Assembly: GCF_000317475.1 (NCBI RefSeq)
Contig: NC_019729.1
Location: 4,726,501 to 4,790,500 of the forward strand
Direction: 5' to 3'
DNA from: Oscillatoria nigro-viridis PCC 7112
GTDB lineage: Bacteria; Cyanobacteriota; Cyanobacteriia; Cyanobacteriales; Microcoleaceae
Length of the DNA: 64,000 nucleotides
Part shown: one piece after another, positions 1 through 64,000 of the stretch
Position numbering within the stretch: the first letter of the stretch is position 1
How the letters are laid out: each line of letters opens with the position of its first letter
Translations under genes and position numbers: made by a program
Notes under the pieces: generated by a model
Told to the model about the DNA's origin: nothing
Databases searched by the model: none
What the model saw: only the letters and a program-made list of their open reading frames with translations

Positions 1-969
1 GCAGATAGTGCATTATATTCAGCTCCTAACTTAGAAATGTTAACCAATTTAAGATGGTTAACCCGCGTACCGTTGAGTATCAAGCAAGCGCAGCAACTGG
101 TATCTCAGTTAAATGAAGCAGAATTTACCCCCAGTTCTGTGAGTGGATATAGCTGGTCAGAACACAAAAGTAATTATGGTGGAATTGAACAAAGATGGCT
201 AGTAGTAGAGAGCAGTTTGCGACGCGATTCAGACCGACAAAAACTCGAAAAAAAACTCAAAAAAGCCCAGGCTGAAGCTGAGAATAAACTGCAAGAACTC
301 TCAAAAATTGAATTTGCTTGTGCCGCCGACGCTGCCGCCGCAGCTCATCGCTTATCCAAACAACTAAAATTTTACAATATCACCCAAGTTAGTAGCAAAG
401 AAATTACAGTAAAGACTAATACTAACGATCCAAATGCTCGCGAGAAATCCAGCTCGAAACAGAGATTTAAAGTTCAAGCAAAACTGGAACCAGATACAGG
501 TGCGATCGCCAAAGAAACCAAAGCCTGTGGCAGGTTTATTCTCGCCACTAATGTGCTGGAAACTCAGCAATTAGAGCCTGACGATATGATTGTGAAATAC
601 AAAGAACAGCAGTCAGCAGAAAGAGGGTTTGGGTTCTTGAAAGATCCGCTGTTTTTTACGGACAGTGTATTTCTCAAGTCGCCGGAAAGAATCGAAGCTT
701 TGGCATTGGTAATGGGTTTGTGTTTGTTAGTCTATACTTTAGGTCAAAGGTTACTGCGTCACAGTTTGCAACGCACTAATTCCCAATTGAAAAATCAGTT
801 GGGCAAACAAACTAATCGACCGACGCTCCGTTGGATTTGCCAGATATTTCAATCAATTCATCTGGTGAGCCTACAAGGGATTCAACAAATTTCTAATTTA
901 ACAGCCGAGCGAATGGCTATATTGAACTTGCTGCCGCTCTCCTGTAAGTCTTATTATTTATTAATCTGA
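1..969 (+). CDS. IS1634-type transposase, 3' part (5' end off window)
   Basis: The reading frame is open to the left edge, so the gene begins outside the window; the first in-window ATG (37) is probably not the start. The protein has the late part of a DDE transposase: a Lys/Glu-rich stretch (about 70-90), then a segment with YKEQQSAERGFGFLKDP that carries the presumed catalytic glutamate, then a hydrophobic helix (LALVMGLCLLVYTLGQ) and a C-terminal tail. This order is typical of IS1634-family transposases. It would cut and join the ends of its own element. The right terminal inverted repeat could not be identified without the left end. Family call is by remembered similarity. Confidence 0.75.
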   Translation, partial: ADSALYSAPNLEMLTNLRWLTRVPLSIKQAQQLVSQLNEAEFTPSSVSGYSWSEHKSNYGGIEQRWLVVESSLRRDSDRQKLEKKLKKAQAEAENKLQELSKIEFACAADAAAAAHRLSKQLKFYNITQVSSKEITVKTNTNDPNAREKSSSKQRFKVQAKLEPDTGAIAKETKACGRFILATNVLETQQLEPDDMIVKYKEQQSAERGFGFLKDPLFFTDSVFLKSPERIEALALVMGLCLLVYTLGQRLLRHSLQRTNSQLKNQLGKQTNRPTLRWICQIFQSIHLVSLQGIQQISNLTAERMAILNLLPLSCKSYYLLI

Positions 970-1092
970 GATCGAGCAGTTTGTTTGATGAGCAAAACTG
1001 ACAGAAATTTCATAAATATTTGATTCAGTAGTGATGTGTAATTATCAGGCTGCTGGAAATATCTGCTGTCGATTAATAGTTAATTATGACGG

Positions 1093-1228
1093 ATGAAGGT
1101 GTTGTTAGATATCGAGAATCTAGGATTTGCCCGAAAGCAGTTAATTTTCAACTTGCCCCAACAGGTCGATGCGATTGTGACCCAACAGGTCGCGGGTATT
1201 TTTGATTATTATAGTCATTTCAAATAAG
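1093..1228 (+). pseudogene. Small ORF cut by the IS630-type element
   Basis: An ATG at 1093 opens a 44-codon frame starting MKVLLDIENLGFARKQL that runs into the IS630-type element and stops in its left inverted repeat. If the element and one TA copy are removed, the frame continues from 2163 for about 29 more codons to a TAA near 2254, giving a product of roughly 74 residues. I do not recognise the family. It may be a real small gene or a chance frame; its restored 3' end would overlap the end of the convergent SLH gene. Confidence 0.3.
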
Positions 1229-1826
1229 TATGAGACACTCTTTCTGCACAATAAGCACGAATAACTTCATCAAGAGATGTGCCAGGAGACGCATACATTT
1301 TAGCTCTCTTTAATGCACTAAAATCATGCTCAATATCATTTAAGTCAGGAGAGTATTTTGGTAAAAAAAGTATCTGATGGCCTGCTTCCTCCACCAGGAG
1401 CCTAATTGCTGTCTTACGATGAATCGGTGCATTATCCATGATTAATATTGATGGTATTGTTAAAGATGGCAATAAATATAAAGCTAACCACCCTTCAAAA
1501 CTTTCTGCATTCAAGCTCCCTGTAAAGACCATAGGTGCAATCAAGTCCTTGTTGCCTTTTCTTCTTCCTGCTACTAAATTTTCTCTTTTTCCGCGTTTTC
1601 CTTGTCTCTCCCCATATACTTTTCTCCCTTTTTTTGACCACGCATAAACACAAGCATGAAACTCTTCAAACCCTGACTCATCAATAAATACAAGGCTTTT
1701 ACTCCCATGAACTTTAATTAAAGTTCTCAGTGTTTGGTAGTATTGTATTCTTTCTTCTCTATTCCTTTCTCTATAACGAAATTCTTTTTTTTTATCGTAA
1801 TTTTCATTTTCTTTAAGGCATAGCAT
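1215..1826 (-). CDS. IS630-type transposase, DDE catalytic part (orfB)
   Basis: The 203-residue frame holds the IS630/Tc1-like catalytic triad: Asp in LVFIDESGF, Asp in LIMDNAPIHR and Glu in YSPDLNDIEHDFS. It lacks its own DNA-binding domain and is probably made mainly as a fusion with orfA by -1 frameshifting on the A9 run. The shown ATG near 1826 is probably not used. Its stop lies just inside the left inverted repeat. Confidence 0.87.
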   Translation of the reverse strand: MLCLKENENYDKKKEFRYRERNREERIQYYQTLRTLIKVHGSKSLVFIDESGFEEFHACVYAWSKKGRKVYGERQGKRGKRENLVAGRRKGNKDLIAPMVFTGSLNAESFEGWLALYLLPSLTIPSILIMDNAPIHRKTAIRLLVEEAGHQILFLPKYSPDLNDIEHDFSALKRAKMYASPGTSLDEVIRAYCAERVSHTYLK

Positions 1827-2107
1827 ATGGCACTCGCTCTCACCCCGAATTTCCTTGCTCTTTCTATTAATCTTGCTTCGGGATTTTCTTCTACATCTTT
1901 TCTGAGCATTTCCCAGTCTATCTTTCGCTCACGGTGTTCTACCTTAGTGGCTCGAAGGTCTTCCCTCCCTAGCCATCTGTATATTGTTGCTCTTCCTACT
2001 TTAAACAGGGCGGCGGCTTTGGTTATACCCCCTCCATTTTCCACATAATCCACTACTCTTTTTCTTAAATCTAGACTGTATGCCATTTTTCGGCTCCGAG
2101 TTAACAA
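1727..2107 (-). CDS. IS630-type transposase, N-terminal part (orfA)
   Basis: The 126-residue product begins MLTRSRKMAYSLDLRKRVV and contains a helix-turn-helix (about residues 28-47, AAALFKVGRATIYRWL) that would bind the terminal repeats; MAYSLDLRKRVV at residue 8 is a likely alternative start. Its last ~33 codons overlap orfB in the -1 frame. The overlap holds a run of nine A residues on the coding strand (complement of about 1785-1793). A -1 slip there joins the DNA-binding domain to the catalytic domain, giving a fusion of about 290 residues, the normal size for an IS630-family transposase. Confidence 0.85.
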   Translation of the reverse strand: MLTRSRKMAYSLDLRKRVVDYVENGGGITKAAALFKVGRATIYRWLGREDLRATKVEHRERKIDWEMLRKDVEENPEARLIERARKFGVRASAICYALKKMKITIKKKNFVIEKGIEKKEYNTTKH

Positions 2108-2247
2108 TTTTTCTTGATTTTACATCATCTTGCATTTGTCTCACATTTATTTGAAATGACTATATCTCGGACGAGAGACTCGGACGGAGCACCCCAACTG
2201 CGTGTGTGCCAGTTGAGGGTGCGGAATGTGGGTAAAAACCTCCAAAT

Positions 2248-3729
2248 CTACTTACTAGCATAACCCGTACTTACCAAAAACTCCCGCAACTTCCCAAAGA
2301 ATTGAGTGCGATCGCGCCCTTGATAAACTCTGTCCAACAACTGCCAACCTTCCGCCTCCTGGCCCATGACATACTTGCTCGCCATGAAGGCCGCCAACAC
2401 CCCTTTCACCTCCCTATCTTCACTCAGACGCTTGTTAGATTCCAGCCAAAGCTCAGCAGAATTCGTGTATACTTCCACCGGATACTGTTTGCTAACATCT
2501 TGCATTTTACCTTGGCGGTACTGCCAAATTTGCAGCGGAAAGCGAGAATCAGCATAATTTGTAAAAGCCTCGGAAAATCTGCCGTCCTGACTCTTAAACT
2601 CTGGGATATCATTTTTGCCAAAATCGACAATTTCGTAACTCACATTGCCCCAGAAATGCTTGATATGAGTGTATTTGTTAGCGTCGGAATCGTAGCGGTA
2701 AATAAACGAATAATTGCAGCAGCGGACGCCGCTTTTGATTGACACTAAATCTGCCAGCACTTCCGGTTCCTTGTCGCCGTCCAAATCGCGAATTAGCAGG
2801 GATAAAAAACGTCCTTCTGATACTTCTTCGCTGGCTCTTCGATCGGGGTTATCTACTAGAGAACGAGTCGGAATCAGCACTGGTTCTTCCAATAAAGTTT
2901 TACCGTCGCGGATAATTTTGATGCGGAGATTTTTAGCATTTTCTGCTTCTTTTACGAAAGAAACTTCCGCTCGAACTTTCCCCGCTTCGGAGATTTCTGT
3001 TGTTCTCGGCGGGCCGATATTGGGCGGAACTTGGGCGATATATTGGGCAGGAACTAAGGCAGTTTGACCGGGTTTGGCGATCGCCTGACAGAAAAAACTT
3101 GCTACTTCGGCGCGAGTAGCATTCCGAGTAGGTTCTAGCTGTTTAACAGCCGGATAATTCACCACAAGTTGTTTTTCTGCGGCGGCGGCGATCGCACTTC
3201 TGGCCAGTTCGGGAATATCCCGCGCATCTTCAAAAGTCGCATCCAAAATCTCAGCCGCCGACCCCGCAGGTGTATATTTCAAGCCGCTGGTTAAAGCTAC
3301 CAAAGCCTGCCAGCGGGTAATATTCAAAGTGGGGTTAAAGATACTGCCACTGTATCCAGACATAAAACCCGTCTGATAAGCTTCTCGAATTGCTTTAAAA
3401 CCCCAGTAATTTGTAGGAATATCTGCAAAGTCGATCGGAGCGCGGACAGTTTTGGCATCGGGAAAAGCCATGCGAACCATTGCCGCAAACTCAGCGCGGC
3501 TGACGGGACGATTCGGGCGAAAAGTGCCGTCTTCGTAGTAGCCACTGATGATTTTTTTCTGTGCTAACTCCTCTATGCAAGCTTGCGCCCAATGATCTTT
3601 AACATCCTGAAATTTGGCTTGAGCAAATGCCGGCGCTACATTCCGGCCCGGAAACACCAAATTCCCGATGATTATCCCTAAAGCTATCGCCAAAGCGATG
3701 ATAGCTTGCCATCTGTGCGATCGAACCAT
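2248..3729 (-). CDS. Secreted S-layer homology (SLH) domain protein
   Basis: The 493-residue protein has an N-terminal hydrophobic segment (about 9-27, then PAFAQ), fitting a signal peptide or anchor. Three SLH repeats follow: about 40-90 (FQDVKDHWA..GYYEDGTFRPN), 98-150 (FADIPTNYWG..GYSGSIFNP) and 164-217 (more diverged). SLH triplets bind secondary cell-wall polysaccharide or peptidoglycan, so it is probably attached to the wall. The C-terminal ~270 residues hold a beta-rich region with LLIRDLDGDKEPEVLADL, which looks like an FG-GAP/VCBS-type loop. It is transcribed toward the IS630-type element and is monocistronic as far as can be seen. Confidence 0.85.
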   Translation of the reverse strand: MVRSHRWQAIIALAIALGIIIGNLVFPGRNVAPAFAQAKFQDVKDHWAQACIEELAQKKIISGYYEDGTFRPNRPVSRAEFAAMVRMAFPDAKTVRAPIDFADIPTNYWGFKAIREAYQTGFMSGYSGSIFNPTLNITRWQALVALTSGLKYTPAGSAAEILDATFEDARDIPELARSAIAAAAEKQLVVNYPAVKQLEPTRNATRAEVASFFCQAIAKPGQTALVPAQYIAQVPPNIGPPRTTEISEAGKVRAEVSFVKEAENAKNLRIKIIRDGKTLLEEPVLIPTRSLVDNPDRRASEEVSEGRFLSLLIRDLDGDKEPEVLADLVSIKSGVRCCNYSFIYRYDSDANKYTHIKHFWGNVSYEIVDFGKNDIPEFKSQDGRFSEAFTNYADSRFPLQIWQYRQGKMQDVSKQYPVEVYTNSAELWLESNKRLSEDREVKGVLAAFMASKYVMGQEAEGWQLLDRVYQGRDRTQFFGKLREFLVSTGYASK

Positions 3730-3820
3730 ATAACAGACTCCTCTACTTACAAATTGGCGATCGAAACTTTCGGAAACTTTATACTTTATATAGCAACGCT
3801 CGCGTCACTTGTGAATTTCT

Positions 3821-3858
3821 TACTCCCTCCCCTTACTAAGGGGAGGGTTGGGGTGGAA
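3821..3858. repeat. Palindromic intergenic repeat (CCTCCCCTTACTAAGGGGAGG)
   Basis: CTCCCTCCCCTTACTAAGG followed by GGAGGGTTGGGGTGG forms a strong hairpin between two minus-strand genes. This is a familiar type of dispersed cyanobacterial palindrome. It could also act as a transcription stop, although no T-run follows on the minus strand. Confidence 0.5.
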
Positions 3859-3995
3859 TAAAAAATTTACGACTCCTGCAACGATTGCTATATCAGGTAT
3901 ATTAACCCGATTTAATACCAGTTCTTAAAAATTTACCGACAACTAAGGACACGGCAATGCCATGCCCCTTATTTTTCGAGTTGGTATAATAAAGC

Positions 3996-4982
3996 TTACT
4001 TCGACTCGAAAGTTATCTCCATCACCATTTTTGTTGTGATTGTTAATTCTTCAGAACTGCCAGCAGTTTTAGCACTCATTTCGCTATTTGAACTAACAGA
4101 CGCAGTAGACCGAAAAGGCATTAATCTATCCAAGCGCATTGTGGCTGCTCCCCGACCCTGAGAAGCAAAAGATTTTAGGGTTAAGGTAGTTCCCGGAGGC
4201 AGTTGGGGATCGGTAATATTTTGAGGGTTTGCTTGCTGCTCTATACTTACATTCAGGGAGGCAACTCCATCTTGCCAGCTAGCCAATTCATAGGTAGAAA
4301 TGTCATTCACATTAATGCCGCTGAAATCAGAGGAAGAAGAAACGCGCCATTTTGCTCCTTTTCCGACTGCTTCAGCAGGCAGCGGCGAGGCAATTTGCTC
4401 TAGAGATTTAGACATTTGTCGAACCATTTGTTTGACGTTGTTGTCAGCTCCTTCGGGCAAAATAATGTCACCTCCTTTATGAAAACCGCGATTGTCCATG
4501 ATGAAAGAGCCTTTCACTCCCACGATGTTTTTGAGTGCAGAACGCATGGCATCTAGGGCGGCGGGCTGGGTATTTCCAGTATCGCCGGCTATATCTGAGT
4601 TAGTATAAGCAAACTCGTAGTGAATATCGCCGTTGGGATCAATTTTAGTGACTTTGGTCTCGAAAGTCATCACCGATACTGGAATTTTAGCCCCAGGCGA
4701 AGACCGGCCGGATGCGGATATTTCCATATCCATTTTTACGGTCATCACAGTTGTTTCTTTGACATCGATAGCTGGCTTTAAACGCAGTTGCTGTCGGGGT
4801 TCCACTCCCGGATTTAGCAATTCCACTTGCGGGGTTTTCGAGTTGGGGGCAGGCGCGGATACGCCACGGGTTGGCTGCTGCACTAAAAGTGAAGTTTCAG
4901 CACTGAGGGAAGCAGGAGAAAGCTCGATAGCCCATCCGGCGCTCGCCAAACAAACAGATGTAATCAACAGTGTTTTTTTCAT
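3996..4982 (-). CDS. Secreted protein of unknown function (DUF6263-like)
   Basis: The 328-residue product starts with a clear signal peptide (MKKTLLITSVCLASAGWAIE, cleavage near LSAETS). The mature part has repeated beta-strand patterns with the order typical of DUF6263-like exported proteins: VKMDMEI, a polar loop, FETKVTKIDPNGDIHYEF, GSFIMDNRGF and PLPAEAVGKGAKWRV. The function of that family is not known. It lies 4 bp downstream of the deacetylase stop, so the two are likely one transcript. This suggests an envelope role, which is inference. The family name is from memory and is the least certain part. Confidence 0.6.
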   Translation of the reverse strand: MKKTLLITSVCLASAGWAIELSPASLSAETSLLVQQPTRGVSAPAPNSKTPQVELLNPGVEPRQQLRLKPAIDVKETTVMTVKMDMEISASGRSSPGAKIPVSVMTFETKVTKIDPNGDIHYEFAYTNSDIAGDTGNTQPAALDAMRSALKNIVGVKGSFIMDNRGFHKGGDIILPEGADNNVKQMVRQMSKSLEQIASPLPAEAVGKGAKWRVSSSSDFSGINVNDISTYELASWQDGVASLNVSIEQQANPQNITDPQLPPGTTLTLKSFASQGRGAATMRLDRLMPFRSTASVSSNSEMSAKTAGSSEELTITTKMVMEITFESK

Positions 4983-4986
4983 TAAC

Positions 4987-5676
4987 TTAATTTCGTGTTA
5001 TCGGAATGTTTGCCTGTTCCCAAAGCCGATCGACTGTCACGAATTTGTAACCTTTATACAAAAGCAATGGAATTATTTTATCAGCAGAAGCTGCAACCTC
5101 TTCGCCGCCGCAATAGCCATCGTGCAGTACAATAATCGATCCGTTTTCAGTTTGCTGCACGACGCGACTCATAACTTTCCTAACCCCCGGCCGCACCCAA
5201 TCTTCCGGGACGACACTCCACATTACGGGGCGATATTCCCACTGTTGCAATAACTCTAATGTTCGCGGCGTAAAAATGCCGTTGGGCGGGCGCACGTCCA
5301 GGATTAATTTTGGATCTAAATCGCAAGCTTTGGCAATTGCTTTTTGCGTGTCTTCTAAACTTTGTTTTAGTTCGTGGGTTTTGAGTTTGGGAAACGATAT
5401 ATGCTGATAGCCGTGGAGACCGATCCAGTGTCCGCGATCGTACACTTCTTTAGCCGTTTCTGGATGCCTGTCCACGCAAAAACCCAGCCAGAAAAAACTA
5501 GCTTTGATGCCGTATTTATCTAAAATTTTTAACAGTTGAGGTGTGTGCTGACGGTGCGGCCCGTCGTCAAATGTGAGGGCAATTTCTCGGCTGTTGATAT
5601 CTCCCGTCCACAGACATCTGGGAAAAGCAGATTTGAGGATGGGATGAACGACAGGAAACAGGGGTGCTAGTGGCAT
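4987..5676 (-). CDS. Polysaccharide deacetylase (NodB homology domain)
   Basis: The 229-residue protein is essentially one NodB domain. Motif 1 is LTFDDGPH (about 33-40), with the catalytic Asp and a metal-binding Asp. Motif 2 is IGLHGYQH, with the two metal-binding His. Motif 3 is RPPNG, motif 4 VPEDWVRPG and motif 5 IIVLHDG. Such enzymes remove N- or O-acetyl groups from chitin, peptidoglycan or exopolysaccharide. No clear signal peptide is seen, so a cytoplasmic or membrane-associated site is possible. It heads a two-gene unit with the secreted DUF6263-like gene, 4 bp apart. Confidence 0.9.
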   Translation of the reverse strand: MPLAPLFPVVHPILKSAFPRCLWTGDINSREIALTFDDGPHRQHTPQLLKILDKYGIKASFFWLGFCVDRHPETAKEVYDRGHWIGLHGYQHISFPKLKTHELKQSLEDTQKAIAKACDLDPKLILDVRPPNGIFTPRTLELLQQWEYRPVMWSVVPEDWVRPGVRKVMSRVVQQTENGSIIVLHDGYCGGEEVAASADKIIPLLLYKGYKFVTVDRLWEQANIPITRN

Positions 5677-5755
5677 TGGTTAATGTTGTTTAGCGCGATC
5701 GGGTAGAAATGAAGCTGCGTTACAATAAACTAAAGTTAACTCAATCGAGGTAAAT

Positions 5756-6049
5756 ATGACAACTGCCGTTGATATAGGAACGCTAATTGTCCGCACTCCA
5801 GGAACTTGCGGCGGCCGTCCCCGCATCGCCGAAACTCGAATTACCGTAGAAAATATTGCTATTGATTTCAATGCTGGGCTGACTCCAGAACAAATCATTG
5901 ATGAAAAACCGCACTTGACTTTAGCACAAATTTATGGTGCATTAGCCTACTATTATGCAAACAAAGACCAAATTGACGCGGATATAGCAGCAGAAAACGC
6001 TGAGTGGGAGCGCTTGGAAGCAGAATATATGGTAGGTAAGGTATCGTGA
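5756..6049 (+). CDS. DUF433 protein, probable antitoxin of a TA pair
   Basis: The 97-residue product matches the DUF433 pattern: GTCGGRPRIAETRITVENI, then GLTPEQIIDEKPHLTLAQIYGALAYYY with a helix-turn-helix character. DUF433 proteins usually precede a DUF5615 PIN-like protein and are treated as its antitoxin and DNA-binding partner. Its TGA (6047-6049) overlaps the GTG start of the next gene by GTGA, so translation is coupled. Confidence 0.85.
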   Translation: MTTAVDIGTLIVRTPGTCGGRPRIAETRITVENIAIDFNAGLTPEQIIDEKPHLTLAQIYGALAYYYANKDQIDADIAAENAEWERLEAEYMVGKVS

Positions 6050-6417
6050 GTCAGATTCGTTTGTATCTCGATGAAGATATTCAGAAACAAGCTCTGATAT
6101 TGGCTCTGCGAAATTCTGGAATAGATGTATTGACTACCTCAGAAGCTAACAGAATCAGCTATGTAGATGAAGAACAGCTAATTTGGGCAACTGAGCAAGG
6201 GCGAGTCATTTACAGCTTTAATAGGAGAGATTTCAGCAGTTTGCACAGTCAATTTATAGCTAAAAATAGAAATCATGCAGGAATCATTCTTGCACAGCAA
6301 CAGCGTTACTCTGTGGGGGAGCAAATGCGAGGAATATTGAATTTAATGGCTGCTAAGTCAGCAGAAGAAATGATAAATAAACTCGAATATTTGGGGGCTT
6401 ATATCAGAGATAAATAA
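6046..6417 (+). CDS. DUF5615 PIN-like protein, probable toxin
   Basis: The 123-residue protein starts at GTG inside the upstream stop. It begins MSQIRLYLDEDI, the N-terminal acidic motif of DUF5615/Mut7-C-like PIN proteins, followed by LRNSGIDVLTTSEAN and a conserved acidic/NRRDF segment (VIYSFNRRDFSSLH). The acidic residues are those expected to hold Mg2+ in a ribonuclease site. With the DUF433 gene it forms a VapBC-like module. Nuclease activity for this pair is inferred from fold similarity only. Confidence 0.83.
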   Translation: MSQIRLYLDEDIQKQALILALRNSGIDVLTTSEANRISYVDEEQLIWATEQGRVIYSFNRRDFSSLHSQFIAKNRNHAGIILAQQQRYSVGEQMRGILNLMAAKSAEEMINKLEYLGAYIRDK

Positions 6418-6590
6418 CTGTATGTAAAAGATGAGCGATCGCCCTTAAAAAATTGCTTAACTCTTTTGATAGATCCTCAAACTATATCCGATCGCATCAA
6501 CCTCTATCTCGCGGTCGATGCGATCGCCCTGCGGTGTCCTCATATACTGAAAACCAGCACAATTAATCTAAAAACCATCAAGGAGGAACA

Positions 6591-7358
6591 ATGACAGAGG
6601 AATACCTAGCCGAACGCACAGTTTCAGCCGTATTTAAGGAAGAAGAACAATTAGACGGCGTAATTCGGCGGTTGCTGGATCGCGGAGTTTCCCGCGACCA
6701 CATCTCAGTCATGGGAAAAAACTTTCAGTCTAAAACTAGAATTGCCGGCTTTCTTACTAAAAAAGATGTGATTTTAGGCGGTCTGCGAAGCGGGGCAATT
6801 TTTGGTTCCTTATTCGGTTCTTTTTTGGGTTTGCTAACAGGCGTCGGCGTGCTGTTTATTCCCTTTGTCGGTGCAGTAGTATCGGCGGGCCCGCTGGGTG
6901 CGGTACTGTTGGGTGCAGCTAGCGGCGCGATCGCAGGTTCGGCCGGTGCGGGTCTAGTTTCCGCTTTGGTCGCTTTGGGAATGCCCGAAGACAAAGCAAC
7001 TATCTATCAAACCCGCGTTGAAGCAGGCGAATTTCTCGTGATGGCAGAAGTTCCCGCAGATAAATCGGGCGAATTTCAACTCTTGCTAGAAAGTGCAGGT
7101 GGCGAAGAAATTTCAGTTAGCGAGATGACGCTGCCGCGCGCCGTCAAAGGTCGCTGCAACAGTCCGGCAGATTTGTCTCCAGAAGTGCGATCGCACCTGT
7201 CGGAAGCCGCTCAAAAAACCTTTATGGAATCCTACAACGCCGCATTTGACGAAAGCAATGACTCGATACAAGCCGAACACACCGCTTGGAACATTATTCA
7301 CCAGCAGTACGAAGAAGATGAAAATGGCGTTTGGACTAAGCCTTTAGCAAAAGTCTAG
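6591..7358 (+). CDS. Membrane-associated protein with C-terminal ChaB domain
   Basis: The start ATG is preceded by a strong AAGGAGG ribosome site (6581-6588 region). The 255-residue protein has three parts. Residues 1-55 resemble general-stress 17M/YflT-like regions ([26 protein letters not shown]). A Gly/Ala-rich hydrophobic segment (about 60-130) has glycine-zipper character. The last ~75 residues match a ChaB domain ([39 protein letters not shown]). ChaB was linked to cation transport regulation in E. coli, but its role is unclear. A stress-related envelope role is plausible and unproven. Confidence 0.75.
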
Positions 7359-7395
7359 TCTTCCAATCGCAGCAAACTAATAAAAAATACCATCT

Positions 7396-7430
7396 AGCCT
7401 CTAGAACTGTGATTCTGGAGGCTTTGACGA
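7396..7430 (+). terminator. Terminator-like hairpin after the ChaB-domain gene
   Basis: AGCCTCTAGAA (7396-7406) pairs with TTCTGGAGGCT (7413-7423) around a 6-nt loop, with one G-T pair. It lies 38 bp after the stop and is followed by a weak T-rich stretch, so it is a plausible rather than strong intrinsic terminator. Confidence 0.5.
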
Positions 7431-7582
7431 TTTTAGATTTTAGATTTGAAGATGGTGCAAAACTTAATTCGTAAAGACTTGGGAATTATCGAAAGTCTCA
7501 TTACTGTTTGAAAGTGGTATTGCATTAGGTTGCGTTGTCAAGTACAATCTATAGGCTTACAATTGAAAATTGAGTTAAGCAA

Positions 7583-7741
7583 ATGCAAAAATACGTTTGT
7601 ACAGTTTGCAATTACGTCTACGATCCAGAAGTAGGCGACCCCGACGGAGGCATAGCTCCCGGTACTGCCTTTGAAGATATCCCCGACGATTGGGTTTGTC
7701 CCACTTGCGGGGCGGTAAAATCCGATTTTGAACCAGAATAA
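7583..7741 (+). CDS. Short soluble rubredoxin
   Basis: This 52-residue gene begins [15 protein letters not shown] and carries the two CxxC knuckles that hold a single iron: C6-x-x-C9 and C39-x-x-C42 ([13 protein letters not shown]). The length and the [19 protein letters not shown] centre match a classic one-electron carrier. It has no membrane anchor, unlike the longer RubA of photosystem I/II assembly. Its stop is 12 bp before the TTG start of a flavoprotein, so the two may be co-transcribed, with the rubredoxin as electron partner. That partnership is inference. Confidence 0.93.
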
Positions 7742-7753
7742 GCGAGAAAAAAT

Positions 7754-9037
7754 TTGTCCGATCGAATCCTCAAAATTACAGTCATCGGCGGCGGTGCAGC
7801 GGGTTTTTTTAGTGCAATTACCTGTGCCAAAACCTACCCGCAGGCCCGCGTCACTTTACTAGAAGCTGGCCGGCAACTCCTGGCAAAAGTTCGCATCTCT
7901 GGCGGCGGGCGCTGCAATGTGACTCACGCTTGTTTTGACCCCGGTGTTTTAGTGCAGAATTACCCCAGAGGTGGAAAAGCTCTGCGCGGTGCTTTTACTC
8001 GATTTCAACCCCGCGATACAGTAGAATGGTTTGCCAGTCACGGTGTGAAGTTGAAAACAGAAGAAGACGGGCGAATGTTTCCGATTACAGACGATTCGGG
8101 GACAATTGTTAACTGTTTGATCCGGGCTGCTGAGGATGCAGGCGTGAAAATTCGCACCGGCGATGCAGTAGTTTCAGTAAAGAAACTAACGGTCAACACC
8201 GCAGAGGGCGAACACGGGGACACCGCCCCTAGGTTTGAAATTGAGTTGAAGTCGGGGGAGAGTTTTAAGTGCGATCGCATTCTGCTCGCTACAGGCAGCA
8301 ATCCGTCGGGTTATAAGTGGGCAAAAGAGTTAGGTAATACTGTAGAACTGCCCGTTCCTTCTCTATTTACTTTTAATATTTCCGACAGCCGAATCAAAGA
8401 TTTAGCGGGAATTTCTGTTCCTAATGCTAAGGTGAAATTGCCGGGAGCTAAATTAGAACAAAGCGGGCCTTTGCTAATTACTCACTGGGGTTTAAGCGGG
8501 CCTGCTGTACTCAAACTTTCGGCTTGGGGTGCGAGATTTTTGCACGATCGCCATTATAAAACTTCTGTGCTGATTAATTGGCTTCCCCAGTACAATGCGG
8601 AAGTTTTGCGGCAGCAACTGCTAGCGGTTAAGTCGCAGTTGTCGCACCGCTTGATTGTTTCTAGCTGTCCGTTTCCGGTGCCGCGCCGCCTCTGGGAACG
8701 CTTGACAAGTTCGATCGGCATTGACGAGCAAAAACGCTGGGCTGACTTATCTAACAAAACCCTCGATCGCCTCCTGCAAGAACTCGTTCAAGGGGAATAT
8801 CAGATTGCCGGAAAAGGCGCATTTAAAGAAGAATTCGTCACCTGCGGCGGTGTCAACCTCAAAGAAGTCGATTTTAAGACAATGGAAAGCCGCCGCTGTC
8901 CCGGACTTTTCTTTGCGGGCGAAATCTTGGATATCGACGGCGTGACGGGCGGTTTCAACTTCCAAAGTGCCTGGACTACGGCGTGGTTGGCCGGAAACGC
9001 GATCGGCAAACCATCCGATTTTAGATTTGAGATTTGA
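7754..9037 (+). CDS. HI0933/YhiN-family NAD(P)/FAD-dependent oxidoreductase
   Basis: The 427-residue protein starts at TTG, where the family N-terminus begins. The dinucleotide-binding motif is VIGGGAAGFFSA (about 10-21), followed by LLEAG and the family signature KVRISGGGRCNVTH. A second signature occurs near the C-terminus (CGGVNLKEVDFKTMES..GLFFAGEILDIDGVTGGFNFQSAW), which closes the FAD site. The exact substrate of this family is not settled. A rubredoxin lies 12 bp upstream, which suggests a shared redox task. Confidence 0.9.
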   Translation: MSDRILKITVIGGGAAGFFSAITCAKTYPQARVTLLEAGRQLLAKVRISGGGRCNVTHACFDPGVLVQNYPRGGKALRGAFTRFQPRDTVEWFASHGVKLKTEEDGRMFPITDDSGTIVNCLIRAAEDAGVKIRTGDAVVSVKKLTVNTAEGEHGDTAPRFEIELKSGESFKCDRILLATGSNPSGYKWAKELGNTVELPVPSLFTFNISDSRIKDLAGISVPNAKVKLPGAKLEQSGPLLITHWGLSGPAVLKLSAWGARFLHDRHYKTSVLINWLPQYNAEVLRQQLLAVKSQLSHRLIVSSCPFPVPRRLWERLTSSIGIDEQKRWADLSNKTLDRLLQELVQGEYQIAGKGAFKEEFVTCGGVNLKEVDFKTMESRRCPGLFFAGEILDIDGVTGGFNFQSAWTTAWLAGNAIGKPSDFRFEI

Positions 9038-9146
9038 GATTTTAGATTGGGGAATATTTGCTGTGTAAAGGTTTGGGACTTGCGATCGGGCCTTCTGCTT
9101 GCCTGTATTAAATTTTGTGTTATTTTTGAATTAAGAGGCACAAAAT

Positions 9147-9884
9147 GTGAATGCTGTTGAGCCTGTAGAAGAAATTCGCAGTTTTGCCTCCTTCAACATC
9201 GGGGTCAAACACATGAAAAACTTTAAGCTGAAAACCTTAAAATTCCCGAACCACACTGACAGCCATTTTGACTCACCTTTCATCGAAAAAAATGGCTTGC
9301 TGCAACTCAACCCCAAATTTATCACTCCCGAATTTTTAACAGCCTGGACGTTTGAAACACACCTGTACGACGAACAAGTTGCGATCGACCACTTTGTCAT
9401 CACATTTCCCAGCCGCACCGAACTCGAAAACTACGCCGAATCTTTTTACCCCTTCGGTGCCAAAACAGTCGAAGGCCCAGACTTATTCCCGCTCAACTTT
9501 TGTGCGGAAAACATTAATGTTCCCTCCGACTTGTGGCTGCATTTAATGACCTTATTAATGCCAGCCGGTGGGTTAGTAGTATTAGATGCCCCCCACGCAC
9601 CGGGCGACAAAACAGACCGCTTCCAGCAAGCAAGAGGATTAGAAGCAGTTCACCACGTCGCGATTCGAGTTGAAAACGTGCAGAAGGCTGCTAAAATATG
9701 GCAAAATAAAAACTTTAAACCCCTATCAGAGCATCCTCTAAACTCCGGCTCATTAACCCAGTGGTTTCTGCAAAACCCCGCCGGACAAATTCTCGAATTA
9801 ATAGAACGTCGCCCCGGCAACAACGCCACCTTTGACTGCAAAAACATCGCAGGTTTGCGGCTTAGTGAAGTCGCCAGTCAGTAG
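9147..9884 (+). CDS. VOC-fold (glyoxalase/bleomycin resistance-like) protein
   Basis: The 245-residue product appears to hold paired VOC modules. The second module has EAVHHVAIRVENVQKAAKIW (about 168-187) and ends in NPAGQILELIERR, where His and Glu are the usual metal ligands of the fold. The first half has a matching DHFVITFPSRTELENYAE stretch. Substrate unknown. The start is GTG at 9147; an internal ATG near 9213 is an alternative. It is followed 60 bp later by a class II aldolase, a suggestive but unproven metabolic pairing. Confidence 0.65.
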   Translation: MNAVEPVEEIRSFASFNIGVKHMKNFKLKTLKFPNHTDSHFDSPFIEKNGLLQLNPKFITPEFLTAWTFETHLYDEQVAIDHFVITFPSRTELENYAESFYPFGAKTVEGPDLFPLNFCAENINVPSDLWLHLMTLLMPAGGLVVLDAPHAPGDKTDRFQQARGLEAVHHVAIRVENVQKAAKIWQNKNFKPLSEHPLNSGSLTQWFLQNPAGQILELIERRPGNNATFDCKNIAGLRLSEVASQ

Positions 9885-9944
9885 GGCAGGCAAGATGACT
9901 GCCCCACAATTAGCAATTACCCATTCCATTACAAAATAAAATAT

Positions 9945-10718
9945 ATGGTCGCATTAAAAATCCCCAAAGTTACAATTCAACCCCCAACATTCAACTCAAT
10001 TGAAGAAGAACGCCGCCACCGCAAACAGCGTTTAGCCGCCGCATTCCGATTATTTGCCCGCTTCGGATTCAGCGAAGGAATTGCCGGACACATCACCGTC
10101 CGCGACCCCGAACACCTCGACCATTTCTGGGTTAATTCTTTTGGAATGCACTTTAGTTTAATTCGAGTCAGCGACCTAATTTTAGTCAACCACAAAGGCG
10201 AAGTAGTTGAAGGAAATAAACCCGTAAACGAAGCAGCATTTGCCATTCATTCCCAAGTGCACAGCGCCCGCCCCGACGTAATCGCAGCAGCCCACGCTCA
10301 TTCTCCCTACGGCAAAAGTTGGTCGAGTTTGGGCCGCCTGCTTGACCCGCTGACGCAAGATTCTTGTTCTTTTTATGAAGACCAAGCTTTATTTGACGAT
10401 TACACCGGAGTTGTTTTGGAAATCGAAGAAGCTAAACGCATCGCCAAAACTTTAGGTGAGAAAAAAGCCATTATCTTACAAAATCACGGACTGTTAACAG
10501 TAGGTCAAACAGTAGATGAAGCGGCTTGGTGGTTTATTGCAATGGAACGTTCTTGTCAAGCGCAGTTAATGGCCGAAGCAGCGGGAAAACCAATTATCAT
10601 CAAGCCAGAATGTGCCCGTTTGACACAGCAGCAAGTAGGGTCTCACCGCATGGGATGGTTTAGCTTTCAACCGCTTTATGACATGATAGTGCGCCGGGAA
10701 CCCGACTTATTAGATTAG
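9945..10718 (+). CDS. Class II aldolase/adducin-domain protein
   Basis: The 257-residue protein fits a single class II aldolase domain. It has the helical N-terminus RLAAAFRLFARFGFSEGIAGHITVRDPE, the zinc-binding AAHAHSPYGK (HxH) and a third His in ILQNHGLLTVG. Members split or epimerise phosphorylated or free sugar acids; many family proteins of this length have unknown substrates. The FWVNSFGMHFSLI segment gives the usual NPxG-like phosphate region in diverged form. It lies in the same direction as the VOC gene. Confidence 0.87.
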   Translation: MVALKIPKVTIQPPTFNSIEEERRHRKQRLAAAFRLFARFGFSEGIAGHITVRDPEHLDHFWVNSFGMHFSLIRVSDLILVNHKGEVVEGNKPVNEAAFAIHSQVHSARPDVIAAAHAHSPYGKSWSSLGRLLDPLTQDSCSFYEDQALFDDYTGVVLEIEEAKRIAKTLGEKKAIILQNHGLLTVGQTVDEAAWWFIAMERSCQAQLMAEAAGKPIIIKPECARLTQQQVGSHRMGWFSFQPLYDMIVRREPDLLD

Positions 10719-10829
10719 AAACTCGGCGGTTTCAACCGCTATTACACAAACACAGTCCGCCTGCGGCGAATAAAGAATGAAGGGGGTATTAAAGCCTGAT
10801 TTAGTATCAGGAGTGCAAAAGTTATAAAT

Positions 10830-11743
10830 TCATGCTGAAGCCGATTCCAACCAAGCTATCAAATCCTCTTGACTGGTAAAATCTAACAAAATTTCTCCTA
10901 AATCCTGTAATTGTTCGAGAGATAACTGCCGAATGCGAGTTTTAGTTTCTGGTGAGATTTCGCCAGTGCGCCGCGCGAGTAGACGGAGGATTAAAGCTGT
11001 TTGCCCCTCAATTATGCCTTCTTGGCGACCTTCTTGCATCCCTTTAATAACAGCACCGCGTTGGTCTTCAAAAAACATTTCCCGCTTTTCCAATTCCTCT
11101 AATTCCTTAAGGGTTAAATTACTGCGGCTGGCGATGGAAAAAGCTGTTTGAATTTCGGGAATTGATGCAAATTTTTCGGGAATTTCATCTAATAGGGAGC
11201 ATTTTTGATAAAGTAAATCCAGCTTTGAATTAGATTTTCGATTTGTTCCATTTCTTGGTTAAATTTGGGCAGTTCGACAAACACTAATTCGATCTCTCTG
11301 TTATAATACTCGAAGTTTTCTTCTAGTTCTTTAAAGACAAAATGGGTGAGAAATTTTTCGGTATTTTCAAACAAAATAAAATCTGTAATTGTTAAAGCAA
11401 TCAGAGGATTTAATTTCGAGTCTCCTTCCCTAGGTTTGAGTTGAGTTGCGTAGGTTTTGGCGGCATTGTAAACTACCCGTTTAGTAAAAGCTTCTACATT
11501 TATTACCTGCATTTCGATAATCACAGTTTTGTTGCCTGTAATTTTGGCTTTAACATCCAGGTAAGTGTCTTTTAATCCAGTAACGCTCGGCGCGGCGTAA
11601 GGGTCAATAATTTCTAAGTCTTCAATGGTTGGCTGCGCGTCATAGAGCATCGCATTGAGGAAGCTAATCAAAATGTCTTTGCTCTGGGGCGAAGCAAAGA
11701 TTTTTTTGAAACCAAATTCTGTCTTAGGATTTATGAAATTCAT
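10830..11743 (-). pseudogene. Rpn-family PD-(D/E)XK nuclease/transposase gene, frameshifted
   Basis: Two minus-strand frames make one Rpn-type protein. Frame 1 (11743-11189, 184 residues) holds the N-terminus MNFINPKTEFGFKKIFA and the nuclease core (LDVKAKITGNKTVIIEMQV, with the D and ExQ residues). Frame 2 continues as LDEIPEKFASIPEIQTAFSIA and ends with the typical tail GMQEGRQEGIIEGQTALILRL. The join is near 11190-11200, where the first frame stops after YFIKNAPY. A 1- or 2-base indel explains it. Rpn proteins are DNA nucleases implicated in RecA-independent transfer. This copy is probably inactive unless recoded. Confidence 0.8.
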
Positions 11744-11784
11744 AATTTCTAATTAGTAATTGGTCTTTAATTGTGGTACTTATA

Positions 11785-12531
11785 TCACAAAAGTCCTTCC
11801 ATTTCTAAATCTTCAATTATCTGCAATCCGCGCGGGTCGCCAACTCGCAAAAGTGAAGATTTAGCATCTTCCCTGACGCCCATATCTTCATCTTCTTCTA
11901 AAGCTTCAATCAAACCGTCGATCGCCCCAGCGTACACTATATTATTCGGCAATTCGCGCGCCAGTTGCCCGATCGCCCAAGCGGAATTACTTCGCACAGC
12001 AGACACAGCATCTCCCCGCAGCGCTTCAATCAACGGCGGAATCGCCGCAATCACCACAGAGTAACCAACTTTTGCCATCTGACCCAGAGAACTCGCCGCC
12101 CACAAACGCACCGCCGAAATATCAGTTTTCAGAGCATCAATTAAAGACGGCAAAGCGCGCTGATCCCTGCAATTTCCCAAGGCCCAAACTACGCCTTTGC
12201 GAACGTAACCGTTCCAGTCGCGGTTAAGCTGAAGAATCAGCGGTTCCACAGCATCCGGACTCGGATTTCGCCCCAACGCATAAGCCGCGCTTACCCGCAC
12301 CAAGGGGCAACCGTCTCTCAATAAATTAATTAAATGCGAAATTGCTCGATCGTCCTGCAGTTCGCAAAAAGCCCGCGCCGCCATCATCCGGTGCTGAGGT
12401 TCCGGGGATTCCAGCAAAGGCAGCATTTCCTCGGGATCTGGCAGCGGGGGTTCGGATTCGTCAAATTGATCCAAAGGGCTTTCCAGTTCCGTATCAGTAT
12501 CAAGGGCGTTGGAGTAGTCGTTATTGTTCAT
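11785..12531 (-). CDS. HEAT-repeat protein (PBS-lyase HEAT-like)
   Basis: After an acidic, Pro-rich N-terminus (about 1-40), the 248-residue protein is a run of ~31-residue HEAT-like repeats, for example AISHLINLLRDGCPLVRVSAAYALG, AVEPLILQLNRDWNGYV and ALPSLIDALKTDISAVRLWA. Such solenoids serve as protein-binding scaffolds in cyanobacteria; some are phycobilin lyase-like. No catalytic residues are visible. Function unassigned. Confidence 0.85.
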   Translation of the reverse strand: MNNNDYSNALDTDTELESPLDQFDESEPPLPDPEEMLPLLESPEPQHRMMAARAFCELQDDRAISHLINLLRDGCPLVRVSAAYALGRNPSPDAVEPLILQLNRDWNGYVRKGVVWALGNCRDQRALPSLIDALKTDISAVRLWAASSLGQMAKVGYSVVIAAIPPLIEALRGDAVSAVRSNSAWAIGQLARELPNNIVYAGAIDGLIEALEEDEDMGVREDAKSSLLRVGDPRGLQIIEDLEMEGLL

Positions 12532-12599
12532 AAAAAAACTTTACCGCACAGAGGATGCTCCTAAGCAACTCAGTCAGCAGTCAGCAGTCAGCAGTCAAT

Positions 12600-12850
12600 A
12601 ATTATAGGGTGCGCGCGCAGTACCTTACTACAAACAAATACCTCTGCTGTCACCTAAATTGGTAGCGAGGACTTCAGTCCTCATAATTGCTGTCACCTAA
12701 GTTTGTAGTGAGGGCTGAAGTCCTCATAATTGGGATGAATCAGGACTAAAATCCTTACTACAAACGAATATCTCTGCTGTCACCTAAGTTTGTAGTGAGG
12801 GCTGAAGTCCTCATAATTTGGATGAATCAGGACTTTAGTCCTGATTCCAA
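12600..12850. repeat. Dispersed stem-loop repeats (GAGGACTTCAGTCCTC type)
   Basis: Three related units lie head to tail. Each holds CTGCTGTCACCTAA, then TTTGTAGTGAGG, then a palindrome such as GAGGACTTCAGTCCTC or GAGGGCTGAAGTCCTCA, with CAGGACTTTAGTCCTG palindromes alternating. The segment also begins with AGTCAGC heptamers (12565-12598). It fills the gap between the GNAT and HEAT genes and has no coding frame I can support. Confidence 0.75.
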
Positions 12851-12868
12851 ACCCGTTGAATTTATATT

Positions 12869-13405
12869 TCAAAGAGACTTGAGCATCGAGACGGAATGAC
12901 TTTGATAGCCTAATTTTTGATAGAGATTCACCGCAGGCTGATTGCTCAGAAATACTTGCAAACCAATTTGCCGATCGCCCCTTTCCCGCGCCCAATTTTC
13001 AGCATGAATAACTAAAGCTGCACCGACTCCTAGACGGCGATGTTCCGGTGCTACGTACAGCAAAAAAATGTGAGCATAGCGTTCTCCGGTGGTTTGGTCG
13101 ATCGCATTTCCCAACCACAAACATCCGACAACCGATGTCAGATTTTGGGCTTGAGATTGGGGATTGAGGTGCTGCGAGGGAAGCGCCGGCAAAATTTCTG
13201 CCTCTTCTTGGGTGTTTTTATGGCACTCTACCCACCAAACCGGCGTCTGGTTAGAAAAATACTGCTCGACAGTTTGAGCCAAATGTCCCAATTCGGCATC
13301 GGGGTAAAGCTCTCGGTATGTCCGGTGCATAAACTTTACCAGTTTTGCCCGATCGACTCCCGATCCCGAGCGCAGCCAGTAGCCCGGTATTAGTTGAGCG
13401 GACAT
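12869..13405 (-). CDS. GNAT-family N-acetyltransferase
   Basis: The 178-residue protein has the GNAT core: IFLLYVAPEHRRLGVGAALVIHAENWA, with the R-x-x-G-x-G/A acetyl-CoA loop (RRLGVGAA, about 122-129), then LQVFLSNQPAVNLYQKLGYQ, the usual last strand and helix. Substrate unknown. Its ATG overlaps the stop of the upstream 69-residue membrane protein gene by one base (TGATG), so they are co-translated. Confidence 0.88.
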   Translation of the reverse strand: MSAQLIPGYWLRSGSGVDRAKLVKFMHRTYRELYPDAELGHLAQTVEQYFSNQTPVWWVECHKNTQEEAEILPALPSQHLNPQSQAQNLTSVVGCLWLGNAIDQTTGERYAHIFLLYVAPEHRRLGVGAALVIHAENWARERGDRQIGLQVFLSNQPAVNLYQKLGYQSHSVSMLKSL

Positions 13406-13614
13406 CAGCGAGCGCGGACACCGAAAGCGGAATAATTTAGCCCCAAGAAAATTGGATTCACTACTGCCGCTTGCTTTTGGGGGATCGGTTCCTCAATCGG
13501 TGCCGGGGCAGCCATGTCAGCCGGCAAAAAAATGCGAGCGCTGACTGCTACCAGAGCCAGGAAAAATACTAATATCGCTATTAATGGAGCAATGTATTGA
13601 CGAATGATAGCCAT
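13405..13614 (-). CDS. Small single-span membrane protein, unknown function
   Basis: The 69-residue product has one hydrophobic helix at about 8-28 (APLIAILVFFLALVAVSARIFL), then a Pro-rich linker (APAPIEEPIP) and a basic tail. Nothing identifies a family. Its stop overlaps the start of the GNAT gene (TGATG), the best evidence that it is real. Confidence 0.6.
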   Translation of the reverse strand: MAIIRQYIAPLIAILVFFLALVAVSARIFLPADMAAPAPIEEPIPQKQAAVVNPIFLGLNYSAFGVRAR

Positions 13615-13750
13615 AACCGCAAAAACTTGATTCTTGAGTTGATATTATCAAGTCTACCATACAAATCTTGTCAGCTATAATGGCTGCCATTGGACAATTA
13701 GCTCGAGAATAGAGCGATCGCAAATACCAACAAACAGAAAATCTAATATT

Positions 13751-15112
13751 ATGAGTGCCTCGCCTGCTGTTTATGAAGCTCTGGCTAAATCAATTGTTTT
13801 TTTGAATCAAAAGCCTAGCGCGGCAAATGAAGTTTCGCGTTTCCTCGATACTAACGGCTACTATATCGATCGCATATTCGACGACCCAGAAACCAACTTT
13901 TATGCGATCGGGTTCGGTTCATCCAATCCCGAAAACCCGCCAGCCCTGGTATTTAAAGGTACAGATTTCATCGACGGCGACGCTATCTTTTCCGACTCGC
14001 GGGACATTGGTTTACCTGAATTTGAAAAAAACAAAGATAATATCAAAAATTGGCTCGCAGAAATCGGTCAAAATACAGGTAAAAACCCCAACAAATTATT
14101 GCCCGATGTCATCGGACACAGTTGGGGCGGAGCAGTCGCTCAAATTGTAGCAACCGAATACACATCTCTGACCGGGGATATCTTTACTTTCAACTCTCCG
14201 GGAGTATCAGCGAGTACATTCAACACTTTTCGGAGAAATCTCGGCAGAGTCGGCAAAAAAAATGTCACTCACTACATTGTCAGCGGAGATATAGTCAGCT
14301 TGTTTGGCGAAGCATTTATTCCGGGTAAAGTATTTGTCCAAAGTTTTACAGACCCCAGTATTAATCCCTTAACTGTTTTGGCGAAACATCGAACTGAAAA
14401 TTTGTTAACTACTCCGCCCGTGGGTTTTTTGCAGAGGCAAATTTCCGTAGAACAATTAAACAGTCCCGAATTTGCTTATAACAACGATTCAGATTTTAAC
14501 GAGTTTATCGCTGCGATGAATTTGGCCCTGCCCAATGTGTCAGTAGCCATCAGAACCAGAGGCGGTGCTGAGAGTGTGAGAACAGCACCAGAATTTTCTT
14601 TCGTGCAGTTAATCAGACAAATGCAATTCGGCTTAGCTCCATTACAGCCGAATTATTTATCAGGGGACGATCGCAACAATACTGCTACTGGCGGCCCTGG
14701 AGAGGATACAGTTATCGGCAATCGCGGTAACGATACTCTCAGAGGCAATCGAGGTAATGACAGCATCATCGGTGGTGCTGGCGACGACTTCTTGTACGGC
14801 GGCAGAGATAACGATTATTTGGACGGTGGCGACGGAAACGATTTGATTTCCGGCGAGTTTGGCAACGATTTTTTAATTGGTGGTGCGGGGCGCGATCGCT
14901 TTGTATTGGAACCCGGTGGCGGAGCAGATGTAATTGTAGATTTTCAAGATAGTCAAGATTTAATTACACTGTCGCGGGGTCTAACTTTTCCTCAAATTAG
15001 AGTAACCCAAGGTGGTGACGGAGCTTTAATTACTATCCCGATTACTGGGGAAATTCTTGCTACTCTCAGAGGCGTAGTTGCCAGCGATATTACGCGGGTA
15101 GATTTTGTATAG
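13751..15112 (+). CDS. RTX-type lipase/alpha-beta hydrolase (copy 1)
   Basis: The 453-residue protein has an N-terminal alpha/beta-hydrolase of the class 3 lipase type: PALVFKGTDF, then the nucleophile elbow IGHSWGGAVAQ with Ser near 124. From about residue 305 to 385 it has RTX nonapeptides (GNRGNDTLRGNRGNDSIIGGAGDD in three units), which bind calcium. The last ~70 residues are the usual post-RTX cap. There is no signal peptide, as expected for type I secretion guided by the C-terminal end. A paralogue follows immediately, so the pair arose by tandem duplication. Confidence 0.88.
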   Translation: MSASPAVYEALAKSIVFLNQKPSAANEVSRFLDTNGYYIDRIFDDPETNFYAIGFGSSNPENPPALVFKGTDFIDGDAIFSDSRDIGLPEFEKNKDNIKNWLAEIGQNTGKNPNKLLPDVIGHSWGGAVAQIVATEYTSLTGDIFTFNSPGVSASTFNTFRRNLGRVGKKNVTHYIVSGDIVSLFGEAFIPGKVFVQSFTDPSINPLTVLAKHRTENLLTTPPVGFLQRQISVEQLNSPEFAYNNDSDFNEFIAAMNLALPNVSVAIRTRGGAESVRTAPEFSFVQLIRQMQFGLAPLQPNYLSGDDRNNTATGGPGEDTVIGNRGNDTLRGNRGNDSIIGGAGDDFLYGGRDNDYLDGGDGNDLISGEFGNDFLIGGAGRDRFVLEPGGGADVIVDFQDSQDLITLSRGLTFPQIRVTQGGDGALITIPITGEILATLRGVVASDITRVDFV

Positions 15113-15328
15113 CTTGATGGCTATAAAAAATTGTAGTTTTGGTGGCGCGAAACCGGGGTGGTTTTTGTAGCTAGAGTGTTTTTTTGTATTAAAAAATTTT
15201 TCCTAAATTTGCCATTAAAAAAACACTAAAAATGACCAATTAATATGGTTAACAACCGGAGTTTACAGTAAAATTAATTAAGTAGCTTAAACACTAATTC
15301 CCAATCTAACGACAGGAAATAAAAAAAT

Positions 15329-16684
15329 ATGCCCTCCTCCCCCGCCGCTTACGAAACTATAGCCAAGCAACTTGCTTACATAGATGACAAGCCCCAGTCT
15401 CAAACTTTAGTTCAAACGGGTTTGACCGCTGCTGGCTACAAAATCGATCGCACCTTTGACGATCCCGGAACTGGATTTCACGCGATCGGCTTAATTTCCA
15501 CCACCCCAGACAAACCGCCTGTTTTGGTATTTCGCGGCACCGACTCGCCCACAGACGATCTTGCCAACGCAGACAAGCGCGGCGTCGGTTTCAACCAATT
15601 TGAAGCCAACAAACAAGCATTAGGAAATTGGCTGACACAAATCAGTCAAGATACAGCAAAAAACCCGCGCCGCTTGCCACCAGACCTTCTCGGGCACAGC
15701 TTGGGCGGCGCCATAACGCAACTAGCCGCAACAGAATTCACATCTGCGATCGGAGATGTTGTCACCTTCAATTCTCCCGGAGTCGCTCAGAGTACAGTCA
15801 ATACATTCAAGCAGAAAGCCGGGGCCGGAAAAAATGTAACTCACTACATAGTTAGCGGAGATTTTGTGAGTTTGGGAGGAGAAGCTTTTCTACCGGGAAA
15901 AGTAGTTCTTCAAACATTTACTGACCCGATTATCAACCCGCTACTTGTCTTGGACAAGCACACCCAAAGCGGTTTGTTAACTGCTCCTCCTCCCGGCTTA
16001 ACTCAGGCCGAAATCTCTGTAGACCAGTTGAACCGCCCGGATTTCACTTTCACAGATTCAGATTATTTAGAACTGTTAGCTGGCTTAGACTTTACACTGC
16101 CTGCCTTGGCAACATCGCTGGAATCGCGCAGCAGTGTAGAACAATTAAGAACCGCTCCGGGAAGCTCCTCTTTAGGAAATCTTGTGGCAATGAAAACTGC
16201 TCTCGATCTCTCCCAAATTAATAATTTAGTAGGCGACAATGCCAACAATACAGCATCGGGTTTTGCAGGCGACGATATTATCACTGGCAATGGGGGAAAC
16301 GACACTCTCAGCGGCAACAAAGGCAACGATATTATCAGCGGTGGCGCCGGCAACGACCAGTTATTAGGTGGCAAAGGCGATGACAATTTGAACGGTGGAG
16401 ACGGGGACGATACGCTCATTGGCGCGGCGGGTTCAGATCTCTTAATCGGTGGCGCTGGACGCGACATATTTGTGTTAGGGGTTGGCGGTACAGATACACT
16501 TGTAGACTTTCAAAAGGGCCAAGATTTAATCGGTTTGAGCGGAGGTTTGACCTTCAACCAAGTGAGAGTTACTGAAGGAGATTTTTCAACGACGATTGAA
16601 ATTGCCCGTAATGGCCAAGTTCTTGCCAGTATTCCTGGCATTTTAAGTAGTCCGCTAACAGCCACTGATTTTATTGCGATTTAG
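15329..16684 (+). CDS. RTX-type lipase/alpha-beta hydrolase (copy 2)
   Basis: The 451-residue protein is collinear with the preceding gene: MPSSPAAYETIAKQLAYI, FDDPGTGFHAIG, VLVFRGTDS, the nucleophile elbow LGHSLGGAITQ with Ser near 124, then GDIVTFNSPG-like and HYIVSGD segments. RTX nonapeptides lie at about 310-385 (GNGGNDTLSGNKGNDIISGG). The two copies are clearly related but well diverged, so the duplication is not recent. It has its own 216-bp upstream region and is probably a separate transcription unit. Export by a type I system is inferred from the RTX tail. Confidence 0.88.
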   Translation: MPSSPAAYETIAKQLAYIDDKPQSQTLVQTGLTAAGYKIDRTFDDPGTGFHAIGLISTTPDKPPVLVFRGTDSPTDDLANADKRGVGFNQFEANKQALGNWLTQISQDTAKNPRRLPPDLLGHSLGGAITQLAATEFTSAIGDVVTFNSPGVAQSTVNTFKQKAGAGKNVTHYIVSGDFVSLGGEAFLPGKVVLQTFTDPIINPLLVLDKHTQSGLLTAPPPGLTQAEISVDQLNRPDFTFTDSDYLELLAGLDFTLPALATSLESRSSVEQLRTAPGSSSLGNLVAMKTALDLSQINNLVGDNANNTASGFAGDDIITGNGGNDTLSGNKGNDIISGGAGNDQLLGGKGDDNLNGGDGDDTLIGAAGSDLLIGGAGRDIFVLGVGGTDTLVDFQKGQDLIGLSGGLTFNQVRVTEGDFSTTIEIARNGQVLASIPGILSSPLTATDFIAI

Positions 16685-16707
16685 TTGGCTGGCAATACAG
16701 ATCTTCG

Positions 16708-16733
16708 GTAGGGACACAACAATGTTGTGTCCT
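16708..16733. repeat. GGGACACAAC palindrome, member of a dispersed family
   Basis: GGGACACAACAATGTTGTGTCC, just after the second lipase, forms a hairpin. Related palindromes built on GGACAC occur at about 3946-3972, 29703-29728, 29928-29952, 29993-30021 and 30028-30055. A T-rich stretch follows, so it may also terminate the lipase transcript. Confidence 0.6.
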
Positions 16734-16892
16734 TATTTTATCTTATGAAGGCACGCACAGTTTATACCAGTTAGTGATTAAAAACATCCATATTCTTGCA
16801 GGGGCGGGTTGACCGAAATCTCGAAAAAGTAGTGCAGACATTGGTAAACCCGACCCGTCCGAATCTTATAGTTATAGCGACCCGACTTGATA

Positions 16893-18257
16893 TTAATCGA
16901 AATCGTCCAGTCCAGGCCTGGGCATGGATGCTAATTTTTTCTCATCTTCTAGGGGCAGAAAGAAAATGGTCAGCATACCGGGAATCACAGCCAGCGCGCT
17001 CATCAAAAAATAATTTTGATAGCCGAGATTCGCCTGCAAGTAGCCGCTGAAAACGCCCGGAATCAGCACTCCTGCCGCCATAAAAGCAGTTGTAATTGCA
17101 TAGTGAGATGCTTCGTATTCAGGGCGGACAGTCCGCATCAAGAACACTGTATAGGCAGCTACGCCAAGTCCGTAAGTAAATTGCTCGATCGAGTTTACAG
17201 CATAAGCCCATTCAATCCCCGGCTGATTGATTGCCAACAGCCAATACAGCACGTTAGTCGAATTTTGCAGAATAGCCGTCGGCCACATCCATTTTTTCAA
17301 TCCTTGTTTCGCAATCAAATAACCGCCCAGCAACCCTCCAATTAAGAGAAACATTACCCCTAAAGTACCGGATAATAAGCCCATATCCGACGTAGAAACT
17401 GCTAATCCTCCTTTCTCAACTTTATCCATTAAAAATGGAGGAGCCATTTTAAACGTCAAGGCATCTCCCAAGCGAAAAATCAAGACGTAAGCCACAATCC
17501 AACCTATTTTATCTTGCTGAAAATATGTTTTAAATGCTTCGATAAAGCTGGTTGTTTGTTGAGGGGTGTCGGATTCCAGATCGTAATTTCGAGGATAGGG
17601 AAGATACCACCGCTGAAAGAGATATATCAGCACAAACATAATCGCACAAATACCAAAGGCTGTCGCCCATCCGTAGTTAAGCGCAGACACGCTAAAATCC
17701 GAACCGAAAAGTGACAGCGGAATGTTTTGATATGTTTTGATGTCGCCTGTATTTCCGGTGACTAAATGCTGTTCGGCCAGTTTCCCGGCTAAGAACACCA
17801 ATACACCGCTACCCGCAATGACAGCACCTCTATAAGCCGTGTTCCGAACCCCGACAAACAAGGCTTGCTGGTCTTTATTGAGAGTGTTTAAATAAAATCC
17901 GTCAATGGCGATGTCGTGAGTAGCTGAGACAAAGGCGATCGCCGTAAAGATAACAAGCGATATAATAATCGGTGCCGGCGTTAATACGCCAAAAGCTAGG
18001 AAAGCAAACAGAAAAGCACAAATGATTTCAGTTGTTAAAATCCATTTGCGTTTGGTGGAATACAAATCAACAACTGGCCCCCACAAACCTTTTAAAACCC
18101 AGGGAAAAGACAACAGACTTGTCAATCCGATGATTTCGTTGCTGGTTCCCATACCTTTCAAAAAAATCACCGACATTAAATTAACGACGGTGTAAGGCAG
18201 ACCTTGAGCGAAGTACAATACTGATACCCACAATCCAGCGTTATGCTTTTTTTCCAT
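16893..18257 (-). CDS. AmpG-like MFS transporter
   Basis: The 454-residue protein has about 12 hydrophobic helices and the AmpG/SLC33-like opening LYFAQGLPYTVVNLMSVIFLKGMG. A loop-2-like WGPVVDLYSTKRKW and the ATHDIAIDGFYLNTL helix are hallmarks of the AmpG branch. AmpG imports anhydromuropeptides in Gram-negatives; the substrate of cyanobacterial relatives is not known. The gene is downstream of, and in the same direction as, the methyltransferase, 134 bp apart. Confidence 0.82.
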   Translation of the reverse strand: MEKKHNAGLWVSVLYFAQGLPYTVVNLMSVIFLKGMGTSNEIIGLTSLLSFPWVLKGLWGPVVDLYSTKRKWILTTEIICAFLFAFLAFGVLTPAPIIISLVIFTAIAFVSATHDIAIDGFYLNTLNKDQQALFVGVRNTAYRGAVIAGSGVLVFLAGKLAEQHLVTGNTGDIKTYQNIPLSLFGSDFSVSALNYGWATAFGICAIMFVLIYLFQRWYLPYPRNYDLESDTPQQTTSFIEAFKTYFQQDKIGWIVAYVLIFRLGDALTFKMAPPFLMDKVEKGGLAVSTSDMGLLSGTLGVMFLLIGGLLGGYLIAKQGLKKWMWPTAILQNSTNVLYWLLAINQPGIEWAYAVNSIEQFTYGLGVAAYTVFLMRTVRPEYEASHYAITTAFMAAGVLIPGVFSGYLQANLGYQNYFLMSALAVIPGMLTIFFLPLEDEKKLASMPRPGLDDFD

Positions 18258-18391
18258 TGCAGAGATATTTTACCTAGTTACTTATTTGATTTACTGAGTG
18301 CGATCGACAATTCCGGTCAATTAAACCGCTTGCATCACAGTATATGTCATTCCGATGCCAGCGGCAGCCATATAAATAGTGCATTTTACCA

Positions 18392-20455
18392 TCATTCAGA
18401 CTCACAAATATTTTCATTTTTGGAATAAGCCTGCAAAAGATTTTCTCCTTTCAAATAAAGGAGGTAAGCCCGAACATTCTTGTCCCAGTCAGAAGTGTCA
18501 TAAGTTCGCAGCAGTTCTAAAGCACTTTCTTCTATCTGATATGCAGTTTTTGGACTATTCGCCGGACGTTCGGGACTGTCAGGATTAACAACAATTAAAC
18601 CTGCATCTAGAAACAGATGCACCGTCTGGCGCCGCACAGTTTCCCGCGTATTGGGCGCATACTTTTTACCATATTGCTGCTCCATAAATTCCATAATTGG
18701 CGTGATTCCCAAAAGTGGAGATTTCGCAGATTCCCAAGCATCCTTTGGCTTGAGGTCAAGCAAAGCCAGAAGGGTTAAGGCAGAACGTTCGTTAAGCTGA
18801 CCTTTTGGAAAACCCAGCGCTGCAAGTATTTCTAGAGATTCATCAATACGGTTCTTGATTGTCATTGGGCTATTTTCTAACGGATTTGTCGGGTTAAGTA
18901 GTTGTGTCTCGACAAGTCGATCGAGCTCCCGCTGTGTAGGAAATATGTCTCCAATTTCACTACCAAGTAAAAGTAATTGCTCTACATTAGGATACTTCAA
19001 AGTGCGTAAATCCGTAGCATTAACTTGAGTGTGTCCGTTGAACAGTCGAAAAAACGCATCTACCAAACTAGAATTTAGATAAACGGCCAATCCCCGCGCC
19101 AGGGTGAGGTCTAATCCGCGTCCCTGTTGGTGAAAGTAATTCAAATGGTTCTCAAAACCCACGCTAGAACTATTAATTTTAGTGGCATCCCAGACAACAG
19201 CAACAATTCGCTTTTTCTCTTCCTTTGACGAGAAGCGCTTGCTCAAAACATAATGTTCGTTAGGTACGAGGAGTGCAGCAGTTTTTTCCGTGACAGCTAA
19301 AGCTTGATGCTTTCTCGTTGCTGTGGGATATTCAACACCGCCAGCCGAGAAGTGTGCGGGATAAATCAGCGGAACTGTACCGTTCTCAGGTTTTAGCCGC
19401 AAGTCACAGCGAACACGAAAATCTACAACTTTTCCGGTGGAAACTGTTAAGCCTAATTCCTCTATAGTGCAAGTAAATTGAGCCATTTGCTCGACTACTT
19501 TCTGGCTGACAGAATCCGGTAAAATCCGAATAAATTGCTCGGAATCTTGGGGATTAATTAGGGCAGTATAGGGCAGTTGGTGAGACAAAACCAGGTCGTC
19601 GCCCGCGCTGCTGCTTGAGGTAATTAGTACAGTATCTGGCTGTTCTATTTGTTTGGTGGCGCGCACAATAATAGTTTCTTGCAGCACCGCATCATCGCGA
19701 AATGGCAACTGTCGGGATTCAAAGATATGTACTTGGCGTAAAGCCATCATTTGAAGGAATACTTTGCGGAAATCTCGAAAGTATAAACCGTTGCAAAAGC
19801 TGCGGGGAGTAATCGACACTAATTCACCGTTGGGTTTGAGCAGGTGAGCGGCAGCAACTGTGAAGCCAGCGTAGAGATTGCTGGTTTCTAGTCCTATAGA
19901 ACGCAGCAAGGTTCGGGCTTGAGATTTCGCGTCTATTTTGGCATAGGGAGGATTGATAATTGCATGGGTAAATTCCCGTTTTACTGGCTGTGTAAATAGA
20001 TTGGGCTGCAACATATCGGCGCTGTCTTGAATAAAATCAATTGCGCGAACCTCACAGGTAAAAGATATCCCAAAATGCTGACATTCAATACTGCACAATT
20101 CTAAAGTTTGCTTGAGGTATTCAATCAAAATAAGGTCAATTTCATAAGCTGTAACGTGCAGGCTGCGAGGTTTGTTTGGGCGCTGGCAAAGTTCGCAAAC
20201 AACGGCTGCTAACAGGGAACCAATTCCTGCACCGGCATCTAAAAGCGATATATCGGGACGGTTAAATTCAAACATTCCCGCCATCAAACTTGCGACTGAG
20301 GAAGGTGTTAAAAATTGTCCCTTTTCTCCCCTCTGGCTTTGCTGCAACTTTCGGGTTGCTTCTTGGCGCCAGCCATCTACTCGATCGAGTAAATTGCTTG
20401 CAGTTGAGTAGCTGTTACCCGGAAGGGCTAGGGTTTGAAATTGCGGTGCTATCAT
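18392..20455 (-). CDS. Eco57I-type N6-adenine methyltransferase fused to BsuBI/PstI-type N-terminal domain
   Basis: Residues 1-530 form a class I DNA methyltransferase: motif X (GQFLTPSSVASLMAGMF, about 47-63), motif I (LLDAGAGIGSLLAA) and motif IV (IINPPYAKI), which marks an N6-adenine enzyme, then a target-recognition region. From residue 531 (nt 18865) a second unit begins MTIKNRIDESLEILAALGFP and runs through LNERSALTLLALLDLKP, LLGITPIMEF, YAPNTRETVRRQTVH and PANSPKTAYQIE. This matches the winged-helix N-terminal domain of BsuBI/PstI restriction endonucleases. The protein stops about 157 residues into that unit, so the nuclease domain is absent. It reads as a decayed R-M operon fused into one frame. 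Confidence 0.82.
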   Translation of the reverse strand: MIAPQFQTLALPGNSYSTASNLLDRVDGWRQEATRKLQQSQRGEKGQFLTPSSVASLMAGMFEFNRPDISLLDAGAGIGSLLAAVVCELCQRPNKPRSLHVTAYEIDLILIEYLKQTLELCSIECQHFGISFTCEVRAIDFIQDSADMLQPNLFTQPVKREFTHAIINPPYAKIDAKSQARTLLRSIGLETSNLYAGFTVAAAHLLKPNGELVSITPRSFCNGLYFRDFRKVFLQMMALRQVHIFESRQLPFRDDAVLQETIIVRATKQIEQPDTVLITSSSSAGDDLVLSHQLPYTALINPQDSEQFIRILPDSVSQKVVEQMAQFTCTIEELGLTVSTGKVVDFRVRCDLRLKPENGTVPLIYPAHFSAGGVEYPTATRKHQALAVTEKTAALLVPNEHYVLSKRFSSKEEKKRIVAVVWDATKINSSSVGFENHLNYFHQQGRGLDLTLARGLAVYLNSSLVDAFFRLFNGHTQVNATDLRTLKYPNVEQLLLLGSEIGDIFPTQRELDRLVETQLLNPTNPLENSPMTIKNRIDESLEILAALGFPKGQLNERSALTLLALLDLKPKDAWESAKSPLLGITPIMEFMEQQYGKKYAPNTRETVRRQTVHLFLDAGLIVVNPDSPERPANSPKTAYQIEESALELLRTYDTSDWDKNVRAYLLYLKGENLLQAYSKNENICESE

Positions 20456-20510
20456 TTGTTCAAAAAGTATGTGAAGCGCAGCTATCCCGTAGGGAATCGC
20501 GAGTTCAGTT

Positions 20511-20529
20511 TATTTTCGCCAAAATAGGA
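20511..20529. repeat. 19-bp direct repeat, copy 1 (with TTTTCGCCAAAA palindrome)
   Basis: TATTTTCGCCAAAATAGGA lies between the divergent methyltransferase and antitoxin starts and recurs exactly at 21128-21146, after the toxin gene. The core TTTTCGCCAAAA is nearly palindromic. It could be an operator for the TA module or a scar of its insertion. Confidence 0.7.
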
Positions 20530-20586
20530 ATCTCTACGCTATCATAGTACCAGTTTACTCTCTTCCCATAACAGCAAAGGGCAGCC

Positions 20587-20829
20587 ATGAGTCAAGAAAG
20601 TTTTACATTTCTCCTTGATAGCGAAAAAAAAGAGGCGCTGAAGGCGATCGCCAATGTCACGGATCGGGATTTAACTTATGTTTTGAACGAAGCGATCGCT
20701 TCTTACCTGGACATCTATCAATGGCTGCTTGATGAGATTAATAAAGGCGTTGCCGAGGCCGAAGCTGGAGACTTTGCCAGCGATGATGAAGTCAAAGCAG
20801 TTTTTGTCAAATTGACCAATGAAAATTAA
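20587..20829 (+). CDS. Antitoxin of a ParE-type module
   Basis: The 80-residue protein begins MSQESFTFLLDSEKKEALKAI, a strand followed by helices with LTYVLNEAIASYL, the usual ribbon-helix-helix (CopG-like) DNA-binding layout. The acidic C-terminus (EAEAGDFASDDEVKAVF) fits the toxin-wrapping tail. It would repress its own promoter, and the 19-bp palindromic repeat at 20511-20529, 58 bp upstream, is a candidate operator. It overlaps the toxin start by 11 bp. Confidence 0.88.
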   Translation: MSQESFTFLLDSEKKEALKAIANVTDRDLTYVLNEAIASYLDIYQWLLDEINKGVAEAEAGDFASDDEVKAVFVKLTNEN

Positions 20830-21100
20830 GTGGCTGCGACAAGCTTTGCGAAATCTAGAACAGGCTCACGCATATATTGTCAAAGACGATCCAGAGGCAG
20901 CAAGGCAATTAATTTTAAGGATTCAGAGTGCTGTAGGTCAACTCGCCGAATTTCCTTTTATGGGTAGAGTTGGTCGCGTAGAAGCTACTAGAGAACTTGT
21001 CATTTCCAATACCTCTTATCTCATCATCTATCGAGTAAAAGAAGAAAACGTAGAAATTCTTCGTATCCTTCACAGTTCAAGAAAGTATCCAGAAAATTAG
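20819..21100 (+). CDS. ParE/RelE-superfamily toxin
   Basis: The 93-residue protein follows the ParE pattern: MKIKWLRQALRNLEQAHAYI, DPEAARQLILRIQSAVGQLAEFPFMGRVGRV, TRELVISNTSYLIIYRV and VEILRILHSSRKYP. In this family the C-terminal HxxRxYP-like end is conserved, and ParE types inhibit DNA gyrase. The start ATG lies inside the antitoxin frame (11-bp overlap), as in most type II modules. Confidence 0.9.
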   Translation: MKIKWLRQALRNLEQAHAYIVKDDPEAARQLILRIQSAVGQLAEFPFMGRVGRVEATRELVISNTSYLIIYRVKEENVEILRILHSSRKYPEN

Positions 21101-21416
21101 GTGATGCTGCCGATCGCACTTTTAGTGTATTTTCGCCAAAATAGGATTAGTATTATTGAACCGCTTCGAGGTGCGTTAGGCGAAGCCGCGCGTAAGTGAT
21201 CTTGTCACGAAGGAAGAAAAAAGAAGAAGAAAGAAAAAGATAATTTTATACCGAGAAGGGTGTAAGAGGCCCGATCGACTTTTTCTGCAAGGGTGTGTTT
21301 TACAATACCGATTTTACTTATTTGCCCACTTAATGTACCATTGTGCGAAAATGTCAAGCGGACGCTCAAACCAAAAGTCCGTAAAGGACTGTTAAACGCT
21401 CTCTCACACACTTCTC
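21101..21416. other. Non-coding gap with 19-bp direct repeat copy 2 and purine tract
   Basis: The gap holds the second TATTTTCGCCAAAATAGGA (21128-21146), a purine-rich tract (about 21208-21240) and AT-rich sequence that presumably carries the promoter of the next gene. No additional gene is supported. Confidence 0.6.
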
Positions 21417-23030
21417 ATGCGAAAGACCAAAACATTCTTTTTGTCAAGCTTGTTCCTGATCGGCTTAACAATTAGTTTTCTGCTGACTCCTGGTTGGTTC
21501 TCCAACTTCCCATCCCGCGCTAGCGCAACTATGCCCCCGCAAACCCAAACCGCCGAATTTCGGGCATTCTGGGTGGACGCCTTCAACCCCGGCTTCAAAA
21601 CCCCTCAAGAAGTCACAAAATTGATCGCAGACGCGCAGCGGGCAAATGCCAACGCCATCGTCGCCCAAGTCCGCCGCCGTGGCGATGCTTTTTACACCAG
21701 CGCGATCGAACCCCGCACCCTCGATCCCAACGTTCCCCCCGGTTTCGATCCCCTGCAAGATTTGATTGACAAAGCCCACGCCGCAGGCATTGAAGTATAC
21801 GCTTGGATGGTGACGCTGCCGGTGGTTTCCGGCACCAAACTTCCCGCCGGTCACGTTTGGCAACAACACGGGCCCAATGCGCCGGGAATCAACAATTGGG
21901 CGATGCTGACTTACGGTGGGGAATCACCCGGTTTCCTCGATCCCGGCCATCCAGACGCCGTAGATTATACTGTTTCCGTCTATTTGGACTTGCTGAAGCG
22001 CTACGATGTGGACGGCGTACAGTTGGATTACGTGCGCTACGGCGGACCGACTTGGGGCTACAATCCGACTGCGATCGCCCGTTTCAATCAGCAAACAGGT
22101 CGATCGGGCAAACCCGCACCCAGCGATCCCGCCTGGATGCAGTGGCGGCGCGATCAGGTGACAAATTTAGTGCGGAAGCTGTATGTAGAAAGCCTTGCAA
22201 TCAAACCGCGCGTTAAAATTACCGCCGCCACGATCGCCTGGGGAGACGGCCCGAAAAACGAGGCAGGATGGTATCAAACGCAGCCTTACAAAGAAGTATT
22301 GCAGGATTGGCGCGCTTGGCTGGAAGAAGGGATCTTAGACATGGCGATGCCGATGACTTACCAGCGGGAGTACAAACCATCGCAAAAACTCGCTTATGAC
22401 CACTGGATCGAGTACGCCAAAGACCACCAGTACAACCGCCAAATTGCGATCGGCCCCGGCAATTACCTCAACTACATCGAAGACACTCTAGGCCAGATTC
22501 GTCGCGCCGAACAGCCCTCTGCGAAAGGAAATCACGTCGCAGGTACGGTTCTCTATTCCTACGCTAGCAGCAACGTGTACACGAATGTGGAACTGCGATC
22601 GGGCGGTAGCGGTGATTTGCCCCGCCAGCCTTGGAAATACGTTCCCCAAAGCAACGATTTGTTTTACACCGCGCTTTCTGTGCCGAGTCAATACGTTGAT
22701 GCTGCGACCGGCAAAACCTATGAAACTCAGCCTGTGTGGGCGACAGCAGCAGCCGTTCCCGATATGCCTTGGAAGTCGCGACCGACTACAGGTGCGATCG
22801 CCGGAAATTTGCAGCGGTGCGCTCAAACTTGCGACGGTGCTAGCTTGACATTGCAGTCGATCGATGCTGCTGGCAAGGTGCGTCAACTGCGCGCCGATGG
22901 TAAAGGATGGTTTGGGGCGATCGAGCTTTCACCCGGTTCTTATCAGTTGAAAGTTGACGGAAGTCAAATTCAACAAACAGTTAATGTTGCCGCAGGTGAA
23001 GTCACAAAAGTGAATTTCGCTAGCTTGTAG
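21417..23030 (+). CDS. Secreted GH10-like (GHL10/YngK-type) glycoside hydrolase
   Basis: The 537-residue protein has a signal peptide (KTFFLSSLFLIGLTISFLLTPGW..RASA, cleavage near 37). The catalytic (beta/alpha)8 domain begins EFRAFWVDAFNPGFKTPQEV, continues with ANANAIVAQVRRRGDAFY and GIEVYAWMVTLPVV, and holds DGVQLDYVRYGG with the conserved Asp. This is the GHL10/DUF187 group, thought to act on cell-wall or exopolysaccharide glycans. The last ~75 residues form a small beta domain (GAIAGNLQRCAQTCDGASLTLQS) that resembles a carboxypeptidase-regulatory-like fold. Confidence 0.85.
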   Translation: MRKTKTFFLSSLFLIGLTISFLLTPGWFSNFPSRASATMPPQTQTAEFRAFWVDAFNPGFKTPQEVTKLIADAQRANANAIVAQVRRRGDAFYTSAIEPRTLDPNVPPGFDPLQDLIDKAHAAGIEVYAWMVTLPVVSGTKLPAGHVWQQHGPNAPGINNWAMLTYGGESPGFLDPGHPDAVDYTVSVYLDLLKRYDVDGVQLDYVRYGGPTWGYNPTAIARFNQQTGRSGKPAPSDPAWMQWRRDQVTNLVRKLYVESLAIKPRVKITAATIAWGDGPKNEAGWYQTQPYKEVLQDWRAWLEEGILDMAMPMTYQREYKPSQKLAYDHWIEYAKDHQYNRQIAIGPGNYLNYIEDTLGQIRRAEQPSAKGNHVAGTVLYSYASSNVYTNVELRSGGSGDLPRQPWKYVPQSNDLFYTALSVPSQYVDAATGKTYETQPVWATAAAVPDMPWKSRPTTGAIAGNLQRCAQTCDGASLTLQSIDAAGKVRQLRADGKGWFGAIELSPGSYQLKVDGSQIQQTVNVAAGEVTKVNFASL

Positions 23031-23697
23031 CGTGTCAGCTTAGCCGGAAATACCCCAGGGTTAGTAAGGTGCTTATGGCGTACCTTACTAATTCATAAAT
23101 CATCAATTTATAACATTCATTGAAATAATAATTCTAATAATTGCAGTCGGTTTTAACCGACTTAGGATGCGAATTAAATAATTTACACTCTTGAAAGTGG
23201 GAAGTAGGGTTGGGCTTATAGCCCGCCCTTTCTGGACGGGCGGGACGCCCATCCCACAAGAACCATCACGCATTCTAAGGATCGCGAATTAAATAATTTA
23301 CACTCTTGAAAGTGGGGAGTAGGGGTTGGGCTTATAGCCCGCCCTTTCTGGACGGGCGGGACGCCCATCCCACAAGAACCATCACGCATTGTAAGTTATT
23401 TAATTCTCATTCCTTAAGCTATGAGGCAGGGGTTTAAACCCCGGACTGCGAGAAAACGCATTAAGCTGACAGCATGAAAACAAGTTAGGCTGAAACTATT
23501 ACCGCAACCTATCTTATAGCGCCCGATCGAGCTGACAATATCTTAAATCTCAAGCCACAACGGCTGGCGTTTCTTGTATTCCCCCAATATTAAACTGCGG
23601 GCAATGTTTGGGTCGATCGCCAAACGGTGTTGTGTGTTTTTTGTGCCACACAACACCGTACTCGATTCAAACTTAAAGCAGTGCGATCGCCTGAAAA
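23031..23697. repeat. 115-bp tandem duplication in a 667-bp gene-free region
   Basis: Two nearly identical copies start at 23169 and 23284 with GCGAATTAAATAATTTACAC. Each contains a large hairpin (GCCCGCCC..GGACGGGCGGG, then GGGACGCCCATCCCAC) and ends near CATCACGCATT. They differ by a few bases. A further hairpin (GTTAGTAAGGTGC..GTACCTTACTAA) lies at about 23060-23090. No coding frame is supported. Confidence 0.8.
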
Positions 23698-25062
23698 CTA
23701 GCTGAATTTAAATTGCGCTGAATTGTTGATATTTAGACCAGAGGGTGCATCTTGAACGAGCCCGATCAACTCAAGGGGCTGTGCAAATCCATTGTTCTTG
23801 AAAATTCCCACATCTTGAGCTGCACTCCCTCCTTGCAGGGAATTGGGGACGGTTCTGAGCACGTAGCTATTGCTCGACCCACCGAGTTGAATGACATCCT
23901 CACCGATTCTAAAGTCTAAGATGCGGGCAAAATCGCTCAGACCATCAATGCCAATGTTACCATTGAAAATGTCCGCAGCATTGTCTAACAAGCCGTTGCC
24001 ATCATCATAATTAATTTGCCCGATCTCTCCGAGCACAAAAGTATCTGCTCCTGCACCGCCAATTAGCACATCAATTTCACCCTTGCCTCCTCCTCTTTCG
24101 GCACCTGTAATTCGATCGCTCCCGTCACCCCCGGAAAGAACGTCACTTCCTCCATTACCAAATAGCTCGTCGTTCCCGTTACTGCTTACGAGAATATCAT
24201 TTCCGTTACCACCACTAGCATTGATGTTCGCTGATACATTAGTTGTATTCAGGCGATCGTTGCCTTCTCCCCCCGTGAATTGGATAAATTCGACACCGCT
24301 TGTCGCGCCTAGATTGCGGACATTTAACACATCATCGCCACCGCCACCGTTAATTGCATTGAAACTCTCTATGCCTGTGGTTGTTAAGGTTACGGGGACG
24401 AGATTGGTGCGCTGCAATACAATGTTCAAGCCCGATTGGGTGAGATCAATATTATCCCCTTGCGCGATCGAACCGTTGAATAACAAGTTATCGCGACCGC
24501 CGTCGCCTTGAATCAGATCGCTGCCGTCGCCATCCACCCATTCAAATGCGTCGTCTCCGCTGCCACCGATCATCGTATCGTTGCCCTTGTCGCCAGCTAG
24601 GAAATCTGCCCCATCGCCACCGTCTAGCAGATCCGTATCGTTGCCACCTCGCAGGTTATCGTTTCCTAGTTCTCCCTTTAAAGTATCGAATCCGGCTCCA
24701 CCAATTAGGCGATCGTTCCCTGCCCGGCCCGAGATGTCGTCATTGCTAAAACTACCATCGATCAGATTGTCAAAACCGTTGCCAGTTAAGACATCTTGAT
24801 TGTTACCGCCAATTAAGTTTTCAATACCGATGAAAGTCCCGCTACCTCCAAAAAAAGTTGCTTTGTTCGTCTCTAAGGAAGCATTTATGTTATTGCCAAA
24901 TCCCAGATAGGTCGCTGTATCGTTTCCGTTTCCACCATCCAGAAGATCGTCCCCAAAAAAACCGCCAAACAGATTATCGTTTCCGTCTAATCCCCGCAGG
25001 GTATCGCTCGCAGCAGTACCGTTAAGATTGTCGTTGCCGTTGGTTCCATTAATTACAGCCAT
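23698..25062 (-). CDS. RTX (hemolysin-type calcium-binding) protein
   Basis: The 454-residue protein is built almost wholly of RTX nonapeptides, from its start (NGTNGNDNLNGTAASDTLRGLDGND) through several blocks such as DLLDGGDGADFLAGDKGNDTM and GNGGSDVLSGGDGSDRITG. These form calcium-filled parallel beta rolls. The C-terminal part has the acidic DFRIGEDVIQLGG region common in secreted RTX proteins. No catalytic domain is seen. It probably leaves the cell by a type I exporter. It is divergent from the histidine kinase gene, 358 bp away. Confidence 0.9.
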   Translation of the reverse strand: MAVINGTNGNDNLNGTAASDTLRGLDGNDNLFGGFFGDDLLDGGNGNDTATYLGFGNNINASLETNKATFFGGSGTFIGIENLIGGNNQDVLTGNGFDNLIDGSFSNDDISGRAGNDRLIGGAGFDTLKGELGNDNLRGGNDTDLLDGGDGADFLAGDKGNDTMIGGSGDDAFEWVDGDGSDLIQGDGGRDNLLFNGSIAQGDNIDLTQSGLNIVLQRTNLVPVTLTTTGIESFNAINGGGGDDVLNVRNLGATSGVEFIQFTGGEGNDRLNTTNVSANINASGGNGNDILVSSNGNDELFGNGGSDVLSGGDGSDRITGAERGGGKGEIDVLIGGAGADTFVLGEIGQINYDDGNGLLDNAADIFNGNIGIDGLSDFARILDFRIGEDVIQLGGSSNSYVLRTVPNSLQGGSAAQDVGIFKNNGFAQPLELIGLVQDAPSGLNINNSAQFKFS

Positions 25063-25420
25063 GTTCGTTGCTCCTAGATATTAAGTGAATTATTGAGGCA
25101 AATCAAAACAGTTTGCTTTGGTTTGCTATGTCACAATCTTAGGAAATCAACTCGGTTCAACACATCTGAAAAACGTCTCGATCTGACATCAACGAAATAG
25201 ATATTCTCGATCGCCCCCTCATCTGCCAAAAGTTGCGATCGCCCATCACTGCCGAGTCCGATGTTCGCGCTTCCTATCCCGATCGGCTATAACTTTAGTC
25301 ATAGTTCCCAGGGGTGGCATCAGCGAAAGTTAGAAAATTGCCGAGTTTTATCGACATTCACTCTGACTTGCAGTATTTTTGGGGAATATTTGAGAGCCAG
25401 AACTACTGGAGGCCCCTGCC
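25063..25420. other. Divergent intergenic region between RTX gene and histidine kinase
   Basis: These 358 bp separate two divergent genes and must carry both promoters. I see no clear repeats, RNA gene or strong palindrome in it. Confidence 0.5.
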
Positions 25421-26623
25421 ATGACTGCGATCGCATCCCTACTAAAAACCCAACCTCAACCATTTCGCTTTCTGCTGTACACCGAATGGATCATGTTAGG
25501 CAGTTGTGGAGTGATGGCCGCCATCGAAGCGTGGCAGCGTCAAAGTCTTCCCGTACAGCACATTCTGATCCTGATCTCCCTGGGCTTGATGGGATGGATC
25601 TTACCTGCGGGCAAAACTTCGTTTCGCTATCTCTATACGGCGATCGAAATGGGTCTGATCTTCTACGGAACTACCTTGGGATATCTGCATATCCTACCGA
25701 CCCTGTATTTAATCGTCTTAATTCGCAGTTGTTTTTTATTTGCATCCCCCGGTCGATGGATTGTGGCAGGTCTGTCGCTGGTAATGTATATGTTTCATCA
25801 AGTTCAGTATCTTCAAAGAGTGATACCCCTAATGTTGCCTAATGTCGAGCAACAGCAAATTTGGATGCACCAGACGGCAGAATTGTTGATGTTTGGATTG
25901 GGGCTATTTTTCGTGTCGCAGTTGGTCAGTACCTTACTAGCAGAACGCAGAACCCAGGAACAACTATCGCAAGCCCACGCACAGCTACGGGAATATGCCC
26001 TGCAAATAGAAGATTTAGCAGCGGTTCAGGAACGCAATCGCATTGCAAGAGAGATTCACGATTCCCTGGGTCACGCCTTGACTTCGCTCAACATTCAACT
26101 GCAAACCGCCATGAAACTCTGGCAACATGACCCCATAGAGGCACAACCGTTTTTGGAACAAGCCCAGCGACTCGGTAAGGTGGCGATGAAAGAAGTTCGA
26201 CAATCGGTAAATGCGCTAAGAGCAGACGCAGAGGCAGAAGAACCCTTGGAACAGGGGATTGCCTCGCTGATGGAAGACTTTCGCCAGATTACGGGTGTCA
26301 CTGTTACCAGCAGCATTTGCGTGGAAGTTGTGTTACCACCTCAAGTTGTCAAAACGCTGTATCGCATCGTGCAAGAAGCGTTGACCAACATTTGCAAATA
26401 CGCCCAAGCTACCGAGGTTCGCCTGCAATTGCAAACAACGTGCGATCGAGTGCTTTTGACTCTTGAAGATAACGGGCGGGGGTTCCAATTAGAAAGTGGT
26501 ACTGGCGGGTTTGGATTGCGAGGGATGCAAGAGCGAATTGCTTCTCTCAACGGAGAGTTTCACCTGGAAACATCACCCGGAGCGGGGTGTAGAATCGATG
26601 TTAGCCTGCCGTTAAGTAGGTAG
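25421..26623 (+). CDS. NarL/DesK-type membrane sensor histidine kinase
   Basis: The 400-residue protein has an N-terminal membrane part with about five or six hydrophobic helices (residues ~20-170), then a short coiled coil (QLSQAHAQLREYALQIEDLAAVQE). The HisKA_3 dimerisation box RNRIAREIHDSLGHAL has the phospho-accepting His near 212. The ATPase domain has the N-box (IVQEALTNICKYA), EDNGRGF and GGFGLRGMQERI. Such kinases pair with LuxR-type regulators; one lies 117 bp downstream. The signal is unknown. Confidence 0.93.
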   Translation: MTAIASLLKTQPQPFRFLLYTEWIMLGSCGVMAAIEAWQRQSLPVQHILILISLGLMGWILPAGKTSFRYLYTAIEMGLIFYGTTLGYLHILPTLYLIVLIRSCFLFASPGRWIVAGLSLVMYMFHQVQYLQRVIPLMLPNVEQQQIWMHQTAELLMFGLGLFFVSQLVSTLLAERRTQEQLSQAHAQLREYALQIEDLAAVQERNRIAREIHDSLGHALTSLNIQLQTAMKLWQHDPIEAQPFLEQAQRLGKVAMKEVRQSVNALRADAEAEEPLEQGIASLMEDFRQITGVTVTSSICVEVVLPPQVVKTLYRIVQEALTNICKYAQATEVRLQLQTTCDRVLLTLEDNGRGFQLESGTGGFGLRGMQERIASLNGEFHLETSPGAGCRIDVSLPLSR

Positions 26624-26711
26624 GCGAAAATAAATTACTTCATGTAACAAAGTGTAAAATTAACGTAACCTCTTTTGGCGTTTTTTCTTTGTCGGTGTAA
26701 TTAAGAACTAT

Positions 26712-26743
26712 CATGGGATAATACATTTTAGGAATATCCCATG
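26712..26743. promoter_or_regulatory. Palindrome spanning the response-regulator start codon
   Basis: CATGGGATA (26712-26720) and TATCCCATG (26735-26743) are perfect 9-bp inverted arms around a 14-nt loop. The start ATG (26741) is in the right arm and the likely ribosome site AGGA (26730-26733) is in the loop. It could be an operator for self-control or an mRNA hairpin limiting initiation. Confidence 0.6.
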
Positions 26744-27400
26744 ATTCGTCTGTTGTTAGTTGACGATCAGCAGCTTATCTGCCAAGGGCTCAAGGCTATG
26801 TTAAGCCTAGAATCAGATTTAGAAGTGATTGGAATTGCCCACAACGGTAAAGCTGCCATAGAGCAAGTCGAAGCTCTCCAACCCGATGTTGTATTAATGG
26901 ATTTAAAAATGCCCGTGATGGATGGTAGAGAAGCAACTCGCCTGATCTGTCAGTCATTTCCCAACACGAGTGTCTTGGTTTTAACTACTTTTGATGACGA
27001 TGGATACATTGTTGATGCGATGCGAGCCGGAGCCAAGGGCTATTTGTTGAAAGATATGCCATCGGAAGAGTTAGCACAAGCAATTCGTTTGGTGCAATCG
27101 GGTTATACTCAACTGGCTCCTGGTTTAATGGATAAGCTAATAACAGGATTTTGTGCAGCACCTACGACTCCAACACCTACTACTCAACTCTCGAAACTCC
27201 CTGCACTGGCACAATTAACCCCGCGCGAACAAGAGGTATTGCGGTTGATTGGTAAAGGTTTAGCCAACCGAGATATTGCCCAGCAGTTGTTTATTTCTGA
27301 GGGAACAGTGAAGACTCATGTCACTCATTTACTGAATCGGTTAAACTTGCGAAATCGATCGCAGTTGGCAATTTATGCCCATTCTGCGATCGAAACCTGA
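26741..27400 (+). CDS. NarL/LuxR-type response regulator
   Basis: The 219-residue protein has a receiver domain (acidic pair VDDQ at 7-10, phospho-acceptor D54 in VLMDLKMP, K106 region in GYLLKDM) and a C-terminal LuxR helix-turn-helix (LTPREQEVLRLIGKGLANRDI, then SEGTVKTHVTHLLNRL). It would be phosphorylated by the kinase encoded just upstream. The intervening 117 bp is long for one operon and carries a palindrome over its own start, suggesting separate or self-regulated expression. Confidence 0.94.
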   Translation: MIRLLLVDDQQLICQGLKAMLSLESDLEVIGIAHNGKAAIEQVEALQPDVVLMDLKMPVMDGREATRLICQSFPNTSVLVLTTFDDDGYIVDAMRAGAKGYLLKDMPSEELAQAIRLVQSGYTQLAPGLMDKLITGFCAAPTTPTPTTQLSKLPALAQLTPREQEVLRLIGKGLANRDIAQQLFISEGTVKTHVTHLLNRLNLRNRSQLAIYAHSAIET

Positions 27401-28026
27401 ATCACTTTATTTTTTTTTTATTAACCGCAGAGGGCGCAGAGATCGCAGAGAGAGGCTGCACAATCCCGATCAGATTACCGCTGCATACTTTACCTCAGCT
27501 ACAATCAAATTATCTTAGATGTAATTGCGATATTTTTGGTGAAACTATGCTGATAACAGAAGCCCCTTTTTATGCTCCGCAAATGGACAGTTAAAAAATA
27601 TCAGATGCTGGGAGAGATGGGATTTTTTCACCCAGAGGAGCGAGGTGAATTAATTTTAGGAAATATTATCAAAATGAGTGCGAAAGGAACTGCCCATACT
27701 TCTGCTACTAGACGCAGGGCGACACTGTTGCGCGAACTTCTCGAAAACCAGGCTGCTGTCTATACTCAAGATCCGATCGCCCTTGATGACAATTCCGAAC
27801 CCGAACCGGATATCGCCGTAGTCAGAATCGATCCTTTTGACTATGCGACTCACCATCCGACTCCCTCAGAAGTATATCTAATTATCGAAGTGGCAGACAG
27901 CAGCTTAACTTTCGATCGCGAAATTAAAGCCAAAGCTTACGGGCGATCGGGAATTGCCGATTATTGGGTGCTAAATGTGGGCGATCGACAACTGCACGTT
28001 GGGTGCATCTCACTTTGGCAAATACA

Positions 28027-28830
28027 TCAAATTGAAAGTTGACCGTTGAGATAAGCACAGCGAAGAGAAAGGATAGAGGGAACGCTCTCAATCTTCCATT
28101 GCGCTCCTGATATTTTTACCCTAAACCCAATTCGTTTAATGATTGATTCAACTGTTCCAGAACCTATCGAACTTATGGATTCTTCTTTATAGTATTGGTA
28201 GTTGACTATTCGGCAGCGATGAGTCTCTAAATAATTACAAAATGTTTTAAATGCTTGTTTTTTCATCTCTTTAAATAGATTGATAACTTCATCTATTTTA
28301 CCTTGCCACAACATATTTTCTGCTAATTTCAAACGTTTTAGCGAACCTCCTACCTTGTAAAGATTTTCTTTCAGATGATACCAATCTAAGATTTCTTGTC
28401 TTTGTTCAGTATCTCCTATTTCTTGAAATATTTTCCAAATTCCCGCATGACCGTCTCCTAGGCAATACATAGGATGTCGCAATTTTTGGCTATTAGTCCA
28501 ATCAATTAAATTTTGATTATTTTGAAAAGATGCTCCCGAATAAACATTATCTAAACAAATGGCTTTATAGTCTTTCCAGTAACAACCCTCGCCTTTGGTG
28601 TCGTTGCGTAGCCTGACTTTCCCGCCATCTAATGTAATTTCTTGAACTCCTTGTTTAGATGTAGGTAATTCAAATTCTTGTCGTTTGACTAATCTTTGTA
28701 ATGTACTATGAGAGACTTTGATTCCGGTGAAAATCTCTAAATCTTTTTCTGCCATTTGATAAGATTCGTTGGCACTAATTAAAAGACAGCATTTTTCCAT
28801 CATTGGACTGAATTGACTATACGCTTTCAA
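28027..28830 (-). CDS. ISKra4-type transposase, catalytic part
   Basis: The 267-residue frame contains LDGGKVRLR with the first Asp, YCLGDGHAGIWKIF with a second acidic site, LDWYHLKENLYKVG and a C-terminal SIGSGTVESIIKRIGFR with the likely catalytic Glu. This is the DDE pattern of ISKra4 and related groups. The protein sequence reads back in frame beyond its ATG to about 28880 (SIVGSLEITDNQAKYFGL). It is therefore probably made as a -1 frameshift fusion with the upstream 69-residue frame. Confidence 0.83.
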   Translation of the reverse strand: MKAYSQFSPMMEKCCLLISANESYQMAEKDLEIFTGIKVSHSTLQRLVKRQEFELPTSKQGVQEITLDGGKVRLRNDTKGEGCYWKDYKAICLDNVYSGASFQNNQNLIDWTNSQKLRHPMYCLGDGHAGIWKIFQEIGDTEQRQEILDWYHLKENLYKVGGSLKRLKLAENMLWQGKIDEVINLFKEMKKQAFKTFCNYLETHRCRIVNYQYYKEESISSIGSGTVESIIKRIGFRVKISGAQWKIESVPSILSLRCAYLNGQLSI

Positions 28831-28883
28831 TCCAAAATATTTCGCTTGATTGTCGGTAATTTCGAGCGAACCGACTATTGATT

Positions 28884-29093
28884 TTATTTTTCTGGGTTTT
28901 CCTGTTTGAATTCCTGATACTGCTGAAAAAAAAAGTTACCTAGTTCTGGTCCCACTTCTTCTAGCATTTTCTGACGGAGAGACTTTTCTATGCTATCAAA
29001 GCTTTCTAACTCGCTTGGAGCTGTATTTCTGTAAAGAATTTCTGCTGCCGCTTTTAAGTAGACTTTTAGCTGTTCTTGGTCTGAGGGTGTCAT
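28884..29093 (-). CDS. ISKra4-type transposase, N-terminal part
   Basis: The 69-residue frame (MTPSDQEQLKVYLKAAAEIL..QKMLEEVGPELGNFFFQ) matches the N-terminus of this transposase group and ends at TAA after ENPEK. The end holds GAAAAATAAAA on the coding strand. A -1 slip on the AAA codon moves ribosomes into the long frame, which reads K-I-K-S-I-V-G-S. Alternatively one base was lost and the gene is broken. Confidence 0.75.
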   Translation of the reverse strand: MTPSDQEQLKVYLKAAAEILYRNTAPSELESFDSIEKSLRQKMLEEVGPELGNFFFQQYQEFKQENPEK

Positions 29094-29319
29094 TTTCTTT
29101 ACCTCATATTTTTGGGCAATTTTACTAGCTTTTCCATTTTAACCCTTTGGTGACATATTCGCCAAAGTGAGATGCACCCTGCACGTTTTTCGAGAACCAA
29201 CTGAAAATTGCTATCAAAGCGAAGTAATTCTTGCGGAAACTGCGAGCATTTCACCGATCGAATTTCCCGCTTTCAATATCGCAATTCAGGCAATGTTGCC
29301 CCCTCTGGTATCAAATTGA

Positions 29320-30090
29320 AAACGCCTGTATCAACCTCCCAAACTTCGAGGTAAATCTCCTGGTTGGATTTCTGGACGTAAACGACGACGTATAATTCGA
29401 TATCCCGTGGTCTAAAAAGGGTTGGCTCCTACGATAAACCCGACAAAAACTCTCCTTAATCTGATGTTTTTGATTGTTATTTTTGATTGCATTCAATTTA
29501 CATTAATGCACTTCTTTATTCTGTCTTAGTCTCAAATCCAGTAATGAATAATTATCATTAGCGGTTGCGCTTAATGGTTATAAAAGCTGCTGAATAAAAT
29601 CAAATTTAGGACAATTTACTATCAAAAAATCAAGGGGCGTTTGTACTTGCACAGGAGAGGGATTAATGAATACAAACTTAACCACCGCCCGATTAATTGT
29701 AGTCCAAGGGCACGGCGCAGTGTCCTGATTTTGGGTAATATCAAATCCGTTGGCATCGTCCTGTATTCATCTCTCTCTTCCCTTTCTCTGTATCCTCTGT
29801 GTTCTCTGCGGTTTAATCATTCCGATACAACCGGAATGGATATAACGGGTAAAATAAACCGGATTGGATGGTGAAATTGCCGTCGCGAGTGCGATCGACT
29901 CCAACCATCGACAACAAAGCAAAAGAGGACACGGCATTGCCGTTCCCCTACCCAAAAAATAGCAACTAAAGTGTTTAACAATTACCAAAAAAAAGGACAC
30001 AGTAATACTATGTCCTTACCTCTGTATTGTAGGGACACAGCATTGCTGTGTCCCTAACCGTACCGATATCCCGATTAGGATTCTTGCCGT
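29320..30090. other. Gene-free region with palindromic repeats
   Basis: Apart from short chance frames I see no gene. The right part carries four GGACAC-type palindromes: 29703-29728, 29928-29952 (GGACACGGCATTGCCG), 29993-30021 (GGACACAGTAATACTATGTCC) and 30028-30055 (GGGACACAGCATTGCTGTGTCCC). The last two lie just 3' of the giant RTX gene and may help end its transcript. Confidence 0.6.
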
Positions 30091-33000
30091 TTAGAACAAG
30101 AACAATTCAGAATTACCGGAAACTCCCAAATTGACATCGACAGTGGCAAACAAACTGTTACCACCAACCGTAGAACCGTTGCTATCGTAATACAGCTTGG
30201 TAGACGCAGACAAACTGTCGTAGATAGCCATGATGGACGGCCCGGTTAAAGTTGCTTCAAACACAGTTACATCAGACACTGTGCTGCTGTAAGCGTAGAA
30301 ACTCGAACCCAAAGGCCCAGAGCCGGTCGTAAAGGCTGCAAAACCAGTTTTGTCGAGGTTAATTACATCATCAGCAATGCTGTAATTGGTAATTATATCC
30401 CCGCCGTCAGCAGTAGTTCCGGTGAACACAAACACATCCAAACCAGCACCGCCGTTGAGAACATTGGTTCCCACACCACCGATTAAAGTGTCATTCCCGA
30501 TGCCGCCGTTGAGAGTATCGCTACCGCCACCGCCGAAGAGGCTGTCATTACCATCGTCGCCGGAAATGCTGTCGTTACCCAAACCGCCGTCGAAAATGTC
30601 GGCACCAGAACCGCCGCTGAGGATGTCAGCAAACTCAGTACCAGTGACGCTGTTAGCACTCGCATCTCCGGTAAACAAGACAGGAGTAGTGAAGTTGTAA
30701 CCGCCAGCACCTGAACCGAAATTGTTAAAGGCGACGGGGAAAGTGTTCCCAGCAGCAGTTAAATCGGCAACGCTGCCTGAGTTGGTAGTAGTACCAGTGG
30801 GAGAAGAGGCGATCGTACCTGTAAATACAAAGTCCGCCGTTCCCAGATTGCTAGCAGCCGTACCCAGATTCGCAATCAAGGTAGAACCACCGGCCACCGT
30901 ACCGTTCGAGTCAAAATACAACACAGTCTCGTTCGACGCATTCGTAAAGGCGAAGAAACCAGCAGTTGTAGAATTGCCCAGGGCTGTAGCTTGTGCCTGT
31001 TCCAAAGAAGCATAACTGCCCTGAGTGAAAATCACTAACTCTTTGCCAGTAATGTCCGGAGTTGAACCGCTAACACCGTCAAAGTTAGTCGTCGTCAAAT
31101 TCCCGAAAGCGCTCGCGCTAAACTCGAATTTGTCTGCCCCAACAGTAAAGTCGGTAATTGTATCGCCGCCTTCACCTGCTGCTTTGTAAACAAACAGATC
31201 CGCACCAGCACCGCCAGTCAGAACATCTGCACCCGAACCGCCGCTGAGGATGTCAGCAAACTCAGTACCAGTGACGCTGTTAGCCTTCGCATCTCCGGTA
31301 AACAAGACAGGAGTAGTGAAGTTGTAACCGCCAGCACCTGAACCGAAATTGTTAAAGTCGCTTGGGAAAGTGTTCCCAGCAGCAGTTAAATCGGCAACGC
31401 TGCCTGAGTTGGTAGTAGTACCAGTGGGAGAAGAGGCGATCGTACCTGTAAATACAAAGTCCGCCGTTCCCAGATTGCTAGCAGCCGTACCCAGATTCGC
31501 AATCAAGGTAGAACCACCGGCCACCGTACCGTTCGAGTCAAAATACAACACAGTCTCGTTCGACGCATTCGTAAAGGCGAAGAAACCAGCAGTTGTAGAA
31601 TTGCCCAGGGCTTTAGCTTGTGCCTCTTGCAAAGAGGCATAACTGCCCTGAGTGAAAATCACTAACTCTTTGCCTGTAATGTCCGGAGTTGAACCGCTAA
31701 CACCGTCAAAGTTAGTCGTCGTCAAATTCCCGAAAGCACTGCTGACAAACTGGAATTTGTCTGCCCCAACAGTAAAGTCGGTAATTGTATCGCCGCCTTC
31801 ACCTGCTGCTTTGTAAACAAACAGATCCGCACCAGCACCGCCAGTCAGAACATCTGCACCCGAACCGCCGCTGAGGATGTCAGCAAACTCAGTACCAGTG
31901 ACGCTGTTAGCCTTCGCATCTCCGGTAAACAAGACAGGAGTAGTGAAGTTGTAACCGCCAGCACCTGAACCGAAATTGTTAAAGTCGCTCGGATAAGTGT
32001 TCCCAGCAGCAGTTAAATCAACAACGCTGCCTGAGTTGGTAGTAGTACCACTATCAGGAGATGCGATCGTACCTGTAAATACAAAGTCCGCCGTTCCCAG
32101 ATTGCTAGCAGCCGTACCCAGATTCGCAATCAAGGTAGAACCACCGGCCACCGTACCGTTCGAGTCAAAATACAACACCGTTTCGTTCGACGCATTCGTA
32201 AAGGCGAAGAAACCAGCAGTTGTAGAATTGCCCAGGGCTTTAGCTTGTGCCTCTTGCAAAGAGGCATAACTGCCCTGAGTGAAAATCACTAACTCTTTGC
32301 CAGTAATGTCCGGAGTTGAACCGCTAACACCGTCAAAGTTAGTCGTCGTCAAATTCCCGAAAGCGCTGGCACTAAACTCGAATTTGTCAGTTCCAGACTT
32401 AAAGTCGGCAATTTTATCGCCGCCTTCTTTAGTTGTCCTGTAAACAAACAGATCCGCACCACTGCCACCGCTTATGACATCCAAACCGAGGCCGCCGGTG
32501 ATGGTATCGTTGCCGTCGCCGCCCTTGAGGGTATCGTTAAAGTTGCTGCCGACAATCTTGTCATCGCCTGCTAAACCATCGTAATTAACTGCAGCCGGAT
32601 AAGTGCCGAAATCCACATTGTCAGGGCCGGCAGTACCGACAGGAACATTTAGTGGCGTGCCTGTGAAGACAAAGTTACTGACTTGCAGGCGAATGTTGAG
32701 TGAGAAACTGGTGACAATTTCAAAGCGCGCCCCAACAGAAAATACCAGTACGGAACGGCCCGTAGCGGCATCTGTAAACTGACAGAAAGTAGGCGCGTCT
32801 AGGTTGCCACCCAAAGCTAAAAACCGCGCTTGCAAAGACGTGATGCTGTTAACAGTGATGTCCGCGCTGAAGTCGAGCAAGTTAGCGCTGCCGATCGACC
32901 CAACAGCAGAAGTAGCAGTAATCTCCAGTCGGGTCAAGCTAGAAACACTGAGATTACCAAAAGCTGCCGTAGAAAGCTCTAAAACATCGTCATTGACATT

Positions 33001-35451
33001 AAAGTCAGTAATCAAGTCAGCTTCTGCAACTGTTTGAATCTCTTGGCGGGAAGTCTGGTAAATAAAGCGATCCTTTCCAGCACCTCCACTGAGAATATTG
33101 GTTCCTAGACCACCTTCGATCTCGTCATCATCATCGCCGCCTTTAATTGTGTCGTTGCCCAAGCCTCCTTTTATTTTGTTTTTGCCTTTACCGACTTCGA
33201 TCTCGTCATCATCATCGCCACCGTCGATCTCGTTATCGCCATCGCCGGCTTTAATTTTGTCGTTGCCTTTGCCTGCTTTTATTTTGTTTTTGCCTAGGCC
33301 GACTTCGATATCGTCATCGTCATCGCCGCTGTCGATCTCGTTATCGCCATCGCCGCCTTTAATTGTGTCCTTGCCCAAGCCACCGATGATTTTGTCTTTG
33401 AGCTTACCGCCTGTAATGTTATCGTCACCATCGCTGCCTTCGATGTCGTTATCCAGCGTCGCAGAACCGACAATAACTTGAGATTGTGTGGTGCCACCAA
33501 ACTTAAAGACATTTCGCTCGACATTCAAGCTAAAACGCTGGTTGGTGAGAGCGTTTTTGCCGTTGCTAACTTCAAAACCAAAACTAAGCGCACCGATAAA
33601 ACCTACTGCCGCTTTGAAAGTTAACGAGCCTGCGTTAATGTCTGCTTGAGTGAAGGTAAAACCGACTTGTGTTACGGCGACTCCCTTAAAGAATAGTTGG
33701 CCGGTTTTAGCATCGGGCAGGTCGGTTAGCTTAAAGACTGTGTTGCTGGGACCTTGTTCGGCATCGACAAACCGCAATAACTCAGGAGTAATAGTTTGCT
33801 CGCCGCCGCTGGAACCAGCAGTCAGGGTCTTATTAACTTCCGCTCGCGGAGGGTTAAAAATCGGGTTCGGAGTTGGAGTTGGAGTTGGAGTTGGAGTTGG
33901 AGTTGGAGTTTGACCATTAACTCCCAAAAAGTCCCCAGCATCGATAAGCGTTGCGTTGACATTCAACAATAGCGCCAGCGCGAAGTTATTGACCCGAATT
34001 TCGGTATTGCCACCGACTTGTATAAAAGTCAAGCTGCTAAAGTTCAAGTCGCCAAACAGTAGAAACTTGTCCAGCTTGTCTTCGAAGTCAGCGATGACTG
34101 CAGTTGCCCCAGAGGTACTGTTACTCACGACATAAACGTCATTTCCAGCACCGCCGATACAGGTATGGTTGCCAGTTCCGCCCATCAGCGTATCGTTGCC
34201 ATCGCCGCCCATCAGCGTATCGTTGCCATCGCCGCCGCCAACAACGCTGTCGTCGCCCTGGCCGCCGTCTGCCATATCATTGCCGTCGCCAGTAACGAGG
34301 GTATCGTCGCCGCCACCCCCCATCACGGTATCGTCGCCGGCACCGCCGCTAACGCTGTCGTCGCCGTCGTCGCCTGCACAGTTGTCGCTGCCGGCACCGC
34401 CGATCACGGTATCGTCGCCGATGCCGCCGCTAACGCTGTCGTCGCCGTCGTCGCCTGCACAGTTGTCGCTGCCGGCACCGCCGATCACGGTATCGTCGCC
34501 GGTGCCGCCGCTAACGCTGTCGTCGCCGTCGTCGCCTGCACAGTTGTCGCTGCCGGCACCGCCGATCACGGTATCGTCGCCGATGCCGCCGCTAACGCTG
34601 TCGTCGCCGTCGTCGCCTGCACAGTTGTCGCTGCCGGCACCGCCGATCACGGTATCGTTATCTTTGCCGCCGTTAACGGTATCGTTGCCGTCGCCGCCGC
34701 TAACGTTGTCCTTGCCTGTGTCACCCCTGACGGTATCGTTGCCTTCGCCACCCTCGCATTTGTCGTCACCTTTGCCGCCGTAGATGCTATCGTTGCCGGC
34801 GCCGCCGTCAACGTCATCATCTCCTTCGTTGCCGTGCACCCAGTCATCGCCGTCATCGCCTTTGCAGATGTCGTTGCCAGTACCGCCAAAAAGGCTGTCC
34901 TCGTCTTTACCGCCGTTAATGGTGTCGTTGCCTTTGCCACCCTTAACCTTGTCTTTATCGCGATCGCCCTTTATTTCATCGTCGTCATCGCCGCCATCGC
35001 AATCGTCGTCACCTTTACCGCCGTAGATTTTATTTTTTTTGCCAGGGTTCCCTTTGATTTTGTCCTTGCCTTTTTTGCCGTATATCTCCTCGTTATCGCC
35101 GGTGGCGACAATTACGTCATCGTCATCAGTACCGAATAGGGTTCGGCGGCGATCGATGCCGCTGCCATCATCCTTGCCCGCACCTTCTTCGGGTATGCCG
35201 TTAAATTGAGCTATTGAGCTGTTATCAGCAGCACCTGTTTTGGATGCACCGTTAGACCGATCCGGAAATAAGGCGTTAATGTCGGCGGTGTTTTCGGTGA
35301 GCGCTACCTGAATTACCTTGGCTAAGTCCGGAGCGGAATTTGGAGGGCTGTTTTTGCCTAAATCCCCCACAGGATTTTGTGTTTCATTTTGAGCGAGAAA
35401 AAGTGTTCCCTGTCCTTCTTCTTCTAAAAACGTTGTTACGTCTGGTTCCAT
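30091..35451 (-). CDS. Giant multidomain RTX protein
   Basis: The 1786-residue protein has, in order: an acidic low-complexity N-terminus (1-105) without signal peptide; a long RTX block (about 105-450) with four 27-residue tandem units rich in Cys-containing repeats (GGAGSDNCAGDDGDDS); a (PT)n linker at about 513-527; a CSPG/cadherin-like domain (540-650, AEVNKTLTAGSSGGEQTI); a second RTX block unusually rich in Lys and Glu (660-790); a cap domain; three nearly identical 209-residue modules (about 980-1610); and a final RTX block and cap. It is probably a type I-secreted surface or matrix protein. Adhesion or gliding roles are guesses. Confidence 0.88.
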   Translation of the reverse strand: MEPDVTTFLEEEGQGTLFLAQNETQNPVGDLGKNSPPNSAPDLAKVIQVALTENTADINALFPDRSNGASKTGAADNSSIAQFNGIPEEGAGKDDGSGIDRRRTLFGTDDDDVIVATGDNEEIYGKKGKDKIKGNPGKKNKIYGGKGDDDCDGGDDDDEIKGDRDKDKVKGGKGNDTINGGKDEDSLFGGTGNDICKGDDGDDWVHGNEGDDDVDGGAGNDSIYGGKGDDKCEGGEGNDTVRGDTGKDNVSGGDGNDTVNGGKDNDTVIGGAGSDNCAGDDGDDSVSGGIGDDTVIGGAGSDNCAGDDGDDSVSGGTGDDTVIGGAGSDNCAGDDGDDSVSGGIGDDTVIGGAGSDNCAGDDGDDSVSGGAGDDTVMGGGGDDTLVTGDGNDMADGGQGDDSVVGGGDGNDTLMGGDGNDTLMGGTGNHTCIGGAGNDVYVVSNSTSGATAVIADFEDKLDKFLLFGDLNFSSLTFIQVGGNTEIRVNNFALALLLNVNATLIDAGDFLGVNGQTPTPTPTPTPTPTPNPIFNPPRAEVNKTLTAGSSGGEQTITPELLRFVDAEQGPSNTVFKLTDLPDAKTGQLFFKGVAVTQVGFTFTQADINAGSLTFKAAVGFIGALSFGFEVSNGKNALTNQRFSLNVERNVFKFGGTTQSQVIVGSATLDNDIEGSDGDDNITGGKLKDKIIGGLGKDTIKGGDGDNEIDSGDDDDDIEVGLGKNKIKAGKGNDKIKAGDGDNEIDGGDDDDEIEVGKGKNKIKGGLGNDTIKGGDDDDEIEGGLGTNILSGGAGKDRFIYQTSRQEIQTVAEADLITDFNVNDDVLELSTAAFGNLSVSSLTRLEITATSAVGSIGSANLLDFSADITVNSITSLQARFLALGGNLDAPTFCQFTDAATGRSVLVFSVGARFEIVTSFSLNIRLQVSNFVFTGTPLNVPVGTAGPDNVDFGTYPAAVNYDGLAGDDKIVGSNFNDTLKGGDGNDTITGGLGLDVISGGSGADLFVYRTTKEGGDKIADFKSGTDKFEFSASAFGNLTTTNFDGVSGSTPDITGKELVIFTQGSYASLQEAQAKALGNSTTAGFFAFTNASNETVLYFDSNGTVAGGSTLIANLGTAASNLGTADFVFTGTIASPDSGTTTNSGSVVDLTAAGNTYPSDFNNFGSGAGGYNFTTPVLFTGDAKANSVTGTEFADILSGGSGADVLTGGAGADLFVYKAAGEGGDTITDFTVGADKFQFVSSAFGNLTTTNFDGVSGSTPDITGKELVIFTQGSYASLQEAQAKALGNSTTAGFFAFTNASNETVLYFDSNGTVAGGSTLIANLGTAASNLGTADFVFTGTIASSPTGTTTNSGSVADLTAAGNTFPSDFNNFGSGAGGYNFTTPVLFTGDAKANSVTGTEFADILSGGSGADVLTGGAGADLFVYKAAGEGGDTITDFTVGADKFEFSASAFGNLTTTNFDGVSGSTPDITGKELVIFTQGSYASLEQAQATALGNSTTAGFFAFTNASNETVLYFDSNGTVAGGSTLIANLGTAASNLGTADFVFTGTIASSPTGTTTNSGSVADLTAAGNTFPVAFNNFGSGAGGYNFTTPVLFTGDASANSVTGTEFADILSGGSGADIFDGGLGNDSISGDDGNDSLFGGGGSDTLNGGIGNDTLIGGVGTNVLNGGAGLDVFVFTGTTADGGDIITNYSIADDVINLDKTGFAAFTTGSGPLGSSFYAYSSTVSDVTVFEATLTGPSIMAIYDSLSASTKLYYDSNGSTVGGNSLFATVDVNLGVSGNSELFLF
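30620..32520. repeat. 627-bp tandem coding repeats in the giant RTX gene
   Basis: Three units repeat with a 627-bp period (equivalent points near 30722, 31349 and 31976), each encoding 209 residues: RTX pair, LFVYKAAGEGGDTITDF, FGNLTTTNFDGVSG, AGFFAFTNASNETVLYFD and FNNFGSGAGGYNFTTP. They differ at only a few positions, pointing to recent duplication or gene conversion. Confidence 0.92.
34320..34650. repeat. 81-bp tandem coding repeats (Cys-containing RTX)
   Basis: Four units with an exact 81-bp period (marker CGCCTGCACAGTTGTCGCTG at 34371, 34452, 34533, 34614) encode DDTVIGGAGSDNCAGDDGDD with small changes. Confidence 0.92.
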
Positions 35452-37126
35452 TGTTGATATTTCCCAAAAAATGGTAAGATTCTTAGAATCAATTTATCAG
35501 CAAACAGGAGGCTGCAGAAGATTTTTTTTAACTTCATGCTTTCGCCTGCTAGAGGAGCTGGTTTCCTCATCTTTACTCTTATAGATGCCACTTCAACCGC
35601 AAGGTTTTTTTCGCTCTGTTGCGAGTTTTATATTCGGCAATTGCGTACCAAAATTAATTGATATGCAACCTACACTGTAATTACTGCGCCGAAGCGCCGA
35701 GCATTTGAGATGTTCTCCGTAATTTCTACAGTAAGCTGCGCCGCAGGGCCCCTGATTGTAGATTCTCTACGTAACTTCTACAGTGAATTAGCTCAATTTA
35801 ACTCGCAACTGACAACTCCTAAATAACTACCCAAAACCTGTATCCCCCAAATTCTACCCTTGCTTTTTTTCCGATCTAGGCTGGGTGTATTGAAGTTTTG
35901 TAACACTCCCAGCTTTGACAAATCCTTCCCTGACTTAGGATTTGAATCTCTTTCCTAAACGACAGCACTCTCCTAATTTTAGTTCCCGATGAGTAATTAG
36001 AAATTTAGATAATTCGCCCAGGCAAATATTTGTTCTAATTTTTAGTTGCACAATTTTCTCTCGATTCGAGGAAACCTCGCGAACTGAGAATTTGTTTTTT
36101 TTCGGATTAATACTAAGAGTTCTGCAAAAATATATCTATCTCAAGACAGATTGCCAAATTTGCTAAAAAGTAGTATGCACGCAGGAGTCGTTTTTGGTGA
36201 CAGTTGCAAGCTCGATCGGCATTTTGAGCGGGCACGACCCGCGGCGAGGCTGCGAAACCCTGTTGCTTTGTAGAGGCTTCGCTACCAAATCCAATAATTC
36301 TCCGAGAAACCGGCTTGATGAGGCGTAATCCTCTAGATGCCCAAAATAATGGTTTCTGGAGAGTACCGGAATAATTTGGTTGCCGTTGTATTGTTGAGAG
36401 TTCTTGGCTGCTTACGTTTATTTTTACTGCTTAACTTTAACTAGATTAAGAGAGTTAAATTCAAAGTTTTCTATATCATAAAAGCGGTAAATTAGCAATA
36501 ATTTATTAGCAATTATCGACGATCGACTATCGATTACCGATCGCCACTGAGGTCTTAAGCATGAGGGCCCAGGGCTTACGGATGAGAACCCGGGGCTGAC
36601 CAATTAATTAATTGACACAAAATCAAGATTACACATGGGGGGTTGGTGGTAGAGGATAAGCGGTAAAGACCGATCGACGGATCGAAAAAAAAAATAAAAT
36701 ACTCAACTTTCCCTGCGATATTGCCCTGAAACCGGTTGGCGAGAGCCGAAGTAATTTTAATAAGAACTAGAGATCCGCCTGGTAAAGTGCCTCCAATTTA
36801 ACTTTACTCAGCAATGAGAAACTCAAGTTCAGGACGAATCTAAAGGGGTCTGCGGTAGAGGTGCAAAATGTTAAAGATAGCAAGATTGGAGAAAATTAGG
36901 CTTTCACCGAGCCACAGGGCAATCAAAACTAATAAACTGTTATTAAAGTACAACTTTTATATCCTCAAAGTGTTTGAACAAATATATATCACCCCAGCGA
37001 TCGCCCGATCGGGGGAAGCGCATTCAGAAACTTTGATTGGAACAGTAAAAATTATTTTGCCGATCGCTATTGCTAGCCGCAAAAACGCAGGCAAATTCAG
37101 AATTAAGGCGGGAGGGCGCTAAAGCG
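35452..37126. other. 1.7-kb gene-free region between giant RTX and CHAT genes
   Basis: No convincing gene is seen. Contents include two related segments with TTCTCCGTAATTTCTACAGT and TTCTCTACGTAACTTCTACA (about 35710-35790), a GAAACC-type repeat near 36300 and several HIP-like GATCG clusters (36520-36690). Promoters for both flanking genes must lie at its ends. Short frames such as 36868-37122 lack any family features. Confidence 0.5.
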
Positions 37127-38827
37127 GTGAGCCAGGAATTTCAACTCTCAGTCACCCCAGTTGGGGACGACGAATATCTAGTGCGGACAGAAAGGGTTGC
37201 ACCCGGTGTACCCTTAGCCGAACAACAAGTCCGCTGGCCGATCGACGAATGGCTTGCACTGTCTGCTCAACTGATGAACGACCCGCTGGTGGGCTTGCTC
37301 CAGGGAAAAGCAGTACACGGAAGCAGTTTGGCCGGTCGCGGCCTCTCCCGTTCGGGAAACAACTGTGCGCCGAATTTAGTAGCCCTAGGGCAACAATTAT
37401 ACAGCGGGCTGTTTCAAGGAAACTTGCGCGATAGCTGGACTTGCGCTCAAGGCATCGCCCAGCACCGCCGAGAAGTGCTGCAACTGCGACTCGGCCTCAA
37501 AGGCCGGCGCTTGCCGCGGCTGCCGTGGGAAGTTCTGCACGCGGGCGATCGCCCTTTGGCAACCGGCACCGATGTCGTGTTTTCTCGCTACCAACCAGGT
37601 ACAAGTTTATTCAAACAAACCCGGATACTGCCAAGTAGCGGGCCGCTAAAAATTTTAATGGCGATCGCCTCTCCGAGCGATCGAGACAGCTTGCAGCTCA
37701 AGCGAGAAGTGCTCCACCTGCAACAAGAACTCCAAAACCGCACCGGTAATCCTCTCAAAAACAGCCCCCATTCCCCGGAAATTCAACTGACTATTCTCGA
37801 ACAGCCCGATCGAGAACAACTTACCCAAGCCCTAGAACAAGGACACTACCAAGTCCTGCACTACGCAGGCCACAGCAACTTAGGTTCCAGAGGTGGCGAA
37901 CTCTACCTAGTCAGCAGCCGCACCGGCTTAACCGAAACCCTCAGTGGCGACGACTTAGCTGGATTGCTCGTTAACAACGGTATTCAGATGGCCGTGTTCA
38001 ACTCCTGCCGCGGCGCCTACGGCGACCCCTCAGACCTCGCGGACGACAGCGCGGAACGGAACTTAACCGAAGCTCTAGTGAAGCGGGGCATTCCGGCAGT
38101 GCTAGCAATGGCAGAAAGCATCCCCGACGATGTAGCCCTAACTCTGACGCGGTTGTTTTACCGCAATCTCAATCAAGGCTATCCAGTCGATCTCAGCCTG
38201 AGCCGGGCAAGAGCTGGGCTAATTTCTGCCTACGGTTCTCACCAGCTATACTGGGCTTTGCCGATTCTCTACCAGCACCCGGACTTTGACGGCTATTTGA
38301 CCGGCGGCCCAGCCCACAGTGCCACATCCGGTTCTATGGTGCACATAATCGGGTCGGGAACGCAACCGGCGCTGGGGGGTACAGAATGGAAGGCTCCGTC
38401 TTCGGTTTCGGCGATCGCCCCATACCCCCCAATCCCAGCCAATCGATCGCATGAGTCAGACAGTTCTGACGGCGAAGTCTGGGAATACTTTCCCGACCAA
38501 TTAAAAGATCGCAGGGATTGGGTTCACCAGAACGATCGACCCGATGCTGCTAATTCACCGAACTCACCGACGGCTTCGCCGTCCTCTATTCCTCATTCTG
38601 AGTGTTCGGCGATCCAAGCAACTCGCGCCGCTGCAGCGACTCAGAAACCGTTAAAAAAACCGGGGTTGAAAAAATCTGTCGCCCTAATACTTTGCTTATT
38701 GCCCGTTGCTTTGAGTGCTGGCTTTTTTGGGTGGCGGTACTCGCACCAGCGAGGAACGAAACCAGAAGAGTTACTGCCGGCGGTACGGACTCCCCTGTCG
38801 CAAAATTACCTGCAACAACGTCACTAA
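37127..38827 (+). CDS. CHAT-domain (caspase-like) membrane protein, C-terminus probably lost
   Basis: I chose GTG 37127 because the conserved N-terminus begins SQEFQLSVTPVGDDEYLV; an ATG at 37070 adds non-conserved residues. The ~566-residue protein has a CHAT peptidase domain with the catalytic pair in HYAGHSN (His near 249) and FNSCRG (Cys near 294), and the end LYWALPILYQHPDF. A Pro/Ser-rich linker, a basic patch and one membrane helix (about 514-538, SVALILCLLPVALSAGFFGW) follow. Family members in cyanobacteria usually continue with a TPR-rich region. Here another frame reads KLPATTSLKAIA just before the stop, suggesting a frameshift and loss of that part. Confidence 0.85.
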   Translation: MSQEFQLSVTPVGDDEYLVRTERVAPGVPLAEQQVRWPIDEWLALSAQLMNDPLVGLLQGKAVHGSSLAGRGLSRSGNNCAPNLVALGQQLYSGLFQGNLRDSWTCAQGIAQHRREVLQLRLGLKGRRLPRLPWEVLHAGDRPLATGTDVVFSRYQPGTSLFKQTRILPSSGPLKILMAIASPSDRDSLQLKREVLHLQQELQNRTGNPLKNSPHSPEIQLTILEQPDREQLTQALEQGHYQVLHYAGHSNLGSRGGELYLVSSRTGLTETLSGDDLAGLLVNNGIQMAVFNSCRGAYGDPSDLADDSAERNLTEALVKRGIPAVLAMAESIPDDVALTLTRLFYRNLNQGYPVDLSLSRARAGLISAYGSHQLYWALPILYQHPDFDGYLTGGPAHSATSGSMVHIIGSGTQPALGGTEWKAPSSVSAIAPYPPIPANRSHESDSSDGEVWEYFPDQLKDRRDWVHQNDRPDAANSPNSPTASPSSIPHSECSAIQATRAAAATQKPLKKPGLKKSVALILCLLPVALSAGFFGWRYSHQRGTKPEELLPAVRTPLSQNYLQQRH

Positions 38828-40560
38828 AAGCGATCGCCCACTACTGCAATGCTCAATTTAGACCCTCTTGGGCTGGCTCCACACTGGGTGAGGTTTTTGC
38901 TGGTCATTCGCGATCGGCTGCCGCTGGCAAAGCGATCGAAAGTATACTGCTCGATCGAATCTCGGACTTACCTCGATCGAGCCGGTTTCTACCCCAAATA
39001 AGCACCAGCGCAACCAAGCATCGAGGAAGAAACCGGGTTTCTCGTCGAGAGAGCAAGTCCGAGACTGCTTGATGCAGTATTCGTCAGTTAATTTTAGATT
39101 TTATATTTTAGATTTACTCCACAGATGAATCTGGCAGCTTGAACAAGGGTCTAAAATTTTGATCGGTAAACGACAGTTGTCGGGGGGTGGTATCCGTTTT
39201 TGGGCCGAGTCATTCGGCAGCCGGAGCATTCGTTATTCGGCACAAGACAATAAAAGCAAGAGTTGTAACAATTAAAAACGTCCTTACCGTCAAGGCGGTT
39301 GCTCTATTTCACAATAATTAATTATGGGAGCGGCTGTGAGTTTGACAATCAAGCATCCAGGATACAAGCCCCCGGATTCATCCGTCCAGAAATAAAAACC
39401 TGTATCCGATAAAGAGCCGAACGTATTTATCCGTGGGGTCAAGGCTTCAATCTAAAATCTAAAATCTAAAATCTAAAATCGATTGACGCGCCCCTCCAGT
39501 TGGTGCATAAATTTTGAGAGTATGGCAGTTTACAGCCCACGAGTGGAAACCAATACATTTCCATCGAAACTCGATGTCGGGAACCGCTGCTAATTTGTAG
39601 TGCATCAAACATTTAAGCTGTTGTGCATTTAACTCGGTCTTTTTCAATTCCCCTGTGGAAATAACCTCAAATTCTCTGGCTTGGGGCCGGAGGAGGAAGA
39701 TTTTCCCGAGTTCCCCCTAGAAATCTACTGATTCCTGGCGAAGTGTTAAGAGTCGCCAAGCAATCTCGCCCGATCGAAACTATTCCCCTCTTAGTGGCTG
39801 CCCGATGTTTCTGCCGCCGCGCCCATTGAGTGGGCTTTTAGCTTAAACCCGTTCAACGAAGAGGTGAAATTCCCTTCAATTTTTACCTGATTGCCCTCCC
39901 CAGACTGCGTTCTGTGCAAGTTATATGCCCAACACCTTAATAGAAGATTGCTCGTTGGGATTTGGGGTTTTGAGGGGATTTGCAGCCCCAATAATAGGGT
40001 TTATACCCTTTGAGATTTGAGATTTGAGATTTGAGATTGAAGAATTGGGAATGACTTATTCCATAAGGGTTTGGAGCTTGCCTTGAGTTGGATTCTTTTT
40101 GTAAACTGGTTTTGCAAGTAGCTGGCAGGGGCACCCTTGAACAAGTGCTGCCTTCCCTTGTTGAGGTAAAAGTTAACCCGTGCCGGTAAATGCTTTCGGC
40201 AAATTTACAGCGGCCGCGCTCTAGGTATTTCGATTCATGGCTGTCTTGTTTTTACCTTGACCATAGACTCGATCGGGGATTGGTGAATGCAGGGAACAGA
40301 CTTTACTGTAAAAAAGTAAAGCATTTAATTTGCGACAAGAATTCCCCGCGCGATCGCAAGAGAGGCTTACACAAGGATTTGGGCCGCGAGGAGCAATTAT
40401 TGTCGCCCTTCGAGCATCCTTACTTGCACCCCCGGTCTTGAGGCCGCAGAAATTTATCCAGAATCTTAATATTCAGAATTCTTAGTATTGACAGTGAAAC
40501 AAAGTTAATCTAATGTGTTGTAATTGATATAAGTAAAGTCCAATAAGCGAGGTACGGTCA
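38828..40560. other. 1.7-kb gene-poor region with dispersed repeats
   Basis: The first ~240 bp carry a decayed continuation of the CHAT gene in another frame. The rest has TTTTAGA heptamers (about 39086-39118 and 39448-39480), one copy of a dispersed ~140-bp repeat (39341-39480), TTTGAGA heptamers (40012-40040) and a GAAACCGGGTTTC palindrome (about 39031). No gene is supported until the cyAbrB gene. Confidence 0.6.
39341..39480. repeat. Dispersed ~140-bp repeat, copy 1
   Basis: It starts TGACAATCAAGCATCCAGG, continues with ACAAGCCCCCGGATTCAT and AACCTGTATCCGATAAAG, and ends in TCTAAAA heptamers. Copies 2 and 3 are at 43032-43165 and 55040-55195. Confidence 0.88.
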
Positions 40561-40971
40561 ATGGCAGAAACAGCTACAGCACCCTTAACAGGAAAAGGTC
40601 TGCTTCAAAAAATCAAAGGCAGTGATTTGCCGCGCAGAGAACTTGCAAAGCTTTGCGGCTACTTCACTGTCAGCAAAAGTGGAGAAACCCGGATTAATCT
40701 GGCTGAGTTTTACGATGCAGTGTTAGCTGCTAAGGGCATTGAGCTAGAGAAGTCTAAAGCAGACGGACGCGGGCGAGAAGCGAGTTATCGAGCTAGCGTT
40801 CACAAGAATGGTTCGATCGTGATCGGGGCAAATTATACCCAAGAAATGGGATTAAAGCCGGGAGACGAGTTTGAAATTAAGCTCGGATACAAGCACATTC
40901 GCTTGATTCAGATCGATGTGGACAGACCGGATGTGGAATTGGATGATGAAGAGGAGGATACAGAAGAATAG
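40561..40971 (+). CDS. cyAbrB-type transcriptional regulator
   Basis: The 136-residue protein matches the cyanobacterial AbrB family: TGKGLLQKIKGSDLPRRELAKLCGYF at the N-terminus, then the AbrB-like DNA-binding part (SYRASVHKNGSIVIGANYTQEMGLKPGDEFEIKLG) and an acidic tail. In model strains cyAbrB proteins control nitrogen and carbon genes and bind DNA broadly. It lies 90 bp upstream of recX in the same direction. Which of the two paralogues it is (cyAbrB1 or cyAbrB2) is not resolved here. Confidence 0.93.
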   Translation: MAETATAPLTGKGLLQKIKGSDLPRRELAKLCGYFTVSKSGETRINLAEFYDAVLAAKGIELEKSKADGRGREASYRASVHKNGSIVIGANYTQEMGLKPGDEFEIKLGYKHIRLIQIDVDRPDVELDDEEEDTEE

Positions 40972-41061
40972 AGGCGATGGGGATGCAGTCAGCCGATAGC
41001 AAGGCGACTGGATTTGGCATTCGCTACACGAGTATTTGCGCGCCACCCTTCGATTGAACTG

Positions 41062-41529
41062 ATGAGCTGTCTTGACTATTTCTATTTTCTCTTGTCCCGC
41101 AAAGACTACAGTGCCTCTGAACTTCGCAAAAAGGGGCAAGAGAAAGGTTTTGGCAATGAGGAAATATTGGAGGCGATCGCGCAAATTCAAGACCGCGGCT
41201 ATCAGTCCGACACTCGCTTGGTGGCAAACTCGATCGCCTCTGCCGCAGGCAAATACGGGAAGTCGGCCATCAAGCGCAAGTGCCTGCAAAAAGGAATTAC
41301 CAACGATTTGTTCGAGCAAGTCTGGGAAGAAGAAACTGCCGAAAATCAGGACTCCGAAGCAGAAAAACTGGCCGAATTAAAAGCCAAAGTCATGCGGAAA
41401 TACAAGATCGATACTTGGGGTAAAGCAGATCCGAAAACCAAGGGCAAAGTCTTGAATTACCTGCAATACAGGGGCTTTAATGCCTTTGAAATTTGGCGGC
41501 AGTGGCAAACAGAAGAAGATGACGAGTAA
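41062..41529 (+). CDS. recX: RecX-type regulatory protein
   Basis: I place the start at ATG 41062 (MSCLDYFYFLLSRKDYSASEL), where RecX proteins begin; an upstream ATG at 41014 adds 16 unmatched residues. The 155-residue product shows the helical repeats of RecX: LLSRKDYSASELRKKGQEKGF, EAIAQIQDRGYQSDTRLV and SAIKRKCLQKGITNDLFEQ. RecX binds RecA filaments and limits recombination activity. recA is not in the window. The C-terminal part (IDTWGKADPKTKGKVLNYLQYRGF) fits the third repeat. Confidence 0.9.
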   Translation: MSCLDYFYFLLSRKDYSASELRKKGQEKGFGNEEILEAIAQIQDRGYQSDTRLVANSIASAAGKYGKSAIKRKCLQKGITNDLFEQVWEEETAENQDSEAEKLAELKAKVMRKYKIDTWGKADPKTKGKVLNYLQYRGFNAFEIWRQWQTEEDDE

Positions 41530-41630
41530 ATAGTAGGGCCACGCAAATATGTGCGGCCCAGATAGGCAAGCACAACTACACTGCTGCCGACATGGCTAAA
41601 GTGTAAGTCCTGAGTTTTTGTAAATTTATG

Positions 41631-42146
41631 TCAATCCTCAGCGTTGACTAAATAAGATTCGTACATCTGCCGGTGTCTGGCTAAAAGCTCGAGATATTTC
41701 TCGTTGATTTTGGCCAGCATCCATTTCTCTTGAAAAATGGCCGCGGATTCTGCTTTCACCGGATCTGCTTGTAGCGGCAAAATATCTTTTCGAGCGGCGC
41801 TTTGCTCTGCAACAGACTTCAGCTTCTGAGGGTTTTGCTGGTATTTTCGGCCGCTTTTGTGGTTGGCGTAGCGACGCGATCGAGTATACCCCATCTGCAA
41901 GAACTTGCGGGCCATGTCGGCTCCCACAAAATCTTCGCGATCGAGATACTCTAAAAACAAGGAGTAAATTTTGCTGCTGGACTCCCTGGCAATTTCAGGA
42001 GTCTTAAATCTCCAGAAAGGCAGAATTTCTCCTTTGTAGGGTTCAACCAACAGCACTCCCTGTTCTCCTTTCCCTACCCGATAAAGTTCCGGGTGCTGTC
42101 GAAAGTCGATGTTCTTAAAATCCGCATGGTAGTCGAACTGCTTCAT
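41631..42146 (-). CDS. DUF4385-family protein
   Basis: The 171-residue protein matches DUF4385: FDYHADFKNIDFRQHPELYRVGKGEQGVLLVEPYKGEILPFWRFKTPEIA, then DFVGADMARKFLQMGYTRSRRYANHKSGRKY. The family is of unknown function. Its ATG overlaps the stop of the DoxX gene (ATGA), so the two are translationally coupled. Confidence 0.88.
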   Translation of the reverse strand: MKQFDYHADFKNIDFRQHPELYRVGKGEQGVLLVEPYKGEILPFWRFKTPEIARESSSKIYSLFLEYLDREDFVGADMARKFLQMGYTRSRRYANHKSGRKYQQNPQKLKSVAEQSAARKDILPLQADPVKAESAAIFQEKWMLAKINEKYLELLARHRQMYESYLVNAED

Positions 42147-42568
42147 CGGGCGTTTTCTGTTCTATCTGGCACTATAGAAGCCCGGGGTTTACCTTCGTCT
42201 GGTTGAGTGTAAACCCAGGCCCAAGCAATCAAGACAGCTTGAAAAGGCAGCCTGAACCAATACAGTAATTGGTTGTGAGGAATCCCTTCTATCGGAATGT
42301 TGTTGACGGCTTGATTGATATTAGCTGGAAACACGGCAATAAACAAGGCAATTAATCCCCACGCCGCCGCCCTGCTGACAGGAGGAACTAACAGCCCAAT
42401 TCCGCCCAAAATCTCGAAAAAACCGCTGATATAAACTAAGGCTTCCGGGTAAGGAAGCTGGGGCGGCACGATTCGGATAAAAGGTGCGGGCACTGCAAAG
42501 TGCAGCACGCCTACAATACTGATAGCTACTGCGAGAATAACTCGCCAAATTTCTTTTTGACTTTTCAC
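42143..42568 (-). CDS. DoxX-family membrane protein
   Basis: The likely start is GTG 42568 (VKSQKEIWRVILAV); the longer frame to 42664 adds residues from upstream repeat-like sequence. The 141-residue product has four hydrophobic helices, including VILAVAISIVGVLHF, ALVYISGFFEILGGIGLLVPP and AAAWGLIALFIAVFPANI. This is the layout of DoxX/DoxD-like proteins, some of which are quinone-linked subunits. Its function here is not known. It is coupled by an ATGA overlap to the DUF4385 gene. Confidence 0.85.
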   Translation of the reverse strand: MKSQKEIWRVILAVAISIVGVLHFAVPAPFIRIVPPQLPYPEALVYISGFFEILGGIGLLVPPVSRAAAWGLIALFIAVFPANINQAVNNIPIEGIPHNQLLYWFRLPFQAVLIAWAWVYTQPDEGKPRASIVPDRTENAR

Positions 42569-43727
42569 GGGCAATCGGTAATTAATAATTGTTAACTTGC
42601 TGCGATAATGCTTGCCAAAATTCGCTATCTGCGATCGAGATAACAAGAAAATTGAGCTCCACAAATTCCAGATTTCCGGGTTTGTCTGCTCTTGCTGGTG
42701 GCTGTAACGATTTTATGTCGTAGAAAAAGCAGGTTTCTGGGTAACTCCCAGACAAGTTTTCACAGCCCCAAACTGGAGGAAGCGAGAACTGGAATCGAAG
42801 GTCTGGGCGTTGACTGCCAAAAACAGCTAGCGTGCATTTTGATAACACGATTTTACTGTCTAGTGCACTTTTGCTGTCTCTATCTTCGGGTAGTAAAACA
42901 TGATTTTTGTTCCGGCTCTGGCTTCGTCAGCAGCCAAACCAGTGGGGGATTTTCTCGATCGACAAATGCACCACCGCTTAACATTAAATAAATCTTCGCC
43001 GCAATTGATGAGTGCGATTGCTGCTAAATTTGACAATCAAGCATCCAGGACACAAGCCCCCGGATTCATCCGTCCAGAAATAAAAAACCTGTATCCGATA
43101 AAGGAACCCCAGAATTTATCTCGCGCAAGTCAGTCGATTTTAGATTTTAGATTTTAGATTTTAGATTTACCCCACAGATAAATCTGGGATCTTGAACAAG
43201 AGTCTAAAATTTTTATCTTTCCACGACAGGAGTACGTGGCAGCGTATCCGTTTTAGGGCCTTGTCAATGCTTCAATTCTTTAATCTAAAATCTCAAATCG
43301 CGCAATCGATTGACCTAGCCTTCGAGCCGCTTCCCTACCCTACCCTACGGGGAACGGGAACCCTTGCGGGAAGATAGCTTTGCTAGCGCGTACCTTGATT
43401 GGACTAATTAAGGCGAGTAATTTGTCAAGAACTTTTATGATTATTTAATATTTGCGCTTTGAGAATTATTGGGAGAGGCAATTCGGGAACGCTCCGTAAT
43501 TAAAATTACCATCTAAAGTTTGACTTTTGTCAACTTTCCACAGATGTTAGAATGAAATTATCGAATTTGCTAAAAAGTCGATCGTCGTAGCAACTCTCAA
43601 AGCATCCTGCTGGAATTCAAAATAGTCACTCCTAGGCAGGAACTTTTTAGCCACCACATTATTCAAAAATATTGAGCCTCCAAGGGCTGTGTCATTTTTA
43701 TCTACACGCAATCAATCACCGACGACC
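42569..43727. other. 1.1-kb gene-free region with dispersed repeat and heptamers
   Basis: It contains a copy of the ~140-bp dispersed repeat (43032-43165), TTTTAGA heptamers (43135-43165) facing TCTAAAA (43283-43300), a CAGGTTTCTGGG palindrome near 42730, and an AT-rich stretch before the DUF4168 gene. No gene recognised. Confidence 0.6.
43032..43165. repeat. Dispersed ~140-bp repeat, copy 2
   Basis: TGACAATCAAGCATCCAGG, ACAAGCCCCCGGATTCATCC and AACCTGTATCCGATAAAGG match copies at 39341 and 55040; the copy ends in four TTTTAGA heptamers. Confidence 0.88.
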
Positions 43728-44219
43728 ATGAACACCTCACTAAACACCTCTAAATTTGGCATTAACCGGATGCTGCGACAATCGCTGTTGCTCGGCATCA
43801 TTTCTGCCGCAGCTTTAGCTAGCGGATGGGCGCCCGGTTTGTACAGACAATCCCCAAACCTCGTTTTCGGAGCAGCAGCCCAAGCTCAAGAAATTAGCAG
43901 CGAGGAAATTACTAGCTACGCTCGCGCTGTGTTGGCTATAGAACCCAAACGGCTGGGAGCCTCTCAAGAAATTAAAGGAATAGCAGGAGGCTCGGTGCCG
44001 CGGGTGGTGTGCAACGAAACTAGCCAAATCAACAGGCTGTCTGGAAATGTTCGCGGTATAGTGGTAAATTACTGCGATCAAGCTAAAAAAATTATCGAAA
44101 CCAATGGTTTGACAGTTAGTCGCTTCAACCAGATCACTTTGCTCCAGCAAGCGAATCCGGCAATCAAACAGCAAATTCAAGCCGAGCTCCTGCGACTGCA
44201 ACAAGCGGGCAATAAATAA
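43728..44219 (+). CDS. Exported DUF4168-family protein
   Basis: The likely start is ATG 43728 (MNTSLNTSKFG); a GTG 39 bp upstream is possible. The 163-residue protein has a signal peptide (MLRQSLLLGIISAAALASGW..AAAQAQ) and a helical domain typical of DUF4168 (ITSYARAVLAIEPKRLGASQEI, RFNQITLLQQANPAIKQQIQAELLRL). The two cysteines (VVCNE and NYCDQ) could form a disulfide in the periplasm. Function unknown. Confidence 0.85.
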   Translation: MNTSLNTSKFGINRMLRQSLLLGIISAAALASGWAPGLYRQSPNLVFGAAAQAQEISSEEITSYARAVLAIEPKRLGASQEIKGIAGGSVPRVVCNETSQINRLSGNVRGIVVNYCDQAKKIIETNGLTVSRFNQITLLQQANPAIKQQIQAELLRLQQAGNK

Positions 44220-44637
44220 GCTTGAGGGTTTGAGTCTTTCTTCCTCTCCCGTTCTATTAGACTTCTCCAGAAAAGCAAGTCTTGGGCAGGCAGGATGCCT
44301 ACCCTACAAGAATTATTGGAGATTTCAATTGTTTAAGTTACTGGACGATATGCAAAAATTTTAGAAAAAAGCGCGATCGTCTGCAATAAAGTGCTTGACA
44401 AAATAACATAAATTTGGTAATAAAGCCAGAACGGGAGCGGTCAGAGAGATGAATATTTTTCAACTGGCTGTAAATCGCAATCAGATATAGCGATCGCCAA
44501 GGCGATTAAGACGTTTTTAATTTCTGAAACATGAGCTGAAGATTGGAACTTCAGTCTTCCTTATTCCTTCGGCTATAAAAAAATATTCCTCAAAAACTAG
44601 ATGAGCAGTGAATTGCTCTGAGGAATAGAATATAAAA
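44220..44637. other. ureE upstream region with stem-loops
   Basis: 418 bp. It holds a small hairpin (GAAGATTG..CAGTCTTC, about 44536-44558) followed by T-rich sequence, and a compound hairpin directly before ureE listed separately. No coding frame is supported. Confidence 0.5.
44585..44626 (+). promoter_or_regulatory. Compound stem-loop in the ureE leader
   Basis: ATTCCTCA (44585-44592) pairs with TGAGGAAT (44619-44626), and an inner stem GAGCA (44603-44607)/TGCTC (44614-44618) sits inside. The GAGGA part, the only ribosome-site-like sequence before the ATG at 44638, is locked in the outer stem. A translational switch is possible but unproven. Confidence 0.5.
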
Positions 44638-45075
44638 ATGCTAACATTCACAAAACATTTACCAGCAAATCCCGATGCTGTTGTCAGCTTTACTTTACCG
44701 ATGACAGCCGACGATCGCACTCGCAGCCGCCACCGATTCGAGACGGAGACGGGGGAAAGGCTGCACCTGAGTTTGCCCAGAGGTACGGTACTGCGCGATC
44801 GAGATTTATTGCAGTCAGAAGACGGTAGTTGTTTGGTACTGGTAAGTGCAAAACCCGAACTGGTGCTGACAGCGCGGGCATCAAGTCCGCTGCTACTGAT
44901 GCGGGCGGCTTATCATTTAGGAAACCGCCACGTAGCTTTAGAAATTGCCGATAATTATTTAAGACTTTCTCCCGACTCAGTTTTGCAGGGAATGCTAGAA
45001 AAAATGGGTTTGGAAGTAACAGAGGAAATTGTGCCGTTTCAGCCGGAAACGGGGGCTTACGGGCACAGCCATTAG
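44638..45075 (+). CDS. ureE: Urease accessory protein UreE
   Basis: The 145-residue protein has the N-terminal UreE domain ([32 protein letters not shown]) and the metal-binding domain with [18 protein letters not shown], whose conserved His binds nickel at the dimer interface. The tail is short (YGHSH) compared with the long His-rich tail of some species. UreE hands nickel to the UreG-containing complex. ureF and ureG follow; ureABC and ureD are not in the window. Confidence 0.94.
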
Positions 45076-45225
45076 ATTTTAGATTTTAGATTTTAGATTT
45101 TAGATTTTAGATTTACTCACACCGATGAATCCGAGGCTTATGACCAAATTGGTTTCGGTCATTCAACAAAGAAGAAGTCAACAGTCAACAGTCAACAGTC
45201 AACAGTCAACAGTCAACAGTCAACA
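45076..45225. repeat. Two heptamer tandem arrays before ureF
   Basis: An array of TTTTAGA units (about 45074-45113) is followed by an AGTCAAC array (about 45178-45226). The second array runs into the GTG start of ureF, so the start codon is formed within it. No ribosome site is visible. Confidence 0.88.
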
Positions 45226-45939
45226 GTGAACAATCAACTTTTATCTTTGTTGCAGCTAGCTTTTGCACCTGTCGGAGCTTATAGTTATTCTGAGGGAATC
45301 GAAAGTCTGGTAGAAACCGGTGCGATCGACAGCGAGATTACTTTGAGGAATTGGTTAGAAAATTCGCTGCAATTCGGGGCTGTTAGAGTAGAAGCCGCTG
45401 TGGTGGTAAGGGCTTTGAGGGCGGCACAGATGGGGGATTTGACGGCTTTGAATTACTGGAATGCTTGGGCGACTGCTGCTAAGGAAACAGAAGAGTTGCG
45501 CTTGCAAAGTTGGCAAATGGGGCGGACTTTGGTCAGGTTGCTGCTGGATTTGCGTGAAGCGAAGCTATCCGGCAGGGAATCGCCAGTTGCTTCTGGGTTA
45601 ACAACAAGTGTAAAAGATTTGGTGGAATTTGGCAGCAATCAGTGCAATTTTGCGATCGGCTTTGGCATTGCCGCCGCCAACTGGCAGATTGAAGAGGAAG
45701 CGGCCGTGTTAGGATATTTGTACAGTTGGGCTGCAAATTTGGCGAGTGCGGGCGTGAAACTGATTCCCCTCGGTCAAACATCCGGTCAACAGTTACTGTT
45801 AGATTTGCAATCGCAAATTAGTTGCACGGCGCGAGAAGTTTTACAATTAGAAGATGATGACCTTGGCAGTTGCAGTTGGGGATTAGGACTGGCTAGCATG
45901 GCGCACGAAACTCAGTACACTCGATTGTTTCGCAGTTAA
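45226..45939 (+). CDS. ureF: Urease accessory protein UreF
   Basis: The 237-residue protein starts at GTG, giving [29 protein letters not shown], the family N-terminus. It continues with [40 protein letters not shown] and the C-terminus [20 protein letters not shown]. The end GxxSMxHETQYxRLFRS is the segment that contacts UreD/UreG. The last 39 codons are repeated twice downstream. No Shine-Dalgarno sequence precedes the start, which emerges from the AGTCAAC array. Confidence 0.94.
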
Positions 45940-46019
45940 AAATCAGACAATCCCAAATCCCTCAATCCCAAATCCAAAATCAGACAATCGAAAATCGAAA
46001 ATCGAAAATCGAAAATCGC

Positions 46020-46136
46020 TATACGGCGCGAGAAGTTTTACAATTAGAAGATGATGACCTTGGCAGTTGCAGTTGGGGATTGGGACTGGCTAGCATGGCC
46101 CACGAAACTCAGTACACTCGGTTGTTTAGGAGTTGA
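46020..46136 (+). pseudogene. ureF 3'-end duplicate, copy 2
   Basis: [20 protein letters not shown] through [18 protein letters not shown] and a TGA repeats the last 39 codons of ureF in a 197-bp tandem unit that also includes the flanking TCGAAAA repeats. It has no start or upstream part and is not a gene. Confidence 0.93.
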
Positions 46137-46216
46137 AAATCAGACAATCCCAAATCCCTCAATCCCAAATCCAAAATCAGACAATCGAAAATCGAAAATC
46201 GAAAATCGAAAATCGC

Positions 46217-46333
46217 TATACGGCGCGAGAAGTTTTACAATTAGAAGATGATGACCTTGGCAGTTGCAGTTCGGGATTGGGACTGGCTAGCATGGCGCAC
46301 GAAACTCAGTACACTCGATTGTTTCGCAGTTAA
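46217..46333 (+). pseudogene. ureF 3'-end duplicate, copy 3
   Basis: The third unit of the 197-bp tandem repeat ends in the same RLFRS-stop. It carries one W-to-S change (SCSSG). A last sliver (CTCGGTTATTTCGCAGTTAAAAATCAGACAATC, in two parts) remains at about 46433-46466. Confidence 0.92.
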
Positions 46334-46354
46334 AAATCCCTCAATCCAAAATCT

Positions 46355-46430
46355 AATTAGTAAGGTGCGTCAGAACCCCAAAGCCTCGATAATCGTTCCA
46401 TAACTCCGTCTGACGCACCCTACAACTACA
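46355..46430. repeat. MITE-like hairpin repeat (TTAGTAAGGTGCGTCAG type)
   Basis: TTAGTAAGGTGCGTCAG at the left and CTGACGCACCCTAC at the right are inverted; the middle has CCTCGATAATCGTTCC. A relative is at 57253-57345. It sits between the third ureF duplicate and a fourth ureF fragment. Confidence 0.7.
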
Positions 46431-46495
46431 ACTCGGTTATTTCGCAGTTAAAAATCAGACAATCTAAAATCTAAAATCTAAAATCTAAAATCGCT

Positions 46496-47092
46496 ATGGG
46501 TGCTTTTCGTATAGGAATTGCTGGGCCGGTTGGTTCGGGAAAAACTGCTTTACTTGATGCTTTGTGCAAGTCGCTGCGGCAGCAGTACCAGATTGCGGTT
46601 GTTACTAATGATATCTATACTCAGGAAGATGCACAGTTTTTGGTTCGGAGTCAAGCTTTAGAGAGCGATCGAATTTTGGGCGTAGAAACAGGAGGCTGTC
46701 CCCACACAGCCATCCGCGAAGATGCTTCCATTAACTTAGTAGCGATAGAAGAGTTAGAACACAAATTCACGGATTTAGATTTAGTATTTGTCGAAAGCGG
46801 CGGCGATAATTTGGCCGCAACGTTTAGCCCGGAGTTAGTAGATTTAACAATTTACGTAATCGATGTCGCGGCGGGCGATAAAATTCCGCGCAAAGGCGGG
46901 CCAGGAATTACTAAATCAGATTTATTAGTGATTAATAAAATAGATCTCGCGCCTTTGGTGGGAGCAGATTTGGGCGTGATGGAACGGGACGCGAAAAAAA
47001 TGCGGGGGGAAAAACCTTTTGTTTTTACTAACTTGAAGATAAAGGAAGGATTAGAATCGGTAGTTAACTTTGTTAAGTTGAATATTGCATAG
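46496..47092 (+). CDS. ureG: Urease accessory GTPase UreG
   Basis: The 198-residue SIMIBI GTPase has the P-loop [12 protein letters not shown] (about 10-21), [13 protein letters not shown], the Cys-Pro-His metal site in [16 protein letters not shown], the Walker [12 protein letters not shown] and the guanine-specific NKID. It uses GTP to load nickel into apo-urease with UreE and UreF. A run of TCTAAAA heptamers ends 3 bp before the ATG and leaves no ribosome site, so its expression may depend on coupling or leaderless-like initiation. Confidence 0.96.
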
Positions 47093-47241
47093 ATGGAGAA
47101 AACATGGTATAACGTAAATAAAGTGACACGGCTCGCAATTAACCGTGAAAACCTCTCCAGACAAATATAGTCTGCTTGAGTCGCGGGAGTGTCAAAAAAA
47201 TCTCGTTCTAGTTTTGCCGTTTAATGACTACCAAGTAAGTT

Positions 47242-47691
47242 ATGCTGAGTTGTTATGATGCAGCCAAATACTTTTTGGCTCAGGCAAGTGAAGATGCTGG
47301 CGATCTGATATCTAATCTCAAGCTTCAGAAGTTGGTTTACTATGCTCAAGGGTTTCATTTAGCTTTGTACGATGAACCGCTATTTCCTGAAGCGATAGAA
47401 GCATGGACTCACGGGCCGGTTGTTCCTGACTTGTACCGTTACTATAAAAAGTATGGTGCTGGTGCAATTCCATGTCCTGAAGATATAGACTTTTCGATTT
47501 ACGACGAAGAAACTAAGAGCCTGCTTGATGAAGTTTATTCTGTGTTTGGACAGTTTGCTGCATGGAAGTTAGGCAAAATGACACAGGAAGAAGAACCCTG
47601 GAAATTTGCAGCTCAAAATAGCGGTAAAATCACTCATCAATCCCTGAAGGAATACTTCAAGACTCAACTCAATTGTGAAGAAGCATCTTAA
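47242..47691 (+). CDS. Panacea-domain (DUF4065/SocA-like) antitoxin
   Basis: The 149-residue protein matches the Panacea domain: CYDAAKYFLAQA, LISNLKLQKLVYYAQGFHLAL, DEPLFPEAIEAWTHGPVVPDLY and W-P-like EEEPWKFAA. Panacea proteins neutralise diverse toxins encoded next to them. The gene overlaps a second small gene by 17 bp. Antitoxin function is inferred from the known family and this arrangement. Confidence 0.88.
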   Translation: MLSCYDAAKYFLAQASEDAGDLISNLKLQKLVYYAQGFHLALYDEPLFPEAIEAWTHGPVVPDLYRYYKKYGAGAIPCPEDIDFSIYDEETKSLLDEVYSVFGQFAAWKLGKMTQEEEPWKFAAQNSGKITHQSLKEYFKTQLNCEEAS

Positions 47692-48088
47692 GGCAAATCA
47701 ACGCCAAGAAAAAGGGAAAAGGCTCTCACTTAGAGAAACTGTTGATGTACCGCCAGAGCAGCAGTCACCTCTATTTTCTTTGCGATACATGAATAAAGAT
47801 TACTCTCTTTCTCAATGCACAAAAGATGAAAAGGCTGCTTTTGCAGATACGCTCTACAAATTAAATCAGCTTACCTGGAGTGAGATTAATGCTTGTACCC
47901 GTCACGGATTGGGCTACGAGAAGATAGCCCGAAGTTCCATTAGAGCACCTATTCCCAGCCATCTTAAGGATGATGTAAATTTTATTGCTTTTCGGTTTTT
48001 CGGGAAGGCTCCGATGGTTGGTTATCGGGATGGGGCTGTGTTTTATGTTATTTGGTTGGACAGGGGTTTTACGCTTTACCCTCATTAA
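47675..48088 (+). CDS. Probable toxin partner of the Panacea antitoxin
   Basis: The 137-residue protein starts at GTG 47675 inside the antitoxin gene. It has a basic N-terminus (KKHLKANQRQEKGKRL), then FSLRYMNKDYSLSQCTKDEKAAFADTLYKLNQLTW, a conserved-looking HGLGYEKI and the end FRFFGKAPMVGYRDGAVFYVIWLD. The IxFRxxGKxPMVGYR segment recurs in unnamed phage and TA proteins as I recall. I cannot name the activity. The position strongly suggests the toxin. Confidence 0.68.
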   Translation: MKKHLKANQRQEKGKRLSLRETVDVPPEQQSPLFSLRYMNKDYSLSQCTKDEKAAFADTLYKLNQLTWSEINACTRHGLGYEKIARSSIRAPIPSHLKDDVNFIAFRFFGKAPMVGYRDGAVFYVIWLDRGFTLYPH

Positions 48089-48126
48089 AAAGAACTCGTT
48101 AAATTAGTGGCGGTGTCCAATTTTCG

Positions 48127-49218
48127 CTACCGCACCACCAATTCCCTGACCAAATTTGCCAAACGTTCTGTACTGTCTGTCACCGCTAATTGAAGAGCAG
48201 CTTGAGACATTTTTGCCAAATATTCGGAATCTTTTAACAAATACAGCACTTTGCTTTGCAATACCTCTGCTGTCAGTTCGCTTTGACGGAATACCACGGC
48301 GGCGCCGGATGCGGCAAATACTTCCGCATTAAATCTTTGGTGGTCGTCAGCCGCGTGAGGAAAAGGAATTAAAATAGAAGGTACTCCCGTCACTGCTAAT
48401 TCTGTCAGGGCACTGGCGCCCGATCGACTAATTGCTAAATTTGCTCGCTGCAACAAGCTCGCCACATTGTCGTAAAATGGCATCGACAAATATTGTTCGT
48501 GTTTCAAACTCTCGGCATCCGGGTCATTATTTCCTGTCAGGTGAACTACCCAAGCACCGGCATCAAACCAAGCCGGAGCACACTGCCGCACTAACTGATT
48601 GACGGAGACAGCACCTTGAGATCCGCCCATAACTAAAATTACAGGTACGCTGTCAGGAATTGGCAAATTTAGAGGTTGGCGAGTCAGGAATTGCGATCGC
48701 ACGGGCGTACCGGCAACCACCGTTTTGGCGCGGGGTAAATGCTGGGCTGCAGCTTCAAATCCGATCGCCACAGCAGTGCACAAAGGACTAAACCACCGCG
48801 TCACCTTCCCGGGAATGGCATTAGATTCGTGGAGAATCACCGGCAAACCCAAAGAACGGGCCGCTAGAATTGCAGGTGCTGCGATGTAACCGCCGGTAGT
48901 AAAAACTCCCTGAAAATTTCCCGCTTTGAGCAACTTCCGCACCTGAACGATCGAGCCGGCGAGTCTGCTCAAAATTCGCACTGTACCGAGTCCAAATCGC
49001 TGCTGAAAGCCTTCAACGGCGATCGTGTGGAGGGGGTAAAGGGATGAAACTAACTCGGTTTCCATGCGGTCTGGGACTCCCAGCCATTCGATCTGACAGT
49101 CGTTCAACTGACTAGCGGTGGCGATCGCGGGAAATAAATGTCCTCCGGTGCCGCTAGCTGCAACCAACAACCGGAGGGGGGCTTTTGTCAAGGTATTTGT
49201 TTCTTTTAGAACTTCCAC
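48127..49218 (-). CDS. murG: MurG, undecaprenyl-PP-MurNAc-pentapeptide GlcNAc transferase
   Basis: The 363-residue GT-B enzyme has the donor-side loop ASGTGGHLFPAI (about 21-32), YIAAPAILAARSLGLPVILHESNAIPG, the second-domain start VILVMGGSQGA and the UDP-binding SRSGASALTELAVTGVPSILIPFPHAADDHQ. It makes lipid II on the inner face of the plasma membrane for peptidoglycan. It is transcribed against the TA pair with 38 bp between their 3' ends. The length is normal for the family. Confidence 0.96.
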   Translation of the reverse strand: MEVLKETNTLTKAPLRLLVAASGTGGHLFPAIATASQLNDCQIEWLGVPDRMETELVSSLYPLHTIAVEGFQQRFGLGTVRILSRLAGSIVQVRKLLKAGNFQGVFTTGGYIAAPAILAARSLGLPVILHESNAIPGKVTRWFSPLCTAVAIGFEAAAQHLPRAKTVVAGTPVRSQFLTRQPLNLPIPDSVPVILVMGGSQGAVSVNQLVRQCAPAWFDAGAWVVHLTGNNDPDAESLKHEQYLSMPFYDNVASLLQRANLAISRSGASALTELAVTGVPSILIPFPHAADDHQRFNAEVFAASGAAVVFRQSELTAEVLQSKVLYLLKDSEYLAKMSQAALQLAVTDSTERLANLVRELVVR

Positions 49219-49403
49219 AGGTCGAGCGATTTTATATTTGAGGTTTTAGATTATTATGCTTATTATTCCGGCAGTTTCAGCCAATTTTCAATCAGCAATC
49301 TAAAATTAGATTGTGCCGTGTCCGTCCTTCCGTTGTCAGTTTTCGTTGCAGGCGAACACTTGCCCGCGCCGCGAATCCTGACAAATAACCAAATTATCAT
49401 CTA

Positions 49404-50330
49404 ATGCGTAATTTTTTGAATTTAATGCCAAGTGCATCTCAGTATTTTTCCAGCCGTCGGGACGAAAAAGCCGATCCTATTCGGGGGCTGCGCCAACGGG
49501 CGATCGTTTTTGGCTTTAACTGCGGGCAGTCGATCGCTCAAATGTTGTTATGTTTAACAGTGGTAAGTGCTGGCGTGCTGCATCAAGGTGCGGCAAAAGC
49601 GATCGGTGCGATCGCGGCGACTCCCCAAACGATCGCCCAAACCCCTGCAAATGCGCCTGCCCCACTCACAAAAGTGCTAACAGAAATTGACGCAGCGGCC
49701 AACCGGCGCGATGTCAAAGCAGTGATGGCATTTTACAGCCCGAATTTCACTCATTCTGACGGCTTAAACAGCCAAAGCATGGCAAAAGCCCTCACCCAAC
49801 TCTGGGATCGATATCCGAGTTTAAATTACCGCACCGAGATCAAATCTTGGAAAACCGAAGGTAGCGCGATCGTCGCAGAAACCGTAACTACAATTGCAGG
49901 CACTCAAAAAAAGGATGGCAGAGAATTAAATCTCAAAGCTACCATCCGTTCTCAGCAGCGCTTTGAAGGTGAAAAAATAGTTAAGCAAGAGATTTTAGCC
50001 GAACAAACTCAGCTTAGTTCCGGCCAAAATCCTCCCACAATTCAAGTGAATTTTCCGGAGCAAGTTAAGGTGGGCCAAGAGTACCATTTTGATGCCATTG
50101 TTCGAGAGCCGATCGGCGATGATATTTTAATAGGGACTGTTTTGGAGGAACCCATTACCGAAAAAACCTTTTTTAATCCTTCAGAAGTCGAGCTGGAGTT
50201 GCTAAATTCCGGGGGAATTTTTAAAGTAGGTAAAGCTCCGGCTACGCCCGAAAATCGGTGGGTTTCAGCAGTTTTGATGCGACAAGGTGGAATTGCAACA
50301 GTTAGTGTGCGATTGCGGGTTGTCAAGTAA
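49404..50330 (+). CDS. NTF2-like (SnoaL-type) secreted or anchored protein
   Basis: The 308-residue protein has an internal hydrophobic helix (about 48-65, SIAQMLLCLTVVSAGVLHQ) that may be an uncleaved anchor. An NTF2-like cone follows (about 88-200: VLTEIDAAANRRDVKAVMAFYSPNFTHSDGLN..LWDRYPSLNYRTEI..VAETVTTIAG). The last ~100 residues form a beta-rich domain (INVNFPEQVKVGQEYHFDAIVREPIGDDILIG-like). Function unknown. It precedes the SDR gene but is separated from it by a heptamer element. Confidence 0.75.
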   Translation: MRNFLNLMPSASQYFSSRRDEKADPIRGLRQRAIVFGFNCGQSIAQMLLCLTVVSAGVLHQGAAKAIGAIAATPQTIAQTPANAPAPLTKVLTEIDAAANRRDVKAVMAFYSPNFTHSDGLNSQSMAKALTQLWDRYPSLNYRTEIKSWKTEGSAIVAETVTTIAGTQKKDGRELNLKATIRSQQRFEGEKIVKQEILAEQTQLSSGQNPPTIQVNFPEQVKVGQEYHFDAIVREPIGDDILIGTVLEEPITEKTFFNPSEVELELLNSGGIFKVGKAPATPENRWVSAVLMRQGGIATVSVRLRVVK

Positions 50331-50354
50331 GTAATAAAATAGGTGTTATGGGTT

Positions 50355-50645
50355 ATACCATTTTAGATTTTAGATTTTAGATTTTAGATTTTAGATGGGG
50401 AATAACTTATGAATTAAATGTTTGGAGCGCGGGTCTACAGTTGCATTTTTTAGGGGATGGTATTATTTGGGTAATTTTAGTAGTGGCGGGTTCAAGAAAA
50501 TATTAAAGAGAAATGACTGAATTCCCTAAACTCGTCACTACAAGAATTATGTTGAAGGGACAGTATGAAATATCCCAACCTTTATCTCATTAGTTATTCC
50601 CAATTCCTCAATCTAAAATCTAAAATCTAAAATCTAAAATGGTAT
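50355..50645. repeat. MITE-like element with heptamer inverted ends
   Basis: Left arm: ATACCA followed by five TTTTAGA heptamers, then GGGGAATAACTTATGA (to 50411). Right arm (50587-50645) is the inverse: TCATTAGTTATTCCC, then four TCTAAAA and TGGTAT. The arms are about 58 bp. The right arm ends on the SDR start codon. Confidence 0.85.
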
Positions 50646-51432
50646 GATTTCTATCCAAAATCAAATTGTTTTCATTACAGGTGCGAGTAGCGGTATCGGA
50701 GCGGGCTGTGCCAAGATATTCGCCAAAGGTGGAGCCAAACTAATTTTAGCAGCCCGCCGCCTTGAAAAACTCGATCGACTGGCAAACGAACTTGTAGAAA
50801 CAAAATCCATCGCGTCGGCGAACGAGATTTATTTGCTAGAATTGGACGTGCGCGATCGCCCGCAAGTTGAATCGGCGATAGCTGCGCTTCCCGATGCCTG
50901 GAAAAACATCGATATTCTAATTAACAATGCGGGATTGAGCCGCGGTTTAGACAAACTGCACGAAGGCAGCTTTCAAGATTGGGAAGAAATGATTGATACC
51001 AATGTTAAAGGCTTGCTGTACATGACTCGCTCGATCGTGCCGGGAATGGTAAGCCGAGGCCGCGGCCACGTAGTGAATATCGGCTCAATAGCCGGCCGCC
51101 AAACTTATCCGAAAGGCAATGTTTATTGCGCTTCCAAAGCAGCAGTGAGAGCTATTTCTGAAGGGTTGAAACAAGACCTTTTGGGAACAGCAGTGCGGGT
51201 GACAGAGATAGAGCCTGGTTTGGTGGAAACAGAATTTAGCAATGTCCGGTTTCACGGCGATTCAGAAAAAGCAAAAAATGTCTATAAAGGATTGACACCT
51301 CTGACTGCGGACGATGTGGCCGATGTCGTGTATTTTTGCGCGACGCGATCGCCCCACGTCAATATTAGCGAAGTCTTGCTAGTTCCGACAGACCAAGCTA
51401 GTGCAACTCTGGTCCACCGAAAAGAGTTGTGA
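50644..51432 (+). CDS. Short-chain dehydrogenase/reductase (YdfG-like)
   Basis: The 262-residue SDR has the cofactor loop ITGASSGIGAG (about 9-19), the Arg-rich ILAARRLEKL that favours NADP, NNAGLSRG, the catalytic Ser in IGSIAG and YCASKAAV with Tyr/Lys, and the tail ISEVLLVPTDQ. It is closest in pattern to the YdfG branch (3-hydroxy acid/serine dehydrogenases). The exact substrate is not known. The start codon is the end of the heptamer inverted repeat, and no ribosome site is visible. Confidence 0.9.
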   Translation: MISIQNQIVFITGASSGIGAGCAKIFAKGGAKLILAARRLEKLDRLANELVETKSIASANEIYLLELDVRDRPQVESAIAALPDAWKNIDILINNAGLSRGLDKLHEGSFQDWEEMIDTNVKGLLYMTRSIVPGMVSRGRGHVVNIGSIAGRQTYPKGNVYCASKAAVRAISEGLKQDLLGTAVRVTEIEPGLVETEFSNVRFHGDSEKAKNVYKGLTPLTADDVADVVYFCATRSPHVNISEVLLVPTDQASATLVHRKEL

Positions 51433-51487
51433 GTTTTTAGTGGTAAGTGTCCGGATGGCGCTCGAATTCTCAGGAAGCTTAATTGGT

Positions 51488-51538
51488 AGATGCACCCTGA
51501 TTAAATAACTCCCGACCAATTTTGGCCGGGTTTTTTTT
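51488..51538 (+). ncRNA. Putative sRNA unit 1
   Basis: AGATGCACCCTGATTAA plus ATAACTCC, then the hairpin CCCGACCA-ATTT-TGGCCGGG (one A-C mismatch) and eight T. The upstream box is TCCGGA (51450-51455), 23 bp before TTAATT (51479-51484). Predicted transcript about 50 nt. The start site is inferred. Confidence 0.65.
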
Positions 51539-51625
51539 GGCGATCGCCCGCCCTCGCCACACATTCTCCAAAATTCTGCCAAAGTGTCCTGAAAGAGGTG
51601 CTGTGAGACGGGAGACTAAATTAGT

Positions 51626-51676
51626 AGATGCACCCTGATTAAATAACTCCCGACCAATTTTGGTGGGGTTTTTTTT
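51626..51676 (+). ncRNA. Putative sRNA unit 2
   Basis: Same invariant segment, hairpin CCCGACCA-ATTT-TGGTGGGG, then eight T. Here the A of the 5' arm pairs with T, with a G-G mismatch next to it. The upstream box is TCCTGA (51587-51592), 24 bp before TAAATT (51617-51622). Confidence 0.63.
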
Positions 51677-51752
51677 GCGGTATCGACGGTGATGCTGAAT
51701 AAAGTTTGAGGTTGTCCGGATGGCGCTCGAATTCTCAGGAAGCTTAATTGGT

Positions 51753-51806
51753 AGATGCACCCTGATTAATTAACTCCCCGCCAATTCTGGTTTGGGGGTT
51801 TTTTTT
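51753..51806 (+). ncRNA. Putative sRNA unit 3
   Basis: Invariant segment with TTAACTCC, a hairpin with CCCC..GGGG closing pairs and a bulge, then eight T. The upstream region repeats unit 1 almost exactly, with TCCGGA (51715-51720), 23 bp before TTAATT (51744-51749). Confidence 0.63.
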
Positions 51807-51892
51807 GGCGATCGCACCCCAAACCGCAAATTTTCCCAAAATTTCCCAAACTTTCCGGAACAGGTACACCTCCAACCGGAGACTAAATTAGT

Positions 51893-51944
51893 AGATGCAC
51901 CCTGATTAATTAACTCCCGACCAATTTTGGCCGGGTTTTTTTTT
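51893..51944 (+). ncRNA. Putative sRNA unit 4
   Basis: Invariant segment, the same hairpin as unit 1 and nine T. The upstream box is TCCGGA (51854-51859), 24 bp before TAAATT (51884-51889). Its leader matches unit 2. Confidence 0.65.
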
Positions 51945-52067
51945 CGTATTGCAGCCAAAACCACAAAATTTCAATAAATCAAGAATTATCCGCGTTAATC
52001 TGCGTACATCTGCGGTCAAAAATCAACTTTGTCCCGAACATCGTGCTAGCCACTGGAAAGTAAATAA

Positions 52068-52118
52068 AGATGCACCCTGATTAATAAACCCCAGCCAATT
52101 TTGGCCGGGGTTTTTTTT
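52068..52118 (+). ncRNA. Putative sRNA unit 5
   Basis: Invariant segment with TAAACCCC, hairpin CCCCAGCCA-ATT-TTGGCCGGGG and eight T. The upstream box is TCCCGA (52032-52037), 23 bp before TAAATA (52061-52066). It has the most diverged leader of the five, yet keeps spacing and hairpin. Confidence 0.62.
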
Positions 52119-52144
52119 CTCGAAAGCTGGATTAACCAATTAGG

Positions 52145-52366
52145 CTAAATCGCCTCAAAAGACTGCACCTCAAGCACCGGGCCGATCATAGCAAAAGTCA
52201 TCACATCCTTGCGGACTTCACCTTTAACACTGACTTTCAAACCAGCTTTTTTCAAGTCAGAAGGAGCATCCTTAAGTTCGTAAGTTTCCCCATCTTCGCC
52301 AACCAAAGCCCAAGTGCCCGGGCCTAATCCTTTGCGTTCAATTTCACCTTTGACAGTAATACTCAT
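52145..52366 (-). CDS. Small OB-like protein, unknown function
   Basis: The 73-residue protein (MSITVKGEIERKGLGPGTWALVGEDGETYEL..KVSVKGEVRKDVMTFAMIGPVLEVQSFE) is a run of short beta-strands with the look of a small OB barrel. Its ATG overlaps the stop of the upstream subtilase by ATGA, so they form one unit. Function not known. Confidence 0.72.
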   Translation of the reverse strand: MSITVKGEIERKGLGPGTWALVGEDGETYELKDAPSDLKKAGLKVSVKGEVRKDVMTFAMIGPVLEVQSFEAI

Positions 52367-54132
52367 GCCGATCGCACCTCTGTTTTAATCGCTAAACGTG
52401 CCAGTCCGAAACACAGAAAAGCATTGACAATCAAAAATGTTTGTGCTAGCACACCAGTGCCCAATCCCCAGACTGCGGGAGACACAAAAGCATTCACCGC
52501 TAAACTGCTGGCAAAACCGATCGAAATGGCGATCGCGATCCACTTCCACTGTTGATGTCCCAACAGCAAAGCAATCAAAATCCCAGGAATCAAAACGCTA
52601 GCAAAAAAGGGATTCAGCATACTGCTGCCATTAATTGCACCGCCGAGTTCGGGAATAGAACTGCCCATCACCCGCATCGGCCACTGCGGCAAGTCAAATA
52701 CAAACAAGTTCCGCAGGAAAAAGAACCCAGAACTACCAGCCATCAAGCCGCCGGAAAAGCCCCAAGTCCACTGGAACGGAAAATAATTCCGCAAAAAGAA
52801 AGCCAGCAGGTAAGAACCGAGCACCATGGCAATTTTAGGCAACAGGGCGACTGCACCGCCGTCAATCCAAAAGCGGGGGTTGAGATAGCCGTTATCGCGC
52901 AGCCAGCGGAAGAAATCGCGGAAGTTGATTTGTCCGCGCTGGGCTAGCTGAACTGCTGCGGCTGCGTCGAGGTGTCCCGAACCAAAATGGTTTAACGGAT
53001 CTTCAGCGACATTTCGCGAGGACTGCAAAAGTACGCTGCGAATCGCGTCTGGTTCTGTGATGCCGGAAGCCTTGACAAGGGCTGCAACGGCTGCAACGTG
53101 GGGAGAAGCCATGCTAGTGCCTTGGTAGCCTTCAAATACTTCGGCGCCGGTTTCCGGGTCGATCGTACTTTGCAGGATTTTGCCCATTTCAGAACCGCCG
53201 GGGGCTGAAATGTCAACTCCCGCGCCGAAATTGGAGTAAGGGGCTTTTTCGTCGTCGGGGCCGAGGGCGGAAACGCCGATGACGTGGGGATAGCGGGCGG
53301 GATAGGAAGCGGAACTCTCGCCGGAGTTGCCGGCGGCTGCGATGATGACAACGCCTTTGGAGTGGGCGTAGTCGATCGCCTCTTCCATTAACTGACTTTC
53401 GCCACCGCCGCCGAGACTCATGTTGATGACATCTGCGCCGTTGTCAGCAGCAAATTTAATCGCTTCGGCGATGTCGGAAACCGTGCCGCCACCGCTGCCG
53501 CCTAACACTTTTAGCGGCATTAAAGCTGCTTCGTAGGCGATGCCTGCGACGCCATAATTGTTGTTAGTTGATTGGGCGACAGTACCTGCGACGTGAGTAC
53601 CGTGGCCGTTGTCATCGTAGGCTTCGGCGCGATCGTTTACAAAGTCGTAGCCCGGTACAAATTTGGTTTCTTTTAAGTCAGCGACGGGACTAATGCCCGT
53701 GTCAATTATCGCTACTGTTGTGCCGCTGCCTTTGGTTTCGTTCCAGGCAGATTCTACATTGATGCTGCGGAGATTCCACTGCTTGGTATACATGGGGTCG
53801 TTGGGAATCTCGAAAGCGCTGTAGACGTAGTTGGGTTCAATGTATTCGGTATCTTTAGCCAAATTTGATTTTCTCAGGGCGTTTAGCAAAGTGCGATCGC
53901 CCTTAACTACATATACATTGTCGCCCGCTGAGAATTCGCTGTTGAGTTGCGGTGCGACTTGGTACTGTTGGGCGATCGCATTTACTTCTTTTGCAATCTC
54001 AGCAGCACCCAAATCTTCGCGGAAATCAAGCACAATCGAGTCGTAAGTGCCTTGAGTAGCAAGTCCTGGGAAATTAGAAATCGCCCAGCCGAGCCCGATT
54101 AAAAATAAGCACAGAAGGAAAAACTTTTTCAT
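52363..54132 (-). CDS. S8 subtilisin-like protease with C-terminal membrane helices
   Basis: I use the start at MKKFFLLCLFLIGLGWAI (nt 54132); a longer frame begins 12 codons upstream. The numbers here follow that longer frame. After the signal segment and a propeptide-like region (about 45-120), the catalytic domain has Asp 156 (VAIIDTGIS), His 189 (NGHGTHVAG) and Ser in YQGTSMASPHVAAVAAL. After residue ~420, three or more hydrophobic helices follow (IAMVLGSYLLAFFL, GLMAGSSGFFFL, FFASVLIPGILIALLL), an unusual membrane-anchored tail. It is coupled to the small OB-like gene. Confidence 0.9.
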   Translation of the reverse strand: MKKFFLLCLFLIGLGWAISNFPGLATQGTYDSIVLDFREDLGAAEIAKEVNAIAQQYQVAPQLNSEFSAGDNVYVVKGDRTLLNALRKSNLAKDTEYIEPNYVYSAFEIPNDPMYTKQWNLRSINVESAWNETKGSGTTVAIIDTGISPVADLKETKFVPGYDFVNDRAEAYDDNGHGTHVAGTVAQSTNNNYGVAGIAYEAALMPLKVLGGSGGGTVSDIAEAIKFAADNGADVINMSLGGGGESQLMEEAIDYAHSKGVVIIAAAGNSGESSASYPARYPHVIGVSALGPDDEKAPYSNFGAGVDISAPGGSEMGKILQSTIDPETGAEVFEGYQGTSMASPHVAAVAALVKASGITEPDAIRSVLLQSSRNVAEDPLNHFGSGHLDAAAAVQLAQRGQINFRDFFRWLRDNGYLNPRFWIDGGAVALLPKIAMVLGSYLLAFFLRNYFPFQWTWGFSGGLMAGSSGFFFLRNLFVFDLPQWPMRVMGSSIPELGGAINGSSMLNPFFASVLIPGILIALLLGHQQWKWIAIAISIGFASSLAVNAFVSPAVWGLGTGVLAQTFLIVNAFLCFGLARLAIKTEVRSA

Positions 54133-54387
54133 GGCCGATCGTCCGTTTAGGGAAGGCTTGTTCACCACAATAACCCAATTTTCACCGCCAGCGCCAGTTT
54201 TCCTTGCTGCGACTTGTGGGGATCTCGCACGCGGGGGTTTGGTAGTTTTCGGCGGTGGCTGTTGAGCGATCGAAAATTGCTCTAATTCCTAGTTTAAATT
54301 GCAGAGCAAGTTTTAGTAGTTCAATGAATTGTATCATTAGAGAAGATGAGAAACAGAACAAGCGAGTATTTTCAACAAGGTTATTGC

Positions 54388-54804
54388 ATGGAAAGAGGTT
54401 TAATGTGGCTGCCGCTGCTGGCAATTTTTATTTCTCTAGCTTGGGCTGGATGGAACGAGTATCAAAAGCTGGAAGCCTATCGCGTCTGGGCAGAACAATT
54501 CGCAGTAGCCAAGTACGATATTTATGCTGTACTCGGTCAGCAAGAAGACAGTTTAACTTGGGGAAAACCTACTCGCAGCGGGCCTGTGAATTTGCAAACT
54601 TTTTCTTTAAAAGACGTGCAGTCGCTGCGGTTGTTAGTCAACTCTCAGGCAGTTGATTTAGAGTCGCCGCCGAGTTCTGGAAGTCCGATCGCCCTCGAAT
54701 TTTTGTTGAAAGATGCTGCTGCGGTGCAGGTTCCTTTTACAGAAATTTCTCTAGCGACTAAATGGGGAAAACACTTGCAGCAAGAATTGCAGCGCTTTAG
54801 GTAA
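54388..54804 (+). CDS. Conserved membrane-anchored protein, unknown function
   Basis: I choose ATG 54388 (MERGLMWLPLLAIFISLAWAGWNEYQKLEAYRVWAEQF); an upstream ATG at 54346 is possible. The 138-residue product has one N-terminal helix and a soluble part with DIYAVLGQQEDSLTWGKPTRSGP and KDVQSLRLLVNSQAVDL. I do not recognise the family. The WGKPTRSGP motif looks conserved. Confidence 0.7.
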   Translation: MERGLMWLPLLAIFISLAWAGWNEYQKLEAYRVWAEQFAVAKYDIYAVLGQQEDSLTWGKPTRSGPVNLQTFSLKDVQSLRLLVNSQAVDLESPPSSGSPIALEFLLKDAAAVQVPFTEISLATKWGKHLQQELQRFR

Positions 54805-55243
54805 AAACACTCTCCGGCTGGGCAGCGTATCAGATATGAACTCGGCTACTTGAAGTTACAAAAGTCTGTAAAACTGGTAGTAGGAATAGAACTTATGCAA
54901 CAAATCCTTTGAGCTGCTATCTATAGGGGTAAAGTACCCGCGGATCGCCCGGAGGACATGAGTTCTTGCAGTAAGTAGTAGAGGTTGTGTCCCCGTGCCT
55001 AGCCCGCTCGTGTTCCGTGCGTACCTTACAGTTAAAGTTATTGACAATCAAGCATCCAGGATACAAGCCCCCGGATTCATTCCGAAAGCAGACTCAGGAC
55101 CCAGAAATAAAAAACCTGTATCCGATAAAGGAGCCGCCGAATTTATCTGTGGGGTCAATGCTTCAAATCTAAAATCTCAAATCTCAAATCGATTGACCAG
55201 CGCGTCCTAAAATAGCTCAATTGCCAGCCCCCCAATCTGCGGA
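54805..55243. other. Gene-free region with dispersed repeat copy 3
   Basis: 439 bp with no supported gene. It carries the third copy of the ~140-bp dispersed repeat and a heptamer run at 55163-55190. Confidence 0.6.
55040..55195. repeat. Dispersed ~140-bp repeat, copy 3
   Basis: TGACAATCAAGCATCCAGG, ACAAGCCCCCGGATTCAT, then AACCTGTATCCGATAAAGG and a heptamer tail, as in copies 1 and 2, with an extra ~18 bp (CCGAAAGCAGACTCAGG) in the middle. Confidence 0.85.
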
Positions 55244-56950
55244 ATGCAAACACAAGAATTTTTACAGCGCTATCAACAGGGAGAGCGCAACTTTGGTCAC
55301 ATTGACCTCAGCGGCGCTAGTTTAAGCGGTGTTAACCTGCGAGAAATAGACCTCACTGGTGCTAACTTGACCGGTGCTAATTTGAGCTGGTCTTTTTTGA
55401 GCAATGCCAAGTTGATAGGGGCTTGTTTGCGGCGCGCGGATCTCCGCAGTGCGGGGCTGGCTGGGGCGAATCTGAGCGGGGCAAATTTGAGCGGGGCAAA
55501 TCTTGCTAAAGCGGATTTGCGCCTTGCTTGTTTGGAAGCCGCAGAGCTCAATTGGGCCGCGTTCCCCGAAGCGGATTTGGGCGGTGCTAATCTTCAAAGA
55601 GTTAAATCTGACCAAATTAATTTGGCTGGCGCTAAACTCGACGGCGCGAAGTTGATGGCGGCGGAATTGATGGAGGCGAATCTCAACCGCGCCAGTCTTG
55701 TTGGTGCTAATTTAACGGGTGCTAATTTGCGGGAAGCGCATTTGGTGGAAGCGAATTTGCGATCGGCAATTTTACTCGGTGTAAATTTGATTGAAGCTGA
55801 CTTGAATGGCGCTCAAATGCGATCGGCAAATCTGGCGGGCGCTGACTTGCACCGAGCTGTGCTGGCGGGGGCGGATTTAACTGAGGCGGTACTGGATAAC
55901 GCTGATTTGAGTCGAGCTAATCTGGCGGGTTCTTATTTATTGAAAGCGAGTTTTCAGAAGGCACTTTTGCTGCGAGCTAACCTCCAAGGAGTGTATTTAC
56001 TGCGAGCTGATTTGAGCGAAGCTAATTTGCGAAGTGCTGATTTGCGGAAAGCTGATTTGAGTGGCGCTTATTTGATGGATGCGATGTTGGGTGAGGCGGA
56101 TTTAAGAGCAGCTTGTTTGATTGAGTGCCGTTTGATTCGGACGAATTTGGAGGGGGCGCAGCTTACGGGTTGCTGCATTCAAAATTGGCAAGTTCAAGAT
56201 GTCGATCTGTCGAGAGTTGACTGCAGCTATGTTTTTACTGAGTTTGATTATACTGCGAAATTTGCGGCAAATCGCTTTCCGGTCGATCGCGATTTTGAGT
56301 CGGGGGAATTGGGGCGGCAGCATCAAGAGGACTGTTCTATTGTCAAGGTGTTTTTTGATGAATCTCCTAATTGGGAGGCTTTGGTTTTTACGCTGCGTCG
56401 GGTGGAGTTGGAAAGCCGGGAACTCAAATTCAACGTTCAATTTTTTGAGTCTGCCGGAGAACAAAATTTACTGCGGCTGAGCGCGAACCGTTTGGTGAAC
56501 GGCAAGATTTTGGGCGATCGCATTTTGGAGCTTTATCCAGATATGTTGGAAAAGGTTTTAGCCAAGGATGCTGAAATTTTGAGTTTGCTCGACTTGGCTG
56601 TTCCTAGTAACAGTGTGGAGCCTGCGGAGCCAATTCACAAGGAAATATTGCTCAGAAAACAGGAAATATACCAGCGGATGGTGCGCCAAATTTCGTTTAT
56701 TTTGATGTCTCAGACGCCGGATAAATTCGCCGAAAGCGTGCAGCGGCTGTTGGATTATTTGAAGCAGCAAGGTATCCCGACAGAGCAGATTCAAAAGAAA
56801 GTCATCAGTCAGGCGATCGTGCAGCGGGCCAAGCAAGACCCGGTGTTTCGGGAACAGTTGCTCGCGTGGGAGAAAACGGCGTCCGATCGCGTTCGCGGTT
56901 CGATGATGGGGGAAGCGGTGCGGTATGCGATCGCCCTTTTATCGGAATAA
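55244..56950 (+). CDS. Pentapeptide-repeat protein with C-terminal helical domain
   Basis: The 568-residue protein has a long run of A(D/N)LxX pentapeptides from about 14 to 325 (LSGASLSGVNLREIDLTGANL and on), which fold as a right-handed quadrilateral beta-helix. The second half has a mixed region (FNVQFFESAGEQNLLRLSANRLVNG), a helical part (QEIYQRMVRQISFILMSQTP) and the end PVFREQLLAWEKTASDRVRGSMMGEAVRY. That end appears again as a decayed remnant near 60.1 kb. Role unknown. Confidence 0.88.
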   Translation: MQTQEFLQRYQQGERNFGHIDLSGASLSGVNLREIDLTGANLTGANLSWSFLSNAKLIGACLRRADLRSAGLAGANLSGANLSGANLAKADLRLACLEAAELNWAAFPEADLGGANLQRVKSDQINLAGAKLDGAKLMAAELMEANLNRASLVGANLTGANLREAHLVEANLRSAILLGVNLIEADLNGAQMRSANLAGADLHRAVLAGADLTEAVLDNADLSRANLAGSYLLKASFQKALLLRANLQGVYLLRADLSEANLRSADLRKADLSGAYLMDAMLGEADLRAACLIECRLIRTNLEGAQLTGCCIQNWQVQDVDLSRVDCSYVFTEFDYTAKFAANRFPVDRDFESGELGRQHQEDCSIVKVFFDESPNWEALVFTLRRVELESRELKFNVQFFESAGEQNLLRLSANRLVNGKILGDRILELYPDMLEKVLAKDAEILSLLDLAVPSNSVEPAEPIHKEILLRKQEIYQRMVRQISFILMSQTPDKFAESVQRLLDYLKQQGIPTEQIQKKVISQAIVQRAKQDPVFREQLLAWEKTASDRVRGSMMGEAVRYAIALLSE

Positions 56951-57440
56951 ATCGATATGTGCGATCGGTACTGGGAGATGTTCGCGCTGTTTCTGGGAGT
57001 TGCTGATTTACGGTATGAAAGGCTAAATATGCAACTCATATAAACCTTTACACACAAAGCTTCGGGATTTTTCACTTATTTTTATCATACCTTGATTAAG
57101 CAACGCTTTTGTGTTAGCTCCTATACATTCTGTTGTATTGACAACATATTCCCTAGTCCCGAAATCACCAGGCTGGCGATCGCCAGCTCGATCGAGCCAG
57201 GAAAAGGAACATAATCTTCTTTGACTATTGCAGGAGTAACGCGATTGTCATAATTAGTAAGGTGCCTCAAATATCGAAACCCTCAATAACCGTTCCAGCA
57301 ATTTATCTGACCCACCCTAAAATTAAATTTTAGGGTGCCAGTTGCGTAAGTCCTGTATTGTTAAAAAACGTTGCAATTTCACGATCGTTTTTTTTTCATT
57401 ATTAAAATATATTTGTTAATCTGACCAGGAGCATCTTGTT
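56951..57440. other. Gene-free region upstream of the RTX-subtilase
   Basis: Contains a hairpin repeat at 57253-57345 (ATTAGTAAGGTGC..CTGACCCACCCTA, then TAAAATTTAATTTTA-like), related to 46355-46430. A ribosome site AGGAG (57427-57431) precedes the GTG of the next gene. No gene supported. Confidence 0.6.
57253..57345. repeat. MITE-like hairpin repeat (second member)
   Basis: ATTAGTAAGGTGCCTCA and TCTGACCCACCCTAAAATT recall 46355-46430, with the shared centre CCTCAATAACCGTTCC. It has a second hairpin (CCCTAAAATT..AATTTTAGGG) at its right end. Confidence 0.65.
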
Positions 57441-59831
57441 GTGAATATTTCCAGCAATGACGGTAACTTTTTCGATCTAACTCCCAATTCTGATTACTTC
57501 AGGCTAACCCCAGGACTTTTAAATCCCTTCACCAGAGGACTGCGGGCTTTAGAAGGTAATGATATTGTGATTGGTTCGGTCTCTCCAGAATTGATAGATG
57601 GCGGTGGCGGTGATGATTGGCTGTTCGGGTATGTCGGTAACGATGCCCTCATCGGAGGTCAAGGAAATGACTTGTTGCGGGCAGGTCAAGGCAGCGACCT
57701 ACTTAGAGGTGATGAGGGCGATGACATTTTGGCTGGCGACTTGGATGGAGACACGCTAGTTGGTGGTAGTGGCAATGATACGTTTGTACTCCGAACAGAT
57801 CTAAATGCAGCAGCAGTAGATTGGATCGCTGACTTCGACCCTAGATTTGACGGGATTGGATTAACTGACAACCTCAGCGAAGCTGACCTAAATCTAGAAC
57901 CCTGGGCAGGGGGAACTTTAATTAAGATTAAAGCTAATAACAGGATCTTGGGACAGGTAGCCAACGTTTCGCCAGCAGAACTCCGGGCTCGTTTTGCCCC
58001 TGCCGATTTCGTCTTAGATGACAACCTTAACAGACCAATAAATCTCGATGTCCTGAAAAATCCAATTCAGTCGCTCAAGGACTTCGTAGGTGAAGACGAC
58101 TTACGAGATATTTACACTTTTACTACTACTAACACACCGAGCAGTATTCAATTGCAACTCAGCGGTTTGAATGGGGACGCTAATTTATTCTTGGTGAGGG
58201 ATGCTAATCTCGATGGTCAACTGAGTCCAGAGGAAATCGTCTCTGTCTCTGCCTCCCGCAATCCTGGAACTCAGTCAGAAGTCATTGAAAGTCGCTTTTC
58301 TGTACCCAGCAGATACTTTGTCTTCGTTCAACAAGCTGTTCGGGGAGCTAACACAGACTACAACCTGGATATCAATGTCCAGCCAATTCAGTTCGAGCTG
58401 AACCAAGCTATTCCTATTGGCACATTCAGCACCAGAATCCAGGGCTCGTTGGACGACTTTGTTGAGGAAAAACAACCTGCGAAACTCTACAAATTTGATC
58501 TCCCACAGCCCAGCAACCTTCAAGTCAACTTGCGGGGAATATATCCAAGTACAGATGCAGATTTAGTGCTGTTTCAGGATGTTAATAACAACAATAAGGT
58601 TGATTTTGGTGAAATTCTTGGCGTTCCTCAACAGCAAGGCAACAATCCAGAGGAAATTTTCTTTAGAGGTTTGTCAGCAGGTACTTATTATCTCGGAGTC
58701 AATTCTTTTGCAGGCAACACGCGCTACAACCTCAGCATCTTAGCTGCACCGACAACAGATAATTTCAACAATTTGTTCGGCTACGGGCTGGTGGATGCAG
58801 CAGCGGCCGTTGCGGCTGCCACTGATAAACAGCAGTTGGATGCTGCTGACCCGCTCACCAGTGCAGCTAAGTTCAATAATATAGGGGACTTAAATCTGCT
58901 AAATGTTGCCCCAGCCTGGAAAGCAGGATACACGGGTAAAGGTGTTGTGGTTGCGGTACTTGATAGTGGCGTTGACTTGAGTCATCCCGATTTAACGAGC
59001 AATATCTGGCGGAATCCTAATGAAATTCCGGGGAATGGTATTGATGACGATCTCAATGGAGTTAGTGATGATGTAAATGGGTGGGATTTTGTGGATGGCG
59101 ATGCCAATCCCTCCCCAGAGTCAAACGATCAGCGTGGGTTTCACGGAACTCATGTAGCAGGAATCATAGGGGCCCAAAGAAATGGAATTGACATCACTCC
59201 TCTCAATAACACGCTGGAAATGAATGGGCTGGAAATGAGTGGGGTGGCTTATGAGGCTCAGATTATGCCGGTTAGGGTCGGAAGTTTTGGAGATGTATCT
59301 GTTTCAAATCTCGTTGACGGCATCCGCTATGCGGTAAACAATGGCGCAGATGTGATTAACATGAGTTTGGGCGGACTAGAGTTCCTCAATAACGAAGTAC
59401 GGAAAGCCCTAGAAGATGCCAAGGGAGCCGGGGTTTTTGTGGTAATGTCAGCGGGAAATGACAGGGATAAACTCAACCCAAGCGAACCGACTTTTCCAGC
59501 ATTTTATGCTTTCGACAATTTGGGAGTAGCTGTCGGAGCAGTCACAACTCCAGGTAAACAGGTAACAATTTTTTCCAATCCTGCTGGTTCGATAACAACA
59601 AATTTTGTGGTTGCTCCGGGCTATGAAGTCTTATCTACAGTTCCGATTACGCCGAGAAACGTAGATGGTTATGGCATATTGAACGGAACGTCTATGGCTG
59701 CTCCCTATGTTGCAGGTGTAGTTGCTCTAATGCTTCAGGCTAATCCAAACTTAACTCCTGACCAAATTTTGGAATTTTTGACGGCAACAGCAAAAGCTGA
59801 AGGAATTACCTCGGAAGTTCGCGAGACATAA
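57441..59831 (+). CDS. RTX-containing S8 subtilisin-like protease
   Basis: The 796-residue protein begins at GTG, with AGGAG 10 bp before it. It has RTX nonapeptides near the N-terminus (about 50-110, GGGGDDWLFGYVGNDALIGGQGNDLL), two beta-rich PPC-like regions (200-335 and 335-440), and a C-terminal peptidase domain with Asp 508 (VAVLDSGVDLSHPDL), His 568 (FHGTHVAGIIG) and Ser 751 (NGTSMAAPYVAGVVAL). RTX before the protease is the reverse of the usual order. No signal peptide is seen, which fits non-Sec export. Its 3' end is 400 bp from the convergent patatin gene. Confidence 0.9.
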   Translation: MNISSNDGNFFDLTPNSDYFRLTPGLLNPFTRGLRALEGNDIVIGSVSPELIDGGGGDDWLFGYVGNDALIGGQGNDLLRAGQGSDLLRGDEGDDILAGDLDGDTLVGGSGNDTFVLRTDLNAAAVDWIADFDPRFDGIGLTDNLSEADLNLEPWAGGTLIKIKANNRILGQVANVSPAELRARFAPADFVLDDNLNRPINLDVLKNPIQSLKDFVGEDDLRDIYTFTTTNTPSSIQLQLSGLNGDANLFLVRDANLDGQLSPEEIVSVSASRNPGTQSEVIESRFSVPSRYFVFVQQAVRGANTDYNLDINVQPIQFELNQAIPIGTFSTRIQGSLDDFVEEKQPAKLYKFDLPQPSNLQVNLRGIYPSTDADLVLFQDVNNNNKVDFGEILGVPQQQGNNPEEIFFRGLSAGTYYLGVNSFAGNTRYNLSILAAPTTDNFNNLFGYGLVDAAAAVAAATDKQQLDAADPLTSAAKFNNIGDLNLLNVAPAWKAGYTGKGVVVAVLDSGVDLSHPDLTSNIWRNPNEIPGNGIDDDLNGVSDDVNGWDFVDGDANPSPESNDQRGFHGTHVAGIIGAQRNGIDITPLNNTLEMNGLEMSGVAYEAQIMPVRVGSFGDVSVSNLVDGIRYAVNNGADVINMSLGGLEFLNNEVRKALEDAKGAGVFVVMSAGNDRDKLNPSEPTFPAFYAFDNLGVAVGAVTTPGKQVTIFSNPAGSITTNFVVAPGYEVLSTVPITPRNVDGYGILNGTSMAAPYVAGVVALMLQANPNLTPDQILEFLTATAKAEGITSEVRET

Positions 59832-60039
59832 TTAAGAACTGTTGGGAAATTTCTTGAACCCCGGTTTCTCGGACAATCCTGGACGCAACATCACCGCAGA
59901 CGCGGCAACCACGGGGGATTGCCGCTACATTTCACGGGCTTGTGCAGAGGCTTGGCGTCGAGGACTGTTGGAGAAACTGGGGTATTGTTTTTGTTTGCCA
60001 ATCTTGGCTGTGCAGCCTGCAGCCGGCTAAGGCATTGAC

Positions 60040-60205
60040 TTGCTCGTCGGAAACTGCAAGCGATCGCAACATTGGCACAACTCCCGAATTTTCGGGAACA
60101 TTTGCTCAGGTGGGAGAAAACGGCTTCGGAGTGCGATCGTTGTTCGGTAATCGGGGAAGCGTTGCTGTTTTGTGGGAATGAATACACACAAAGTCTTACC
60201 CCCAT
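60040..60205 (+). pseudogene. Remnant of a pentapeptide-protein C-terminus
   Basis: The forward frame LARRKLQAIATLAQLPNFRE, then HLLRWEKTASE and GEAL, matches FREQLLAWEKTASDRV..GEAV at the end of the pentapeptide gene (about 56830-56940). The following DNA (ACACACAAAG) is also shared with that gene's 3' flank. Upstream similarity is lost, so this is a decayed copy. Confidence 0.6.
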
Positions 60206-60231
60206 TAAAAATCTTCCAACCGTATATCAAT

Positions 60232-61356
60232 TTAACTGTGCGGTAAATTAGAATATAGTTCAGTGTCCTCCTTCAAAAGCTTACACAACTTATCCAAACT
60301 TTGCTGACGCTCTTCAATCAGTCTGTTACCGAGGCCCTCTAGGTACTCAATATTACTGGGACTTGCATTGTCCATGTGATCGCGATCGTTCTCGCTACTC
60401 AATGGAACTTGAAAACGGTAGTAGTTTCTGTTCTCTCCTTCAGTCACCATGAGCTGATCGAGCTGATACGCAACAGATTCGCTTTGACCATCTAGAACAA
60501 CGTTAAGTAAGGGAAGTACCCATTTGATTTGTCCCCAATTTTTTACGTCTTTATACTTGTATTTCTTAGTTAGTGAGCCAGTCCCCAAAGAAACAACAAG
60601 GGTATCCTTACGGTGTAGTTCTTCACCAGTATTTCTATTGTAAGAAATCATCGCCTCCATCATTGCAAGTGAGGAAGGATTATTTGCAAAAATTCCGCCG
60701 TCTATCAAAGCGTAATATCCCTCTGCGGTATGATGTACCGTTGGGAGTTGGTAGGGTGGAAAGAATGTCGGTGCAGCAGAAGTTGCCATTGCTGCCTCAA
60801 CCATTTTGAATCCCTTACATATTTTGCGGCTATTAAGACTCTCGGTTTCCTCTGCTTGCGGATTGCTTGTAAAAAAAATTGGTTCTCTCAGTTCGAGATC
60901 GTAGCTCGTGATGAAAATTTCTCGTAATGCGTCTTCAACCTTAGCTTCACCTAGAATATCCTTTAAAACTTCTTGCCTACCTTGTGGGTTGTGCTTGGGT
61001 TGTAGCAAATCATCAAAAGAACCTGGTATGTACTCACTAAAAATCTTTTTTCCATCTTTGCGATAGAAATTTAAAAGTTCGGCAGATGTATACTTGGGCT
61101 GATGATTGATGCTAGAGTCTGGGTGGTTGGTGACCCCTTCGACTTCGCTCAGGGGCAACGTAGTCGAGCCATTCCGTTTAGTTAAACCCAGTGCTAAAAT
61201 TCCTCCGGTTGAAGTACCGGCAATAAAATCAAACATTGTTGCTATGCGTTTTCCTGTGCGCTCTTCAATGTAGTTGAGAACGATCGCAGGAATAATACCC
61301 CGAATACCCCCACCATCAATTGAGAGAATTCTTCTCTTGAATTTAGTACCCATCAC
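60232..61356 (-). CDS. Patatin-like phospholipase
   Basis: The 374-residue protein has the oxyanion loop DGGGIRG (14-20), the nucleophile GTSTGG (47-52) and the catalytic Asp in IDGGIFANNPS, the complete patatin dyad. It would hydrolyse acyl ester bonds in lipids. Residues 62-85 (RNGSTTLPLSEVEGVTNHPD) look like an in-frame insertion of a palindromic repeat, since relatives go directly from LGLTK to KYTSAELL. Dyad spacing and the C-terminal part are otherwise normal. Confidence 0.93.
   Translation of the reverse strand: MMGTKFKRRILSIDGGGIRGIIPAIVLNYIEERTGKRIATMFDFIAGTSTGGILALGLTKRNGSTTLPLSEVEGVTNHPDSSINHQPKYTSAELLNFYRKDGKKIFSEYIPGSFDDLLQPKHNPQGRQEVLKDILGEAKVEDALREIFITSYDLELREPIFFTSNPQAEETESLNSRKICKGFKMVEAAMATSAAPTFFPPYQLPTVHHTAEGYYALIDGGIFANNPSSLAMMEAMISYNRNTGEELHRKDTLVVSLGTGSLTKKYKYKDVKNWGQIKWVLPLLNVVLDGQSESVAYQLDQLMVTEGENRNYYRFQVPLSSENDRDHMDNASPSNIEYLEGLGNRLIEERQQSLDKLCKLLKEDTELYSNLPHS
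61134..61170. repeat. Palindromic repeat inserted in frame in the patatin gene
   Basis: CCCCTTCGACTTCGCTCAGG, then GGCAACGTAGTCGAGCC, is a known-looking cyanobacterial dispersed palindrome. It encodes STTLPLSEVEG on the minus strand without breaking the frame. Confidence 0.8.
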
Positions 61357-61585
61357 ACGTACTCCTTTAGATATTGCTTAAATGGCAAACATAAATGAAA
61401 CAAACTTCTACAGCATCAAAATATCAACACCCAAGGTCATCATCTGGTTTCCGGTTGCATCGGAATCATAAAATTGAGTCAACAATCAACAGTAAATCAT
61501 TCAGTTTTTCGACTCCGAGTCAACAGTCAACAGTCAACAATTATTTTGCTATTGCAACCGGAATTGATATTAATCCAACCCGTCA

Positions 61586-62116
61586 TTAGTGCGGTAACTT
61601 GCTGAGGGCGTGCCAAGTTCTGTAGCCGACAATTCCATCTTGCGGTAAAGCCATGCTAATTTGCAATTGTCGCACTGCTACATCTGTCATCGGCCCGAAT
61701 AATCCGTCAATGGAGCCGAAATAGTATCCATTGATTTTCAAGACATTCTGAACAATTTTAACAGCATTACCAGAACTGCCCTTCATGACTACCGGCATAT
61801 TCACAGGTGCACCAGAGTATAGTGCTTCCCAAGTGAGAGGGCCGACAATCCCATCTTCTTGTAAGAAGACGCGGTGTTGATAGCCTTTGACTGCGTTTTG
61901 AACTTGGACGCCGAAAATACCGTCAATCGGCCCGAAATAATATGCCCAATGATATAGAAGCTGTTGTAGTTCCTTGACAGCTTGACCTGTTGAACCGATT
62001 TGTAAAGTCGGTTTGTTTACTCCAGTGGTTTCAGCAAGTGCAATAGTTGATTGAGCAGTAGTATCGGCGACGAGAGCCATAGTTTCATTGTTCAAGCTTC
62101 TTTCTTCGGTGTACAT
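61586..62116 (-). CDS. Peptidoglycan-binding (PG_binding_1) protein
   Basis: The 176-residue protein has two peptidoglycan-binding-like repeats, at about 45-98 (GSTGQAVKELQQLLYHWAYYFGPIDGIFGVQVQNAV) and 115-170 (GSSGNAVKIVQNVLKINGYYFGSIDGLFGPMTDVAV). Each ends in DGIVGxxTWxAL. It has no clear signal peptide or catalytic domain. The start could be ATG 62116 or ATG 62080 (MALVADTTAQ). It might modulate cell-wall enzymes; this is a guess. Confidence 0.85.
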   Translation of the reverse strand: MYTEERSLNNETMALVADTTAQSTIALAETTGVNKPTLQIGSTGQAVKELQQLLYHWAYYFGPIDGIFGVQVQNAVKGYQHRVFLQEDGIVGPLTWEALYSGAPVNMPVVMKGSSGNAVKIVQNVLKINGYYFGSIDGLFGPMTDVAVRQLQISMALPQDGIVGYRTWHALSKLPH

Positions 62117-62338
62117 AATGTGGTTCCTATCAACATTTAAGTTTTGGTCTGTGATATTTCAGGTATAACTGGTGGAATTTGTGGATTGACAGTCACTTTT
62201 TCGAGTGTCACTCATTTGAGTGTCACTCATTTGAGTTAGTCCCAGTGTTAACTGTTAATATCTCTTCCGCCAGCGCCGGAATGATATACTAAAAGAATGT
62301 TAAGAGTGCAACGAAGACAAGTTATGCCTAAACGTCTA

Positions 62339-64000
62339 GTGCGATTCGTTGAAGAGTGAATCGGGGGTGAAAGTCCGTACATAACCCTTCCAGCCACAAG
62401 GCTGAACTCTCGGTCTGATAAGGGTGCAAGTCCCTTCTGCCAGACTCAGGTATGACTCCCTATCTGCTCACACTGACCAAGCTCGATTCTTGGAGGGTGA
62501 AGCTCTTAACTGGAGGCAATCAGATATCTATTGTGAGGTGACACTGGCGTTAATGGGAAGCTCCAATGGTGAAACTGAGCCTAAAAAAGTAACTTATTAG
62601 GAAGCGGGGCTCAGACTACCAACCCAGACTTTACTGGAGATTATTCCCGCCGAGTCTTGGGCGGACAGCGCTAAGAGTCTAGGGAATCCAGTAGTTAAAT
62701 TGGCTACACCTAAAGGGGCGAACAATCTCACCGAGGGAACGAAGAAAAACGAACTGAGAGTCAAGGGGAAGTCGAACCCTTTTGTAGGCTAGACGAGCAG
62801 CGGAACCCCCTCAGATCGGGTAGGACAGACCGGCGCGACCTGAACTGGTCGTTTAGTAAGGAGAACCACTCTCCTAGTGGATTCACACCCACTACCCTCA
62901 CGTAAAGAGACTCGCTAGAGTCTGGTCACGACTGAGTAGGTAACGAAAAAGTCGGAGTGCAGACCACGAACGTAGCCGAAACTAGCAGCCTAAGCTGGTG
63001 AGGAGCAAGAGGGAAATTTCCAATGGTGAACGTAAGTGAACTATCACTAAAACTGCGTCATCCTACAAAGAGCCAAATAAGGCTGACAGGCTCTAACCAA
63101 AAAGGTAAGTGGATAGGATTTATGATTCGGTGTTTCATAAATCGTGTGAACACGCATCTCCACCGCAGAAAAGATAGCACCTAACGGAAGTTAGAAAACT
63201 AAGCGATACAACAGGATAAACCCTACAGAGTCTACGAGAGGTCGATTACTCCTAGTAGGTCTGAGGTAACAAAGACGGAACACTCTGTTGGGTAAAGGAT
63301 AGAAGAAAAAGCGAATGCTGGTTTGTAATGAACCAGATAGGGGTTGAAATATCACTTCTGACCGAAAGGAAAGCAGACTTCTTTTGGGTCTTATACGAAA
63401 GAAACTCAGTTAAAGGAATCGAATCCAAGGACAAGTTAGATGGTGTCATTATTGACAACAAACGGACTAAAGAAACGACTTGAAAACTGGAACCAAATCA
63501 ACTGGATAAAAGTTATCAAGCTAGTTAGAAACCTGCGCCAGAGAATCTTTCGTGCGAGAAAACTTGGTGACTTCCGTAAGCTACGGAGCTTGCAGAAGTT
63601 GATGTTACGAAGCTACGCAAACTTGCTGCTGTCAGTTCGACGTATCACCCAGACCAATCAAGGTAAAGCAACGGCAGGCATTGATAAAGAAGTAATCAAT
63701 ACTCCAGAGCAGCGGGTGATTCTGGTAAACGATTGGAATGGGGGCAACCCCAAACCAACTCTAAGGGTGGAGATACCAAAGCCCAACGGAAAGAAACGAC
63801 CGCTCGGAATCCCGACCGTGCGTGACAGAATCGAACAGGCAATAGTAAAGAATTCACTAGAGCCTGAATGGGAAGCCGTATTCGAGCAACACTCATACGG
63901 ATTCCGACCGGGAAGAAGTTGTCAAGATGCCATTGAGCAATGCTTTAACAAAGTAGGGTTCAACAAAGCAGGCGGACACAAATGGGTTCTAGAGGCTGAC
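62339..64000 (+). mobile_element. Group II intron, 5' part (3' end beyond window)
   Basis: The intron starts GTGCGATTCGTTGAAGAG after the exon end AAACGTCTA. GTGCG is the usual 5' end of bacterial group II introns. The RNA domain region runs about 1.1 kb to the reverse transcriptase start, and includes a GGAAGCTCCAATGGTGAAAC-like element (62562) and a second one (63013). Domains V and VI lie beyond the right edge. The upstream exon reads ATG CCT AAA CGT CTA, so insertion is five codons into a possible ORF. Confidence 0.9.
63440..64000 (+). CDS. ltrA: Group II intron reverse transcriptase/maturase, N-terminal part
   Basis: The frame (187 codons, open at the right edge) starts MVSLLTTNGLKKRLENW and contains RT-0 and RT-1 to RT-3-type motifs: RRITQTNQGKATAGIDKEV, then LRVEIPKPNGKKRPLGIPTV, RDRIEQAIVKNSLEPEWEAVF, HSYGFRPGRSCQDAI and the start of the next motif (KWVLEAD). 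The catalytic YADD, maturase and endonuclease parts are outside. It copies the spliced intron RNA into DNA and helps splicing. It is of the chloroplast-like type common in cyanobacteria. Confidence 0.94.
   Translation, partial: MVSLLTTNGLKKRLENWNQINWIKVIKLVRNLRQRIFRARKLGDFRKLRSLQKLMLRSYANLLLSVRRITQTNQGKATAGIDKEVINTPEQRVILVNDWNGGNPKPTLRVEIPKPNGKKRPLGIPTVRDRIEQAIVKNSLEPEWEAVFEQHSYGFRPGRSCQDAIEQCFNKVGFNKAGGHKWVLEAD

Follow-up and report, generated by a model that had tools for sequence, protein, structure and literature searches.

Array and gene neighborhood

Within the window, i.e. the whole 64-kb stretch of DNA that was analysed, five tandem units are located between an SDR oxidoreductase gene, lying upstream on the same strand, and a convergent gene of 73 codons, here called ssl, which is followed by an S8 protease gene (Table 1); the original prediction had described this placement correctly. 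The array spans positions 51488-52119 of the forward strand, with distances of 138, 127, 140 and 175 nt between successive units. Each unit is built, from 5' to 3', of the 17-mer AGATGCACCCTGATTAA, identical in all five, a short AC-rich spacer, a stem and a run of 8-9 T; the identical segment and the hairpin followed by T claimed at the outset are thus present in every copy. The closest named locus found by blastn is a Microcoleus contig (L152, 94% over 2425 bases), and close homologs of the SDR gene adjoin the array in that contig and in L069.

Two further elements of the window were noticed. The sequence ATCCGCGTTAATCTGCGTACATCTGCGG at 51985-52020, inside the array, resembles a dispersed repeat and has near matches elsewhere in the genome. 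At 47242-48088, a Panacea/SocA-like gene precedes a small gene that matches MAG6450 below the cut-off; the two may form a toxin-antitoxin pair.

Table 1. Features of the window.
Feature	Position	Strand	Evidence or remark
hetF-like gene, ~12.7 kb upstream of the array	37070..38827	+	NF045509, 638 bits (cut-off 1200), model 2-390 of 836
SDR oxidoreductase gene, upstream of the array	50644..51432	+	Pfam adh_short; on the side of hetF in Nostoc-type arrays
DIF1 motif TCCGGA, unit 1	51450..51455	+	6/6, 38 nt upstream of AGATG
NsiR1 unit 1 (seed, spacer, terminator)	51488..51538	+	RF02399, 48.7 bits, match 51484-51538
DIF1-like motif TCCTGA, unit 2	51587..51592	+	5/6, 39 nt upstream
NsiR1 unit 2	51626..51676	+	RF02399, 45.9 bits, match 51622-51676
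DIF1 motif TCCGGA, unit 3	51715..51720	+	6/6, 38 nt upstream
NsiR1 unit 3	51753..51806	+	RF02399, 53.5 bits, highest of the five
DIF1 motif TCCGGA, unit 4	51854..51859	+	6/6, 39 nt upstream
NsiR1 unit 4	51893..51944	+	RF02399, 47.1 bits
DIF1-like motif TCCCGA, unit 5	52032..52037	+	5/6, 36 nt upstream
NsiR1 unit 5	52068..52119	+	RF02399, 39.4 bits (gathering score 39)
ssl gene (73 aa), convergent, 3' neighbor as in Nostoc-type arrays	52145..52366	-	DUF5818 match below cut-off; homologs occupy this position at other arrays
S8 protease-DUF5942 gene, next after ssl	52363..54168	-	Pfam; synteny

Identity, promoters and terminators of the units

A search of the window against Rfam returned five matches, all to RF02399 (NsiR1), one per unit and at full model length. 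Their scores (39.4-53.5 bits) all reach or exceed the gathering score (39), with E-values from 3.1e-4 to 9.9e-8 for a search space equal to the whole window. Judged by these matches, the tandem array of five is a new set of copies of the known RNA family NsiR1, and a novel sRNA family is ruled out by the RF02399 match in all five units. The statement that no array of this sequence was known proved wrong, NsiR1 (RF02399) having already been published as a tandem array. NsiR1 is known above all for its role in the formation of nitrogen-fixing cells, with HetR as the master regulator; HetR-dependent transcription induced by nitrogen stress is one of its hallmarks.

A DIF1-type hexamer (TCCGGA, at least 5/6) is found 36-39 nt before AGATG in 5/5 units, exact in three and with one mismatch in two, vs 0/5 for shuffled upstream sequences; the original prediction did not mention these motifs. 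DIF1 is described as the -35 element of heterocyst-specific promoters (PMC6133370). At -26 to -60 of the array units, the DIF1-type motifs are not accompanied by any HetR palindrome of the GGGGTNNNACCC type (0/5). The motif was then counted in at least 118 named stretches sorted by genus name into heterocyst-formers and others, the latter an approximate label that includes MAGs. Among the matches listed, it occurs (at least 5/6) in 128/131 units of heterocyst-formers vs 5/131 shuffled upstream sequences, and in 80/88 units of the other loci vs 6/88. Units without the terminator pattern (35 from heterocyst-formers, 14 from others and one from the host) and units too close to contig ends were left out of these counts; separate counts were kept for three units from a strain of ambiguous assignment and for the host's dispersed copies.

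Folding of the single units gives minimum free energies of -9.5 to -17.1 kcal/mol, clearly better than shuffled sequences for unit 5 alone (z -2.84; the other four, z -0.90 to -1.14). The T run is directly preceded by a stem of 5 bp or longer in 57/57 units, 10 from the host genome and 47 from non-heterocystous loci, vs 17/57 when the middle is shuffled, a test that is not independent since the 47 units were fetched by a pattern demanding GGG before the T run. The sequence of the stems varies widely among the 57 units, and in 44 of them none of the first 14 nt is paired. The original description, a tandem array of genes for putative sRNAs of about 50 nt, each largely single-stranded in its 5' portion and ending in an intrinsic terminator, in a cyanobacterium, is considered right. 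It was also claimed that pairs are kept although bases differ: the terminator does persist, but an alignment of 18 units contains no compensatory base pair. RNA-level covariation of the hairpin, which had been proposed as a check, is accordingly rejected. The consensus of this alignment retains only three pairs, linking the seed to the terminator, which we read as spurious.

Copies elsewhere in the host genome

The host is a Microcoleus-like filament. Its genome (8.27 Mb, 6 contigs) contains one HetR match, one HetP-family gene and, upstream of HetR, a PatX-like ORF with RGSGR. No nifH above the family cut-off was found in the host or in six genus mates (0/7); judged from nifH, the host presumably forms no heterocysts.

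Five further NsiR1-related copies lie elsewhere in the chromosome, outside the array. Over the whole genome, Rfam returns 8 RF02399 matches, 7/8 at or over the gathering score; those beyond the array are at C1:5439936, 189433 and 1356739 (the latter below the gathering score). A search with the seed adds two copies of the same build that are not listed by Rfam, at C1:2898018 and 4477689. The 5439936 copy has DIF1 upstream. The copies at 189433, 1356739 and 2898018 have no DIF1, and a GGGGTNNNACCCC palindrome starts 37-44 nt upstream of each. This palindrome fits the HetR site reported at hetP, GAGGGGTCTAACCCCTC, and the GGGnnnnnCCC required there (PMC4192349); some HetR targets without this palindrome are described in the same source. 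Eight such palindromes are present in the host genome (reversed control, 4). Three precede intact NsiR1 copies. A fourth, C1:4479984, belongs to the 4477689 copy: judged against a relative in which the site is intact (L222), it is the split-off promoter of that copy. NsiR1 genes thus appear to fall into two promoter classes, carrying either DIF1 or a HetR-box palindrome in its place. Most units examined have a promoter motif and a terminator, which is not the pattern of an untranscribed dispersed repeat inside genes, the refuting case named in the original prediction.

As a side observation, the split copy is separated from its HetR-box promoter by an inserted element that has inverted ends and is flanked on each side by TATATA (G000:C1:4477689-4479996; L172, L239).

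Survey of 386 genomes

The palindrome-plus-seed pattern was found in 41/386 genomes, distributed among 24 genera (reversed-pattern control, 0), and HetR is present in 40 of these 41. Among 30 fetched HetR-box loci, gatB adjoins the copy in 10, serS in one (the host) and neither gene in 19. Clustering of ORFs, in which the 1356739 copy of the host was also included, gave 11 gatB loci. In the Microcoleus-like and Lyngbya loci among the named stretches, the neighbor is serS (at least 7 loci).

HetR was detected in 80/386 genomes, each of which also gives an NsiR1 match; RF02399 matches occur in 95/386 genomes and exceed the cut-off in 80. Strong matches (E <=1e-5) also number 80 genomes, a set defined separately from the 80 over the cut-off; they occur in 78/80 HetR genomes vs 2/306 others (Fisher p 8e-77, a value that treats genomes as unrelated and leaves shared ancestry uncorrected). 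The exceptions are two HetR genomes without a strong match (G052, G077) and two genomes with a strong match and no HetR (G223, G302). As a control, RF02399 gave a below-cut-off match in 1/14 control genomes (E. coli). Two observations were made in genomes devoid of a HetR match. G223 (6.2 Mb, 320 contigs) has 11 NsiR1 matches and four HetR-box copies, and its hetR may have been missed, since these copies are present; an assembly gap is perhaps responsible. Single weak RF02399 matches in f5 g24 and f25 g76 genomes (E 2.6e-5 to 5.2e-4) are perhaps due to chance or to a distant relative.

The distribution extends beyond heterocyst-formers, for which we take family f6: 38/80 strong-NsiR1 genomes are outside this family. 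Genomes combining strong NsiR1 and HetR in which nifH is not found over the cut-off number 35, 21 of them outside f6; in several f6 genomes a full nifH match is lacking, apparently owing to an interruption or a split of the gene.

These results bear on the question of whether the array is a relic, i.e. a HetR-linked sRNA inherited from an ancestor that formed heterocysts or fixed N2, and functionless today. The lack of nifH over the cut-off in all seven genus members, a hetF that is non-adjacent and shorter than its model, and the insertion cutting one NsiR1 copy of the host from its promoter are in line with such an origin. We nevertheless consider it unlikely, for all five units of the array have kept seed, DIF1-type motif and terminator, each of the seven genus members has from 6 to at least 13 NsiR1 matches, and the proportion of strong-NsiR1 genomes outside f6 is that given above.

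Relation to hetF and constancy of the seed

Gene order is partly conserved. The succession NsiR1-ssl-S8 protease is common to the window and to Nostoc-type loci, which display a divergent hetF on the other side of the array where the fetched stretch reaches that far. This adjacency and divergence is not found in the window, where the SDR gene occupies that side and the hetF-like gene is shorter than the HetF model, matching its first half alone. The adjacency of hetF is a context feature of Nostoc, outside the RNA family definition of RF02399. The full order hetF-NsiR1-ssl-S8 also occurs in the non-heterocystous loci L110 and L150, and hetF adjoins NsiR1 in the non-heterocystous L079 and L122. 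The hetF-NsiR1 arrangement is therefore probably older than heterocysts.

The seed is exact in 377/441 units anchored by promoter motif and terminator and bears one change in 52, a constancy that is overstated since most of these loci were fetched using the seed. Read in this light, the constant part of NsiR1 units is the 5' seed. A variant seed, AGATGCACCTTGAT, is present in the hetF-nearest unit of 37/42 heterocyst-former loci with hetF, or 36/41 if L011 and L057, one place fetched twice, are counted once; 16 of the 42 are classed as heterocyst-formers by their family, f6. The variant copy lies 184-190 nt from the hetF start in 25/37 loci, and five heterocyst-former hetF loci are without it (L012, L031, L036, L073, L109). 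The nearest unit in the non-heterocystous hetF-linked loci has the canonical seed and is located 331-701 nt from hetF (4/4). T at seed position 10 was found in 39/441 anchored units, all in heterocyst-former or f6 loci, vs 0/102 units of other named loci and 0/7 of the host genome; variants on other contigs would be missed here, because the other loci were fetched by the canonical seed. We read the variant-seed copy as a probable addition of heterocyst-formers and the canonical, putatively trans-acting seed as ancestral. The variant copy would correspond to NsiR1.1 of Nostoc, with which it is equated by position only.

Silencing of hetF by an overlapping antisense copy, in the manner of NsiR1.1 in Nostoc, would suit the gene orders observed in Nostoc-type loci and in the four non-heterocystous ones. 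It is quite improbable for this array: the hetF-like gene of the window is ~12.7 kb away on the same strand, the variant seed is absent here as it is from all four non-heterocystous hetF-linked loci, and pairing with the hetF start region is no better than background (see below). That the seed is instead a tiny leaderless ORF, read ATG CAC CCT GAT TAA (MHPD-stop) and acting via translation, has in its favor an ATG near the likely 5' end in 5/5 units and is hardly credible, given that MHPD is kept in only 6/64 changed-seed units, that 39/64 have T at position 10 (mostly Pro to Leu), that the frame beyond GAT is not conserved and that NsiR1 is reported to pair with mRNA in Nostoc (PMC9045159). 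A coding repeat is likewise rejected by the seed changes and the unconserved frame among anchored units.

Search for targets

Four NsiR1 versions were paired with the start regions of hetF, the hetP-like gene, hetR and patX, using 32 mechanically listed ORFs of the window and 200 shuffled sRNAs as background. None of the four start regions was outstanding, with ranks of 2-23/32 and 14-183/200 shuffles pairing equally well. The lowest shuffle count was obtained for the hetP-like gene with the S1356739 copy (14/200, rank 5/32). The best rank was that of patX with the S189433 copy (2/32), yet 80/200 shuffles were as good. Near-complementary sites in the genome number 76 vs 21 in a reversed control, the excess consisting partly of NsiR1 copies and partly, as judged by eye, of a dispersed repeat ATCTGCGT..ATCT. 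Inspection of 20 of the 76 sites revealed five with a possible start codon nearby, none convincing.

Proposed mechanism

The reading we favor, with a probability of roughly 0.8, is that the array consists of five NsiR1 sRNA genes, each having its own DIF1-type promoter motif and intrinsic terminator, which would be transcribed into RNAs of about 50 nt whose mostly single-stranded 5' seed, AGATGCACCCTGAT, is invariant. The array would be an output of HetR-HetZ that raises the dose of a trans-acting sRNA in a host devoid of nifH over the cut-off, other chromosomal copies being driven directly by HetR boxes. Most likely, HetR would switch the array on via HetZ and DIF1, a route described in PMC7377430, and would directly activate the HetR-box copies. 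In the resulting higher sRNA level, the mostly single-stranded seed would pair with mRNA start regions.

A broader scheme can be proposed more tentatively, at somewhat less than even odds. NsiR1 may be no invention of heterocyst-formers and may instead belong, as its sRNA branch, to an older HetR-PatX-HetZ circuit shared by HetR-bearing filamentous cyanobacteria. It would have two readouts, HetR boxes driving single copies directly (one of them recurrently beside gatB) and HetZ/DIF1 driving the array. Heterocyst-formers would later have gained the seed-variant copy, adjacent to hetF and in antisense orientation. In filaments without heterocysts, a subset of cells that has so far gone unseen would be marked by NsiR1 and be its site of action. 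The circuit of non-heterocystous filaments may be wired differently, since the effects of PatX are reported to be basically HetR-independent in Leptolyngbya BL0902 (PMC11298460).

The role of HetR and PatX in heterocyst-less filaments is called a mystery in the latter source (PMC11298460). A multicopy HetR-linked sRNA in such organisms, with promoter motifs short enough for fusion to reporters, would make this question directly testable. Should the two-promoter pattern hold experimentally, NsiR1 would cease to be a mere marker of heterocysts and would report HetR activity generally across multicellular cyanobacteria.

Comparison with known systems

A non-heterocystous filament with an NsiR1-like gene is already on record (PMC8400943): RNA162 of Limnospira indica PCC 8005, a filament without heterocysts or N2 fixation, is an NsiR1-like sRNA. 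It is a single gene of 57 nt, and the portion of that source available to us gives no array, promoter analysis or phyletic survey. The co-occurrence with HetR, the HetR-box copies and the late hetF variant were not found in the literature searched, in which no query paired NsiR1 with HetR-box or gatB; earlier papers may already report NsiR1 in non-heterocystous filaments. NsiR8 and NsiR9 of Nostoc share HetR dependence with NsiR1 and differ from it in range, homologs being described in heterocystous genomes only, and in size (171 and 122 nt), which rules them out as the identity of the units (PMC4734099).

The nearest counterpart is NsiR1 of Nostoc/Anabaena PCC 7120, described as 12 tandem copies upstream of hetF, with individual promoters containing DIF1 and HetR-dependent, and as a repressor of hetF and of the hetP-like alr3234 (PMC9045159). 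Both systems have in common the RNA family, the tandem array, one DIF1 motif per copy and the intrinsic terminator; the ssl-S8 neighbors are shared with Nostoc-type loci other than PCC 7120. The host differs from PCC 7120 by its five copies instead of 12, by a non-adjacent hetF, by the absence of a hetF-proximal variant copy and of nifH over the cut-off, and by its dispersed copies with HetR boxes.
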